Positions 1-64,000 of a DNA stretch of 64,000 nt are shown here, in pieces; the stretch's first letter is position 1, and every line of letters starts with the position of its first letter. The stretch comes from Manduca sexta (taxonomy: Eukaryota > Arthropoda > Insecta > Lepidoptera > Sphingidae). The notes below the pieces were generated by a model that worked only from the letters and a program-made list of their open reading frames with translations, ran no database searches and was not told the DNA's origin. The DNA lies in assembly GCF_014839805.1 (NCBI RefSeq), contig NC_051119.1:2473245-2537244 (forward strand), in the 5' to 3' direction. Both the position numbers and the translations under genes were made by a program.

Positions 1-68
1 TTTACAAACTGACATTTCTTTGAAACAAAACATTATATTAAGAAAAACGTACCAGCCAGTACACTACA
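1..68 (-). repeat. 3' LTR, first 68 bases only
   Basis: The sequence is identical, base for base, to 2560-2627. On the minus strand it begins TGTAGTGTACTGG directly after a purine tract. The rest of the LTR lies left of the window. Confidence 0.95.
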
Positions 69-79
69 CTCCTCCATAC
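69..79 (-). other. Polypurine tract of the Gypsy element
   Basis: On the minus strand the bases GTATGGAGGAG abut the TGTAG start of the 3' LTR, the expected place for the plus-strand primer of reverse transcription. Confidence 0.8.
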
Positions 80-108
80 TAAATTAACAAAACACTCAAA
101 TCTACAAC

Positions 109-2226
109 TTAAAATGATAATACCTCACATTCTATAATCAGGAACGTTTGTCTACACTGCCTAATAGGGCGTTGCCTGGGACGTGGAGTCGTTGGCTCAT
201 ACGGTAAGGCGTCCTGAAATTCAGGTGATACCGGGGTGGCACTACCCTGAAGTTCCACTAACGGAGACCGCGTCGCGATCGGTCTACTGACCGGAGTATG
301 AATTGCGGAATCGCACACTCTCTGCCCCTGCACCGATGATAAAGTGGCTGGCTCTGAACCTAGTGCTGACCTTAATCCTGCATTAGGAAGTTGAGACACC
401 CTTTTCATTGGAATCGCTAGGGATAAACTAGCGTTCTCCTTTCTAATTTGGTATTCATTTTTATGAAACTTCCTTTTAATTTGGTCTATATGCCTGTGAA
501 CTAACTCTCCCCGGCTGCCTACAATCTCGTAATCAGTATTCCCTAAACATCTCTGAATTTTGCCTGAGACCCATTTGTCTCCACTCAAATACTGACGGTA
601 CCATACCTCTTCACCCTGATCGAAAGATCTGTGTACCCCTTTTCTAGCTCCACTTTGCCGTTGCTGAGCTTTCCTTACAAAATTCTCCCTGTCTGGCCTT
701 AAAACGTCTAACTTCGTCCGTAACCGTCTACCTAACATTAACATTGCAGGGCTTTCTCCCGTAGTCGAATGAGCAGTATTTCTATAGTGTAAAAGATAAG
801 TATAAAGTGCTTTATCAACTTCTTCCTTAGCCTGCACTGCTTTCTTAATAACCCTCTTTAAGGATCGCACTGCATTTTCCGCGAGACCGTTTGAGGAAGG
901 ATGATATGGCGCCGAAAAAACGTGATCTATACCATTAGATTTAAGGAAACTACCAAACTCATTGCACATAAACTGGGGCCCATTATCCGTAACGATCTGC
1001 TTGGGTAGGCCCCATCTGCTAAAAAGTTCACATAACTTATCTATGACCTTCGGTCCTGTTGTATTACTCATATGGAAAAGTTCCGTCCATTTAGATGTAG
1101 CGTCCACTACGATCAAGTATGTTTTCCCAAATACGGGCCCCATGAAATCTAAATGCAGCCTGGTCCATGGATGATTCGGCCACGGCCACATACTCGGAGT
1201 TTGCCGCGGCGGAGCATCCGCCTGAGCAGCACATATCTCACAACTACGACACATGCGCTCTATTTCTTCATCAAGTCCGGGCCACCATACGTAACTACGA
1301 GCCATAGCCTTGGATTTAACTATACCCATATGGGGCTCATGGAGCATCCTCAAAACTTTTTCCCTACACTTCACCGGAATCAATAATCTATGCCCCCACA
1401 ACACGCAACTCAATTCTTCATAGAGTTCATCTTTCCGATTAAAATAAGGTCTAAACTCTTCGATATCACAGTCTCTTGGCCAACCATCGCGCAAAAAACT
1501 CAATATCCTCGATAAAACCGGATCCTTACTAGTCTGTAGTTTTAACTCTTTATAATCTAACAATAAAGCCTGTTGAACAAAATGCAAATAAGTTTGTTCC
1601 GGCACAGTGACATCTTGCTTACTATTTATCGGTAAACGCGACAACCCGTCGGCACCATTTCTCTCCGACCTAACATACTCTATTTCAAAATCATAAGCAG
1701 ATAAAATGATAGCCCACCTTTGCATACGACTAGCTACCATCGTTGGAATTCCTTTATGAGGGCCGAAGATCGATACCAACGGCTTATGGTCCGTTCTCAA
1801 GAGAAAATGACGCCCATACAAATACTGGTGAAACTTTTTGACCCCGAATATTATTGCCAACGCTTCACGATGTATTTGAGAGTAATTCTTTTCCGCGTCG
1901 GTAAGAGTGCGCGATACATAAGCTATCGGGCGCTCTCCCGCCCCGCTTGCCGCCGGTTGCGATAGCACCGCTCCAACTCCACGCGCACTCGCATCACAAG
2001 TCAGAATAAGAGGCTTATTTGGGTCGTAATGCGCTAAAACCTCTGTACTCATCATTAACTGCTTAATTTTACTAAAAGAACGTTCACAATAACATGACAT
2101 TTTTTTTAATTCCGCCACGTAAACGGCAACAGTTTCTTGGCTTTCTTGTCTCCTCTGCCTAAATTTATAGCGCTCCGCTAGAGGCGATGGTGTGGGTTGC
2201 AGATGATTCCGCATCTGCTCCACCAC
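109..2226 (-). pseudogene. pol: Gypsy gag fragment fused to pol RNase H-integrase (internal deletion)
   Basis: A 705-codon open frame. Residues 1-42 are a gag piece (NHLQPTPSPLAERYKF and following). At about residue 43 it jumps to the end of the reverse transcriptase/RNase H region, so gag C-terminus, protease and the RT catalytic core are missing. RNase H follows (TCDASARGVGAVLSQ near 76-90, Glu about 121, RTDHKPL about 144-150, GADGLSR about 191-197). The integrase has an HHCC zinc finger (about 296-332) and the DDE triad at about Asp360 (HLDFMGP), Asp414 (VTDNGPQF) and Glu450 (SSNGLAENAVRSLK), a D-x35-E spacing. An SH3-like C-terminal domain lies near 535-590. The frame continues for about 110 residues of low-complexity tail. 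The junction is in frame, so a fusion protein could be made, but it cannot reverse transcribe. Confidence 0.93.
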
Positions 2227-2431
2227 TTTTCGTACTCGGATTCTGAGGGTTTTTCGGACTGGATAAATTGACTAATAGTTCATAGGCCTCTTCGCCCATT
2301 ACAGCAATTAAAGTTGGTAACCTCATGTCTTCTTTCACATTATTTACTTTGAAATACATTTCCAGTCGGTCTATATATGTTGACCACGTACCATTTTGTA
2401 CGTCGAATTTTGATACCTTTCCAATCGACAT
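2227..2431 (-). pseudogene. gag: Gypsy gag N-terminus, frameshifted
   Basis: The frame starting at the ATG at 2431 encodes MSIGKVSKFDVQNGTWSTYI and continues with the pattern of Gypsy gag (a Trp-x3-Ile/Val-x-Arg-Leu region, then a TLI segment and a leucine-rich stretch). Similarity to gag continues in the frame of the downstream 705-codon ORF from about 2226, so one base has been gained or lost in the A run at 2227-2230 (minus strand). The start lies about 70 bases after the LTR, as expected for gag. The frameshift could be decay or a homopolymer sequencing error. Confidence 0.8.
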
Positions 2432-2479
2432 TTTAACACGCTATACCCTTCCTCCGAGATAACTTACATACAATATGTT

Positions 2480-2500
2480 CTCAATTTTCCTCGTCGCCAC
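2480..2500 (-). other. Probable primer-binding region
   Basis: On the minus strand GTGGCGACGAGGA follows the 5' LTR end (CTACA) directly. A TGGCGAC-type sequence in this position is usual for insect Gypsy elements. The priming tRNA was not identified. Confidence 0.65.
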
Positions 2501-2627
2501 TGTAGAATTCCAGAAAACATGGAAATAATATTCTGAGTTTGTACTTCGGAATCCATTTATTTACAAACTGACATTTCTTTGAAACAAAACATTATATTAA
2601 GAAAAACGTACCAGCCAGTACACTACA
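2501..2627 (-). repeat. 5' LTR, 127 bp, complete
   Basis: Bounded by TGTAG...CTACA, a 5-bp inverted end. It carries an AATAAA signal near its middle on the minus strand. At 127 bp it is very short for an LTR. Confidence 0.85.
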
Positions 2628-2944
2628 GATAGTCTAGTTGGTTGTGGAACGGACTGCCGAGACGAATGTCCGCAGTTTCAAATCCCAAGGGCACACACCT
2701 CTGACTTTTCTAAAATCATGTGTGTATTCTTTGTGAATGTATCGTTCGCTTTAACGGTGAAGGAAAACATCGTGAGGAAACCTGCATACCTGAGAAGTTC
2801 TCTATAGGAATTTCGAGGGTGTGTGAAGTATACCAATCCGCACTAGGCCAGCATGGTGGATTAAGGCCTAATCCTTCTCAGTAGTAGAGGAGGCCCGTAC
2901 CCAAAAGTGGGACAGTGTATAATACAGGGCTTATATTATAATAC
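2628..2944 (+). repeat. SINE-A copy, interrupted at its head by the Gypsy element
   Basis: SINE-A is a tRNA-derived repeat of about 330 bp: a pol III A-box region (TAGCCTAGTTGGGTGTGG), a B box (GGTTCAAATCC), a body including CATCGTGAGGAAACCTGC, and a TATTATTATT tail. This copy lacks only the first few bases, which lie beyond the retrotransposon. Confidence 0.88.
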
Positions 2945-3572
2945 ATCGTATAACTAGCCAGCAGCTCGAACTGAGTAAGACTTTTTGGTTAACTATTCCT
3001 ATATTATAGGAATTATAGAAAAGAATTTTAAAGGTATGTAAAGTCTGCCAATCAGCAATAGATTGGAGACTAAGGCTAAAACTTTCTCAATAGAGGACGG
3101 TCGTACTCTGCAGAGGGCAGTATATACAAAGCTGATATATATTTATTAATCTAATACTTACATATCACTTAGCACCTATAGACAAAGCAATGAACAAAGA
3201 ACTACCTTACGACAGACCTAATATAATAAACTAAATGTTTCCTCCAAGCTCAAAAGAGAAATCCTCAGACATTATTCAATAAAGATTTAAACTTCAAACA
3301 TTTGACAAACGTTGGAGCCAACATCTTCCAAGCAGGAAGAGTTGGGAACATTACATTCTCTGATTAAGTTACTCCGAGTTGGTCAGAGATTGCTATAAAT
3401 AAGATTTTTATGTTCAAAGTGCAGTTTCTAGTTGATTAAAATTGTTTTTGTTTAACTGTATTTCGCTTTATTGCCAGTAGTCGTTTGGAATTGGAGACAT
3501 CTGAATTTGTTTTTATCAGTGATCATGATATATTGAATGGGTAGATAAAACTAATATAACCACACTATATTC
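2945..3572. other. Anonymous AT-rich sequence
   Basis: A weak SINE-A-like remnant may lie near 3030-3130 (tctcaatagaggacgg). Otherwise I see no gene or recognisable element. Confidence 0.5.
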
Positions 3573-3813
3573 TGATTTTTTTTAAATTATGTGTGTATTC
3601 TTTGTGAATTACCGTTTGCTTTAACTGTGAAGGAAAACATCGCGAGGAAACCTGCATACTTGAGACGTTTGATATTGGAATTTTGAAGGTGTGTGAAGTC
3701 CACCAATCCACACTAGTCCAGCGTGGGGGAGTAAGGCCTAATCCCTCTCAGTAGTAGAGGAGCCCAGCAGTGGGACAGTATATAATACGGGGCTGATATT
3801 ATTATTATTATAT
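3573..3813 (+). repeat. SINE-A copy, 5' truncated
   Basis: Begins inside the body (gtgtgtattctttgtgaatt) and runs to the ATTATTATTA tail. Both promoter boxes are missing. Confidence 0.85.
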
Positions 3814-4609
3814 ACCACGCACAGCGGACCGACCTACTACCGGTTAAGTGCGTAAAAAGAGTTCTTCAATATAGGCATAGACATGTCCTACAAACAAAGT
3901 GGAACTATAAAGCGAATAGAGACAGACCAAGCTTCTTATAATTAACAAACTAGCTAGTTTTTGCCAAGAGATAGTTTGTAAAAGATAAATTATAGTACTG
4001 TTATATCAACTATTTGAACGAATGAACAAAAGGATCCTTAATAATAAAAGGAATATTATTTATTTTTCATTTAGATTTTGCGACTCAGTTGAGATTCGGG
4101 ATTTATAAAATAAATTAATTAGGTTGAAGATACAAATGAATTGAATTATTAATATAATAATATTACACGCGTTTTTAGGCGATATTTTATATCAACGAAA
4201 ATGTTCATTTTTAACTACCGACGCAAAAAGAGGGGTATTTTTTAATTTATGTATGTATCTCTCTATAGAATCGTAGCTTCGAAAAGAATTAACAAATTTT
4301 GAATTGTTTTTTGAACGCTGATGTGATCAAGTTGGTTCTTTGTATAATTTATCGTCTTCTTCATCAGTTTAGCTCCTAATTTCACAGGGCTGATTGATTT
4401 GAAATTTGGTGTACAGTGACTTTGGTGGTATTCTCAAAACTGTAAATCGTAAGTTGATGCTGCAGTAGCTAGTTTGCGGGATACCCAACTCCTCAGCAAC
4501 TTACAACAGATATATCGTGTTTGGGCTCAAGATAATGGTCACAATGAGTAGGTGTAAGAAAATACGTAATTTTATGTTTGTAAATTTGTTTTGTGGCTCA
4601 GGCTAAATT
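3814..4609. other. Anonymous AT-rich sequence
   Basis: No coding frame of note and no recognised repeat. Mostly simple AT-rich DNA. Confidence 0.5.
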
Positions 4610-4945
4610 GCTGGTGGTAGGATATTTTATATCTGCCCGGATAGCGACCACCGTACACAAGGTGTAGCCACCAGCCATGGCTACGCACGTATGTCGCGTT
4701 CCACGATCAAGATGTGTATTAGGTTCGAACAGGCCGTCATAATTATGTCGAAGACCAAGGGGTAATCATCTCTCATCAGTCGACATTCTATTGTGCCCCG
4801 CTTCACCTACCGTCAGGTGTAGTGGGGTCATTTTCCCGACCTTTTTTAACCGGATGGTCGGAAGCGGATTCCGGATCGCGACAGTTACATGGGCCACTAT
4901 GGCCGGGTTTACTTGTGTACGGTGGTCATTATATTATACCGTCAA
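4610..4945 (+). repeat. rep-E copy followed by an inverted rep-E fragment
   Basis: rep-E is an interspersed repeat of about 230 bp. It starts near CTGGTGGTAGGATATATTTT and ends at CTTACCATCAGGTG, with inner landmarks GCGACCACCGTACACAAGG and AGGCCGGCATAATTGTGTCG. Here 4610-4842 is on the plus strand, and 4850-4945 matches its first part on the minus strand. No coding capacity. I assume it is a non-autonomous retroelement but did not establish its class. Confidence 0.75.
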
Positions 4946-5679
4946 GAAATAATTTACATAGTCTAATCTATCTCACGATTAGCTTCAAATGTTTAAGATA
5001 TCAATATAAGATTTAAACTAAGCAATTCGTCATATAATATTTTAAGTTAAAGTATGCCATCGAGAATGATAGGAAATCCTGGAGACATCACGCTCGCTTG
5101 AGCTTAAATAAAATGTTCCCAGAGGAACACGGTGACGTTTGTACCCAGCGGGCCAAGGTACAGGAAAAAGCGGGGACAATAGTGTATTAGCCAAGTATTT
5201 TGTATAACGAAATAAATTCAAAATATGAAATCGCCTTTAGTTTAGTGTCCTTATCAACAACAACCAAACAAACTTTTTTCTGCACTAAAATAAACTTTAC
5301 AACTATATTTTAGATTCAGAAAAAAGAATATATCAATTGAAGTAATTGTGAAAAACTTGTGGATACTGCTGTAAAGGAACTGATGGTTGCATTCCTCTAT
5401 GGAAGAGGAAGATTTAATCAGGCAGATGTTGCGCCTGACCATCTGCGACCTCTTACGGTTCCTAATCGGAAGTAGTATATATACGTCGCACAAATTATGC
5501 TATCGCAAGTCAGAATCGTCTATCGCCATCTAGTGTGATTATTGGGCATTATTTTTCTAATTGTCAATATTTATTTTGCAGTTCCACTAATGTTGACGAG
5601 GTGGCGGTGTATGCACTAATTGTAACACCAAAAAATTTTATGAATTTTTTAATTTGTTGAGCTACTTTTGTTGCTTATA
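4946..5679. other. Anonymous sequence
   Basis: A short tandem-like CTTACGG/GGAAGAGGAAG region near 5395-5465 was the only local structure seen. No supported gene. Confidence 0.4.
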
Positions 5680-5855
5680 GTTACATGCATGTGTCCGCCT
5701 TAATAGCACCCATACAAGGTGTAAAACTAACCATAATGAAGTCAGTCGGGTTCCGAGATCACTGAATCCAGGGCGAACAGGCCGCTGTGTCGATTGGGGA
5801 GGAAAATATCTCAATGAATGTCTGACGTCACTCTTCTTATCATCAGGTGTAAACA
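5680..5855 (+). repeat. Decayed rep-E copy
   Basis: Matches the rep-E order (tgtccgcc, acaaggtgtaaaac, gaacaggccg, atcaggtgta) with many substitutions. Confidence 0.6.
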
Positions 5856-6107
5856 ATTTAAAGACGTAAGGATTTTATATAGACTCAAAACTTCTTTTCG
5901 ACTACGACGATGCGACAAAGAAGTGATTTTAATACCCAATTTATGTATTAATTTTATGTTCAGCTCTAAAGTTGTTCGTAGTGACCCGATTTCAATAATG
6001 CCTATTGATTCGTCTTTATTGTGTGTAAATTAAAGGCTATTGTAATATTTTTATAAATTACTGTTTTCCACCATTACTCTGACACTATCTTTCGTCTGTT
6101 ACTGGTA

Positions 6108-6335
6108 GAATATATTTTATGTCCGCCCGGATAGCGACCATCTTACACAAGGTGTTAAAACCCGCCAATGGCCCACGTAAGTGTGTCCTGTTTCAAGATC
6201 AGCCTGTGTATAAGGTTCCAACAGGCCGGCATAATTGTGTCGACTGCCGAGTGGTAATCTCTCGTTAATCTACATTTTATTGGACCCCATTCCACTTACC
6301 ATCAGACGCAATGGAAATATTTTGCCGTTCACCTG
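6108..6335 (+). repeat. rep-E copy
   Basis: Contains gtccgcccggatagcgaccat and ends at taccatcagacgcaatgg. Near full length. Confidence 0.8.
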
Positions 6336-6647
6336 TAAGAAATAAAAGTGAATAAAACACCAATTCAATTAGCATCTAACAGAACTGTTTGTAAAAAACC
6401 ACGTCACACGTTGAAAATACGATACAATTTGTTATAGTGATAAATCGGATTCGGGATTAGCTCGCAAACAACACGTCGCGACAATATGAACACAAATCTG
6501 GCTATATATAAAACTGCGTACATTTTACGAATTGAAGAGTCGGAGTCATCTAGATTACATTACCAATATATTACAGTGGGGCTTTCACCAGCCAATACTA
6601 TTGTAGTTTTTTTGTTGATCATCAAATATAGGTTTTTTTAATATTGG

Positions 6648-6892
6648 CAAAGTGACCTCATTGCGCCTGATGGTAAGTGGAATGGGGTTCAGTAGAATTT
6701 TGACGAGAAATGATTAACCCTCGGCAGTCGACACAATTATGCTGGCCTGTGGGAACCGAATATAAACAGGCTGATCTTGGAACGCGTCACACGTGAGCCA
6801 CTATGGCGGGTTTTAACATTTTGTGTACGGTGGTCGCTATCCGGGCGGATACAAAATATATCCTACCGCCAGCAAAACAGCAAGTTTGATTA
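6648..6892 (-). repeat. rep-E copy, inverted relative to 6108
   Basis: Runs from gcgcctgatggtaagtgg to atatcctaccgccagc, the reverse complement of the family. With 6108-6335 it forms an inverted pair about 310 bp apart. Confidence 0.82.
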
Positions 6893-6963
6893 AACGATTA
6901 CTATATTATATACCTCATAATATTATAGAATGGAACGCACTGCGAAAAGTGGGAGTAGATAGT

Positions 6964-7010
6964 ATATGTGTGTGTGTGTCCATGTATGTATGTGTGCGTG
7001 TTGGTCGGGT
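6964..7010. repeat. TG-rich microsatellite
   Basis: An irregular run of TG/TATG repeats (tgtgtgtgtgt, atgtatgtatg). Confidence 0.75.
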
Positions 7011-7119
7011 CGTTTGGAAAGAGTATATACTTAACAACAGGGCTCACTTTATCTATTAGCTAAGCTTATTTTATTTGCATTATATTCGTCTACGTAATGA
7101 TTAAAAAATATTTTTTTGA

Positions 7120-7335
7120 CTGTTTCGGTAGCGTAGGGCATTAGGGGTATGATGCCGTGCTGATGTGTCAGCTTTGATGCCCGGGTCATGCAAAGTAATA
7201 TTGGCTTTTATCACTCAGCATCAGCCCGGAGTATGGAAATTTGTGCCCGATATGGTGATGAGCTCGCCGGCATCATCTCATAGAATGGAATACGACCTGC
7301 CTACCCCTTCTAGAATAAACGGCTTGACATATTTT
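7120..7335 (+). repeat. SINE-B copy, diverged
   Basis: SINE-B is a second tRNA-derived family of about 250 bp. It starts TGCCTCGGTGGCGTAGTTG, has a GGTTCGAATCCCGGG-type B box, then a body with CAGCCCGGAGTCTGG and CGATATGGCGATAGGCTCG. This copy keeps that order with changes in both boxes. Confidence 0.78.
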
Positions 7336-7630
7336 TTTTAGAAGGATATCCGAATTTGCATTCCAAAAAAGACTGACTCAAAATGGCATCATTCCTTCTT
7401 TTGTGAATATTCTAATACTAAACTTGCACCACAGTCCAATAGACGCGCGCTGCTTGAGAGAACCTGTCTGCGCTAAGCAAAACTGAAGGGTACACGCTCT
7501 AGAGTAAATTTAAAATTTTACTCATAATGTAACACGATCTCTTGCGGAGTCTTCGATAAGGCGTGTTAGTTGTCCGTAGTTCACGTTGTATTGAGTTCTT
7601 AGGGTGATTGTGAAAGTTATATTAAAATAC

Positions 7631-7902
7631 AATATCAGTCTTGTGTTATATATTGTTCTACTGCTAGGCATGGGCCTTCTCTACTACTGCTTTAGTCCAC
7701 CACGCTGGTCTAGTGTGTATTGGTAGACTTCACGTTCTTATAGAGAACTTCTCAGGTATGCAGGTTTTCTCACGATGTTTTCCTTTATCGTTAAAGCAAG
7801 CGATAATTTGTAAAGAATACTCAGATAATTTAGAAAAGTCAGAGATGTGTGCTCTTGGGTTTGAACCATTCCACAGCCAACTAGGCTATCATAGCTCTTT
7901 CG
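7631..7902 (-). repeat. SINE-A copy
   Basis: Runs from the tail side (gtgttatatattgttctactg) to caactaggctatcatag, so the A-box end is at the right. Several small changes. Confidence 0.85.
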
Positions 7903-8990
7903 AAAGTTAACGACTGTAAAATTTTACTGATGTGATTTTAAGCTTTAATTTTAACAGTTCATATAGGTACATATGAACCCATTACGAAGGCATTTACCCG
8001 TGTTGCTTAGTAGATTTAGAATTAAAACTCGTAGATTAGATCCCCTTATTAAAGCAGAAATATGGATTTTAGTTGGTAGTGGTTTTTTTAGTGAATTCGT
8101 TTACAGTAAGTAGTAAGAAGGGGCAAATCCAGTAAAACTTTTATTTATTTTGTCAGAAAATGAAGCAAAAAAAGTGTAAAAAAAATTTTAGTTGAAGAAC
8201 ACTCCTATGAGCCTAAAAAATTCTTGTTAAAAAGCCAAGAAATCTTTATTTCTATGACTTAAAAAAGTCACCGAAACATTGTACTATTAGTGGATTCCTG
8301 GTGGGTTGATTGAATATTTTAGTGGTTTCTACAGGTTTCATCATCAATTATTGGGTTCAAGAGAGTTGGCACCACCGTTCACCTCACGGTAGGGCTTTAT
8401 GACGCTTTACTTATGCCATAACTACTACACTTGGCCTAGTGCTAGCATACATAGGCTGTGGGTTGGGTGGTTTCAAATCCCCGGTAATGCAATACTTTAT
8501 GAAGGTTTCTAACACAATTTTTCCGACACTGTATCTCATAGAGGAGGTTGACAAGCAGGCTGCTAATCATAAAACGAACCCTGGTTCCGCCTGCGATATG
8601 AGTCAAAATTCTGTTACACCTTAAATGATAAGGGATGGAAGAGATGATGGAGAATAAAACCACAATTTATTGCATAAATTAATTTTGTCCTGTTGATGTA
8701 TCACGCTAAAGATATATTTATCTGGAACGTAAATATATAGAGAAATACTTTTTTTGTTTAATTAACAATGGCCTGCAAAAAATTAAAAGATCGACAATTA
8801 AGTTGGAGCAACGGTCATTATCATTGTATTGCTCTGAAAATTAAATATCGAATCTGTCGCCGCCATTTTGTGTTCCGCTGACATTTTAATTGAATGGAAA
8901 CAAAAGATTAACATATTCTTGCAGTGTTTTTGTCATGTGTCTTTTGCAACCAATTACTATTATCGCGATAACCTAATTGGGTAACATAAC
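7903..8990. other. Anonymous sequence
   Basis: No gene or confident repeat seen. Short open frames at 8439-8663 overlap on opposite strands and lack codon or domain support. Confidence 0.4.
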
Positions 8991-9255
8991 TAAGAACACA
9001 CATCTCTGACTATTCTTAAATTATGTGCGTATTAGTTGTAAATTAGCGCATGCTTTAACGGTGGAGGAAAACATCGTGAGGAAACCTGCATACCTGAGAA
9101 GTACTCTATACGAATTTAGAGGGTGTGTGAAGTCTACCAATCCGCACAAGGCCAGCGTGGTGGACTAAGGCCTAATTCCTCTCAGTAGTAGAGGAGGCCC
9201 GTAGCAGTGGAACAGTATATAATACAGAGCTGATATTAATATATATATTATATAC
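8991..9255 (+). repeat. SINE-A copy, 5' truncated
   Basis: Starts in the region just after the B box (acacacatctctgac) and continues to the tail. Confidence 0.85.
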
Positions 9256-9487
9256 CGCCTTACTTCAAAATTAAATTGATATAGTTGCTTTAGAATTATG
9301 AGTTAAGTTTCGGCAATTTATTGCCTTTTGTTTCGCAGAGGAAATCTATTTGAATCTTGGTTGAATTTAATTTCGATAACAATGCTTTTAATATATTACA
9401 TTTATATATCGGACTTGCTTAGATATTAACAGTTTTGATTTATGGTAGAAATGCAATTTAATGTAGAAATATAGAGCATAACTTACG

Positions 9488-9925
9488 TCTTACTAATATA
9501 AATGCGAGTTTCTAAAAATGTTTTGTAGTTTGGATGTTTGTTACAAATAATCGCAGAAACAGTTTAACGGACTAAAATAAAATTTGACACAGGGTTAGAC
9601 CATGTCTTGGACTAACGCTTAGGTTCCTTTTTATCCCGGTAATTTGCTTCTATCAGAATATGTAATGAATTTAATAATATTTTTTTAAATTAGATGTCGC
9701 TTTAGTCATACAGGTGGCGCATCGAATCGCTACAGTGATTTAGGGATTTTTGTAACTGGAAAAGGATTCTTAGGCGCGCAAAACCGCTAGCAAAACGTAT
9801 AGTAGAACATAATAATCTAAAAGGTAGAGCAAAGATATAGTCACATATACAATTTATAGATGTTTATAAAATTACCTGGTTTCATAATTATTAACTAAGT
9901 TTTTGTTGTGGCTTTGCCTATGTGA
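9488..9925. repeat. Probable interspersed repeat, class uncertain
   Basis: Begins ttactaatataaatgcgagt and ends gtggctttgcctatgtgaaa. Both edges resemble, in one orientation or the other, the edges of the repeat at 58365-58672 (tcacataggcgaagccatgc). The middle is not conserved. Confidence 0.45.
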
Positions 9926-10149
9926 AATGCATACATAGTATCATACCTCTATCTCATAGGGGTAGGCAGAGACTATGGATTGCCACGTTGCACGATTCTG
10001 ACATAGTACTTTCGCTTGCATGTGAAATATGTCCTAGAATGAAGGTACAGCTATGACCCCTTCAAAAATAATACATATTTTTTTCAAATAAGTGCATTCT
10101 GTTAATTCAGGATATCACTGTGTGTCGATTAACACCTAAATTCATAGAT

Positions 10150-10478
10150 TGGTTTCTTCACCTCTGACTTAACTGCCTCGATGGCGATCGAACCCGAGAC
10201 CTCGGCCCTGCAGTTATACTGTAATACAGTCACCGTAATATCTATTTCTGCTGCCAAGCAGCAGTATGTAGTCACTGTTGTGTTCCGGTTTGAAGGACAT
10301 TGTAGCCAGTGTAACTACTGGACATAATAAGACTTAACATCTTGTGTCTCAGGATGGTGAACGCTGTGGGATACCTATCAATACTTTGTAATTTAAGGTG
10401 TTGGATGATGTTTTTATTATTCATGGGTGGTCGTATCGCTTACCATCAGACGAACGGCAAGCTCGTCTCGCCATTAAA
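10150..10478 (-). repeat. rep-D copy
   Basis: rep-D is an interspersed repeat of about 310 bp. Landmarks are GACGAGCTTGCCGTTCGCC, GATGGTAAGCGATACGACCG, CACTGGCTACAATGTCCTTC, AACCGGAACACAACAGTGAC and an end near GGTGGTAGG. This minus-strand copy has at its left a segment (gatggcgatcgaacccgaga) that resembles a tRNA B box when reversed. Confidence 0.75.
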
Positions 10479-11002
10479 AACAAAAAAAAAAATACCAAAG
10501 TTCTAACTCTAAAACCCTACAAGTATCAAAATATATTTCTCCAACATTAACCGCATTTTCGTATACAAAATAAAGACGTTTGCCCGAAAAATTCGGTCGA
10601 ATTGTTTAGAAAAGGAAGAAGGATAGTTATTGCACGTATCAAGTAGACTCACGTAGTACACAGGGACGTAATCAGTGAGGCTTATTTACTCTGGGAGGTC
10701 ACAATGGACGATAAGTGCAGTGTAGTCGTTTGACTAATGGTCATTGAGTTCTTAGTAGGTTATTTGAAAAAGATTTTTTTGTTTCTATAGAAATATATCG
10801 GCGGTTAAAAACCTAAATGGCTTAAGCGACATTTCTTTGAAAACATTTAACTAGGTTAAAAAAATATAAAAAAGCCCTGATTTAAGATATGTATGAAATT
10901 TTGTGTCGCAAAAATATGTCGACGGCGATTAAAAACTAAATGACTTAAGTGACAATTTTTTTTCGAAAACATTTAACTACGTTAGAAAAAATCGATGATT
11001 TT

Positions 11003-11150
11003 AAATAATAATATCAGCCCTGTATTATATACTTGCCCACTGATGAGCACGGGCCTCCTCTACTACTGAGAGGGATTAGGCCTTTGTCCACCACACTGGC
11101 CTAGTGCGAATTGGTAGACTTCACACACCTTTGAAATTCCTATAGAGAAC
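11003..11150 (-). repeat. SINE-A, left part (split by a Penelope-like insertion)
   Basis: The tail-side half of a minus-strand SINE-A. It stops at attcctatagagaac and resumes with the same 15 bases at 12123. Confidence 0.92.
11136..11150. other. Target-site duplication, left copy
   Basis: attcctatagagaac, repeated exactly at 12123-12137 on the other side of the Penelope-like insertion. Confidence 0.9.
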
Positions 11151-11335
11151 ATTGAAATTAAACTAATTTTCGGATTCTATCGCGGTGTTAGTATTTTATT
11201 TTCTCCCGACGTTTCGAAGACTTTGCAGCCTTCATGGTCACGGGGGGGACTGAGGTGTTGTTCATCCGTAAAGTCAAAGTTACAATATCTACCTACATTT
11301 TACAATTATACAAATTTTTTAAATTTTTTAAAATT

Positions 11336-12022
11336 TTAGCTGTTGGTGGTCCGATCTACGCAGAACGAGCTCACAGTGTCTTGAAGTCTGGCAGCCGGTC
11401 TTTTGGGTTCCGATTTAATTAAATGTAGAACTGGATCCCAGGCTTGTGCAAGCTTCCAACCATCTTCCCTATTGAAATTAGGATGTTTTTTAATTTCAAT
11501 AGCCTCGCGAATCATCCTAGGCAGTAATCGGTGTTCTTCGGCGAGGATTTGTGGCTTGTCTAGTCGCAGATAATGATTGGCGCCTCCCTCAGAGTGTTCA
11601 GCGACTGCAGACTTCGTCGAGCGTCGGTGTTTCACGTCAGCTATATGTTCTTTTACGCGGGTCCCTATATTTCTTTTTGTTTGCCCGATATAAGAGAGGC
11701 CACAGTAGCAATCTATTTTGTATACTCCCGGTTCTTGTAGAGGTATGTGACACTTGACAGGTGGTAAAAATTGACTAATCTTCTTAGGCGGCTTAAAATA
11801 AGTTTTTATGGAAGCACGCTTCAGGATGTAGCCAATCTTGTCGGTGACTCCTCTTACATATGGTAATACAACCGGAACACGTTCAACTGTGGCTGGTTTC
11901 ACTCGGTTTCTGTGACGGCGGCGTGGAATTTGGAGCTTGTTGTCTCGCAGTACTTGCTTGACATGTTGCAGCTCAGCGGCCAGGTGTTTCTCGTCACAGA
12001 TTCCTTGTGCTCTCTGAAACAC
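11336..12022 (-). pseudogene. Penelope-like GIY-YIG endonuclease domain (RT missing)
   Basis: The 228-codon frame encodes the C-terminal part of a Penelope-like polyprotein. The GIY-YIG core is visible at about residues 100-125 (GVYKIDCYCGLSYIGQTKRN), followed by the conserved Arg/His helix (GTRVKEHIADVKH) and a downstream SAVAEH segment with an Asn/Glu-rich tail. The domain nicks DNA at the integration site. The frame begins in a 17-bp hairpin at 11993-12036 rather than in a normal gene start, so the ATG is probably accidental. Without RT it cannot mobilise itself. The endonuclease part is intact enough to suggest a recent insertion. Confidence 0.85.
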
Positions 12023-12036
12023 AAGGAATCTGTGAC
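11993..12036. repeat. Perfect 17-bp hairpin at the Penelope ORF start
   Basis: gtcacagattccttgtg at 11993-12009 pairs with cacaaggaatctgtgac at 12020-12036 across a 10-base loop. Confidence 0.9.
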
Positions 12037-12122
12037 AAGAAATAAAATACTAACACCGCGATAGAATCCGAAAATTAGTTTAATTTCAATGTCTAACATT
12101 CGCGTAAACATAAGAAATCATT

Positions 12123-12320
12123 ATTCCTATAGAGAACTTCTCAGATGTGCAGGTTTCCTCACGATGTTTTCCTTCACCGTTAAAGTGAACGATAAATTCA
12201 CAAAGAATACACACATGATTTTAGAAAAGTCAGAGGTGTGTGCCCTTGTGATTTGAACCTACGGACATTCATCTTGGCAGTCCGTTCCACACCTAACTAG
12301 GCTATCGCCGCCGATTTTGA
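12123..12320 (-). repeat. SINE-A, right part, with right target duplication (12123-12137)
   Basis: Continues the SINE interrupted at 11150, through the B and A boxes, to caactaggctatcgccgc. The head sequence is well preserved (cctaactaggctatcgccg). Confidence 0.9.
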
Positions 12321-12494
12321 ATATGTATGAAATTTGTGTCGCAAAAAATGTCGCTTAAGTCAATTAGCCTTTCAACCGACGATATTCTGCTCACAAATAT
12401 TTGAAATTTCAATCTTTTAACCGATTTAATGCTATTTTACAGAAGGATTATTTATTATTTTTCGTGTTATTGCTATTAATATTTTTTTTATGTG

Positions 12495-12605
12495 CCAGCA
12501 TAGGCAGACGAGCTAGCGGCCCGCCTGATGGTAAGCGGCCAACGTTGCTCATGGACTCGGTGATGCCAGGGACACAAACAAGCCGCTGCCTACCATAGGG
12601 ACAAT
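12495..12605. repeat. rep-F fragment
   Basis: gcccgcctgatggtaagcgg, then cgatgccagggacac and agccgctgcctacc. It shares the CCTGATGGTAAG module with rep-D and rep-E but has a different body. Confidence 0.55.
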
Positions 12606-12941
12606 ATGCACTAAATTAAACCTAATAAACTAACCTATCATACCAATCTTAATGCTACAAATACCACGAAATATTTCTTGAAAGGCAAATACACTGAAAA
12701 AAAAAATGTACCAAACACACAATCTATAAACGTATAAGTAAAAAGTATTTCAAACTATGTTAGATATGAAAGGGCTTCAACTCATATGCTAGCAACAAAG
12801 CCAGCGCTGGTCTTGCGCTTGGCCTTTTTATTATTGGTGATATCATAAAATGCGCCTCTGATTCGTTATTACTATTTATATAATCATATACAAGTTAGGT
12901 ATTTATATGTTTTCCAAATAAGAAAATCAAAAGTCAATATA

Positions 12942-13108
12942 CATCGATATTTATTATGTACTACGTACTAGATTTGGCGTTCCGAACATTCACTGTGTTC
13001 AACTGAAATGAACTGCAATCCATTCAGTGACTTTAGTATGGTCAATATTGACAGCTTGTGGTTGTATACGAAGTGGCGCTCATGATATAAGAACTCGAGT
13101 CTAAGTAT
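12942..13108 (-). repeat. rep-G copy, inverted partner of 51700-51872
   Basis: The block from the ATCGAT/TAGATTTGGCGTTCCGAACA region to cagcttgtggttgtatacga and gtggcgctcatgatata is the reverse complement of 51700-51872 with modest divergence. No coding capacity. Confidence 0.75.
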
Positions 13109-14539
13109 AAGCTTGGATTTGCATATTTTAAGAAAGAGATAGAATACATAGCCCAACAGAAAAATAGGAATTCAGTTTGACTCAACAGTGTTAGAATCTT
13201 ATCAAATTAAATAATTTATTTTTAAATAAAAGTAGATATTTTGTAATAGATGATATAATTTAATTTAGTTCGCTACTATTTATTTATAAGTTTATAAATC
13301 TGAGTTTTAAATTAAATAGGAGATCAAATCATAATCTACACCTAGTTATAATACTTTTAGTTACTTCATAATTCCAAGAATTCATTAACAGAGTTAAAGA
13401 ATTTATTGATGAAAAAACTTTAAGTTTCTTTTTAAATTCAATAATGCTAGCGATATTTATCTGTCCCCATTCGATAAATTCTTTTCATTTCCAATTCTTA
13501 AAACCCTTATTATCCGCACTTACCTGTCAATTATTTAGTTCCCGCTTGCAACAAACGTCATCCATGTTTGGCATAAGTCCAAACACGAAACATCTAATAA
13601 CATCTAACAAAGACAGCCACAAACAAAGGCATCTTGACCCCATTCGCACAATGCGAGTACGGCCCAGTGGGAAAGGAACCGGTTTGACCGCGGGGCAATT
13701 TTTCGCACTATTTCACCTGTCTGAAGCAACACTCGCCGTTTTTACTGCTACGTTGATGTTGGGGTGCTGGATGTGGCTGTAAGGCGTCGCGCAGTCGCAT
13801 AGTAAAGACAGCGCGTATTATGCTTTCAACTTCTATTTTAGCATCTTTAGAAACTATCAATTGTTATATTAGGCATTATTTGCGGCTTCGCTTGAATGAA
13901 AAGTCTATCTCGGTACAAAAGCCCCTATAACGTAGCGATTCATAGAGGTAGATGCAAGAGGCATCTATTTAAAAACCGATCAATGAATTAAATTATTTGC
14001 TAGGGCAGCAAATTACTGGAATAAAAAGTAATATATGTGTTATGATTATGGTTTACAGATTTGCCAAATTTCATCTAAATGCGTTCAACTGTTGCTGTGT
14101 TTACTTCTAATAAATACCCAAAAATTATCGCAAACATTTCCATTTATATTAAGTAAGATAAAAGTTCTCGGTTTTATTGTCTTCACGCTGGTGCAGTGGA
14201 TCGGCAGAGTTTAAACACCTTCGAAATTCTATGAAGAATTCTAGTTATATTTCCATCGCGGCTCGAAATAAAGTTTGGAAACTTTGCTGCACCATTAAGC
14301 TGTGAAATAGTTTGACGGCACACGTGTTCCCTCTTATGATATTGAGTCCTCTTACGTAACGTGAAAAGATATAAAATAAATGAATAATATGGCTAATGAT
14401 CTTGATAATTGTATTAATTAATACAATTTTATACAAAGTTGGCAAACTGAAACTGAAAAATGTTGACACACATGAAAACTTATGCTATATAACATAGACA
14501 TGTTTCAAAATAACTGAGAGAAGAAACATTTGGCATAAT
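13109..14539. other. Mostly unique sequence, no supported gene
   Basis: The longest open frame is 13444-13782 (112 codons, plus). It has no recognisable domain, but its second half lies in a GC-richer patch (13620-13800), unlike the surroundings. It could be a remnant exon or chance. Confidence 0.35.
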
Positions 14540-14730
14540 GATTTCTTTTATTTACGCGAATTATAGACATTGAATTAAAACAATTTTGCCGATTTCTATC
14601 GAAGTTTTTTATATTGTAACTCTCTGCTGACATTTAGAAGAAATTGCAGCATTTAAAGGTCAGGAGGGGACTGAGATGATACAATATCTACGTTTATATT
14701 ATAATTATACGGAGAAAATTATAATTTAAA
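14540..14730 (-). repeat. Decayed Penelope-like end fragment
   Basis: Keeps the order of the Penelope end at 11151-11320 (attgaattaaaacaatttt, tttctatcg, ctgcagcatt-like block, ggggactgag, caatatctac) with many changes. Confidence 0.55.
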
Positions 14731-15267
14731 AACCCTTATAAAATCCAGAAAAATTGTTTTATTTTAAGGAAACATTTTGATTAGAACATTTACTGTCTTC
14801 AACATAATCAAACAAGTCTTCGTAGTGCACGATCATGATCGATATTTCTTGCCGGGCGATCTATTCTTTGGACCTTACTTCACTTAACAATAGGTCCAGA
14901 AAACTTTGCCTTACAAACATAAGAAGAAAATGGTTTGTTGGTTACCTAATCATAAAGCTATCAAAGCCACTTCTAGAATGCCATAGTGCTTTGGATTTTT
15001 GGCTGAGCTATCACTTAAAGATATAGGTCACTTCTGTTTGCAGTTGCTGATTAGTCGACGATATATTTAGTTTGATGAGGCAGTGACGGGGTTGTTTATT
15101 TGCCGATAAAATCTTTGCCATGGGAAAATGGTTCTTATATGTAACATTAAGAGTTCATTTTTGATACCACTTTACTCAAGCCCTTAAAATATTCTATTAT
15201 ACTGCTGTATCTGTAAAATTATTATAATTAGATTTATTGAAAAGAAGATAGGTAGAAGAAATTATTA
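14731..15267. other. Anonymous AT-rich sequence
   Basis: No gene or repeat recognised. Confidence 0.4.
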
Positions 15268-15345
15268 GTGGAAGGATATTTGTAGCGATCATCGTATGCA
15301 AGATGTAAAACCCGCCATTGCAATATAAGTAAGCTTACTTGTCAT
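15268..15345 (+). repeat. rep-E fragment
   Basis: gtggaaggatatttgtagcg followed by gcaagatgtaaaacccgcc. Confidence 0.55.
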
Positions 15346-15609
15346 ATAAAAATAGTTCATAACTCAATAACAATTAAAGTTCAATTCGACTTTTACGACT
15401 ATTCCACTGTAACGAGTCACACGAAAATTAACCTTAACAACAAAGTACGTAACGCTACATTGTGTGGGAAATAAAATAATTTGCCGAGACCACGACGTTC
15501 GTGCGACATAATTTAGCATACTATGACATTTAGGTTGGCGTATACTTATCTCTAAAACCTCGAGAATATAGAATATCTATGTAGTAGATGTTAGAGTTTT
15601 GCTGGGGTT

Positions 15610-15865
15610 AAGATTTGGATCCGTCCGGATAGCTACCACCAGTCGACGCCACTAGTCGGGATGGTAAGTGGAGTGGGGTTTGACGAGTGATGATTATCCC
15701 TAAGCAGTCGATACAATTATGCCGGCCTGTAGGAACCGGCTATTTACAGGGTAATTCCGGAACGCGGCACATTTAGGTGGGCTCCTATGGCGAGTTTTAA
15801 CACTTTGTGTACGGTGGTCGCTATCAGGGCGGATATAAAGTATATCCTACCACCAGCAAATTGTA
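15610..15865 (-). repeat. rep-E copy
   Basis: Ends at tatcctaccaccagc. Inner blocks ggtcgctatcagggcggata and gccggcctgtaggaaccgg are clear. Confidence 0.78.
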
Positions 15866-16019
15866 AAGTATATAACAGTTAGGCAAAATAAGAGAACTTA
15901 TTGGATCTTTAAAATATTTTAATCCATATCTAGATTAAACCCATGTTTGCATCATTGTCCTCAAGCATTTTGGATTATCTCTGGCCAACAAGAGCCTCAT
16001 TTTCTCATTATCAAATAAA

Positions 16020-16165
16020 CTGCCATAGAGGCCCACGTAAGTGTGTCTCGTTCCGGGATCAGCCTATGCACATCCTGGTCTAAAGGCCGGCATAATTGTA
16101 TCAACTGTCGAGTGGCAATCACCTGGTCGACATTCTATCGGACCCCAATCCATCTACCAACAGGT
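16020..16165 (+). repeat. rep-E copy, 5' truncated
   Basis: gcccacgtaagtgtgtctcg through ccatctaccaacaggt. Confidence 0.68.
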
Positions 16166-16432
16166 AAAGTAGGTTCATATATCCGAGCCCGAATAAAAAG
16201 ACACTCCAATATCACCCGATAAAACTCCAACAAACAAATCATACCATCTGGTGCGCTAAGTGTGCTGCAATCCTTACACATGAAAGAGTTTATCTTGAAG
16301 ACGCCCTATATTTAAGACCTTGGGACAGTGTCGAGGTAAATATGAGTTATATGAATACATAACATTAAATTACGGTAGAACGCATTCATTTCAACAAGGT
16401 AGGTCGTATGTGTACTAATATTTTGTCTATTT

Positions 16433-16793
16433 TACTGTACAAGCTTAAATAGCGGCGATAGTCTAGTTGGGTGTGGAACGGACTGCCAAGAGGAATGTCC
16501 GCAGGTTCAAATCCCAAGGGCACACACCTCTGACTTTTCTAAAATCATGTGTGTATTCTTTGTGAATTTATCATTCGCTTTAACGGTGAAGGAAAACATC
16601 GTGAGGAAACCCGCACATAAGAAAAGTTCTCTATAGGAATTTCGAAGGTGTGCGAAGTCTACCAATCCGCACTAGGCCAGCGTGGTGGACTAAGGGCTAA
16701 TTCCTCTCAGTAGTAGAGGAGGCCCATGCCCAACAGTGGGCAAGTATAAAATACAGAGCTGATATTATTATTATTATATTATACTGTACAAGC
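16433..16793 (+). repeat. Full-length SINE-A (16445-16781) with 12-bp target duplications
   Basis: tactgtacaagc occurs at 16433-16444 and 16782-16793. Between them lies a complete SINE-A with A box (tagtctagttgggtgtgg), B box (ggttcaaatcc) and TTATTATTA tail. This copy helps define the ends of the family. Confidence 0.93.
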
Positions 16794-16799
16794 ACTTTA

Positions 16800-17035
16800 T
16801 TTGCTGGTGGTAGGATATATTTTATATCCGTCCATAGCGAACATCCTACACAAGGTGTTAAAACCCGCCAAAGTCACGTAAGAGTGTCGCATTTCAGGAT
16901 CAGTCTGTGTATATCCGGTGCCAACAGGCCGGCATAATTGTGTCGACTGCCGAGGGGTAATCATCTCTCGTCAGTCAACATTCTATAGGACCCCACTCCA
17001 CTTACCATCAGGGGCAGGAGGATCAGTTTACCTTG
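16800..17035 (+). repeat. rep-E copy
   Basis: Begins tgctggtggtaggatatatt, just after the SINE target duplication, and ends cttaccatcaggggcagg. Confidence 0.8.
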
Positions 17036-17176
17036 CCCGTACAAAAAAGAAATATGTTGAATAATCTTGCACATATTTCTAAAACATGGAATGCCTGTTT
17101 CATGGCTTTCAAGCAGTATTTGACAGTTATCATATTAAACAGCTAATTATTATTATTTCCCAAAACTATTTTTACA

Positions 17177-17385
17177 TAATGATTTCTTATGTTTACGCGA
17201 ATGTTAGACATTGAAATTAAACTAATTTTCGGATTCTATCGCGGTGTTAGTATTTTATTTTTATTTTCTCTGGACGTTTCGAAGACTTTGCAGCCTTCAT
17301 GGTCACGGGGGGGACTGAGGTGTTGTTCATCCGTAAAGTCAAAGTTACAATATCTACCTACATTTTACAATTATACAACTTTTTT
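17177..17385 (-). repeat. Penelope-like end fragment
   Basis: Starts aatgatttcttatgtttacg and matches the ends of the element at 11151-12122 closely, with the GAAGACTTTGCAGCC and TCACGGGGGGGACTGAGG blocks. No coding part. Confidence 0.82.
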
Positions 17386-17816
17386 ATTTTTTTTTAAATT
17401 TCTATTAAATTTCTATTTTTACATATCAAGATTTTGGTCCCCTAGCAGCCTTATTAGGCTTAACCCGTAATTTATGTGTCAGTATTTCACCAGTATGATA
17501 TTGGCTTAACATTAATCAATCAATTTATTTACTTTGCAAATATGAGTACATTATTAGGTGACGTATTTTATAACATTACCATATTTAGTCGAATGACGAG
17601 CAAAATTACAATAAAATGTGTCATAACATCATTACAACATATAAAATTTAATCTCAAAGTTAAGCTAAAACTAACATTATAGTTTTATGCATTAGATAGT
17701 ACTGATAAACTATAATCTATCACAGCAGTTACAATTTAGTGACATCATCCTCATCAGCCACATAGAGTCCACTGCTGAACATAGGCCTAGGGACATAATT
17801 TAGGATTTATATGTAT

Positions 17817-18282
17817 ATAAATAATATAGGTAAGTATTATTTTACATGTGTTCAGATCTTAATCCGCTTATGCTAATGTACATATTACTCATGTTGACTG
17901 AGTTTTTCAGTGTTAATTTGTATTTGGTCGGATAATACATTTATGTGATTACTAGCGACCCGCCCCGGCTTCGCACGGGTGCAATGCTGACTATTTAATG
18001 GATATTATTATACATATAAACCTTCCTCTTGGATCACTCTATTTATTGAAAAAAACCGCATCAAAATCCGTTGCGTAGTTTTAAAGATTTAAGCACACAT
18101 AGGGACAGAGAAAGCGACTTTGTTTTATACTATGTAGTGCTGATGAATAATAAATATAGGTAAGTATTATTTTACATGTGTTCAGATCTTAATCAGCTTA
18201 TGCTAATGTACATATTACTCATGTTGACTGAGTTTTATAGTGTGATTTTGTATTTGGTCGGATAATACGTTTATGTGATTGT
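17817..18282. repeat. 140-bp direct repeat flanking a short interspersed element
   Basis: 17817-17956 and 18145-18282 are near-identical (tataggtaagtattatttta and tactcatgttgactgagttt in both). Between them, 17953-18140 is a common insect repeat that starts actagcgacccgccccggct and ends gttttatactatgtagt. The flanking repeats are much longer than an ordinary target duplication. Confidence 0.75.
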
Positions 18283-18425
18283 TAGAATTGACCCAAATGT
18301 GAAATAGGTTTGAAATGTTAAAATTTAGGGTCTGGAATTGATGCCTGATATAACGATGAGCTGGCATATTATTATGGGACGGAACACACATGGCGGAAAT
18401 TGACTGCAATAATAACACCTCTGTC
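18275..18425 (+). repeat. SINE-B body fragment
   Basis: ggtctggaattgatgcctga followed by ataacgatgagctggc and atgggacggaacacacatgg follows the SINE-B body. The head is missing. Confidence 0.6.
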
Positions 18426-18454
18426 TAACCTTTCGAGGGTAAAAGGCATAAGAG

Positions 18455-18775
18455 TATATTTTTTATTGCTTTGACTGACGAGACAAGCTTACCGTTCGCC
18501 TGATGGTAAGCGATACGACCGCCCATAAACAGTAGAAACACCATCCCACACCTTGAATTACAAAGTATTGTTTGGTATTCCACTGCGCTCGCCATCCTGA
18601 GACATGAGATGTTATGTTTCATTATGTCCAGTAGTTACACTGGCTACAATGTCCTTCAAACCGGAACACAACAGCGACTACACACTACTACTTAGCGGCA
18701 GAACTAGACATTGCGGTGGTACCTATCTAGGCGAACTCTTGCATGTGGGAGTCCTACCACCAGTCTTATAAGAAC
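18455..18775 (+). repeat. rep-D copy
   Basis: Near full length, from gactgacgagacaagcttac to cctaccaccagt. Confidence 0.8.
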
Positions 18776-19495
18776 CTACTTATATATGACGATTTATTGT
18801 TATAGCTCGACTATCATCACCATCAGTGAGCGGCGAACACTGCGTACCTACCACCAGTAAAACTATATGCGGAATAATATAATGTACGCGAAAGAATAAT
18901 ATTAATATCCTATTCAATTCCGTAAAAAAATACAAATGACTACACATTAATTTTGTTGCAAACGTTCAGATCATCCAGATATGTTAATTGTGCTGGTCAC
19001 ATCGCGATTGTAATCAGCGGAAGCAATGCATTTTGACTAATGGATTACAATTCACGTTGGAATTTTATAATTGTTATTAATGATGCGGCAGATATCTGTG
19101 TATTTATATTTATATGGACAGGTGAATGGCTAAATAACTTAAGCGACATTTTTTTTTCTATTTATTTATTTACAAATCATAGCACTTACATTAAGTGGGT
19201 TATTACAACTGAGTTAGGATGCGCACTAAGTTTAGAACTTGTATCGCGTATCCTTTACAAACCAGTAACAATAATTAAATTTGTCAGACTCTAGTTCGAC
19301 GTCTCAAAGTTACAAAAAAAGAAATCAAATAACAATAAAAGTAATAATAACTACAAAAATTCTCTATAAAGAATTAACTACTAAAGAAAAACAGCATGAA
19401 AGTTTTATACATATTGAAAATCAGTTTTTTTCTGTGTTTTATAAGTTAGTAAAAATTTTTTGAAAAAGAATGTCGCCTATATCAATTAGCCTTAG
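18776..19495. other. Anonymous sequence in copy A
   Basis: No gene recognised. The frame at 19040-19294 (and its copy at 36599) has no domain and no sign of selection. Confidence 0.4.
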
Positions 19496-19737
19496 ACTTT
19501 TCTAAATTATCTGTGTATTTTTTACGAATTTAACTTGTTTTAACGGCGAAGGAAAATATCGTGGGGCAACCTGCATACTTGAGAAGTTCTCTATAGGGAT
19601 TTCCAGGGTGTGTGAATTCTATTAATCCGTACTAGACCAGCATAGTGGACAAGCCTAATTCCTTCTCAGTAGTAGGGGAGGCCCGAGCCCAGCAGTGGGA
19701 CGGTATATAATACAAGACTGATATTATTATGTAAACA
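19496..19737 (+). repeat. SINE-A copy, 5' truncated
   Basis: Begins gacttttctaaattatctgt and ends at the tail. Confidence 0.85.
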
Positions 19738-20114
19738 TACATCCATCTTTCATTCTATATATCCTCTATGGTGATCGGGTCAGCTTTCCCCATTCATCTT
19801 TATCTAAAATCTCAAATCTACTTTACTTATTAAAAATATCTCCCATCAGCTACTAAAGGTAATTACGCCTCAAGCCTTACTACTTTATTCCAAGTTTGTA
19901 GTTTAAACTCACATAACCCGGCCAGTTTGTAAAGCCCCGTATATCCATTAGCCAACGTCGTTTATCATGACAATCCGCGCGGGCAGCGCTACATCCATTA
20001 ACGTTCGGTTAACCATCTCATTAGTGCGCGTTAGATTTGGAATTATGCGTGTTGCGACGAACACTGACGTATGGAAGCGACATCGGAGTCCATGTTAATG
20101 GCCGTCTCGGTTAT

Positions 20115-20620
20115 GATTTCTTACGTTTACGCGAATATTGATATTAAAAATTTAACTATTTTTCGGGTTTTATCGCGGTTTTAATACTTTACTTTTTCCC
20201 GACGTGTCGAAGATTCATCTGCGACTAGACAAGCGACAAAATTCTTGCCAAGGAACACCGATTCCTGCCTAAAATAATTCGCGAGGCTATTGCAATTAAA
20301 AAAACATCCAAATTTCAATAGACAAATGGTTGGAAGCTTGTACAGGCCTACATTAGTATAAGACAGTAAGATCCAGTTTAACATTTAATTAAATCGGAAC
20401 CTAAAAGACCGGCGGCCAGACTTCAACACTGTAAGCACATTCTGGGTAGATCGGACCACCAACAGCTAAAATTAAATGTATAATTGTAAAATGTAGGTAG
20501 ATATTGTAACTTTGACTTTGCGGATGACCAACACCTCAGTCTCCGCGTGGCCACGAAGGCTGCAAAGTCTTTGAAACGTCGGAAGAAAACAATAATATTA
20601 AAACCGCGAAAAAAATGGAA
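20115..20620 (+). repeat. Penelope-like fragment with GIY-YIG tail remnant
   Basis: Begins gatttcttacgtttacgcga. Then tgcgactagacaagc, gccaaggaacaccgattcct and attcgcgaggctattgcaat correspond to the region just after the GIY-YIG core in the element at 11336-12022. The closing block ggctgcaaagtctttgaaac is the usual end of this family. The frame is broken. Confidence 0.75.
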
Positions 20621-21214
20621 AAATAGTAAAACTTTTAAGTAGTTAAATTAGTCGATAACAACACGGTTTTACTCACGTTTAAAAAGTAGTCGGAATCGCC
20701 GACCAGTTTCAATAATATTATTTTGAAGTACTTCTCTATATTATACATATATTGCATACTCTTTATTTTTTTAGCAGAGGAACGACTCGTTATTACCCAT
20801 CACTTGGGGATCCGAGAAACGGTTATACATAGACCTATTGATTTTAAATGTCAATTGATCTCAACTTTAATGGCATTACAATATGTTCGGAATCAAGATC
20901 TTTACTATTGTTAATATTTAATGGAACTACTGTCCAAGACTTTGGAATTATTAATTCAATTACAGCCTATTTTCAAATAATCTTTTTGTCATCTGTCTTG
21001 TGCCAAATCCAATATAAATCGTTACCTTCTAGATGTGACTCGTAACGTCATCCGCTTGGAAGAAATTCCCAGGAGAGAATCTCACTGAGTAATTTCTAGC
21101 TTTTTAAAATTTACTATGAATTTGACTGAATTCAGTTCCAAATACACTGTCAAAGAAATCACAGTTGATAAGTAGATTAGTCAAAAAACAAATAATAGTA
21201 ATACCAGCCTTGTA
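20621..21214. other. Anonymous sequence in copy A
   Basis: No gene recognised. Copy B is most different here (38430-38780). Confidence 0.4.
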
Positions 21215-21452
21215 TTATATACTGCCCACTGCTGAGCACGAGCTTCTTCTACTACAGAGAGGGTTTAGGCTTTAGTCCATCACGCTAGCCCAGTGCAGAT
21301 GGGTAGACTTCACATAACTTCGAAATTCTTATGGAGAATTCTCACATATGTCAGTTTCTTCACCATGTTTTCCTCTACATTTAAAACGAAGGGTAATTGA
21401 TGAACAATACATAATAACTTCATAAACTCAGAGGTGTGTGATTGTAGCAGAA
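21215..21452 (-). repeat. SINE-A copy, diverged
   Basis: cttgtattatatactgccca through aaactcagaggtgtgtgat. The head boxes are missing. Confidence 0.75.
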
Positions 21453-21877
21453 TTTCCGCGACGCATATTTGCTACCTCCGATTAGGAAACTTCGGCGGGG
21501 ACTTGGCCGGTCAAGTGCAACATCTGCCTGACTGAAAATCTTCCCATTCCATAGATATTCAATAGATAGCAACCATCTGTTCCTCTACAGAAGCTGCAAC
21601 CTTCACGACGCTAAATATTATCAAGAACAAACCACATCTAGGCAACGTGTATCGACGTCGTACGTCAATGATGCCGGAATGCTATTACGTCGTCCGACGT
21701 TACAAGGTATTATAAGCTATTTACGATGATACATGACGTCACGGTCTCGGGACAGACGTTGATCTGATTAAGTTCACGGCTAAATGGGCGAATAGTGGCC
21801 AGTTTCGGACGCCTTTGTGTTGGCTCGCTACCTGTGTTTGACTGCGGTGTGTATCAAATAGCTATGGGTTTGATATA
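21453..21877. other. GC-richer stretch without a recognised gene
   Basis: Identical in copy B (38998-39417). It contains gacgtc-rich motifs (cgacgtcgtacgtcaatgat) but no usable frame. Confidence 0.4.
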
Positions 21878-22202
21878 TATGATATTATCCCTGTATTATA
21901 TACTGGCGCACTGCTAGGCAAAGGCTTCTTCTACTACTGAGAGATGCTTAGGCCTTAGTCAAACACGCTGGCCTAGAGCGGTTTCGTAGACTTCATACAC
22001 CCTTAAAATTTCTATTGAGAATTTCTCAGGTATGCAGGTTTCCTTACGATGTTTTCCTTCACCTTTAGAGCTAGCGTTAATTTACAAAGAATAAACACAT
22101 AATTTTTAGAAAAGTCAAAGGTGTGTGGTGATGTTCTTGGGTTCTGAACCTGCGGACATTCGTTCAGTCCGTTCCACAACCAACAAGGCTATTGCCGCTT
22201 TC
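21878..22202 (-). repeat. SINE-A copy
   Basis: tccctgtattatatactggc to caacaaggctattgccgc. Confidence 0.8.
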
Positions 22203-22404
22203 GTTGGGTGCTAGTTATAAATAATAATTACTGTGCATCATAATGCGGATAATATTTATATTAATACTCGCGATTTCGTTTGCGTGGAAAACCTTTTCCG
22301 CTTCAAATGTCCCTTATTTTAATGGGAAGCGCTATACCTGATAATAAGTATATCTCAGACACTTATGGTTCTTTATAATAATCAATTATCCTTAGTTCTA
22401 ATGG

Positions 22405-23310
22405 GAAGGAAAATATACAAACCTGTGAATTTTCCATAAAAATTTCGAAGGCGTGATGTTTCCGAACCAGCACTAGGCTAGCTTGATGGACTACGGTCTA
22501 AACCATTAATTCCTAAAGTGGTCCTGGTGGACCCTTAGGGGTCCACGAGAGACTTGATAGGAGTCTACGTTGACGTGAAAAAAATGGAGGTCCACAATTC
22601 GCAAGCGAGGGTCCACGAAAATTTATCTGGTTTGATAGTAACTGATAGTTTGATACTAAAATGTTGGTTTGACTTCCCCTATCAATTTAGGCAGATAATA
22701 TGGATAGGGGTCGTAAGAGGCACGGTGACCCCCCGCGATAGGTGGGCTGTAGTTGTAATGTAGGCTGTAGTTGTAATGACTGCCTCGGTGGCGTAGTTGT
22801 AAGTGTATACGGTACAAGTACGACTGCCGCGCTGAGGTCCTGGGTTCAAATCCCGGGTCGGGCACAAAAAAAATGTGACTGGGTTTTCCATCTTAAAAAT
22901 TACTCAGTCGCAGCTCGAAGTCAGGAAGTGGGCGGTGTGATACCCGCGTGCCTCGGAAAGCACGTAAAGCCGTTGGTCCTGCGCCTGATCTCTCTCCGGT
23001 CATGTCGGATTGCCGTCTCACTGGACTATGAGAGTGAAGGAACAGAGAGTGCACTTGTGTATTGCGCACACACTTGTGCACTATAATATCTCCTGCGTGG
23101 CTGATCTCCGTTGAGATTGGCCGCCATGGTCGAAATTCGGCTAGGAGGGATTCAGCTGTAATGCACTTTGTCTGCGATAATTTAAAGAAAGGTCCACCGG
23201 AAGGAGCAAAATCTTGAAAGGGCTCTATGAGATAAAATACTTCGGCAACCTATAGTCCAAACCTTTTCGATTGTAGAGGAGGCCCTGCTCACCAGTGATA
23301 CAGTATATGT
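22405..23310 (+). repeat. Diverged SINE-A split by a SINE-B variant
   Basis: 22405-22505 has a SINE-A body (ggaaggaaaatatacaaacc, tagctt-tggacta). Its tail-side block (ttgtagaggaggccctgctc) reappears at 23260-23310. Between them, 22779-23165 has the SINE-B head (tgcctcggtggcgtagttgt, B box gggttcaaatcccgggt) joined to a different body (gtcaggaagtgggcggtgtg, gtgcctcggaaagcacgtaa, gattgccgtctcactggac). Confidence 0.7.
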
Positions 23311-23845
23311 ATAGAGGCGAATCGGGGAGCAAAAACCCGTCCGCATTCAAAATATTCGTCATAAATACCAATGATTTTCGTCAATCATATTGCGGTTATA
23401 ATTAATGTTGCTTTTACTAATGAAATGTGTTTAATTAATATTGAAAATGACAGAGCAGCTGTATACATATTTATAGGAAGAATAAATATTCCGGATTGAT
23501 CCTTCTGACATCGTTCTCCTCATTGCTGAGGATCATATCCTGCACATGGAGTAATCTTTGTTTTGATTAAGGTGCGCCACCTGTTTCAATCTTTGGCATT
23601 TTCGCACAACATGAAGTTTGGTGCTAACGTGGAGTGAATTTGGTCCGAATTTTGAATTCCGGATTGATGGGGTATTACTATTAAATTCTTTGCTTTTTAT
23701 TTAAAAGTTAATTTACTATGAACATGAGTGACTTCAATATCAGTCACACACTCCACCAAATCATATTTGTTAAGTAGATTAGTCGAAATATATTCGAACT
23801 AATAAATTAATTTGAACCCTATATACTATCACCAGAATATCATCA
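23311..23845. other. Anonymous sequence in copy A
   Basis: No gene or clear repeat. Confidence 0.4.
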
Positions 23846-23968
23846 GCCCTGTAATATATACTGTGCCATTGCCGAACACAGGCTTCATCTACTACTGAGA
23901 GGGTTTAGTCCTCCACGATTGTCTAGTGCGTGGAGACTTCACATACCTTCAAAATTCTTTTACCACTA
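23846..23968 (-). repeat. SINE-A fragment
   Basis: agccctgtaatatatactgt to cttcacataccttcaaaatt. Confidence 0.75.
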
Positions 23969-24284
23969 AAAAACGTATGAATAACTCTTTAAAAACACAA
24001 GCATTTATTGAAAATACTAATAAAATTGTTCAACCGCTTAGGAGATTAGTCAAATAAAGAAACAGACAATGAAATATTTGTGTTTGGGTTTTAGCAATGC
24101 GGGAAAATACGAGTTCAAATAAAGCCTTTCTCTATAGTATATTTTTTTATAGATTTGATAACGTGGTTTGAAGTTCTTCAAAATTGTGAAGCTAAGAGTA
24201 GCGTATATAAATCGAGAATATATTTTTACGCTATTTCCCAGAACTGGATGTTCAAGAAGAGTTTGGCTAAACTAAAATAATTGC

Positions 24285-24930
24285 CAATGGAAGGATATAT
24301 TTTATATCCGCCAGGATAGCGACCACCGTAAACAAGATGTTAAAACTCGGCATAGTGGCCCACGTGTGTCGTGTTCCGGGATCAGTCTTAGTCCATTGAA
24401 AAGTTACATTTGGGGTTGCGTTTTTTAGAGGACGCAATTGTATTTTTTGAACTGTAGGGGGGGTCAGTCTAAAGCTAAAACCACGTTTGTGGGGTCGCCA
24501 CCCTTGTCCCACGGCCGCCATCTAGAAAATAGGGGTTGAAATGGTTTTTACGATGTATCTCATAAACTGTGTATCTGACAAAAAAAAATTATAAACATTT
24601 TTTGTTGCAAATTAAATTCTCTACAACTTTGGTCCAGTAACTTTTGTCGTAGAACTATAAATAAAAAGTTATAAGCGAAAATGTTAAGAAATTCAATGTT
24701 AAGCAATGTTCATTGCAACGTCATCAGAACGTGTGTTTATAAGGTTCATAATACTTTTTTGTACTCTCATTACGTACAACACAAACCCGCGGTTGTCGGC
24801 TTGTACGCGAATTACTGGATCCTGAATCGCTTTGGCACAGATGAAGCAATTATGTTGACGGCCGAGGGGTAATCATTTCTCGTCAGTAGACATTCTAGTG
24901 AACCTCACTCCACTACCATCAGGTGCAAAA
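24285..24930 (+). repeat. rep-E copy with an internal insertion of about 440 bp
   Basis: The rep-E order breaks after gttccgggatcagtc (about 24385) and resumes with gatgaagcaattatgttgac (about 24840). The inserted stretch is not another repeat I recognise. It contains ggggtcgccacccttgtcc and long A/T runs. Confidence 0.65.
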
Positions 24931-24989
24931 AACATAATTTGAAAATGCCTGAACAGTGTTGCTTCTTAATATATAATATATATTCTTTT

Positions 24990-25256
24990 TTTATTCCTTT
25001 GAATGACGAGACGAGCTTGCCAATCGCCCGAAGTTAAGCGATTCGACCGCCCATACACAGTAGAAACACCATCCGACACCTTGAATTACAAATAATTGTT
25101 TGGTATTCCACTGCACTCGCCATCCTGGGACATGAGATGTTAAGTCTTATTATGTCCAGTTACACTGGCTACAATGTCCTTCAAACCGGAACAGTGACTA
25201 CATACTGCTGCTTGGCGGCAGAAATAGACATTGCAGTGGTACCTACCTAGGCGATA
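24990..25256 (+). repeat. rep-D copy
   Basis: ttgaatgacgagacgagctt through gtggtacctacctaggcgat. Confidence 0.8.
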
Positions 25257-25854
25257 ACGATAGATAAATGTATAAACAACTATAGCTTCGCAAAAATTCC
25301 ATGCAATCCAATTTATTACACAACACAGTTAATAAACACAATATTGCAGTAGAACGAGCCTCGCTACCGGAGCTAAATTAAAACGTTCTAAGGCGCCGGA
25401 TAAAATATTAACGCAAAGAATTTTAACATGTACAAGTTTATTTGTAACGAAAAGCCTTGTTTTTGTAAGGAAGGTTAGTGTTTAGGTTAAATATATATAA
25501 ATAATATTATATTAAAGGAAAATATATTTCTAACATAAATACGAAGATTGGATGATAGTCTTTCGGTTATAAAAATCGGTTTATTTTCTAGAAAAAAATA
25601 AAAATCTACGAATACAAGGTATCTAATACCCTTTAGACTTTAAGGAGATTTTTCTATCACATAATAAGGTATTATATATATTATGTATATGTATTATATT
25701 AATTTATTGTTCAATACGGTTATTTTATATCTTTCTTTTTATTTTCTTACATACTTAATGCATGCTGTGTTTACTTAGATGTAAGATGCACATTATTTTA
25801 TACCATATTTTATTTTTATGTTATTGTTGAATGTTTTTTGGAGAACTTATAATA
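25257..25854. other. Anonymous AT-rich sequence in copy A
   Basis: No gene recognised. Contains a locally palindromic run (attatatatattatgtatat) near 25670. Confidence 0.4.
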
Positions 25855-26160
25855 AATAAATATACTGCCCCACTGCTGGACACGGGCCTCCTCTAATATT
25901 GAGAGGGAATAGGCATTTGTCCACTACGCTGGCCTAGTGCGGGTTGGTAAATTTCACACATCCTCAAAATTCCTCTAGAGAACTTCTCAAGTATGCATGT
26001 TTTTTTCACAATGTTTTCCTTCACAATTAAAGCAAGCGATAATTCACAAAGAATACACACATATTTTAAAAAATTCAAAGATGTTTGCCCTTGGATTTTA
26101 AACCTGTGGACATTCGTCTCAGCAGACCGTTTCACAACCAATTAAGCCATGGCCGCTCTA
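25855..26160 (-). repeat. SINE-A copy, near full length
   Basis: ctgccccactgctggacacg to accaattaagccatggccgc. Confidence 0.87.
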
Positions 26161-26559
26161 AAATAACCTTTATACATTGTTAAAACTCGTCCCTAAATAT
26201 TTAAACATAGCTCAATTCTTTTTGCTTGACACAACTCTCGAGTCAAGGCTTTGAAATTCTCTTTGTGGATGCACTTTCTTCGCTGTAACTGAGTTTGCTT
26301 TCGCCCCGTATGTTATATAAGGGTACAGTTTGCTTTGTAGAAAGTGAACTTTACAAATGGGTGCTAGAAGGGTCTTGAATCTTAGATGAATTATTATTTA
26401 AAGCATAATTGAAATTGTATACTAATTTATTTATCAACTCGATGAAAGAAATAATTTATCTATGTATATAGTTCAGTATATCGTCCCTACTCACCTTTCG
26501 ACCCCATTAATCCATTTAACTATACAGTCATATTGCATTTACATATATTTTTTTAATTT

Positions 26560-26632
26560 TAGCTGTTGGTGGTCTGATCTACGCAGAATGGGCTCAGTGT
26601 CATGAAGCCTGTTAGCCGGTCTTTTGTCTTTT
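26560..26632 (-). repeat. Penelope-like fragment
   Basis: ttttagctgttggtggtctg and tctacgcagaatgggctcag correspond to 11334-11405 in the larger element. Confidence 0.7.
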
Positions 26633-26929
26633 AAAATCCGCAAAATATTTTAACACTACTTTATTTAATAAAATATATAAATTGGCCACAAAATTTAATG
26701 GCTTTCAAACTGATAAGAAACCAAGCTAAAGATCGCTATGGAAAATGTTTTTATAGCATAACTTTTAATTGAGGAAAACATCCTTTTCCCATTATTTTTA
26801 AATATCCACGATTCTAAGTGAGCCTTGATGAGTGGTAAATCTTTTATGTTTTCTCTATCCTTGTCAAATTAAAAATAATCCATACTAATATTTAGCTATG
26901 TATTATTGTTATATTTAATACTTTAATAC

Positions 26930-27150
26930 GTGTCACGGTGTCCGATGACGTAGTTGTATGACGGCTCAACAGTTCAGTTTGAATTCCGAGTTTGGCAATG
27001 TGGAGTTTCACTGCCCACTGTCAGCCTGGAGTCTGGGATTTGTGCCCAAAATGGCGATAAGCTGGCTTTCACATCATGGAATACACGGAGAAAAGTGGGT
27101 ATATTAGCTGCGTCTCCGTCTACCCCTTTTAAGTATAAAAGTAAGTTATA
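26930..27150 (+). repeat. SINE-B copy, diverged head
   Basis: ggtgtccgatgacgtagttg, then cagcctggagtctgggattt and cgtctacccctttt. It explains the open frames on both strands here. Confidence 0.75.
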
Positions 27151-27302
27151 CGTCCCACTTGGCAGAGATCTTGCATTTTTTGACAATCGATACGCAAAAA
27201 GATATGGGTCCACACGTATAATTATTTGGGTGTAATTCACCTTACCGCATAATAAAATCAATATTTTATAATTTGTATTAATACTTACATATATAATTCA
27301 GA

Positions 27303-27615
27303 TGCAGCGATAGCCTAATTGGGAGTTGAACGGACTATCGAGACGAATATCTGCAGGTTCAAAACTTATGTTCACGAACTTCTGACTATTTTAAAGTTAT
27401 ATGAGTATTCTTGTGGATTATCACTTGCTTTAACGGTGAAGGAAAACATAGTGCGGATACCTGAGAAACTCTTTATAAGAATTTTGAGGATATGTGAAGT
27501 GTTTCAATACGCACTAAGCCAGCGTGATTGACTAAGGCCTTTCTCTTTTCAGTAATAGAAGAGGCGGTTTTCCATTAGTGGGACAGTATATAATACAGGG
27601 CTGATATTAATATTA
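27303..27615 (+). repeat. SINE-A copy, diverged, near full length
   Basis: gcagcgatagcctaattggg through acagtatataatacagggct. Confidence 0.85.
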
Positions 27616-28319
27616 TTTCAGATGGAGTACACAAAACCACCAACAGAACCGAATTATTCAACGAAATATTTTCATTCATGCGAAAGAAATAAAACCCATA
27701 GCTTCGCAGTATATAAACCAAATAAAGCCACTATTTAGTTACATTATATTCTCCAGTAAAATTTTACGTACTAAAACATACATAGAACATTCTAGTGAGA
27801 ATAGCGAAGATCCTTCGAAGTCACCGGAATTTCTGCAAATGTTATGCGCGGAATATCCGGTCGTCTATCCGGTATCACGGCGAATTCGCACGATATGGAC
27901 AGTGACCTTAATTCTACGTTTTATTAAAGGAAATTCCACGATAAAACTTTGAAGGTTCCGATTGAATATTTTATATGAAAAGTTGCAAGGTTGCTTTAAC
28001 TTTGTGCTGAAAGGACCTTACCCCAAAGACCGGCATCGTATCGATAAAAAGTCATTTAAGGTTAACTGACGGATACCTATTTGACTGAACTACGTCTCAG
28101 AGTGGAAAACCCAAAGAAACTGTAAAACCATCTGAGAGGAAAAGTTACACTGCTTTCTTAAAAAAATAAATACGGGGAATTGATCTTAACACTAAGGTAA
28201 TCTACAGCACGGTGTCGGATCCCAAGTAACTTGGTAGTAGAGTTAAATCCAAAGTTCGTCGTTTCTTTGTTTCGGACCGACGTTTCGACGTTCGTTTTTC
28301 GAAGTAGACCCTCAGACGC

Positions 28320-28448
28320 CGCACTGTAATTGACGAGGCGACTGTTCAGAAGACTTGGACCAAAATCCAGCAAGCAGCTCAAGACCGTGCGGGATGGAGA
28401 TTCACTGTGGATGCCCTGACCCATCTAGGGAACATAGGACCTGAATGA
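28320..28448 (+). pseudogene. Possible LINE ORF2 C-terminal remnant
   Basis: A short open frame ending at 28448 reads TWTKIQQAAQDRAGWRFTVD, then ALTHLGNIGPE. A Trp-Thr-x2-Ile...Ala-x-Asp-Arg-x-x-Trp-Arg pattern just before the stop is typical of the end of RTE-type LINE ORF2 proteins. The rest of the ORF is missing. The identical remnant is in copy B (45865-45993). The family assignment is tentative. Confidence 0.4.
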
Positions 28449-28706
28449 ATGTTGATAATTACTGGACAAATGGAAGGCAAGGGATCGAAAGGAATCCAAT
28501 GCGCTGGACAGGCCCGCACTACACAAAATTAATGTGGCTGAAGCGGTTCATGTCGCGAAAACCGAATCAGATGGCACAACATCATGCGCGAAGAACTGTT
28601 TCCTTGATGACTCACGACACCCATCATTGAAGAATAGAGGCAAGGAGGAGGAAGAATGTCTCAGGGTCACGAGCGCAGAGGAGTGTCACGAAGTTATTCT
28701 GTATGG

Positions 28707-29206
28707 NNNNNNNNNNNNNNNNNNNNNNNNNNNNNNNNNNNNNNNNNNNNNNNNNNNNNNNNNNNNNNNNNNNNNNNNNNNNNNNNNNNNNNNNNNNNNN
28801 NNNNNNNNNNNNNNNNNNNNNNNNNNNNNNNNNNNNNNNNNNNNNNNNNNNNNNNNNNNNNNNNNNNNNNNNNNNNNNNNNNNNNNNNNNNNNNNNNNNN
28901 NNNNNNNNNNNNNNNNNNNNNNNNNNNNNNNNNNNNNNNNNNNNNNNNNNNNNNNNNNNNNNNNNNNNNNNNNNNNNNNNNNNNNNNNNNNNNNNNNNNN
29001 NNNNNNNNNNNNNNNNNNNNNNNNNNNNNNNNNNNNNNNNNNNNNNNNNNNNNNNNNNNNNNNNNNNNNNNNNNNNNNNNNNNNNNNNNNNNNNNNNNNN
29101 NNNNNNNNNNNNNNNNNNNNNNNNNNNNNNNNNNNNNNNNNNNNNNNNNNNNNNNNNNNNNNNNNNNNNNNNNNNNNNNNNNNNNNNNNNNNNNNNNNNN
29201 NNNNNN
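28707..29206. other. Assembly gap of exactly 500 N
   Basis: A round-number gap is normally a placeholder of unknown true length. It separates copy A of the duplication from the left-truncated Polinton. Apparent open frames across it are meaningless. Confidence 0.99.
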
Positions 29207-29239
29207 AAATAAAATTAAGAAAAAGATAGACTGGGAAAA

Positions 29240-30317
29240 ATGGACCCCTTATTAAAATTAAATCAAATTTATTATGATGTATCACATCCAGCTGGATACA
29301 GTTGTATTGACAAATTATCAAGAGCCATGAAAGGTAAAATGAAAAGGACGACGTTAAAATTGGTTGCGAACCCAAGAAACATACATCTCCACAAGCCTGT
29401 ACATAGAAAATTCCCACGAAATAAATACATTTTATCTAACCTAAATGAACTATGGCAAGCCGACTTAAGTGATATGCGGACTTATTCTAAAGAAAAAAAG
29501 GTTATAACTACATTCTTTGTGTTATTGACGTTTTCAGCAAATATGCATATGCTAGGCCCTTGAAAAGAAAAAATTCAGATACAATCAAAAGTGTTTCGAA
29601 AGTATATTTGAAGAAGCTGACACAACACCTACTCACATACAATCTGACAAAGGCACTGAATTTGTTTCAAAAGATGTACAAAGATACTTCAAAACAAAAA
29701 ATATTAATTATTATACAACAAACAATCCCGATATCAAAGCAAGTATTGTAGAAAGATTTCAAAGAACGCTTAAAATGAAGATGTGGCGTTATTTCACACA
29801 TAAGAATACTCATAAATATATTGACATTTTGCAGGATTTGATACACTCCTACAATTACAGTTTTCATTCTAGTATCAAAATGTGTCCTTCAGATGTTAAT
29901 TCTAATAATATAATGACAGTTTGGACTAATTTGTATGAAAAAGTCTGAAAAAACCTGCTAAAATTATGTTACCTACGTTCAATGTGGGTGATCATGTAAG
30001 AATAACGAAATATAAACATATATTTCAAAAAGGTTATGAATCTAATTGGAGTGATGAAATATTTGTGATTTCTTCTATAATAGAACGAACTCCGTGGCCA
30101 GTTTATACTATTAAAGATTTAGATGGAGAAGAGATAGTAGGAACTTTTATGACCGAGAATTACAAAAGTTATTTATGACCCCACCATCGAACATAAGATA
30201 GATAAAATAATTCGCTCTCGCTATTCTGGCAACTGACAACAAGTGTTAGTTAAATGGAAAGGTTATCCGAACAAATTTAATAGTTGGATTTTAGCGTCTA
30301 GTTTGAAACAAATATGA
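29240..30317 (+). pseudogene. Polinton retroviral-type integrase with chromodomain, broken
   Basis: The start ATG at 29240 (context aaaaatgga) opens a Polinton-type integrase N-terminus (YYDVSHPAGYSCIDKLSRAM). The catalytic core is recognisable in pieces: the first Asp in LWQADLSDM, the second in an SDKGTEF motif near 29650, and the Glu in a VERFQRT motif near 29750. It is followed by an SH3-like domain (FNVGDHVRI, 29970-30178) and a chromodomain-like end (VLVKWKGYPN near 30246-30275). The reading frame changes at least four times: in the A7 run at 29493-29499, near 29592-29598, in the A6 run at 29948-29953, and near 30140-30167. There is also an in-frame TGA at 30234. The stop at 30315-30317 overlaps the next gene's ATG. 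As read it cannot make integrase. Some of the A-run shifts could be sequencing errors. Confidence 0.9.
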
Positions 30318-31084
30318 ATAAAGATTTTTATTTAACTTTACTTAGCAATAGTTCAATGGAATATTTTCCTGAAAACAAAACATCAATTTTTTCAACAAAA
30401 TTGCCCAAATCTATAATATTGGAAGGAGAGTGGTGTGTAGGAATCGTTGAATTTCAATATCCATGTACCATGTTTACTGTTCAAGACCATGAGAATATTG
30501 TTTACATTACCAAAGTAATGACAATGCCTAACGAAGACAAACCATCCACAGTATATTATAAAACTCACATACCTGCCACAAACTATGATAATATTAACCA
30601 TATTTTATCAGCATTAAATAATATAAGAGAAAAAATCAAATTCCGCTATGATAATATATCCAAATTTGTGTCTGTTACTGTATTAGATGAAATGATAAAG
30701 TCCGTAACATTATCTCCTAAATTGGGTTTACAGCTGGGATTTGAACCAAACAGAAACCTTGTTGAAAAGAATTTTGCTAAATGTCCAGCTAATTTACATT
30801 TAGGCTTACCATCTCAACTTTTCGTTTATTGTGATATAGTTGAACCTCAAATTGTGGGTGACTTAATGACTCCTCTTCTAAGAATCATACCATTAGATCC
30901 TTCAAAATACATCTATGGAGCCAATAAAATGCATGTATTTTCACCTCCGCATTATTTACCCGTCATGCGAAGGGAATTCGATACCATTGAAATAGATATA
31001 AGGTCAAGCACTGGACAAAAGATACCATTCAATTTGGAACAGTGTGTGTTAAACTACACTTCAAAAAATTATAATGCATTCTGA
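30314..31084 (+). CDS. Polinton minor capsid protein (penton-type single jelly roll)
   Basis: An intact 256-codon gene. The N-terminus (FYLTLLSNSSMEYFPENKTS) and following IILEGEWCVGIVEFQYP are the hallmark of the Polinton penton-like protein: a short extended arm that leads into a jelly-roll strand. Such proteins form the five-fold vertices of the capsid and contact the major capsid protein. The rest is rich in beta-prone segments (FVSVTVLDEM, LGLQLGFEPN, LFVYCDIVEPQIVGD) and ends LEQCVLNYTSKNYNAF. The ATG (30314) overlaps the integrase stop as ATGA, and the stop overlaps the next gene by 11 bases, so start choice is well constrained. No frame damage, in contrast with the integrase next to it. 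Confidence 0.87.
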   Translation: MNKDFYLTLLSNSSMEYFPENKTSIFSTKLPKSIILEGEWCVGIVEFQYPCTMFTVQDHENIVYITKVMTMPNEDKPSTVYYKTHIPATNYDNINHILSALNNIREKIKFRYDNISKFVSVTVLDEMIKSVTLSPKLGLQLGFEPNRNLVEKNFAKCPANLHLGLPSQLFVYCDIVEPQIVGDLMTPLLRIIPLDPSKYIYGANKMHVFSPPHYLPVMRREFDTIEIDIRSSTGQKIPFNLEQCVLNYTSKNYNAF

Positions 31085-31421
31085 ATTACACAATATGACA
31101 TGCCCGTATGAACGCTATTACTCTCCCCACGCTGGGTCAGGTATAGGAGTGGTATACAAAGGAGCATCATATCAACAGGGGCATGGAATCGGAAGTTTCC
31201 TTGGGGGTTTATTTAGGTCAGTTTTACCATTACTATCTAGTGGGGTTCGTGCTGTTGGTAAAGAGGCATTGAGTGCTGGTGTTGGCCTATTGACAGATAT
31301 GGTTAGTGCGCGACCTATGGAGGATTCAATAAAAACACGTCTTAAAGAAGCTGGTTCAAACTTGAAACGAAAAGCAGACGAAAAATTGATAGAATTAATA
31401 TGTCCGGATCGGGCTATATAA
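31074..31421 (+). CDS. Polinton virion protein, adenovirus pVI/pX-like
   Basis: 115 codons. After a tyrosine-rich start (CPYERYYSPHAGSGIGVVYK) comes a glycine-rich, amphipathic, probably membrane-active segment (GHGIGSFLGGLFRSVLPLLS, about residues 41-60), then GVRAVGKEALSAGVG and a basic C-terminal third. This arrangement is shared by small Polinton/adintovirus proteins compared with adenovirus pVI or pX, which lie inside the capsid and help membrane passage or DNA packing. That role is inferred from family resemblance. A second ATG at 31095 would remove the 7-residue overlap extension and may be the true start, because residue 8 onward matches the family better. It overlaps the next small gene by 22 bases. 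Confidence 0.78.
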   Translation: MHSELHNMTCPYERYYSPHAGSGIGVVYKGASYQQGHGIGSFLGGLFRSVLPLLSSGVRAVGKEALSAGVGLLTDMVSARPMEDSIKTRLKEAGSNLKRKADEKLIELICPDRAI

Positions 31422-31534
31422 CAAAACGAAAACGTCTACCAGGAGTCATTCCATCGTTGACTGCGAAAGTGAAAGCTCTAAAAAAATCGAAAATTACTTC
31501 AAAACAGATCAAAGATATATTTTCTAACAATTAA
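31400..31534 (+). CDS. 44-residue, very basic virion-core-like protein
   Basis: ATG at 31400, TAA at 31532-31534, in a different frame from the preceding gene, whose last 22 bases it overlaps. It starts SGSGYITKRKRLPGVIP and continues with repeated Lys pairs. Eleven of 44 residues are Lys or Arg, and there are no acidic residues except one Asp near the end. The next ATG (major capsid) follows only 5 bases after the stop. The tight packing and basic charge suggest a DNA-condensing core peptide, comparable in kind to adenovirus mu/X. This function is an inference from composition and position. Short, so chance cannot be excluded, but it fills an otherwise empty space between two structural genes. 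Confidence 0.6.
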   Translation: MSGSGYITKRKRLPGVIPSLTAKVKALKKSKITSKQIKDIFSNN

Positions 31535-31539
31535 TCAAT

Positions 31540-32854
31540 ATGTCTTTTTTACACAGTCATTCCTGTGAATGCATTAAGTCTGAATTAGATTTGTTTGCAT
31601 TGCCATCTACACAAACTAGTATTGAAAGTGGGATTTGGATTCATTATAAGCCAATTTCGTCACTAGCGGACGATGGTCCAATAGAATTTCAAGTTCCCGG
31701 AGCAGGCGATGACTACATAGATCTTTCTCATACGTTAATTCACTTAAAAGCTAAAATATTGAATCAAGATAACACTAAACTAGTGACGTCTACAGTTGTG
31801 GCTCCTGTGAATAATTGGTTACACTCACTCTTCAGTCAACTTGATGTATACCTGAATCAAAAACTTGTGTCACCACCCAATAACACCTATGCTTATCGCG
31901 CTTATATAGAAAACTTGTTGAATTATGCTCCTGCGGCTAAAAACTCTCACCTCACCTGTGGTTTATGGTACGAAGACACAGCTGGCAACATGGATTCCAC
32001 GACTGATGCTAATAAAGGATTTATCAAAAGACAAGAGATAGCCGGTGAGAGTAAAGAAATTGAAATGATTGGTCATTTACATGGTGATTTATTCAATCAA
32101 GAAAAATTTTTGATTAACGGTGTTGATATGTGTGTTAAGTTAGTTCGTTCTAGAGAAAATTTCAATCTTATGGCCTCTTCAGTTGACCTTAAATTGAAGG
32201 TATCCATTACGGATGCAACTTTAATTATTCGTAGAGCACGAATCAATCCAAGCGTGTTACTTGCACACCAGAAGGTTTTTAGCATCTACCACAGCTAAAT
32301 ACCCTATCACTCGAGCTGAAGTTAAAGTTTTAACAATACCATCAGGTGTTCAAGGAAAAACTCTTGATAATATTTTCTTAGGACAAGTACCTAAAAGGTG
32401 TATAGTTGGATTTGTGAATAACGCTGCTTTTAATGGAAATCTCACTAAAAACCCGTTCAACTTTGAAAATTATGATATTAATACTTTTTGTTTATATATA
32501 GATGGTCAACAAATACCATCAAAAGCTTTACAACCCTCATTCGACAGCAATATTTTTACTTCGGTATATCATACGTTGTTTTCCGGTACAGGTATACATT
32601 TTCTTAATGAAGGTAATGGAATATCTCGAGAACAATATGCCAAAGGGTATTGTATGTTAGCGTTTGATTTGACACCTGATTTATCAGCAAACTCTTCCAG
32701 TCACTGGAATCTTATAAAACATGGTAGTGTAAGATTAGAAGTTCGTTTTGAAACAGCTTTGACGCAAACTATTAACTGTATTGTTTATGCAGAGTTTGAT
32801 AATGTTATTGAAATAGATAAAAACCGTAATATTTCAGTAGATTATAGCAGTTAA
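31540..32854 (+). pseudogene. Polinton major capsid protein (double jelly roll), one frameshift
   Basis: The first frame (31540-32298) begins SFLHSHSCECIKSELDLFAL and carries the first jelly roll, including VNNWLHSLFSQLDVYLN and NYAPAAKNSHL. Near 32276-32281 (TTTTT) similarity passes to another frame that continues to 32854 with AEVKVLTIPSGVQGKTLDNI, FCLYIDGQQIPSKALQPSF, KGYCMLAFDLTPDLSA and a hydrophobic end. The total span of about 437 codons is right for the family, which forms pseudo-hexagonal trimers like adenovirus hexon. Only this one shift damages it. Its position in a five-T run makes a sequencing error a real alternative to inactivation. AATAAA follows the stop. Confidence 0.9.
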
Positions 32855-32857
32855 GAA

Positions 32858-32863
32858 AATAAA
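32858..32863 (+). terminator. AATAAA signal after the major capsid gene
   Basis: AATAAA four bases after the TAA stop at 32852-32854. A second AATAAA lies near 32896. Confidence 0.55.
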
Positions 32864-33072
32864 AATTGTTTATAGAATAAGTATTTTAAATTGCTCAATA
32901 AAATGATTACATCATATAATATTTATTTTTTTGTAATTTAATCCTTGCAACCCCACAAAAAATATCTGTCTTTCAATAAAGAGAACCATAACAGGTTATT
33001 GTTAACCATATTGATGATATTACCACTTTGTCGTTCAACCTGATAAGATTGTGCAACAATTTAGTAAATAAA

Positions 33073-33513
33073 ATGAATACAATAGAAATACAGAATTACT
33101 TGAAAAAAATTGATCCATGCATTGAATATAATGTGTATGCAGCCAATCGTTTACCGATATATGTTGTAACTCCTGCATACATAGTAAGTAACTTAGATCC
33201 TGATAATAAACCAGGTTCTCATTGGGTTGCCATACACATAGATAAGAATGGATTTGGACAGTATTTTGACTCATATGGTCGACCACCTCAAGGATACCAC
33301 CGAATGTTTTTAGCGAGAAATTCTAGAATGTGGAATTACAATACTAATCGAATTCAAAATGATTTTACTATTGTGTGTGGAGAGTACTGTATAATGTATT
33401 TGTATTATAAATATTATGGCAGGAGTCTCAAAGATTTTCAACAATTATTTGGTGCCAATACTATATATAATGATGTGTTATTAAATGGTTTATTTAATAA
33501 TGTTTTAAATTGA
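33073..33513 (+). CDS. Adenain-type cysteine protease (Polinton PRO)
   Basis: A 146-codon, intact maturation protease of the adenovirus C5 family, which cleaves capsid precursor proteins inside the particle. I chose the ATG at 33073 (context aaaatga), because the 15 residues before it (from an ATG at 33028) do not fit the family. With this start, His50 (GSHWVAIHID), Asp66 (GQYFDSYGRPP), Gln95 (NRIQNDF) and Cys102 (VCGEYCIMYL) occupy the positions of the adenain catalytic His, acidic residue, oxyanion Gln and nucleophile. The Gln-to-Cys distance of 7 is the same as in adenovirus. The C-terminus ends at a Leu/Asn-rich tail and TGA. It lies 3' of the capsid genes and its AATAAA overlaps the stop codon. 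Confidence 0.93.
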   Translation: MNTIEIQNYLKKIDPCIEYNVYAANRLPIYVVTPAYIVSNLDPDNKPGSHWVAIHIDKNGFGQYFDSYGRPPQGYHRMFLARNSRMWNYNTNRIQNDFTIVCGEYCIMYLYYKYYGRSLKDFQQLFGANTIYNDVLLNGLFNNVLN

Positions 33514-33518
33514 ATAAA
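33513..33518 (+). terminator. AATAAA overlapping the protease stop codon
   Basis: AATAAA starts at the last base of TGA (33511-33513), leaving almost no 3' untranslated region. Confidence 0.6.
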
Positions 33519-33551
33519 TAATATTGAAAACACGATGTCTTGTTATTTTTC

Positions 33552-33557
33552 TTTATT
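33552..33557 (-). terminator. AATAAA for the converging minus-strand gene
   Basis: tttatt on the plus strand, about 375 bases after the stop at 33931-33933 and 34 bases from the protease AATAAA. The two transcription units converge here. Confidence 0.5.
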
Positions 33558-33930
33558 CTATACTAATAAACTAATACAAAAATATAATTAGTTCCAAACA
33601 TGTTTTAACGGTTCCCAATTACTTTACAATCGTAAGCTTGACTTGACTTGACAAATATTAAAAGAATCATAAGTATTTACAATAATTATACTTAGCACTA
33701 GCACAAAGAGTTCAAAATGCAAATAGATGAGTAACTTAAAACACTGTTTTTACAATACAATCTAAATTATTAAAATATTTAAGTATAGCAATCGCAAAAA
33801 TACAATGATTGGTTTCTTAGAACAAAGCATAATATCTAAATGAAATCAATTATTTCTTTCACACGACGAACATTTCAAAGTTATTAAGTTATAAAAGTTT
33901 ATGCACTGGCACTACACACTGACACTTTTT

Positions 33931-34647
33931 TCATTTGTCTGTATCTATTGTATATTTCACACAATCGTCCTTACTAGCCAACTGTTTAGTAATATTGTAT
34001 ATGGTGTCCTTTACGGTTTGCAAGTTCTTATCACAGTCACTTTCTGCGTAATATTTAAGTCGCACTTCAGCGTGTTTCCACTGTTCGATCGTTGCAATAT
34101 TTTTTATTTTATTAACGTCGTAAATTTCAATTTTAATCAGGTGTGATGCATGTGTACCGTCGTCGCTATTAGATTTGATGTATGAAATGCCGCCACCACT
34201 CGTTGATCGACCAACACTGGATGACTTTTTCGTATTTGTCTTTTTCTTCTTTGGTTTTTCGAAAAAGTCATCGATGTTGTTAAATTCGTTCGATCTTTTA
34301 TTGGCTATGATCGCCTTTTTGACTTTGGCTGCGAGCGTCCCTTCTTCGTCACTAGGTTCATCGTGTTCATCAGCGTAATAATAACTCTTGAAAGTATTTT
34401 CAGGAAACTGTAATAAAAAATTTATAAAAAATGTTTTAGTTATCGGTTAAGTAAGTAGTATGTGATAAATACGTATAGGTATGCTAAGTATAAATGTACA
34501 AGTTAATAACAATGATAAATTAATAAGAGATCGAAGACAGCTAAAATGTATTAAAATCGTGGACAACACATACAATAAACAATTAATTAAACATCTGGTT
34601 GGTTATAACAACGTTAGGTCAAAGTATAAAAAGGTACTTACATTCAT
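33931..34647 (-). CDS. Unrecognised spliced gene of the Polinton right arm (two exons, 160 residues)
   Basis: Exon 1 coding part is only ATG AAT (34647-34642), directly followed by a consensus donor (GTAAGTACC). The 234-nt intron (34641-34408) ends in a pyrimidine-rich acceptor (TTTTTTATTACAG). Exon 2 (34407-33931) is open for 158 codons to TGA with no internal stop. It contains no in-frame ATG, so it does not appear as an ordinary ORF. The protein has an acidic start (YYYADEHDEPSDEEG), a phenylalanine patch before a nuclear-localisation-like cluster (DDFFEKPKKKKTNTKK), a Gly/Ser linker (STSGGGISYIKS), then a mixed region (IKIEIYDVNKIKNIATIEQW) with two Cys near the end. A TATA box lies about 110 bases upstream. 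I cannot assign a function. A nuclear or DNA-binding role is suggested only by the basic cluster. It could belong to the Polinton or, less likely, be a host exon pair. Confidence 0.7.
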
Positions 34648-34755
34648 TTTTATAACAGTTTCACTATTTTAACACTTCACTATTACACTTAACTGGAGAT
34701 CTCGCTTGGAACAGAGCACAGAGTGGAATACGATACCATGTGATTTTGAGTCGGT

Positions 34756-34764
34756 CTTTTATAT
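34756..34764 (-). promoter_or_regulatory. TATA box of the spliced minus-strand gene
   Basis: ATATAAAAG on the minus strand, about 110 bases before the ATG at 34647. It fits a pol II core promoter with an untranslated leader of roughly 80 bases. Confidence 0.65.
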
Positions 34765-35220
34765 GGAGAGCGAGCATTGTTTCCGTACAGACAAGACTCA
34801 ACATGTTTCCAACTTTCACCATAAATTTTATATTGAATACGTATTATTCGAAAATGGGAATAATAGAGACGAGACCTATTGTTAAAAATAATAGAGAAGT
34901 AGTAAATCATTGATAAAATATAGTTACCACCCGTGGGAACAATGAGAGGATGCAAAGGTTTTGTACCTAGAATTTGGGTAATGTATTATGTATGACAAAC
35001 AATTGATTGATTTATCTTTCACAAACAATGGCCATAATGTGTAAAGGGTCAGTATTGAGTAATTGTAAACGGTTATTAAGTAGAAATACGATACAAAGAC
35101 CTTAGAGTTTTTAAATAAAAAAAGGATCACTGATAGAAAGTAGAAAGACAAAAGCATAACGAAACAAAGGGAACAGGTCCAAGCTTGAAAATGAGCCGTA
35201 GAGCATGAGTAAAGTTAATG
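34765..35220. other. Polinton right arm, non-coding
   Basis: Small open frames on the minus strand (34689-35157) are AT-rich and show no domain. Presumably promoter and subterminal sequence. Confidence 0.5.
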
Positions 35221-35560
35221 CATCACTCCATTCGCGGGTGATATAAATGATAAATGCAATCCGCGGACGTTGGTATTGAAATCCACGGTTAACTTCGACG
35301 TAAAATGCGGACGGTACAAGAGTAATCCGCGGACGGTATCATTGAAAGTCGCGCCGATAACAATGAAATTCGCGGGCGGTACAATTTTAATTCGCGGGTG
35401 CTATCATTTTAATTCGCGGTCGGTATTATTTTAATTCGCGGTTGATATCATTTTAATTCGCGGTCGGTATAATTTTAATTCGCGGTTGATATCAATTTAA
35501 TTCGCGGTTGATATCAATTTAATTCGCGGTTGATATCAAATTAATTCGCGGATAGTATAG
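35221..35560. repeat. 22-bp tandem array at the Polinton right end
   Basis: From about 35367 there are eight or nine units of 22 bases. Each begins AATTCGCGG, followed by a T/C-G-A/G-TAT core and a short T-rich end. Several neighbouring units are identical except for one or two positions (35479-35545). Left of 35367 the same CGCGG motif recurs at irregular spacing, as older degenerate units. It is not a CRISPR: there are no unique spacers. Confidence 0.9.
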
Positions 35561-35653
35561 TGCCCCGGCCCTGGAGCAGGCCGCGGACCCCCCGTGGCCG
35601 GGGGCGCGGGGTGGCGTCGCAGGTGCTCGGGTATCGGTGAATCCCTTACTACT
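35561..35653. other. GC-rich patch between the array and copy B
   Basis: A short block (gtgccccggccctggagcag, ccgtggccgggggcgcgggg) whose composition is very different from the AT-rich surroundings and which has self-complementary GGCC/CCGG parts. It may be the element's terminal sequence or an unrelated fragment. Confidence 0.5.
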
Positions 35654-38600
35654 CACATAGAGACAGAGAAAGCGACTTTGTTTTATACTATGTAGTGATG
35701 ATGAATAATAAATATAGGTAAGTATTATTTTACATATGTTCAGATCTTAATCCGCTTATGCTAATGTACATATTACTCATGTTGAATGAGTTTTTCAGAG
35801 TGTTATTTGTATTTGGTCGGATAAAACATTTATGTGATTGTTAGAATTGACCCAAATGTGAAATAGGTTTTTAATATTAAGATTTAGGGTTTGGAATTGA
35901 TGCCTGATATAACGATGAGCTGGCATATTATTATAGGACGGAAAACACATGGCGGAAATTGACTGCAATAATAACACCTCTGTCTAACCTTTCGAGGGTA
36001 AAAGGCATAAGAGTATATTTTTTATTGTTTTGACTGACGAGACAAGCTTACCGTTCGCCTGATGGTAAGCGATACGACCGCCCATAAACAGTAGAAACAC
36101 CATCCCACACCTTGAATTACAAAGTATTGTTTGGTATTCCACTGCGCTCGCCATCCTAAGACATGAGATGTTATGTTTCATTATGTCCAGTAGTTACACT
36201 GGCTACAATGTCCTTCAAACCGGAACACAACAGTGACTACACACTGCTACTTAGCGGCAGAACTAGACATTGCGGTGGTACCTATCTAGGCGAACTCTTG
36301 CATGTGGGAGTCCTACCACCAGTCTTATAAGAACCTACTTATATATGACGATTTATTGTTATAGCTCGAGTATCATCACCATCAGTGAGCGGCGAACACT
36401 GCGTACCTACCACCAGTAAAACTATATGCGGAATAATATAGTGTACGCGAAAGAATAATATTAATATCCTATTCAATTCCGTAAAAAAATACAAATGACT
36501 ACACATTAATTTTGTTGCAAACGTTCAGATCATCCAGATATGTTAATTGTGCTGGTCACATCGCGATTGTAATCAGCGGAAGCAATGCATTTTGACTAAT
36601 GGATTACAATTCACGTTGGAATTTTATAATTGTTATTAATGATGCGGCAGATATCTGTGTATTTATATTTATATGGACAGGTGAATGGCTAAATAACTTA
36701 AACGACATTTTTTTTTTCTATTTATTTATTTATTTATTTACAAATCATAGCACTTACATTAAGTGGGTTATTACAACTGAGTTAGGATGCGCACTAAGTT
36801 TAGAACTTGTATCGCGTATCCTTTACAAACCAGTAACAATAATTAAATTTGTCAGACTCTAGTTCGACGTCTCAAAGTTACAAAAAGAAATCAAATAACA
36901 ATAAAAGTAATAATAACTACAAAAATTCTCTATAAAGAATTAACTACTAAAGAAAAACAGCATGAAAGTTTTATACATATTGAAAATCAGTTTTTTCTGT
37001 GTTTTATAAGTTAGCGCCTATATCAATTAGCCTTAGACTTTTCTAAATTATCTGTGTATTTTTTACGAATTTAACTTGTTTTAACGGCGAAGGAAAATAT
37101 CGTGGGGCAACCTGCATACTTGAGAAGTTCTCTATAGGGATTTCCAGGGTGTGTGAATTCTATTAATCCGTACTAGACCAGCATAGTGGACAAGCCTATT
37201 TCCTTCTCAGTAGTAGGGGAGGCCCGAGCCCAGCAGTGGGACGGTATATAATACAAGGCTGATATTATTATGTAAACATACATCCATCTTTCATTCTATA
37301 CATCCTCTATGGTGGTCGGGTCAGCTTTCCCCATTCATCTTTATCTAAAATCTCAAATCTACTTTACTTATTAAAAATATCTCCCATCAGCTACTAAAGG
37401 TAATTACGCCTCAAGCCTTACTACTTTATTCCAAGTTTGTAGTTTAAAGTCACATAACCCGGCCAGTTTGTAAAGCCCCGTATATCCATTAGCCAACGTC
37501 GTTTATCATGACAATCCGCGCGGGCAGCGCTACATCCATTAACGTTCGGTTAACCATCTCATTAGTGCGCGTTAGATTTGGAATTATGCGTGTTGCGACG
37601 AACACTGACGTATGGAAGCGACATCGGAGTCCATGTTAATGGCCGTCTCGGTTATGATTTCTTACGTTTACGCGAATATTGATATTAAAAATTTAACTAT
37701 TTTTCGGGTTTTATCGCGGTTTTAATACTTTACTTTTTCCCGACGTGTCGAAGATTCATCTGCGACTAGACAAGCGACAAAATTCTTGCCAAGGAACACC
37801 GATTCCTGCCTAAAATAATTGGCGAGGCTATTGCAATTAAAAAAAACATCCGAATTTCAATAGACAAATGGTTGGAAGCTTGTACAGGCCTACATTAGTA
37901 TAAGACAGTAAGATCCAGTTTAACATTTAATTAAATCGGAACCTAAAAGACCGGCAGCCAGACTTCAACACTGTAAGCACATTCTAGGTAGATCGGATCA
38001 CCAACAGCTAAAATTAAATGTATAATTGTAAAATGTAGGTAGATATTGTAACTTTGACTTTGCGGATGAACAACACCTCAGTCTCCGCGTGGCCACGAAG
38101 GCTGCAAAGTCTTTGAAACGTCGGGAGAAAACAATAATATTAAAACCGCGAAAAAAATGGAAAAATAGTAAAACTTTTAAGTACTTAAATTAGTCGATAA
38201 CAACACGGTTTTACTCACGTTTAAAAAGTAGTCGGAATAGCCGACCAGTTTCAATAATATTATTTTTAAGTACTTCTCTATATTATAAATATATTGCATA
38301 CTCTTTATTTTTTTTAGCAGAGGAACGACTCGTTATTACCCATCACTTGGGGATCCGAGAAACGGTTATACATAGACCTATTGATTTTAAATGTCAATTG
38401 ATCTCAACTTTAATGGCATTACAATATGTTTGGAATCAAGATCTTTACGATCGTTAACATTTATAGGAACTACTTTCCTTGAATGATTAATTCAATTACA
38501 GCCTATTTTCAAATAATCTTTTTGCTATCTGTTTTGTGCCAAATCCAATATAAATCGTTACCTTCTAGATGTGACTCGTAACTTCATCCGCTTGAAAGAA

Positions 38601-41600
38601 CTTCCCAGAAGAGAATCCCACTGAGTATTTTCAGCTTTTTAAAATTTACTATGAATTTGACTGAATTCAGGTCCAGATAGACAGTGTCAAAGAAATCACA
38701 GTTGATAAGTAGATTAGTTGAAAACCTAAAATAATAATACCAGCATTGTATTATACACTGTCCACTGCTGAGCACGAGCTTCCTCTACTAGAATCCTTTT
38801 TTAGGATTTAGGTCTTAGCCCAACACGCTGGCCTAGAGTTGACAGACTTCACATACCTTCGAAATTCTTATGGAGAATTCTCACGTTTGTAAGTTTCTTC
38901 ACTATATTTTCCACTACATTTAAAACGAAGGGTAATTGATGAACAATACATAATAACTTCATAAACTCAGAGGCGTGTGATTGTAACAGAATTTCCGCGA
39001 CGCATATTTGCTACCTCCGATTAGGAAACTTCGGCGGGGACTTGGCCGGTCAAGTGCAACATCTGCCTGACTGAAAATCTTCCCATTCCATAGATATTCA
39101 ATAGATAGCAACCATCTGTTCCTCTACAGAAGCTGCAACCTTCACGACGCTAAATATTATCAAGAACAAACCACATCTAGGCAACGTGTATCGACGTCGT
39201 ACGTCAATGATGCCGGAATGCTATTACGTCGTCCGACGTTACAAGGTATTATAAGCTATTTACGATGATACATGACGTCACGGTCTCGGGACAGACGTTG
39301 ATCTGATTAAGTTCACGGCTAAATGGGCGAATAGTGGCCAGTTTCGGACGCCTTTGTGTTGGCTCGCTACCTGTGTTTGACTGCGGTGTGTATCAAATAG
39401 CTATGGGTTTGATATATATGATATTATCCCTGTATTATATACTGGCGCACTGCTAGGCAAAGGCTTCTTCTACTACTGAGAGATGCTTAGGCCTTAGTCA
39501 AACACGCTGGCCTAGAGCGGTTTCGTAGACTTCATACACCCTTAAAATTTCTATTGAGAATTTCTCAGGTATGCAGGTTTCCTTACGATGTTTTCCTTCA
39601 CCTTTAGAGCTAGCGTTAATTTACAAAGAATAAACACATAATTTTTAGAAAAGTCAAAGGTGTGTGGTGATGTTCTTGGGTTCTGAACCTGCGGACATTC
39701 GTTCAGTCCGTTCCACAACCAACAAGGCTATTGCCGCTTTCGTTGGGTGCTAGTTATAAATAATAATTACTGTGCATCATAATGCGGATAATATTTATAT
39801 TAATACTCGCGATTTCGTTTGCGTGGAAAACCTTTTCCGCTTCAAATGTCCCTTATTTTAATGGGAAGCGCTATACCTGATAATAAGTATATCTCAGACA
39901 CTTATGGTTCTTTATAATAATCAATTATCCTTAGTTCTAATGGGAAGGAAAATATACAAACCTGTGAATTTTCCATAAAAATTTCGAAGGCGTGATGTTT
40001 CCGAACCAGCACTAGGCTAGCTTGATGGACTACGGTCTAAACCATTAATTCCTAAAGTGGTCCTGGTGGACCCTTAGGGGTCCACGAGAGACTTGATAGG
40101 AGTCTACGTTGACGTGAAAAAAATGGAGGTCCACAATTCGCAAGCGAGGGTCCACGAAAATTTATCTGGTTTGATAGTAACTGATAGTTTGATACTAAAA
40201 TGTTGGTTTGACTTCCCTATCAATTTAGGCAGATAATATGGATAGGGGTCGTAAGAGGCACGGTGACCCCCCGCGATAGGTGGGCTGTAGTTGTAATGTA
40301 GGCTGTAGTTGTAATGACTGCCTCGGTGGCGTAGTTGTAAGTGTATACGGTACAAGTACGACTGCCGCGCTGAGGTCCTGGGTTCAAATCCCGGGTCGGG
40401 CACAAAAAAATTGTGACTGGGTTTTTCCATCTTAAAAATTACTCAGTCGCAGCTCGAAGTCAGGAAGTGGGCGGTGTGATACCCGCGTGCCTCGGAAAGC
40501 ACGTAAAGCCGTTGGTCCTGCGCCTGATCTCTCTCCGGTCATGTCGGATTGCCGTCTCACTGGACTATGAGAGTGAAGGAACAGAGAGTGCACTTGTGTA
40601 TTGCGCACACACTTGTGCACTATAATATCTCCTGCGTGGCTGATCTCCGTTGAGATTGGCCGCCATGGTCGAAATTCGGCTAGGAGGGATTCAGCTGTAA
40701 TGCACTTTGTCTGCGATAATTTAAAGAAAGGTCCACCGGAAGGAGCAAAATCTTGAAAGGGCTCTATGAGATAAAATACTTCGGCAACCTATAGTCCAAA
40801 CCTTTTCGATTGTAGAGGAGGCCCTGCTCACCAGTGATACAGTATATGTATAGAGGCGAATCGGGGAGCAAAAACCCGTCCGCATTCAAAATATTCGTCA
40901 TAAATACCAATGATTTTCGTCAATCATATTGCGGTTATAATTAATGTTGCTTTTACTAATGAAATGTGTTTAATTAATATTGAAAATGACAGAGCAGCTG
41001 TATACATATTTATAGGAAGAATAAATATTCCGGATTGATCCTTCTGACATCGTTCTCCTCATTGCTGAGGATCATATCCTGCACATGGAGTAATCTTTGT
41101 TTTGATTAAGGTGCGCCACCTGTTTCAATCTTTGGCATTTTCGCACAACATGAAGTTTGGTGCTAACGTGGAGTGAATTTGGTCCGAATTTTGAATTCCG
41201 GATTGATGGGGTATTACTATTAAATTCTTTGCTTTTTATTTAAAAGTTAATTTACTATGAACATGAGTGACTTCAATATCAGTCACACACTCCACCAAAT
41301 CATATTTGTTAAGTAGATTAGTCGAAATATATTCGAACTAATAAATTAATTTGAACCCTATATACTATCACCAGAATATCATCAGCCCTGTAATATATAC
41401 TGTGCCATTGCCGAACACAGGCTTCATCTACTACTGAGAGGGTTTAGTCCTCCACGATTGTCTAGTGCGTGGAGACTTCACATACCTTCAAAATTCTTTT
41501 ACCACTAAAAAACGTATGAATAACTCTTTAAAAACACAAGCATTTATTGAAAATACTAATAAAATTGTTCAACCGCTTAGGAGATTAGTCAAATAAAGAA

Positions 41601-44600
41601 ACAGACAATGAAATATTTGTGTTTGGGTTTTAGCAATGCGGGAAAATACGAGTTCAAATAAAGCCTTTCTCTATAGTATATTTTTTTATAGATTTGATAA
41701 CGTGGTTTGAAGTTCTTCAAAATTGTGAAGCTAAGAGTAGCGTATATAAATCGAGAATATATTTTTACGCTATTTCCCAGAACTGGATGTTCAAGAAGAG
41801 TTTGGCTAAACTAAAATAATTGCCAATGGAAGGATATATTTTATATCCGCCAGGATAGCGACCACCGTAAACAAGATGTTAAAACTCGGCATAGTGGCCC
41901 ACGTGTGTCGTGTTCCGGGATCAGTCTTAGTCCATTGAAAAGTTACATTTGGGGTTGCGTTTTTTAGAGGACGCAATTGTATTTTTTTGAAGTGTAGGGG
42001 GAGTCAGCGTAAAGCCAAAACCAAGTTTGTGGGGTCGCCACCCTTGTCCCACGGCCGCCATCTAGAAAATAGGGGTTGAAATGGTTTTTACGATGTATCT
42101 CATAAACTGTGTATCTGACAAAAAAAAATTATAAACATTTTTTGTTGCAAATTAAATTCTCTACAACTTTGGTCCAGTAACTTTTGTCGTAGAACTATAA
42201 ATAAAAAGTTATAAGCGAAAATGTTAAGAAATACAATGATAAGCAATGTTCATTGCAACGTCATCAGAACGTGTGTTTATAAGGTTCATAATACTTTTTT
42301 TTGTACTCTCATTACGTACAACACAAACCCGCGGTTGTCGGCTTGTACGCGAATTACTTGGATCCTGAATCGCTTTGGCACAGATGAAGCAATTATGTTG
42401 ACGGCCGAGGGGTAATCATTTCTCGTCAGTAGACATTCTAGTGAACCTCACTCCACTACCATCAGGTGCAAAAAACATAATTTGAAAATGCCTGAACAGT
42501 GTTGCTTCTTAATATATAATATATATTCTTTTTTTATTCCTTTGAATGACGAGACGAGCTTGCCAATCGCCCGAAGTTAAGCGATTCGACCGCCCATACA
42601 CAGTAGAAACACCATCCGACACCTTGAATTACAAATAATTGTTTGGTATTCCACTGCACTCGCCATCCTGGGACATGAGATGTTAAGTCTTATTATGTCC
42701 AGTTACACTGGCTACAATGTCCTTCAAACCGGAACAGTGACTACATACTGCTGCTTGGCGGCAGAAATAGACATTGCAGTGGTACCTACCTAGGCGATAA
42801 CGATAGATAAATGTATAAACAACTATAGCTTCGCAAAAATTCCATGCAATCCAATTTATTACACAACACAGTTAATAAACACAATATTGCAGTAGAACGA
42901 GCCTCGCTACCGGAGCTAAATTAAAACGTTCTAAGGCGCCGGATAAAATATTAACGCAAAGAATTTTAACATGTACAAGTTTATTTGTAACGAAAAGCCT
43001 TGTTTTTGTAAGGAAGGTTAGTGTTTAGGTTAAATATATATAAATAATATTATATTAAAGGAAAATATATTTCTAACATAAATACGAAGATTGGATGATA
43101 GTCTTTCGGTTATAAAAATCGGTTTATTTTCTAGAAAAAAATAAAAATCTACGAATACAAGGTATCTAATACCCTTTAGACTTTAAGGAGATTTTTCTAT
43201 CACATAATAAGGTATTATATATATTATGTATATGTATTATATTAATTTATTGTTCAATACGGTTATTTTATATCTTTCTTTTTTTTTCTTACATACTTAA
43301 TGCATGCTGTGTTTACTTAGATGTAAGATGCACATTATTTTATACCATATTTTATTTTTATGTTATTGTTGAATGTTTTTTGGAGAACTTATAATAAATA
43401 AATATACTGCCCCACTGCTGGACACGGGCCTCCTCTAATATTGAGAGGGAATAGGCATTTGTCCACTACGCTGGCCTAGTGCGGGTTGGTAAATTTCACA
43501 CATCCTCAAAATTCCTCTAGAGAACTTCTCAAGTATGCATGTTTTTTTCACAATGTTTTCCTTCACAATTAAAGCAAGCGATAATTCACAAAGAATACAC
43601 ACATATTTTAAAAAATTCAAAGATGTTTGCCCTTGGATTTTTAAACCTGTGGACATTCGTCTCAGCAGACCGTTTCACAACCAATTAAGCCATGGCCGCT
43701 CTAAAATAACCTTTATACATTGTTAAAACTCGTCCCTAAATATTTAAACATAGCTCAATTCTTTTTGCTTGACACAACTCTCGAGTCAAGGCTTTGAAAT
43801 TCTCTTTGTGGATGCACTTTCTTCGCTGTAACTGAGTTTGCTTTCGCCCCGTATGTTATATAAGGGTACAGTTTGCTTTGTAGAAAGTGAACTTTACAAA
43901 TGGGTGCTAGAAGGGTCTTGAATCTTAGATGAATTATTATTTAAAGCATAATTGAAATTGTATACTAATTTATTTATCAACTCGATGAAAGAAATAATTT
44001 ATCTATGTATATAGTTCAGTATATCGTCCCTACTCACCTTTCGACCCCATTAATCCATTTAACTATACAGTCATATTGCATTTACATATATTTTTTTAAT
44101 TTTAGCTGTTGGTGGTCTGATCTACGCAGAATGGGCTCAGTGTCATGAAGCCTGTTAGCCGGTCTTTTGTCTTTTAAAATCCGCAAAATATTTTAACACT
44201 ACTTTATTTAATAAAATATATAAATTGGCCACAAAATTTAATGGCTTTCAAACTGATAAGAAACCAAGCTAAAGATCGCTATGGAAAATGTTTTTATAGC
44301 ATAACTTTTAATTGAGGAAAACATCCTTTTCCCATTATTTTTAAATATCCACGATTCTAAGTGAGCCTTGATGAGTGGTAAATCTTTTATGTTTTTCTCT
44401 ATCCTTGTCAAATTAAAAATAATCCATACTAATATTTAGCTATGTATTATTGTTATATTTAATACTTTAATACGTGTCACGGTGTCCGATGACGTAGTTG
44501 TATGACGGCTCAACAGTTCAGTTTGAATTCCGAGTTTGGCAATGTGGAGTTTCACTGCCCACTGTCAGCCTGGAGTCTGGGATTTGTGCCCAAAATGGCG

Positions 44601-46251
44601 ATAAGCTGGCTTTCACATCATGGAATACACGGAGAAAAGTGGGTATATTAGCTGCGTCTCCGTCTACCCCTTTTAAGTATAAAAGTAAGTTATACGTCCC
44701 ACTTGGCAGAGATCTTGCATTTTTTGACAATCGATACGCAAAAAGATATGGGTCCACACGTATAATTATTTGGGTGTAATTCACCTTACCGCATAATAAA
44801 ATCAATATTTTATAATTTGTATTAATACTTACATATATAATTCAGATGCAGCGATAGCCTAATTGGGAGTTGAACGGACTATCGAGACGAATATCTGCAG
44901 GTTCAAAACTTATGTTCACGAACTTCTGACTATTTTAAAGTTATATGAGTATTCTTGTGGATTATCACTTGCTTTAACGGTGAAGGAAAACATAGTGCGG
45001 ATACCTGAGAAACTCTTTATAAGAATTTTGAGGATATGTGAAGTGTTTCAATACGCACTAAGCCAGCGTGATTGACTAAGGCCTTTCTCTTTTCAGTAAT
45101 AGAAGAGGCGGTTTTCCATTAGTGGGACAGTATATAATACAGGGCTGATATTAATATTATTTCAGATGGAGTACACAAAAACCACCAACAGAACCGAATT
45201 ATTCAACGAAATATTTTCATTCATGCGAAAGAAATAAAACCCATAGCTTCGCAGTATATAAACCAAATAAAGCCACTATTTAGTTACATTATATTCTCCA
45301 GTAAAATTTTACGTACTAAAACATACATAGAACATTCTAGTGAGAATAGCGAAGATCCTTCGAAGTCACCGGAATTTCTGCAAATGTTATGCGCGGAATA
45401 TCCGGTCGTCTATCCGGTATCACGGCGAATTCGCACGATATGGACAGTGACCTTAATTCTACGTTTTATTAAAGGAAATTCCACGATAAAACTTTGAAGG
45501 TTCCGATTGAATATTTTATATGAAAAGTTGCAAGGTTGCTTTAACTTTGTGCTGAAAGGACCTTACCCCAAAGACCGGCATCGTATCGATAAAAAGTCAT
45601 TTAAGGTTAACTGACGGATACCTATTTGACTGAACTACGTCTCAGAGTGGAAAACCCAAAGAAACTGTAAAACCATCTGAGAGGAAAAGTTACACTGCTT
45701 TCTTAAAAAAATAAATACGGGGAATTGATCTTAACACTAAGGTAATCTACAGCACGGTGTCGGATCCCAAGTAACTTGGTAGTAGAGTTAAATCCAAAGT
45801 TCGTCGTTTCTTTGTTTCGGACCGACGTTTCGACGTTCGTTTTTCGAAGTAGACCCTCAGACGCCGCACTGTAATTGACGAGGCGACTGTTCAGAAGACT
45901 TGGACCAAAATCCAGCAAGCAGCTCAAGACCGTGCGGGATGGAGATTCACTGTGGATGCCCTGACCCATCTAGGGAACATAGGACCTGAATGAATGTTGA
46001 TAATTACTGGACAAATGGAAGGCAAGGGATCGAAAGGAATCCAATGCGCTGGACAGGCCCGCACTACACAAAATTAATGTGGCTGAAGCGGTTCATGTCG
46101 CGAAAACCGAATCAGATGGCACAACATCATGCGCGAAGAACTGTTTCCTTGATGACTCACGACACCCATCATTGAAGAATAGAGGCAAGGAGGAGGAAGA
46201 ATGTCTCAGGGTCACGAGCGCAGAGGAGTGTCACGAAGTTATTCTGTATGG
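35654..46251. repeat. 10.6-kb duplicated segment, copy B
   Basis: Repeats the content of 18096-28706 in the same order. SINE-B fragment 35835-35985, rep-D 36014-36335, SINE-A 37036-37270, Penelope fragment 37660-38175, SINE-A 38745-38980 and 39418-39745, split SINE-A with SINE-B variant 39945-40855, SINE-A 41390-41510, rep-E with insertion 41828-42475, rep-D 42535-42800, SINE-A 43405-43700, Penelope piece 44105-44175, SINE-B 44475-44700, SINE-A 44847-45160, LINE-like remnant 45865-45993. Its left edge lies inside the repeat that in copy A is complete. Its right end has no break at 46251; the sequence simply continues past the point where copy A meets the gap. Confidence 0.95.
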
Positions 46252-46323
46252 TGTTGCTAATGTTTATGGGCGGTCGTATTGCTTACCATCAGACGAGTGG
46301 CTAGTTCGTCTTGCCATTCATTA
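46247..46323 (-). repeat. rep-D end fragment
   Basis: gggcggtcgtattgcttacc followed by atcagacgagtggctag, the GGTAAGC side of rep-D. Confidence 0.65.
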
Positions 46324-46604
46324 GACACACACAGACACGTCACTTAACTTTAATGATTAATTAGTTTTTGTAAGTGGGTTATCTTCATATCAAGAGCGAA
46401 TTAACGCTTAATATTTTTAATAAATTATGTTATAAAAAAGGTGGCTTTTAATTTTTAAATTCTTGCAGAGAATTCTTGCAGAGAAATAATCAAATTATAA
46501 AATGACTATCTTTATTCAAATTAGGTGAGATTTCTGAGTGAATGACACTTAAATAGGTCTTAAAGCCTCATTTAGTCGGCGATTATTGCTACAATAATAA
46601 TAAT

Positions 46605-46945
46605 ATAATAATTTCAGCCCTGTATTATATACTGTCCCACTGCTGGGCCCGGGCCTCCTCTACTACTGAGAGGGAATAGGCCTTAGTCCACCACGCTGGC
46701 CTAGTGCGGGTTGGTAGACTTCACACACCCTCGAAAATGTCCTAATTGAGAATTTCTCAGGTATGCAGGTTTCCTCACGATGTTTTCCTTCACCGTTAAA
46801 GCAAGCGAAAATTTACAAAGAATCCACACAATTTTTTTTAGTAAAGTCATAGGTGTGTGCTCTTGAGATTTGAATTTGCACACATTCGTCTCGGCAGTCC
46901 GTTTCACAACCAACTAGGTTATCGCCGCTTATAACTAACAATATA
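46605..46945 (-). repeat. SINE-A copy, near full length
   Basis: tttcagccctgtattatata to aactaggttatcgccgctta. Confidence 0.9.
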
Positions 46946-47617
46946 ATATACAATTGCTAACAATAAAGGTTTTGTAAATATCTGCCAAAGATTCGTATCA
47001 ATGCGGATAAGAATTTCCTTGCAATTATACATGTTCAAAACGATTTTTTTTATTTATTCCAACATCAACACACAGCCATTACAGGGTACACCCAATTCGA
47101 CTAGCGGAACTATTAATAAAAACATAAAAATAACAACTATATTCTATAATTATTTAAAAAAATAAATTATCTAACAAAAAATAAAACTAAGCATAACAAA
47201 TGACACCAACAAAATAATTGCGAGCTCGCTCCAGTTACATGTCAAAGAAATAATAGCGTATTATTATTGCTAGCAATAATTGATCAGTCATAATGAGACT
47301 GTCTTACAATGTCATTCAAGCGGGAACAACAGCACACTTGCAGAAAAAGCCAAAGTTTTTAAACTAAGGTCACTTTAAGCCGAGTTTCATAAGTTTTTCA
47401 GCGTCACAGGTGGCCGTGTGACGCAGTAAACTTTGCATAATAGCTCAGAGTTTTAAACAAAAACTCTTTTACAATGTTTGAGAATTTATAAAAAGAAAAA
47501 AGCAGAAAATATTCAAGCGAGCTATACAACTCGGCGAGTTAATGACAAACGTTTAGTCAAGGCATGATTGTGATGACCTTCAAGAAATAAATCGATATTG
47601 TTTTTTTATACGTGCGC
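46946..47617. other. Anonymous AT-rich sequence
   Basis: No gene or repeat recognised. Confidence 0.4.
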
Positions 47618-48112
47618 GACATAGTGACCCCACTGATGGTAATTGGAGGGGAGTCCTACAGAATGTCGACTGACGAGAGATGATTATGTCTGTTCTTTTA
47701 GTTTTATTTTGGGTATCGGACCCCGCTTGCAACTCCGGGGAAATATGCGAATGGGATATAGGAATCCCCCGGTTTCGCGACTGCAGGACCCTTGAGGATA
47801 GTTGAGAGAGGATATCTGGGAAGGATGGGGAAGGATAAGGAAACCTTTTAGGATGGGAGTAGGCCTCAATGTGAATTGGCAACAATGAGGTATACACACT
47901 TAACTATGTGTCTAGGGCAAATATCTCTCCGTGCTTGGGCGTGCATTCGGTGTGGAGACTAAGCGAACAAAAATTTACTTGGGGGGTGATGAGACGTCGG
48001 CCTGTTGGAACCGGATGTACACAGGCTGATCTCGCAACGCGGTATACTAACGTGGCAACTATGGCGGGTTTTAACACTTTGTGTACGGTGGCCGCTATAA
48101 AATATTTATGTA
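47618..48112 (-). repeat. rep-E copy with an internal insertion of about 310 bp
   Basis: gtaattggaggggagtccta marks the right module of rep-E. The order breaks near 47690 and resumes with cctgttggaaccggatgtac at about 48001, ending gtgtacggtggccgctataa. The inserted part (aactccggggaaatatgcga and ggggaaggataaggaaacct) is not a family I recognise. Confidence 0.65.
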
Positions 48113-48488
48113 CCAGTTCATTATATCTGGATGCACTATTTATTCATTTAAAACTAAAAAAAAAACCAAGGATATAAAAACTAAAAATACTATTTGTCAT
48201 AACAGATATTTTCTAGTTACCAATTTTGGAGTTGCTGACATTAAAAATGCTAGGTACCTAAGCTAGTTAAATAAATTAACAAATTTAAGAATGTTACTAA
48301 GCTACATTCAATTCGTGTAAAAAAATATAGTTAGCTTTATTTACGAAACAATAGAAATACGGGCAATTTGCTAAAAAGAAATTTCATATTGTAGAGCTTT
48401 GTTTAAACATTATGAATATGCAATAAAAATAAAATTGTGCATTTGTAAATGATTTGTTTGCTTTGCACCCGTTCGAATAATTTATAAC
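48113..48488. other. Anonymous AT-rich sequence
   Basis: No gene or repeat recognised. Confidence 0.4.
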
Positions 48489-48764
48489 ATGTTTATTGGT
48501 ACTTTTTTTTTGTTTTCGCGGAGAAAGTGCCTTATGACTACCGCCCAGCCTTCGAGGGGGGCGACTGAGCGTTAAGTTGGGGTCACCGCGGCTTACGGCC
48601 CGGCGTTGCGCCACCCGGATTTGATCTTTACCTTCGGGTGACCGCCGGCCGAGTCCCTAACCTATATACAACGCACGGCATACCAACTAAAACTCCGCGG
48701 TGGCCCTCTTCGGCGCATTAGGGACGACTGTGGGCTTCCTCTGACTGAATATGTTTATTGGTAC
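48489..48764 (-). mobile_element. GC-rich retroinsertion with 14-bp target duplication
   Basis: atgtttattggtac occurs at 48489-48502 and 48751-48764. The 248-bp insert begins with a run of T (the poly-A tail of a minus-strand transcript) and has GC-rich content (ctccgcggtggccctcttcg, cttcgggtgaccgccggccg). Poly-A plus a target duplication of this size indicates LINE-type retrotransposition. The family is not identified. It could be the 3' end of a Jockey/CR1-like LINE or a SINE. Confidence 0.85.
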
Positions 48765-49040
48765 CTACGAACTAAATTATTTTATTTCATAAAAAAAAAT
48801 ACAATGTACGCGTAGACAATTAGTATGTTTGAGTCCATTTTTATATTACATAAGTTGTGTAAAAATACTTCTTTTCTAGTGTAGTATACTTATGATGTAT
48901 ATTCTATAGATACGAACGTTCATATAAACTATTTGTTCAAAATCTGAACTTTAATGGCAACCTAAACGTCACTGTTACCACCTATTTATTTAGTTAAACA
49001 ATAAATAATTTTACATATTACTAATATTTTTTATTCAAAT

Positions 49041-51696
49041 CCAGCCGGCCTAGCATGCGCATCACGAGATATCTCGAGAACGAGAGTAGACAAATTGTCG
49101 ATGTCGATTAATATCTCGTTTTCTCTAACATGCGCACCACGATCGACAAGTTCCTCGTTGAAGACATAAGTTTACTCGTGAAGATAAACCGATGTTGCCC
49201 GTTGAAATATATATTCTAAACATTTTATTTTCTAATATAGCTACAATGGTTTTAGTTCATTCAATTTTTTATAGGTCTATGATCCAATTATGGTTTTTGT
49301 GACGTTTTATGTGGCAGTTTACGTCATAACAAAGAGCATAATATAAATAAAAAACGTAAATAAGGAAACAAATTCAAAATTAATATATTGTACAACATAC
49401 TTAATAAGGATTCTAACACAAAATAACAGCTCCGCACTATTTTGGAGTACGAAGTAACAAGACACAAATCAAATAAAATCTAACAAGACAATTATTTGTA
49501 CGAGTATATGGTGCCCAAGCCGGACTTTACCTCGGGTGACTACGCCCCGCCGTGAGAACGATGTAACATAATGCCTAATGGAATCAGTAGTCCAATCGGG
49601 AAGGAGATGGCTGTGGCTTTGGGCCTCACAAAATAACAATTGATGTAAGTATAATGAAACAATAACCTTATTAGCAAAACACCAATGTTGTAAGTTGAAC
49701 TTTGCAGCTACTAAGCTCAAGTTTGTTCTTATTCGATGGTAATTGATGTTTTTTAGTAATAGTGTTTATTAAAATATGAAATAAGTATATATTTTCTTTT
49801 TGTTTTAGCTCCGTGAATCAAGTCCCTCTACATTCATTGGAATGTCTAAGGCCAGCAGTAAACACCATGTTGAAGAGCTTACCAAATACTACTCCTAAAA
49901 AGATTTTTAATTGCTCGGTTTGAACTTAATAATTTAATAAAAATATGTATTTTTATAACCAGTTTTTTTAAAAAGACTACCTTTTTTAATACTTAATATC
50001 ATGTAAGTATATATATTTTGTTAGGTATCTTTATTTATACACTAGATAAAAGATACAGGTTTAGGAAATTAATAATATAAGTAAACTGCAGCAATTACTT
50101 GAGAGGGCAATTTCTGTTTCTTGAAATTATTCATAGTATTTAATTACAGTAATTGTAGGAAATTTGTTGTATAACAAGTTATTATGAAATATTCTATTGC
50201 CTAAATTTGTGTAGAAGATTTTGTTGTGATAATGAAAACTATCTTGATATTTAAAATGTGAATTTAATAAAATATAGATTATTTTTACATAGGAAAATAT
50301 CTGTTTATTATAATTGAGGTCATCCTGCTTGAGAGACGCTTGCAGGTACTGATAAGTGCACAGGTTCTTCTCACATATGATGGTCATTTATAATAGTTTC
50401 CTCCATTGAAACACTGTAACATAAAGTACTGCATTACCTACAGTTACTTAACAATAGTAATATAATGTGAAGTTGTACCAGTGGTAAAATTATATAGTTA
50501 TACAACAATTTGAAACTGTGAATAACCATATATCAATAGTTAAGTCCATCAGTATACAATCAGTGTATATGAAGTTTTTAATAAAGAAATAAAGCAAGAT
50601 ATTGTTTGTTTATATTGTTAAGTTGCATAATAATGGTATCTTCTCCGATACCTGGCATTCCAATTAAGAGTTTTGCTGTTTGAATCCATAATGTTAATGT
50701 AAACATTTATTTAGTAATATAAAGGTACTAGTTTTGCAAACATAATGGTAAATAAAGTTACTCATTTGTATTTGTAGTATTAAAATAAACAAAATTAAAA
50801 CTGCAAATAATCTGATTAAATAGCTCTTATTACCTCATTAGTTGGCACACTAATTTCATTTTTATGAAAGCGAAGAGGCTATGTATTAATTGTGAAGATA
50901 TTTCTCAAAGTAAATTAATTTTTATTTCTATTAACTCTAATAATTAATAGTACATTACCAGTTGAACCTTGGTGTCGCAGGCATCCTTCCTCATTTTTTG
51001 ATATTGTGCACTTTGTGGCTCATTAGGAGATAATATTTTTATATGGGTACAATCTAAGAGCCCTAACATACCTTGCACGTAAAATTCACGAGTCTTACCT
51101 AAAAAAAATAAAAATGATTCCTTTATCTATAAATCAAAATACTTCAATTGATATTAAACTCAGCTACTTATGTAATTAAGTATGATTTAAATATATTCAA
51201 TTACCTTTAAACAGACAGCTATGTCTTTGGCTGAAGACTCCAAATCGGGAGCAAACTTTTCTTTAATGTACAATGCCATTCGTTTTGTATCAAAGGGATC
51301 TCATAAATCAATTAAGTATAATATGTCTTCTTTCCACTTTACACGCCTCTCGTTTGTCGTATATCGATATTATTTTACTATAGTAAGATACCACCATCGC
51401 GTTTTAATGAATAAATTAAATTGATAATTTTCTCGGATTATCTCTTCGTACAATATCAAAGAAGACAAATATCTCGTTTACGAGTGTCAAAAAACGATAA
51501 AATTATTTGCTCATGTTAGGGTTTGTAGACAAAAATACCACAGATTAATAAAAAATATTTTTTTCTCTACTTTTCTCGTGACAAGTCGAGAAAATGAGTG
51601 CGCATGTTAGTGTCTGTAGACATAGAGATAAACGACAAAATCACGAGAAAAAGTGTCGACAAAATTTTGTCGTGGCGCGCATGCTAGGCCGGCAGG
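49041..51696 (-). mobile_element. Harbinger-type DNA transposon, decayed, with inverted ends
   Basis: The ends share CC-A/T-GCCGGCCTAGCATGCGC in inverted orientation (49041-49060 and 51677-51696). A second inverted motif (CTAACATGCGCA) recurs inside both ends. A PIF/Harbinger transposase fragment lies on the minus strand. On the plus strand, 49811-49897 looks like a terminal exon (acceptor tttttgttttag, then LRESSPSTFIGMSKASSKHH and a stop), possibly the accessory protein of such elements. The target duplication is not clear. Confidence 0.7.
50944..51098 (-). pseudogene. Harbinger transposase exon fragment
   Basis: After a pyrimidine tract and acceptor (TTTTTTTTAG at 51099-51108) the frame reads FYVQGMLGLLDCTHIKILSP, then PNEPQSAQYQKMRKDACDTK and VQLV. 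The block LLDCTHIKI holds the first catalytic Asp of the DDE transposase in the usual IDGTHI context, and the downstream region with Tyr and Arg-Lys is also typical of the HARBI1 family. The frame stops at 50944-50946, but CTG|GTAATG just before could be a donor. The other catalytic residues were not found, so I regard it as dead. Confidence 0.68.
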
Positions 51697-51699
51697 TTA

Positions 51700-51872
51700 A
51701 CACTTAGACTCGTGTTTTTATATTATGAGCGCCACTCCGTACACAACCACAATCATCAATATTGACACCATACTAAAATTAGTTTGAATGGATGACAGTT
51801 CAATTCAGTTGAACACAGTGAATGTTCGGAACGCCAAATCTAGTACGTGGTACATATATATCGATGGTTGTA
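51700..51872 (+). repeat. rep-G copy adjoining the Harbinger right end
   Basis: cacttagactcgtgttttta through gttcggaacgccaaatctag. It matches 12942-13108 in reverse complement. Homology begins within a few bases of the Harbinger end, which supports that boundary. Confidence 0.75.
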
Positions 51873-52119
51873 TAGAACAACTACTATAATCTTTTGCCTT
51901 AGTCAAGTAAAAACTTCATTACTAAATACTAATAAAAAGAATTTTCCAAATCTTCCAGACGTAATAACAAAATGACTTTCAAGTAGAAGGTCGTACCAAA
52001 CTGTTTATAATTAAACGACATTTTAGGTTTACAATTTGATAAAGAGACATCGCCAACTGACAAGTCCATTACAGTACGTGCAATTAAAAATATTAAGCTT
52101 CGTGAGTATTCATTTCATG

Positions 52120-52625
52120 GAATTATATAGAGTTGTTAAATATTAAAATAAAATTATTTTACCGATTTTATCGCGGGTTTTGTATTATTTTCTCCCGGCG
52201 TTTATCTTATCTGCGACTAAACAAGCCACAAATCCTTGCCAAGGAACACCGATACCTGCCTAGGATGATTCGCGAGGATATTGTTGCAATAGGGAAGATG
52301 GTAGAAAGCTTGCACAAGCCTGGGATCCAGTTCTACATTTTATTAAATCGGAACCCAAAAGATCGGCTGCCAGACTTCAAGACACCGTAAGTCATTCTGC
52401 GTAGATCGGACCACCAACAACAAAAAATATTAAAAGATGGATAATTGTAAAATGTAGGTAGATATTGTAACTTTAACTTTGCGGATGATCAACACCTCAG
52501 TCCACCACGTGACCACGAAAGCTGCAGTCTTCAAAACATCGGAAGAAAATTTAAATAAAAAACCGAGATCATATCCGAAAAATAGTTTCATTTCAATAAC
52601 ATACATGTGGAATTTGTTGTTATTT
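52120..52625 (+). repeat. Penelope-like fragment with GIY-YIG tail remnant
   Basis: The frame at 52133-52390 reads KPQILAKEHRYLPRMIREDI and matches, with gaps, the C-terminal part of the protein at 11336-12022. The GIY-YIG core itself is deleted. The end block gaaagctgcagtcttcaaaa is present. Confidence 0.78.
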
Positions 52626-53029
52626 TTTCTTTCTAATGTCGTTTGTCCGTTTCCAAACTTCGTCTCTCATTCACACTTCTCGCATTTGTCTCGCTCACGC
52701 ACTTTACATTACATTCCATGCAACACACTAACGTTCCATTCCCACAAACATGCCATCACGTTTTCCCTTATCATAGACAGACTAACACACTAACATTTCG
52801 TCAGCTACGTTAGGTTAGGTTGGGAACAAATCTTTTGCCATTTTCGGATATAATTCCAGATCTCAAGCTGATACTGTGCAAAGTAACTTCGACAGTTTGA
52901 TTTTATGAAGATCCGCACTACTTTTTTATTATATGATATATATTGCTTTTTGAAATGGTGGTAATGATATTAAGGAAACTCAATGCTGTTGCCGACCCCG
53001 GGCCTTTTCTACTGAGAGGGTTTAGATCT

Positions 53030-53350
53030 TCGTTTTTTTTATTAGTTTTAATGACGAGATGAGCATCTCGTCATTCGCCTGATGGTAAGCGATACGACCG
53101 CCCATAAACAGTAGAAACTCTATGCAACATTTTGAATTACAAAATCTTGTCAAGTATATTTGCGCTCGCCATCTTCAGACATGAGATATTAAGTCTCATT
53201 TTGTCCAGTACTTACACTGGCTACAATGAACTTCGAACCGGAACACAACAGTGACTACACACTGCTGTTTGGCGGCAGTAATAGACATTGCAGTGATACC
53301 TACCCAGGCGGAATCTCACATAATATGAGAGACCTATCACCAGTACTTCC
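53030..53350 (+). repeat. rep-D copy
   Basis: gcctgatggtaagcgatacg through gagacctatcaccagt. Ends 40 bases before the Helitron. Confidence 0.8.
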
Positions 53351-53389
53351 GTTCGTTCTCCTTGCCTAGTGTGGTTGACAGAATTCTTA

Positions 53390-54647
53390 TCTATACTATT
53401 ATATAAAGCTGAAGAGTTTGTTTGTTTGTTTGTTTGAACGCGCTAATCTCAGGAAGTACCGGTCCAAACTGAAAAATTCTTTTTGCGTTGGATAGCCCTA
53501 TGTTTGTGGAGTGCTATAGGCTATATATCATCACGCTATACCCAATAGGAGCGGAGCAGTAATGGCTAATCTCAGGAACTACCGGTCCAAACTGAAAAAT
53601 TCTTTTTGCGTTGGATAGCCCTATGTTCGTGGAGTGCTATAGGCTATATATCATCACGCTATACCCAATAGGAGCGGAGCAGTAATGCCTAATCTCAGGA
53701 ACTACCGGTCCGAACTGAAAAATTCTTTTTGCGTTGGATAGCCCTATGTTCGTGGAGTGCTATAGGCTATATATCATCACGCTATACCCAATAGGAGCGG
53801 AGCAGTAATGGCTAAGCTCAGGAACTACCGGTCCAAACTGAAAAATTCTTTTTGCGTTGGATAGCCTTTTGTTCGTGGGGTGCTATAGGCTATATATCAT
53901 CACGCTATACCCAATAGGATCAGAGCAGTAATGGCTAATCTCAGGAACTACCGGTTCAAACTAAAAAAATCATTTTGTATTGGATAGCCCTTTGTTCGTG
54001 AAGTGCTATAGGCTATATATCATCACGCTATGACCAATAGGAGCAGAGCAGTAATGGCTAATCTCAGAAACTAGGAGTTTGAACTGAATAATTCTTGTGT
54101 GTTGGATAGCCCTTTGTTCCTGGAATGCTATAGGCTATATATATCATCACGCTATGCCCAATAGGAGCGGAGCAGTAATCGCTAATCTCAGGAACTACCG
54201 GTTCGAACTGAAAAAATATTTTTGTGTTGGATAGCCCTTTGTTCCTGGAGTGCTATAGGTTATATATCGTCACGCTATGACCAATAGGAGCGGAGCAGTA
54301 ATGAAACATGATGCAAAAACGGGGACAATTTATTAGTTTTAAAAGCTTCTGTTGCGTGCGCTGCGTAAACGGTTAAAGTTATGCAACAATAATGTATGAC
54401 GGGATTGTTCCTCTTAAAAAGTTCTACAAAAATATATCATAAAACAAAGTCCCTCGCTGCATCGGTCTGCCCGAACGTGTTAAACTCAAAAACTACCCAA
54501 CGTATTAGGATAAAATTTGGTATGGAGACAGTTTGAGACTTTGGGAAGAACACAGGCTTCCGGGAAAATATATAGCGTGACTTTTATAACGGAAAACTTT
54601 AGCCTGAAAAACTTTATAACGCGGGCGGAGCCGCGGGCAAAAGCTAG
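53390..54647 (+). mobile_element. Non-autonomous Helitron
   Basis: Begins TCTATACTATTATATAAAGC after an A and ends GGGCAAAAGCTAG before a T, so insertion between A and T with a TC start and CTAG end, as Helitrons do. A small hairpin (gcgggcggagccgc) sits about 10 bases before CTAG. There is no coding capacity for a Rep/helicase. Most of the length is a tandem array. Confidence 0.78.
53443..54303. repeat. Seven 123-bp tandem units in the Helitron
   Basis: ctaatctcaggaactaccgg recurs at 53443, 53566, 53689, 53812, 53935, 54058 and 54182, a spacing of 123 (once 124). Unit blocks include gcgttggatagccctatg and gctataggctatatatcatc. The first four units are almost identical. The last three have diverged more. 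Confidence 0.95.
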
Positions 54648-54670
54648 TTTTTTTATAAGATACTTAGGTA

Positions 54671-55032
54671 TATCAAATTTTAAAAGCGGCGATAGCCTAG
54701 CTGGGTTTGGAACGGACTGCCGAGACGAATGTCCGCAGGTTCAAATCCCAAGGGCACACACTTTTGACTTTTCTAAATAAAATCATGTGTGTATTCTTTG
54801 TGAATTTATCGTTCGCTTTAACGGTGAAGGAAAACATCGTGAGGAAATCTGCACATCTGAGAAGTTCTCTATAGGAATTTCGAAGGTGTGTGAAGTCTAC
54901 CAACCCGCACTAGGCCAGCGTGGTGGACTAAGGCCTAATCCCTCTCAGTAGTAGAGGAGGCCCGTGCTCAGCAGTGGGCAAGTATATAAAACAGGGCTGA
55001 TATTATTATTTATTATTATTATCAAATTTTAA
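54671..55032 (+). repeat. Full-length SINE-A (54684-55019) with 13-bp target duplications
   Basis: tatcaaattttaa is found at 54671-54683 and 55020-55032. The SINE is 336 bp and has both pol III boxes (gatagcctagctgggtttgg and caggttcaaatccc). Confidence 0.94.
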
Positions 55033-55619
55033 TAATTACTCTATACCATTCCTTAAACTTCATTATTCGGTGAAATTAAACGCAAATATAACCTCAGTTG
55101 TAACATCTCTATAAATATCAACATAAGCTAACGTTTCAGAAAAACACAAGAAATTTATGTCTTCAAATGTCAAGGTCTTAATTAGTATGAAAATATCAAA
55201 AAACTTTGGAAAATAAAGCCATATTTAATGCAGATTAACTTCTTTAAAGCCTTTAATACTAAAGATAATCATTTTGATGAATACCATTTGAATAATTAAA
55301 ATATAATTTGAAATTTATTCGGGATTGAGTGTATAATGGAAGTGGACCTTCGTGGAAAAGCCGAGATAATGAATATTAGGAATGCTTAATTATCTATTGT
55401 ATTTTCATTAGAAAAAGGTTGTGTATTTAGTCGTCTGCTGTTAACTCATTGACTGTCGTGTTTGTATCAGAATTAGTATATATTACTACGAGTTGCTCAT
55501 GGCTCTATTCGTGTAGTTTAGCGTAATGAAGGTCGTTGTAAAAGAGCTGTAAATCATTTATTAGAGCCCTCCAAAATTATAGTCGTCAGATTGTTAACGC
55601 CTTCTTATAAATGCTCAGC
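55033..55619. other. Anonymous sequence
   Basis: No gene or repeat recognised. Confidence 0.4.
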
Positions 55620-55815
55620 AATTTCATCCTGACGGTAAGTGCGGTCTGGATAGAGTCGACTGACAAGAGATTATCCCTCACCAGTCGACATAATTATACT
55701 GGCCTTGGAACTAAATATATACGACCTGATTCGGAACGTGACATTTACATGGGGCTCTATGGTGGATTTTAAATCTTGTAGTGGTCGCCGGATCAAAATA
55801 TCCTACCACCAATAA
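55620..55815 (-). repeat. rep-E copy, diverged
   Basis: catcctgacggtaagtgcgg through aaatatcctaccaccaataa. Confidence 0.7.
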
Positions 55816-55989
55816 TTGTCTGGTTTGGGAATTGAAGCCAGGACCTACCGTTACCGTCCATGTACGCTGCTACTAAACCAAGAAGCTATTAAATACAGTT
55901 AAACCAATATTTAAACCATACCCATTACCTAAACAGCTGGGTGGTTTGCGGTGATCACAGTTAATTGATTTAATTCGAATCACAGCTTA

Positions 55990-56205
55990 GATTAGAGATA
56001 GCTTAGTTGGGTGTGGAACGGACTGTCGGGACGAATATCCGCAGGTTCAAATCCTAAGGTCACACCTCGACTTTTCTAAAATTATCTGTATATTCTTTAT
56101 GAATTATCGCTTGCTTTAACGGTGAAGGAATACATCGTGACTCGAAGACTGTCCGCACTACGCCAGCATGGTGGACTAAGGCCTAAACCCTTTTAATAGC
56201 AGAGC
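55990..56205 (+). repeat. SINE-A copy, internally deleted
   Basis: The head is intact (gatagcttagttgggtgtgg, gcaggttcaaatcc). After catcgtgactcgaag it jumps to the block before the tail. Confidence 0.8.
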
Positions 56206-56514
56206 GTTATGTCCGCTATTATCAAACTCAAATAAAAGCAGTCAAAAGATCTTTAATTATTCAATTTGCGCGAAAATACCACATTAAAATGAAATAAATC
56301 TGAATCACAATGGGCAGGTACAAAGGGCTTTTATCAAAAGAAATATTACTTCCAAATTGAAGGATATAAGAAGACGTTTTGTCAATATTAAAAAAATCCT
56401 CGACGCCACGAGAATTCTACGGATTCCCGTTGTATTAAAATCGGGGTCTTTTTTCCGGTTTGCGATTGATGATATTTGATTAAATTTGTGTTTTCTGTAT
56501 AAAATATGGAATAG

Positions 56515-56825
56515 TATAAAATATAGACTGGTGGTAGGCGTCTTATATGTGAGAGTCCATCTGGGTAGGTACCACCGCAATATTTATTACTGCCGCCACG
56601 CAGCAGTGTGTAGTCACTGTTGTGTTCCGGTTTGAAGGACAATGTAGCCCGTGTAATTACTGGACATAATAAGACTCAACATCTCATGTCTCAGGATGGC
56701 GAGCGCAATGGAATACCAAACAATACTTTGTAATTCAAGGTGTTGGATGGTGTTTCTACTGTTTATGGGCGGTCGTACCATCAGACGAACGGCAAGCTCA
56801 TCTCGTCATTCACAGCAATAAAAAA
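56515..56825 (-). repeat. rep-D copy
   Basis: gactggtggtaggcgtctta to caagctcatctcgtcattca. Near full length. Confidence 0.82.
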
Positions 56826-56899
56826 TTAGAAAATGTTTAATATTAGTTATGAGATTTGCTGGTTAGTAACACTTCTTCTTATACAATTATTATAATATC

Positions 56900-57215
56900 A
56901 GACCTGTGCTATGTACTTGTCCACTGCTGAGCACGGGCCTCCTCTACTACTGAGAAGGATTAGGCCTTAGTCCACTACGCTGGCCTATTGCGGACTGGTA
57001 GACTTCACACACCTTCGAAATTCCTATAGAGAACTTCTCAGATGTGTAGGTTTCCTCACGATGTTTTCCTTCGCCGTTAAAGCGAACGATAAATTCACAA
57101 AGAATACACACATGATTTTTAAAAAGTCAGAGGTGTGTGCCCTTGGGATTTGAACCTGCGGACATTCGTCTCGGCAGTCCGTTCCCCACCCCACTAGGCT
57201 ATTGCCGATTTATAC
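56900..57215 (-). repeat. SINE-A copy, near full length
   Basis: atcagacctgtgctatgtac to ccccactaggctattgccga. Confidence 0.9.
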
Positions 57216-57375
57216 AGAATGCTGATATAATTATTAGCTTGAAACAATTTATAACAGATGGGTGGAATGAGTTGTATAAGCTGTTTTATTATCATCAGTT
57301 TTCAAAAACGATTCCAATCTCAATCTTCAATCCGATTCCGAGAATCAACCTATCTGAATTAAGCTGGATAAATAC

Positions 57376-57661
57376 TTACTATATTAATTTATACATAACA
57401 TCACGCATTTATCCCCTAAGTGGTATGCAGAGGCGCAACTAGGGCACCCACTTTTCGCCAAGTATGTTCCGTCCCATGATGTGATAGGGGGCGAGCCTAT
57501 CGTCATATCGGGCACAAATTCCAGACTCCGGGCTAATACTGAGCAGAAAAACCCAAATATCACTTTGCCCGACCCGGGATTCGAACCCAGGACCTCAGAG
57601 CGCTTTTGTACCGGACATGCAATACAACTACGCCACCGAGGCAGTTACTATATTAATTTAT
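57376..57661 (-). repeat. Full-length SINE-B (57393-57644) with 17-bp target duplications
   Basis: ttactatattaatttat is present at 57376-57392 and 57645-57661. On the minus strand the SINE starts CTGCCTCGGTGGCGTAGTTG, has the B box GGGTTCGAATCCCGGGT, and ends in an ATGTTATGT tail. 252 bp. The best copy in the window for defining the family. Confidence 0.93.
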
Positions 57662-58099
57662 TTAATCATCAGCCCCTGTAAATTAGTTTATGGTAGTTTC
57701 TGATGTTTATATATTATTATAATACATATATAAAACAAGGCTAAGAAAATTTGTGAGAAGAGAAATATTTTAAATGCATGTAAAGATTGATTGAGCTAAC
57801 CATAGTTTACAAGTAACTTTATTTAACTAACACTCTTTTAATATAGCGGTAAGTTTTCCGAAATAATAGAATTAAATAAAAATAATGTAACTCATTTGTA
57901 AGCGTGTCAAAACAAACTTGTGCTCATTGGTCCAATTTTGAGATATATTGCCAAAACCGATCGGATTCGTTTATTGTAAATGATGGTATGCAACATGCTG
58001 TAAATTTTATTATAACGACCCCTTATTTAACGGAGATATAAGGGGGATAAAGATTTTTATATTAGAAATCTCTATTACATAATTATAATAATAATATAA
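57662..58099. other. Anonymous AT-rich sequence
   Basis: No gene or repeat recognised. Confidence 0.4.
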
Positions 58100-58320
58100 C
58101 TGGCTGATGTCCGTCTCCACTCCATAATACGTAGAACACGTGTGTTTTGGAGACCGCGTCTCGGCAAATGTAGCGTGAGACGTCCTCTGGCCAGAAGCGG
58201 GATGACTTACACAAGAAGGCCGGCAGCGACTGGATGAATAAAGCAGGACTCGAGCTCTGTGGCGTACCTTGGAAGAGACCTATGTCCAGCAGTGGACTGC
58301 AACGGGTTTATGATAATGAA
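58100..58320 (+). pseudogene. RTE-type LINE ORF2 C-terminal remnant
   Basis: In shifting frames the sequence encodes fragments of the end of an RTE-type LINE ORF2. A piece near 58225-58300 reads like ALWRTLEETYVQQWTATG, with ccagcagtggactgcaacgg just before the end. Frames are broken and no upstream RT is present. Confidence 0.65.
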
Positions 58321-58364
58321 GTCCGTACATTGAATTAAATTAAAACGAATATGGAAGGTATCTG

Positions 58365-58672
58365 TTAGAGTTACAGAAGCCAAAGCACAAAACAGTTTTT
58401 ATATTTTTGTCTGTCTGTATGTTTGTATACGTATCTCGGAAAATCTACTGCATAGAAAGGTTTCGCCGACGTATTGCTAGAAGTCTAACTTAAAATGTAG
58501 ACTACTTTTATCCCGATATTTGTTTCCCTAGAAACAATTGATTTGTTATCTGATTTTTAAATAAATGCCGCTGGTATCATAGAGGGGCGCTATATATTTA
58601 CAGTTTAGGGACCTTTGTAGGCATAAAGATTTTCACATAGGCGAAGCCATGCGTAATACCTAGTTAACTATA
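58365..58672. repeat. Interspersed repeat, class uncertain
   Basis: gtctgtctgtatgtttgtat to cataggcgaagccatgcgta and acctagtt. The CTAG|T end and the AT-rich start would fit another short Helitron, but no clear hairpin or TC start was found. Confidence 0.4.
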
Positions 58673-58954
58673 AAACTCCGTACATTAAGATCGCGTTACG
58701 GCACGCCCAGATCAATTACCGCGCATTCAAAATAGATATAACAGATCGCGGTCTGTCTGTACATTGTAAGGAATGTCATAAAACAGAAAAGGGGGTGTGT
58801 AGAGAATAGTATTAGAACACAATTCAGCGATATTAGAATTGTTTTCGTCTGTTTTTAGTGCATATTTCCGAAACTACTGGACATGTTGTTTTCACAGAAC
58901 ATAAGACGAATAATTAAGAGAATATAGGTTATTTTCATAGCATTTTACTGCAAA

Positions 58955-59006
58955 ACTTAGGTTCCTACCCAGGCGGACTCTTACATATGAGCGACCTACC
59001 ACCATT
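58955..59006 (+). repeat. rep-D end fragment
   Basis: ggttcctacccaggcggact followed by gcgacctaccaccatt. Confidence 0.55.
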
Positions 59007-59509
59007 GTTATTTTTAGAATTGCAATGGTTTTTGACATCGGTTCTTTTCGTTAAAAGTTTTGCTGTTATAACAAAGTTACACCTAAAACCCATCAGATCC
59101 CAAGCTCTAGAAATGTTGATGGTAACAGAGATAAAATTAATTTATACAATTAACGCACATCGGTGAGATTTTAGGGTTAATCCGTACGTCTCGCTAAAAG
59201 GCAAATGTTTGTATTGATTTAGCGTTGTTTGTGCCCGCCGTGATACGAGATGGTTATTAACAAAGCAAACAGCTTTCATTTTGGCGGTGTCAGAAACCTT
59301 ATTTGCCTAACTTATAGAGCTAATGTTAATTTATATTGGCGGTTGTTCAGAGGTCGAAATTCGACCATCAAATTTAATGTAGCTTTTGTTCGATTCGCCT
59401 GCATGAGTGAGTTGTCTGGGATGCATTTTTCTCCTACTTGATATGTATCGCTACATTATGACCAAATTATACAATTAGTATAAATTGTAGCCTATTTGTT
59501 ATTCTGATG

Positions 59510-59635
59510 TATAACCAATATTACTGTAAAGTTCCATCCAAATCGTTTCAGTGGTTTTTTCCTGAAAGAGGAACAAACATACATCCATCCTCACAAACTT
59601 GCGCATTTATAATATTAGTAAGATATTTGTAAGTC
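59510..59635 (+). repeat. LINE 3' tail-like repeat
   Basis: ccatccaaatcgtttcagtg and gaggaacaaacatacatcca followed by tttataatattagtaag, a sequence common at the 3' ends of insect LINE copies. Confidence 0.55.
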
Positions 59636-59764
59636 ATATATACATAAGTAATTTTTTTTTTATTTTTCTATATGAAAATTATATCTCCTACTATTCCGTG
59701 CGCGCAATTTGCTTTAAAATGATTTTGCAGGTTTTCCTTCACGTATTAATTTTAAGATTATTTT

Positions 59765-59955
59765 TTTATGTCACCCTGAGTCTTAAGTTTCGAATCCCGA
59801 GTCGGAAAATTGATACTTACTTTTTCTGTTCAGTGTCAGCCTGGCCAGAATTTGTTCCCGATATGGCAATAGGCTTGCCCCCTATCACATCATGGGACGG
59901 AGGAAATTGTATGAACATTCTGCGCCTCTGCCTATATCTTCGAAAATAAAGGCGT
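59765..59955 (+). repeat. SINE-B body fragment
   Basis: gtttcgaatcccgagtcgga, cagcctggccagaatttgtt and atcacatcatgggacgg. Confidence 0.72.
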
Positions 59956-61194
59956 AATGTGTGTTTGTTTTATATACCTTGCATTATAGATATAAATACT
60001 TGGCAACTATCTATAAACAGGACCAAAATATTACCAATAAAATAATTGCATTGACCTAGGAATTGAATCTAGGATCACTCGTTTCAGACTCATATAGCCA
60101 CCACACAAAATACCAATAGGATAGAAAATATATCGAATTTTAAAAAGTTAATTCCAACAGAAGTGGTTAAATAAATTATTGCAGTTATTTGCCAATTCAA
60201 AATGGCCGATACACTACGAATTTGACAGTGACAATTTTATGCACGACATAACCATCAAAATAATTGCGTTTCACATACAACATGTATGGTTCGGATGCAA
60301 TAACCGAAATTGGCGAGTCGAGAATGTAAACAATATTTTGTTTATTTAATTCGGTGCATGGTTCAGTTTCGTATAGCAATTTACTGTCGTTGTTTGGGCA
60401 AAATCATGTTGTGTTTTTGGAATTGTGACAGCCCTGAGTTAGGGGTGTGAAAATCTTAGTAATTTCTATTCCAACATCTTTTCTTAGTTTAACAGATTCG
60501 AGTTATATTGTAGTGTGTATGGGTTTGTGAGATAGCCCTGAGTTAGGGTTGCTTCGTGAAATCTTTAGTGTTGTATTAAAATGGCGAAGTACATGACGCT
60601 TACATGTTTCTGTCCGTCTGTCTGTCTGTCAAGGCATCTTTTCTCAGGAACGCATAGAGGTATTAAATTCAAATTTATATCAAATACTTGGGTCTACTGT
60701 GTTTTTAGCTGTGAAAAAATCAAACTTATAAATCAACGCGATCCATAGATATAACTCTTTATGTAGCTAATTTGAGATTTCACAAAGGAAACAAAACCTA
60801 TAGGGTATTTCCCGTTGACCTAGAGTCATGAAATTTTACAAGACATGTTAAGGAAAAAGAAAAATCTGTAAATATTCTTTAATAATAAAGCTAATTTGTA
60901 CAAAACCATCGATGCTTGAGTCCAACTCGTACTGTCCGCTTATCTCAACCTAAATTAAAATTATAATATTTTTATCAAGATGTCGAAAAAATACAAAACA
61001 AATTGACAAAAACTGGATCAAAGGAATTTTTAATGGACAAAAAATGTCTTAATTTTTTCTGAAGATGAAGTGTCTGGGGGATCAGATATATAATGGCTTC
61101 TGACGTCAGCTGATACCCTCGGGATCTGGTGAACTTAATGCAGTTTAAAAGGTGATTTTATATTAATTTCGAAGGCTTGAAATTTGAAGGTAAG
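59956..61194. other. Mostly anonymous sequence
   Basis: A direct repeat agccctgagttaggg occurs at about 60431 and 60534. A GTCTGTCTGTC run near 60613 starts a stretch that resembles other interspersed repeats. No gene supported. Confidence 0.4.
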
Positions 61195-61542
61195 TATTTA
61201 TTAAACGAAGCGAGGATAGCCTAGTTGGGTATGGAACGGTCTGCCGAGACGAATGTCCGCAGGTTCAAATCCCAAGGGCACACACCTCTGACTTTTCTAA
61301 AATCATGTGTGTATTCTTTGTGAATTTATCGTTCGCTTTAACGGTGAAGGAAAACATCGTGAGGAAACCTGCACATCTGAGAAGTTCCTCTGTAGGAATT
61401 TCGATGGTGTGTGAAGTCTACCAATCCGCACTAGGCCAGCGTGGTGGACTAAGGCCTAATCCCTCTCAGTAGTAGAGGAGGCCCGTGCTCAGCAGTGGGC
61501 AAAGTATATAATACAGGGCTGATATTATTATTATTTATTAAA
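61195..61542 (+). repeat. Full-length SINE-A (61206-61531) with 11-bp target duplications
   Basis: tatttattaaa at 61195-61205 and 61532-61542. Both pol III boxes present (gatagcctagttgggtatgg, caggttcaaatccc). Confidence 0.92.
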
Positions 61543-61717
61543 TAATTTTTCAAAGCGAGAAATATCAGAATTATACAATAAAATCATCTGTAAGATTATT
61601 TTTGTATACTCTTTGATTCTGACTTCGTATGTAAGACTCATTGAAATTAACTCTTATGGAAGTGTATTGAAAGATTAAAGTAGCTTACGTTTTAATCTAC
61701 TTCTGTCTTTTACAAGG

Positions 61718-61808
61718 GCGGGACAAATAACCCTGTCCCTGGTAAACGGAGTGGGGTCCTGATAATGTCGACTGACGAAAGACGATTACCACTCGCCAGT
61801 TGCATATC
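61718..61808 (-). repeat. rep-E end fragment
   Basis: ggtaaacggagtggggtcct, then gtcgactgacgaaagacgat, the CTTACCATCAGG side of rep-E in reverse. Confidence 0.6.
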
Positions 61809-61821
61809 AGTTATATATTTA

Positions 61822-62081
61822 CCCCTGTATTCATAGACGTTATTTATCTAAGGACGGAGCAAAACTGTGATAACAAGTCTGTTTCTCAGTGCTGACGGCA
61901 TGGCAGCCTTCGCAGTGCGTAGACATAGGGCCGTTGTGATTGGCTAATATTGTTGTATCTCAATATTAGCCAATCACAACGGCCCTGTGTCTGTTTCTCT
62001 GTACTGCTGGGCACTGAGAAACAGACTTGTTATCACAGCATTACTCCGTCCTTCGATAAAAAACTTCTATGAATAAGGCGG
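61822..62081. mobile_element. Snap-back MITE, 260 bp
   Basis: The two halves are inverted copies over about 120 bp. Paired blocks include tgataacaagtctgtttctc at 61880 with its complement near 62015-62034, and gccgttgtgattggctaata with its complement about 61958-61985. TTA flanks both ends (61819-61821, 62082-62084), compatible with a 3-bp TWA-type target site. No coding capacity. Confidence 0.83.
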
Positions 62082-62287
62082 TTAATATCTAATCCTACTA
62101 TATGTGTGGCTAAAAACACTCGATTTTAATTTTAAAATACTGTTTTGTATCATTCAGTTATGTAGTTCTACCGTCAAATTACAACAGTGTTTTGGCATTG
62201 ATGTGGTTAGCTTGTTAAAACTATTTCTTGCTTATAAGGCTTAATGATTCTTCTGCTATTCGCGATGTTTATGGGCAGTTATATCAT

Positions 62288-62525
62288 CTAACTGACAGAC
62301 TCGGTGGCATTGTATTGTGAGGTATAACTTCCTCTGAGGTCGCGGACCGAATCCCGGGTCGGACATTGTTGCATTGGATTTTTTGCTGCAGATTAGCTCG
62401 GAGTCTGGCATTTGTAATATGTGGATAAGACCCTTAATTATAATTTCATCAGAAGGAATACACACAGAGAAATTTGGTTGCACAAGTTGGGTCTCTGTCT
62501 ACCCCTCCCGGAATAAAGACGTGAG
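62288..62525 (+). repeat. SINE-B copy, diverged head
   Basis: gactcggtggcattgtattg, gaatcccgggtcggacattg, ctcggagtctggcatttg, ctctgtctacccctcccgga. Confidence 0.8.
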
Positions 62526-62999
62526 TGTGTCTTACCTACTAGCTTGTTTGTCAACCATTGATTTAAAAAACACTTCTAAATTGTCCAACTTTTAGGCAAA
62601 CAGATGGAAATATAAGATAAGGGGGAATTCTAGGGAGACCCCCCCCCTCTTGGTAAATGTATGTTTCAGTATTGTTAAGATGGATATAGGAATGAAATAT
62701 TTTACGTCTTTTATGCATCATGCAAAATGAATACGATTGTTATATGTAGCGGTAATTTGTAAATTTAGACTTTTGTGAAATATCTAGATGTCAAGTATAG
62801 AGGCTGAATTGAGACTGTATGGAGAACTAGTAATTTTGAATAGAATGTATAATAATAAATCAAATTTTACCACGTCAGGAGTTTTGTTTCAACTCATCTA
62901 TTATAGAATGTATTTATAAATCAAGTCCTAACTAGTTAGTGGTGTTGTTTCATCAACCGTAATGCACCTTCACTAAAAAATCGGGACTTAAAATAATAA
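62526..62999. other. Anonymous AT-rich sequence
   Basis: A short C run (ccccccccctc) near 62640. No gene recognised. Confidence 0.4.
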
Positions 63000-63295
63000 T
63001 ATGCGCCCTGTATTCTGTTCTACTGGGTATGAGCCTCCTCTACTACTGTCGAATTACGACTTAATCCACCACACTAGTATTGGATTGGCAGACTTCATAT
63101 ACCCGCAAAATTGTTACAGACAACTTCTCAGATACGCAGGTTTCCTCACGATCTGTTCCTCTACCGCAAAAACAAGCGATAATTCACAAAGAATACACAC
63201 ATAAGTTTAGAAAAATCAGAAGTGTTTTTAAGTTTTGAACCTGCAGACATTCGTCTTGGCAGTCTGTTCCACTAAGTCTATCGTCGCCTACTCAA
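63000..63295 (-). repeat. SINE-A copy, diverged
   Basis: gcgccctgtattctgttcta to cactaagtctatcgtcgcc. Confidence 0.8.
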
Positions 63296-63634
63296 GGCAT
63301 AATTACGAAAAAACAGACATTTCACACAACACCCGATTCCCTCCCTTCCCACCACATCCCGGTAAACGTCGAAAGGGAACATAAATATAGTTTTACTGCT
63401 ATTTTTATGAGCTCATTCGCCGTTACGTGTGTCAGTATTAGATATTTTTTGTTAGTATCATAAAACGCGGCATTGTTATGTACGCAACATTTGACGTGCG
63501 ACATGTTGTGCAACATAGCTGTATAATATATGGGAGATTTTGTAATAGAACTTACTTGAAATAAAAGGGCTACTGAGTATTTTTTTGGTTAAATATGTAC
63601 CTTGTTTAGAACCATCATAATATAATAATAATAC
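63296..63634. other. Anonymous sequence
   Basis: No gene or repeat recognised. Confidence 0.4.
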
Positions 63635-63952
63635 TTTATCAGCCCTGTATTATATACTGTCCCACTGCTGGGCACGGGCCTCCTACTGAGAAGGATTAGG
63701 CCTTAGTCCACCACGCTGGCCTAGTGCGGATTGGTAGATTTCACACACCCTCGAAATTCCTATAGAGAACTTCTCAGGTGTGCAGGTTTCCTCACGATGT
63801 TTTCGATCACCGTTTAACGGTGCGAGCGATAATTTACAAAGAATACACACATGATTTTAGAAAAGTCAGAGGTGTGTCTTTGTTGTTTAAACCTGCGGAC
63901 ATTCGTCTCGGTTGTTCGTTCCACACCCAACTAGGCTATCGCCGCTTCTAAT
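63635..63952 (-). repeat. SINE-A copy, near full length
   Basis: tttatcagccctgtattata to cccaactaggctatcgccgc. Carries a small local duplication (caccgtttaacggtgcgagc). Confidence 0.9.
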
Positions 63953-64000
63953 AATATTATGATCTGTTTATATGACAAATTTCAAGGAAAAAAGAGTTTT

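Follow-up and report, generated by a model that had tools for sequence, protein, structure and literature searches.

The window analyzed here, a stretch of 64,000 nucleotides from the Manduca sexta genome, carries on its minus strand a real gene, probably spliced from two exons, located within a terminal inverted repeat of a recently multiplied lepidopteran Polinton, of which it forms an integral part. The product of the joined exons (160 residues) ends in an α/β domain that is predicted to fold like the NS2 proteins of parvoviruses and densoviruses, and we assign a probability of about 0.6 to the reading that it acts as an early nuclear regulator of the Polinton, NS2-like in fold. The start codon sits in a coding exon of only six bases, so that annotation from ATG to stop overlooks the gene. 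The features discussed below are collected in Table 1.

Table 1. Positions of the gene, its protein features and its surroundings in the window
Feature	Position	Strand	Remarks
TATA-like box ATATAAAAG	34756..34764	minus	109 bases before the ATG; putative promoter
Exon 1, coding part	34642..34647	minus	ATG AAT; read from the sequence, identical in 41/41 copies
Intron	34408..34641	minus	234 bases, GT-AG, phase 0, GTAAGTACC ... TTATTACAG
Exon 2	33931..34407	minus	158 codons and stop; no ATG within
PIP-like motif IDDFF	34261..34275	minus	exon-2 residues 45-49
Lysine cluster KPKKKK	34240..34257	minus	follows IDDFF
C-terminal α/β domain	33958..34227	minus	exon-2 residues 61-150; predicted NS2-like fold
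AATAAA	33552..33557	minus	possible poly(A) signal of the right-arm copy, just inside the inner edge of the repeat; putative function
Right terminal inverted repeat	33586..35653		~2.07 kb; tip 5'-AGTAGTAAGGGATT on the minus strand from 35653; from the 40-copy alignment
6 bp outside the tip	35654..35659		where a target-site duplication would be expected; no left partner in the window
Subterminal tandem repeat	35323..35551		22-bp unit TAATTCGCGGTCGGTATCATTT, ~10 copies
Adenain-like protease frame	32992..33513	plus	adjoins the repeat; no Pfam match over cut-off
Capsid-like region	31528..32854	plus	two overlapping frames, 31528-32298 and 32225-32854; no Pfam match over cut-off
Integrase-like region	29219..30178	plus	scattered over several frames

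A spliced gene at this place was proposed by a first-pass annotation made from the letters of the DNA, and its ATG AAT, donor, intron, acceptor, second exon and upstream box all lie where it put them; the donor GTAAGTACC begins at 34641, the acceptor TTTTTTATTACAG ends at 34408, and the phase-0 join of ATG AAT to the 158 codons, which contain no ATG, keeps the frame. The sharing of these splice sites by the copies in the host genome is a weak test, because the copies differ from the window by only ~1% in exon 2. The acceptor seen across species offers a stronger test. The unspliced raw frames of relatives cross the acceptor, reading F or L, then Q (encoded by TTTCAG or TTACAG) and then the start of exon 2. 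The raw relative P0024, for example, reads MLQ before LSEENTFK, where the annotated relative P0026 reads MD before the same residues, and the annotated models from Choristoneura and Cydia open with MD, i.e. with a two-residue first exon. Among the 81 raw-type relatives (the 97 described below minus 16 database-named ones, separated by hand), 69 contain the anchor motif. A search for [FLSWY]Q upstream of the anchor, which demanded no exact position, succeeds in 45 of the 69; the remaining 24 have a Met start near the anchor or (P0029, P0091) a Q that the pattern overlooked. These comparisons support a conserved intron boundary and strongly, if indirectly, a gene that is spliced as predicted.

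The host genome contains at least 40 copies of exon 2 with 98-100% DNA identity, the window's own included (80 candidates, of which 40 were scored), while a protein search of the same genome returns 157 matches, many of them pieces of a single copy. The copies frequently occur in inverted pairs, with the plus-strand copy at the low coordinate. We compared the ends of 40 further copies with the window, 39 of these copies coming from the DNA search and one from the protein search: similarity extends to the common tip AGTAGTAAGGGATT (window position 35653) in 35 of them, and two more tips were located by their letters. Left and right arms diverge at window positions 33578-33586, and the repeat includes the whole coding gene together with its putative promoter; 15 copies are typed as left arms, 19 as right arms and 6 are unclear. 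Both tips are present in 11 of the 13 pairs examined, with identical 6-bp flanks in 10 of the 11; the flanks of the C2206 pair do not match. The three PolB (PF03175) matches in the host genome all fall between paired copies (on contigs C14, C2206 and C3). The elements thus display terminal inverted repeats with a 6-bp target-site duplication and a type-B DNA polymerase inside, as Polintons do. The gene lies inside the terminal inverted repeats, and every complete element accordingly carries it twice, both copies reading inward. The first-pass annotation had placed the gene on the right arm of a Polinton; it does lie there, but it lies in the opposite repeat as well. The window's own element has a gap of 500 N on its left, and no left partner was found among the copies listed.

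In the interior of the element next to the repeat are frames that we take to encode an adenain-like protease and, from two overlapping pieces, a capsid protein. The protease frame also adjoins the repeat in the loci L004 and L006, and partly in L027, and the second capsid-like frame (32225-32854) recurs in L004 and L006. In the integrase-like region, a match to rve (29556-29948, E 6.6e-6) stays below the Pfam curated cut-off. A search of IMG/VR gave no relative of the capsid or protease frames, nor of the gene itself. The subterminal array of 22-bp units might be where a replication protein or a regulatory protein binds. Near the start of the window, the minus strand of 109-2271 holds an open frame of 720 codons, presumably a Gypsy-type retroelement polyprotein (reverse transcriptase to integrase).

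The state of the gene was compared over 41 copies (the window plus 40). ATG AAT, the donor, an ATTACAG acceptor and the TATA box are kept in all 41, the box having one extra A in four. Exon 2 is uninterrupted in 6 of the 41 and carries indels in 35. Most indel events (54 of 67) fall in or beside homopolymers of at least four bases; the bases inside such runs amount to 10% of exon 2, and the share in or beside them is larger. Frame-breaking indels (in L009-L048) recur at the same homopolymers, e.g. in 22 copies at 34260. Many of the indels may well reflect assembly error in a repeated element and not real damage. One open-frame copy, on contig C25, keeps ATG AAT GTAAGT and has lost the IDDFF motif via a local frame change.

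Selection on the exon-2 protein is seen among the copies. For the selection count, any substitution lying 6 alignment columns or less from an indel was dropped, which reduces the distinct exon-2 variants from 48 (23 synonymous, 25 nonsynonymous) to 35 (19 synonymous, 16 nonsynonymous). The expected synonymous share is 0.19-0.26, giving for the filtered set P values of 4e-6 to 4e-4 and an omega of 0.20-0.30, and the dN/dS comparison put forward by the first-pass annotation therefore shows a synonymous excess. Divergence is 1.12% in exon 2, 2.40% in the intron and 3.79% on the 3' side before filtering, and 0.90%, 1.60% and 1.57%, respectively, after it. Since this contrast shrinks, and since exon 2 has at least as many distinct variants per site (0.073) as the intron (0.066), the case for selection rests on the synonymous share.

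Eleven further pieces are more distant. In seven, similarity of 93-96% to the repeat runs inward from the tip; the other four, which all lie on contig C4, match only the exon-2 region at 80-86%. The C4 relatives (4083500-4108800; L050 and L057-L059) lie on one strand over ~25 kb without the rest of the repeat, and two of the four match exon 2 in separate pieces. No exon-1-like ATG with a donor was found within 700 bases upstream in the three C4 pieces inspected; each has a TTAG acceptor-like end, and the one translated has stops. The C4 relatives derive either from an older lineage of Polintons or from local duplication.

Related proteins were collected in three rounds. The exon-2 product as query gave 14 proteins out of 35 candidates; a profile of the 14 found 78 among 7989 candidates scored; and a 65-sequence profile found 71, of which 19 were new, among 3786 word-sharing candidates, the word filter limiting the reach of this last search, which recovered only the exon-2 family. 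The distinct relatives number 97 in all. Most of them carry no species name; the species named among the matches listed are Choristoneura fumiferana, Aphantopus (Maniola) hyperantus, Cydia pomonella, Cydia amplana, Pararge aegeria, Phthorimaea operculella, Eumeta japonica, Plutella xylostella, Parnassius apollo, Dendrolimus kikuchii, Tuta absoluta and Chilo suppressalis. All 12 named species belong to the Lepidoptera. The first-pass suggestion of an undescribed gene of the element has to be narrowed: it is an element gene with a conserved boundary, and it has relatives, some of which are already in NCBI as uncharacterized lepidopteran proteins.

No precomputed Pfam domain lies on any of the 97 relatives, and neither Pfam nor PHROGs nor the sequences of the PDB yielded a credible relative of the gene product. 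A PDB profile match to 7ong_A (SAKe6BE-L1; E 2.3e-6, with no stretch passing by itself) was judged spurious. In one relative, P0070 (Dendrolimus kikuchii K1T71_005373), residues 165-319 form a second part with a Gly-rich hydrophobic tail, which to us resembles one known from Polinton small proteins; this extension may come from an adjacent Polinton gene that annotation joined to it. Nothing in the window credibly matches the tail, which is for this reason kept out of the evidence.

The N-terminal part of the protein is variable in the family, except for two low-entropy islands, TFKxYY and [IL]DxFFE with PKKKK. The pattern [IL]xxFF is present in 82 of the 97 relatives, and a looser form matches 89. 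Eight relatives do not match that looser form: seven begin at or past the motif, and P0040 fits the strict one. Motif positions were viewed for the first 78 relatives. We liken IDDFF to a PIP (PCNA-binding) box, for which the canonical consensus is Qxx[ILM]xx[FY][FY], many such boxes being followed by basic residues. The family shares with it [IL]xxFF and the basic residues, but the glutamine of the first position is not conserved. By sequence, the lysine cluster resembles a nuclear signal.

The fold of the C-terminal domain was predicted by AlphaFold. With 15 sequences the model is poor (pLDDT 53), whereas with 65 sequences the block means over residues 61-150 reach 94-98 pLDDT. In a structure search of BFVD with the confident model, the first 21 matches are all proteins of parvoviruses, densoviruses or parvo-like viruses (E 2.4e-6 to 6.7e-3, 15 of them at ≤0.001), 12 of which are named NS2, and rank 22 has an E-value of 0.38. 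The TM-scores normalized by query length are 0.33-0.55, low because the disordered N-terminus counts in that length. The poor model likewise places parvoviral proteins in rows 1-8, with a best E of 1.6e-3 and none reaching 0.001. At rank 9 of that search stands B2YG54, a Musca hytrovirus protein (E 0.088); possibly very distant homologues of a hytrosavirus gene are mentioned for a Drosophila adintovirus in the available portion of PMC8363768. Structure searches of the PDB gave no convincing match to the predicted fold among the matches listed.

The comparison with NS2 shows both likenesses and differences. Predicted models on both sides share the fold of the C-terminal domain, and a basic cluster occurs in both; the best NS2 match is A0A8E7G1Y5 (Tarsiger cyanurus ambidensovirus), and F8S8Q7 (Helicoverpa armigera densovirus) is also among them. 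A nuclear accessory role would be a further likeness, if our reading holds, with the NS2 proteins described in the accessible parts of PMC11768917 and PMC5296992. However, densovirus NS2 overlaps the NS1 frame in the NS cassette, while the Polinton gene stands alone in the terminal repeat, with its own N-terminus and its own intron. No sequence homology to known NS2 was detected with the 65-sequence profile among the 3786 word-sharing candidates. As sequence homology and NS1 overlap both fail, the protein is not classed as NS2, although it may well work like one.

As far as the sections available report, BmBDV NS2 is nuclear, stimulates the NS3 promoter and may reduce the activity of the VP promoter (PMC11768917), HaDV2 NS2 is nuclear (PMC5296992), and BgDV1 NS2 is found in nucleus and cytoplasm alike (PMC6071259). 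NS2 is stated in the same part of PMC11768917 to occur in all invertebrate ssDNA viruses and to be poorly conserved, and information on its evolution to be limited. Bidnaviruses combine parvovirus genes with a Polinton PolB, and the provenance of their NS2 was called unclear in 2014 (PMC4061559, in excerpt). By description, the NS2 of the bidnavirus BmBDV, a small nuclear protein of a lepidopteran DNA virus with a Polinton-derived PolB, is comparable with the protein studied here (excerpts of PMC4061559 and PMC11768917); no bidnavirus NS2 is named among the BFVD matches listed. For Spodoptera Mavericks, the available part of PMC5803895 describes a capsid-like gene that weakly resembles densovirus capsids and contains a PLA2 region of the kind seen in parvovirus VP1. 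The same text lists the Spodoptera frugiperda Maverick ORFs 2 and 6-8 as unidentified small ORFs (ORF8 with 158 residues), which can be compared by description; it reports them in tandem, and in that part mentions neither an intron nor a terminal repeat for them. The literature searched, which covers few subscription journals, contained no Polinton or Maverick gene linked to NS2. The host genome has a single Parvo_NS1 (PF01057) match (L060:1129-1728, contig C7, ~12514295; E 3.8e-5), in a 199-codon open frame that has an NS1-like stretch and is separate from the Polinton copies; it is an endogenous parvovirus- or bidnavirus-like remnant, for which IMG/VR gave no relative.

Other explanations of the gene were weighed against this evidence. 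Frame length alone is weak evidence, since a stop-to-stop frame of at least 171 codons arose in 8 of 100 order-2 Markov simulations (~63.5 kb each), which speaks for an open frame with splice sites, both due to chance. Homology, in the form of the 97 relatives, the 41/41 copies and the synonymous excess, raises the frame above chance, and the conservation of protein and acceptor across species refutes this explanation, whose probability is practically nil. Very improbable too is a moth gene that lies beside a Polinton insertion, or a gene captured from the host that continues to serve it. The Polinton-independent gene models in NCBI from several species would suit such a gene, but the at least 40 near-identical copies sit in both repeats of elements with 6-bp duplications, and copy number, repeats and duplications together contradict this reading in the host genome.

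A better case, though one that we still hold to be unlikely, can be made for a real Polinton gene whose likeness to NS2 is a shared simple α/β arrangement with no common origin, and whose role lies, for example, in the virion, in packaging or in counter-defence. It agrees with the missing sequence-level link to NS2 in the 65-sequence profile and with moderate TM-scores between predicted models of a short domain. Against it, the first 21 viral matches belong to one virus group and are followed by an abrupt leap in E-value, the same group leads with the second, weaker model, and the PDB has no comparably good match for the arrangement. It is improbable that the gene acts chiefly via PCNA, the [IL]xxFF motif recruiting the host clamp to the replicating DNA of the element, or withholding it from there, and the C-terminal domain serving as an adaptor. 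The motif is one of just two conserved islands in a variable N-terminus, is present in 82/97 relatives and has basic residues after it, as do many PIP boxes; yet the glutamine is not conserved, an open-frame copy (on C25) does without the motif, and the element carries its own PolB, protein-primed enzymes of this kind not being known to require PCNA.

The reading that we prefer is therefore an early nuclear regulator with an NS2-like fold, and the first-pass guess of an early or regulatory role would agree with the predicted fold and with the place of the gene. Being near each tip and reading inward, the gene is well placed for early expression. A promoter near each tip would drive inward reading of its gene copy, and splicing would supply the start codon from the six-base coding exon. 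The product would be a small, probably nuclear protein with a disordered N-terminus bearing TFKxYY, [IL]xxFF and the lysine cluster, followed by the α/β domain. Its role would most likely be that of NS2 in insect ssDNA viruses, i.e. an early nuclear factor balancing replication against expression of the capsid genes. The PIP-like motif possibly contacts host replication proteins (PCNA), a weaker proposal than that of an early nuclear regulator. Should the ancestry be common, transfer from densovirus to Polinton would be the simpler direction, since NS2 is reported for every group of invertebrate ssDNA viruses, whereas all members of the present family that have a species name are lepidopteran.

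A bolder version, which we regard as doubtful, is that lepidopteran Polintons carry in their terminal repeats a doubled, spliced immediate-early gene of common ancestry with the NS2 of ssDNA parvoviruses, acting as a common nuclear switch via host PCNA. If it were true, the traffic between parvoviruses and Polintons would include a regulatory gene besides PolB, and the origin of bidnavirus NS2 might be explained. The lepidopteran family with an NS2-like predicted fold offers a second lineage for the study of NS2, making its origin testable, and in Manduca sexta the carrier is a young dsDNA element with many copies in the host genome. Since both terminal repeats contain the gene, a role in dose or timing at the two replication ends is suggested.
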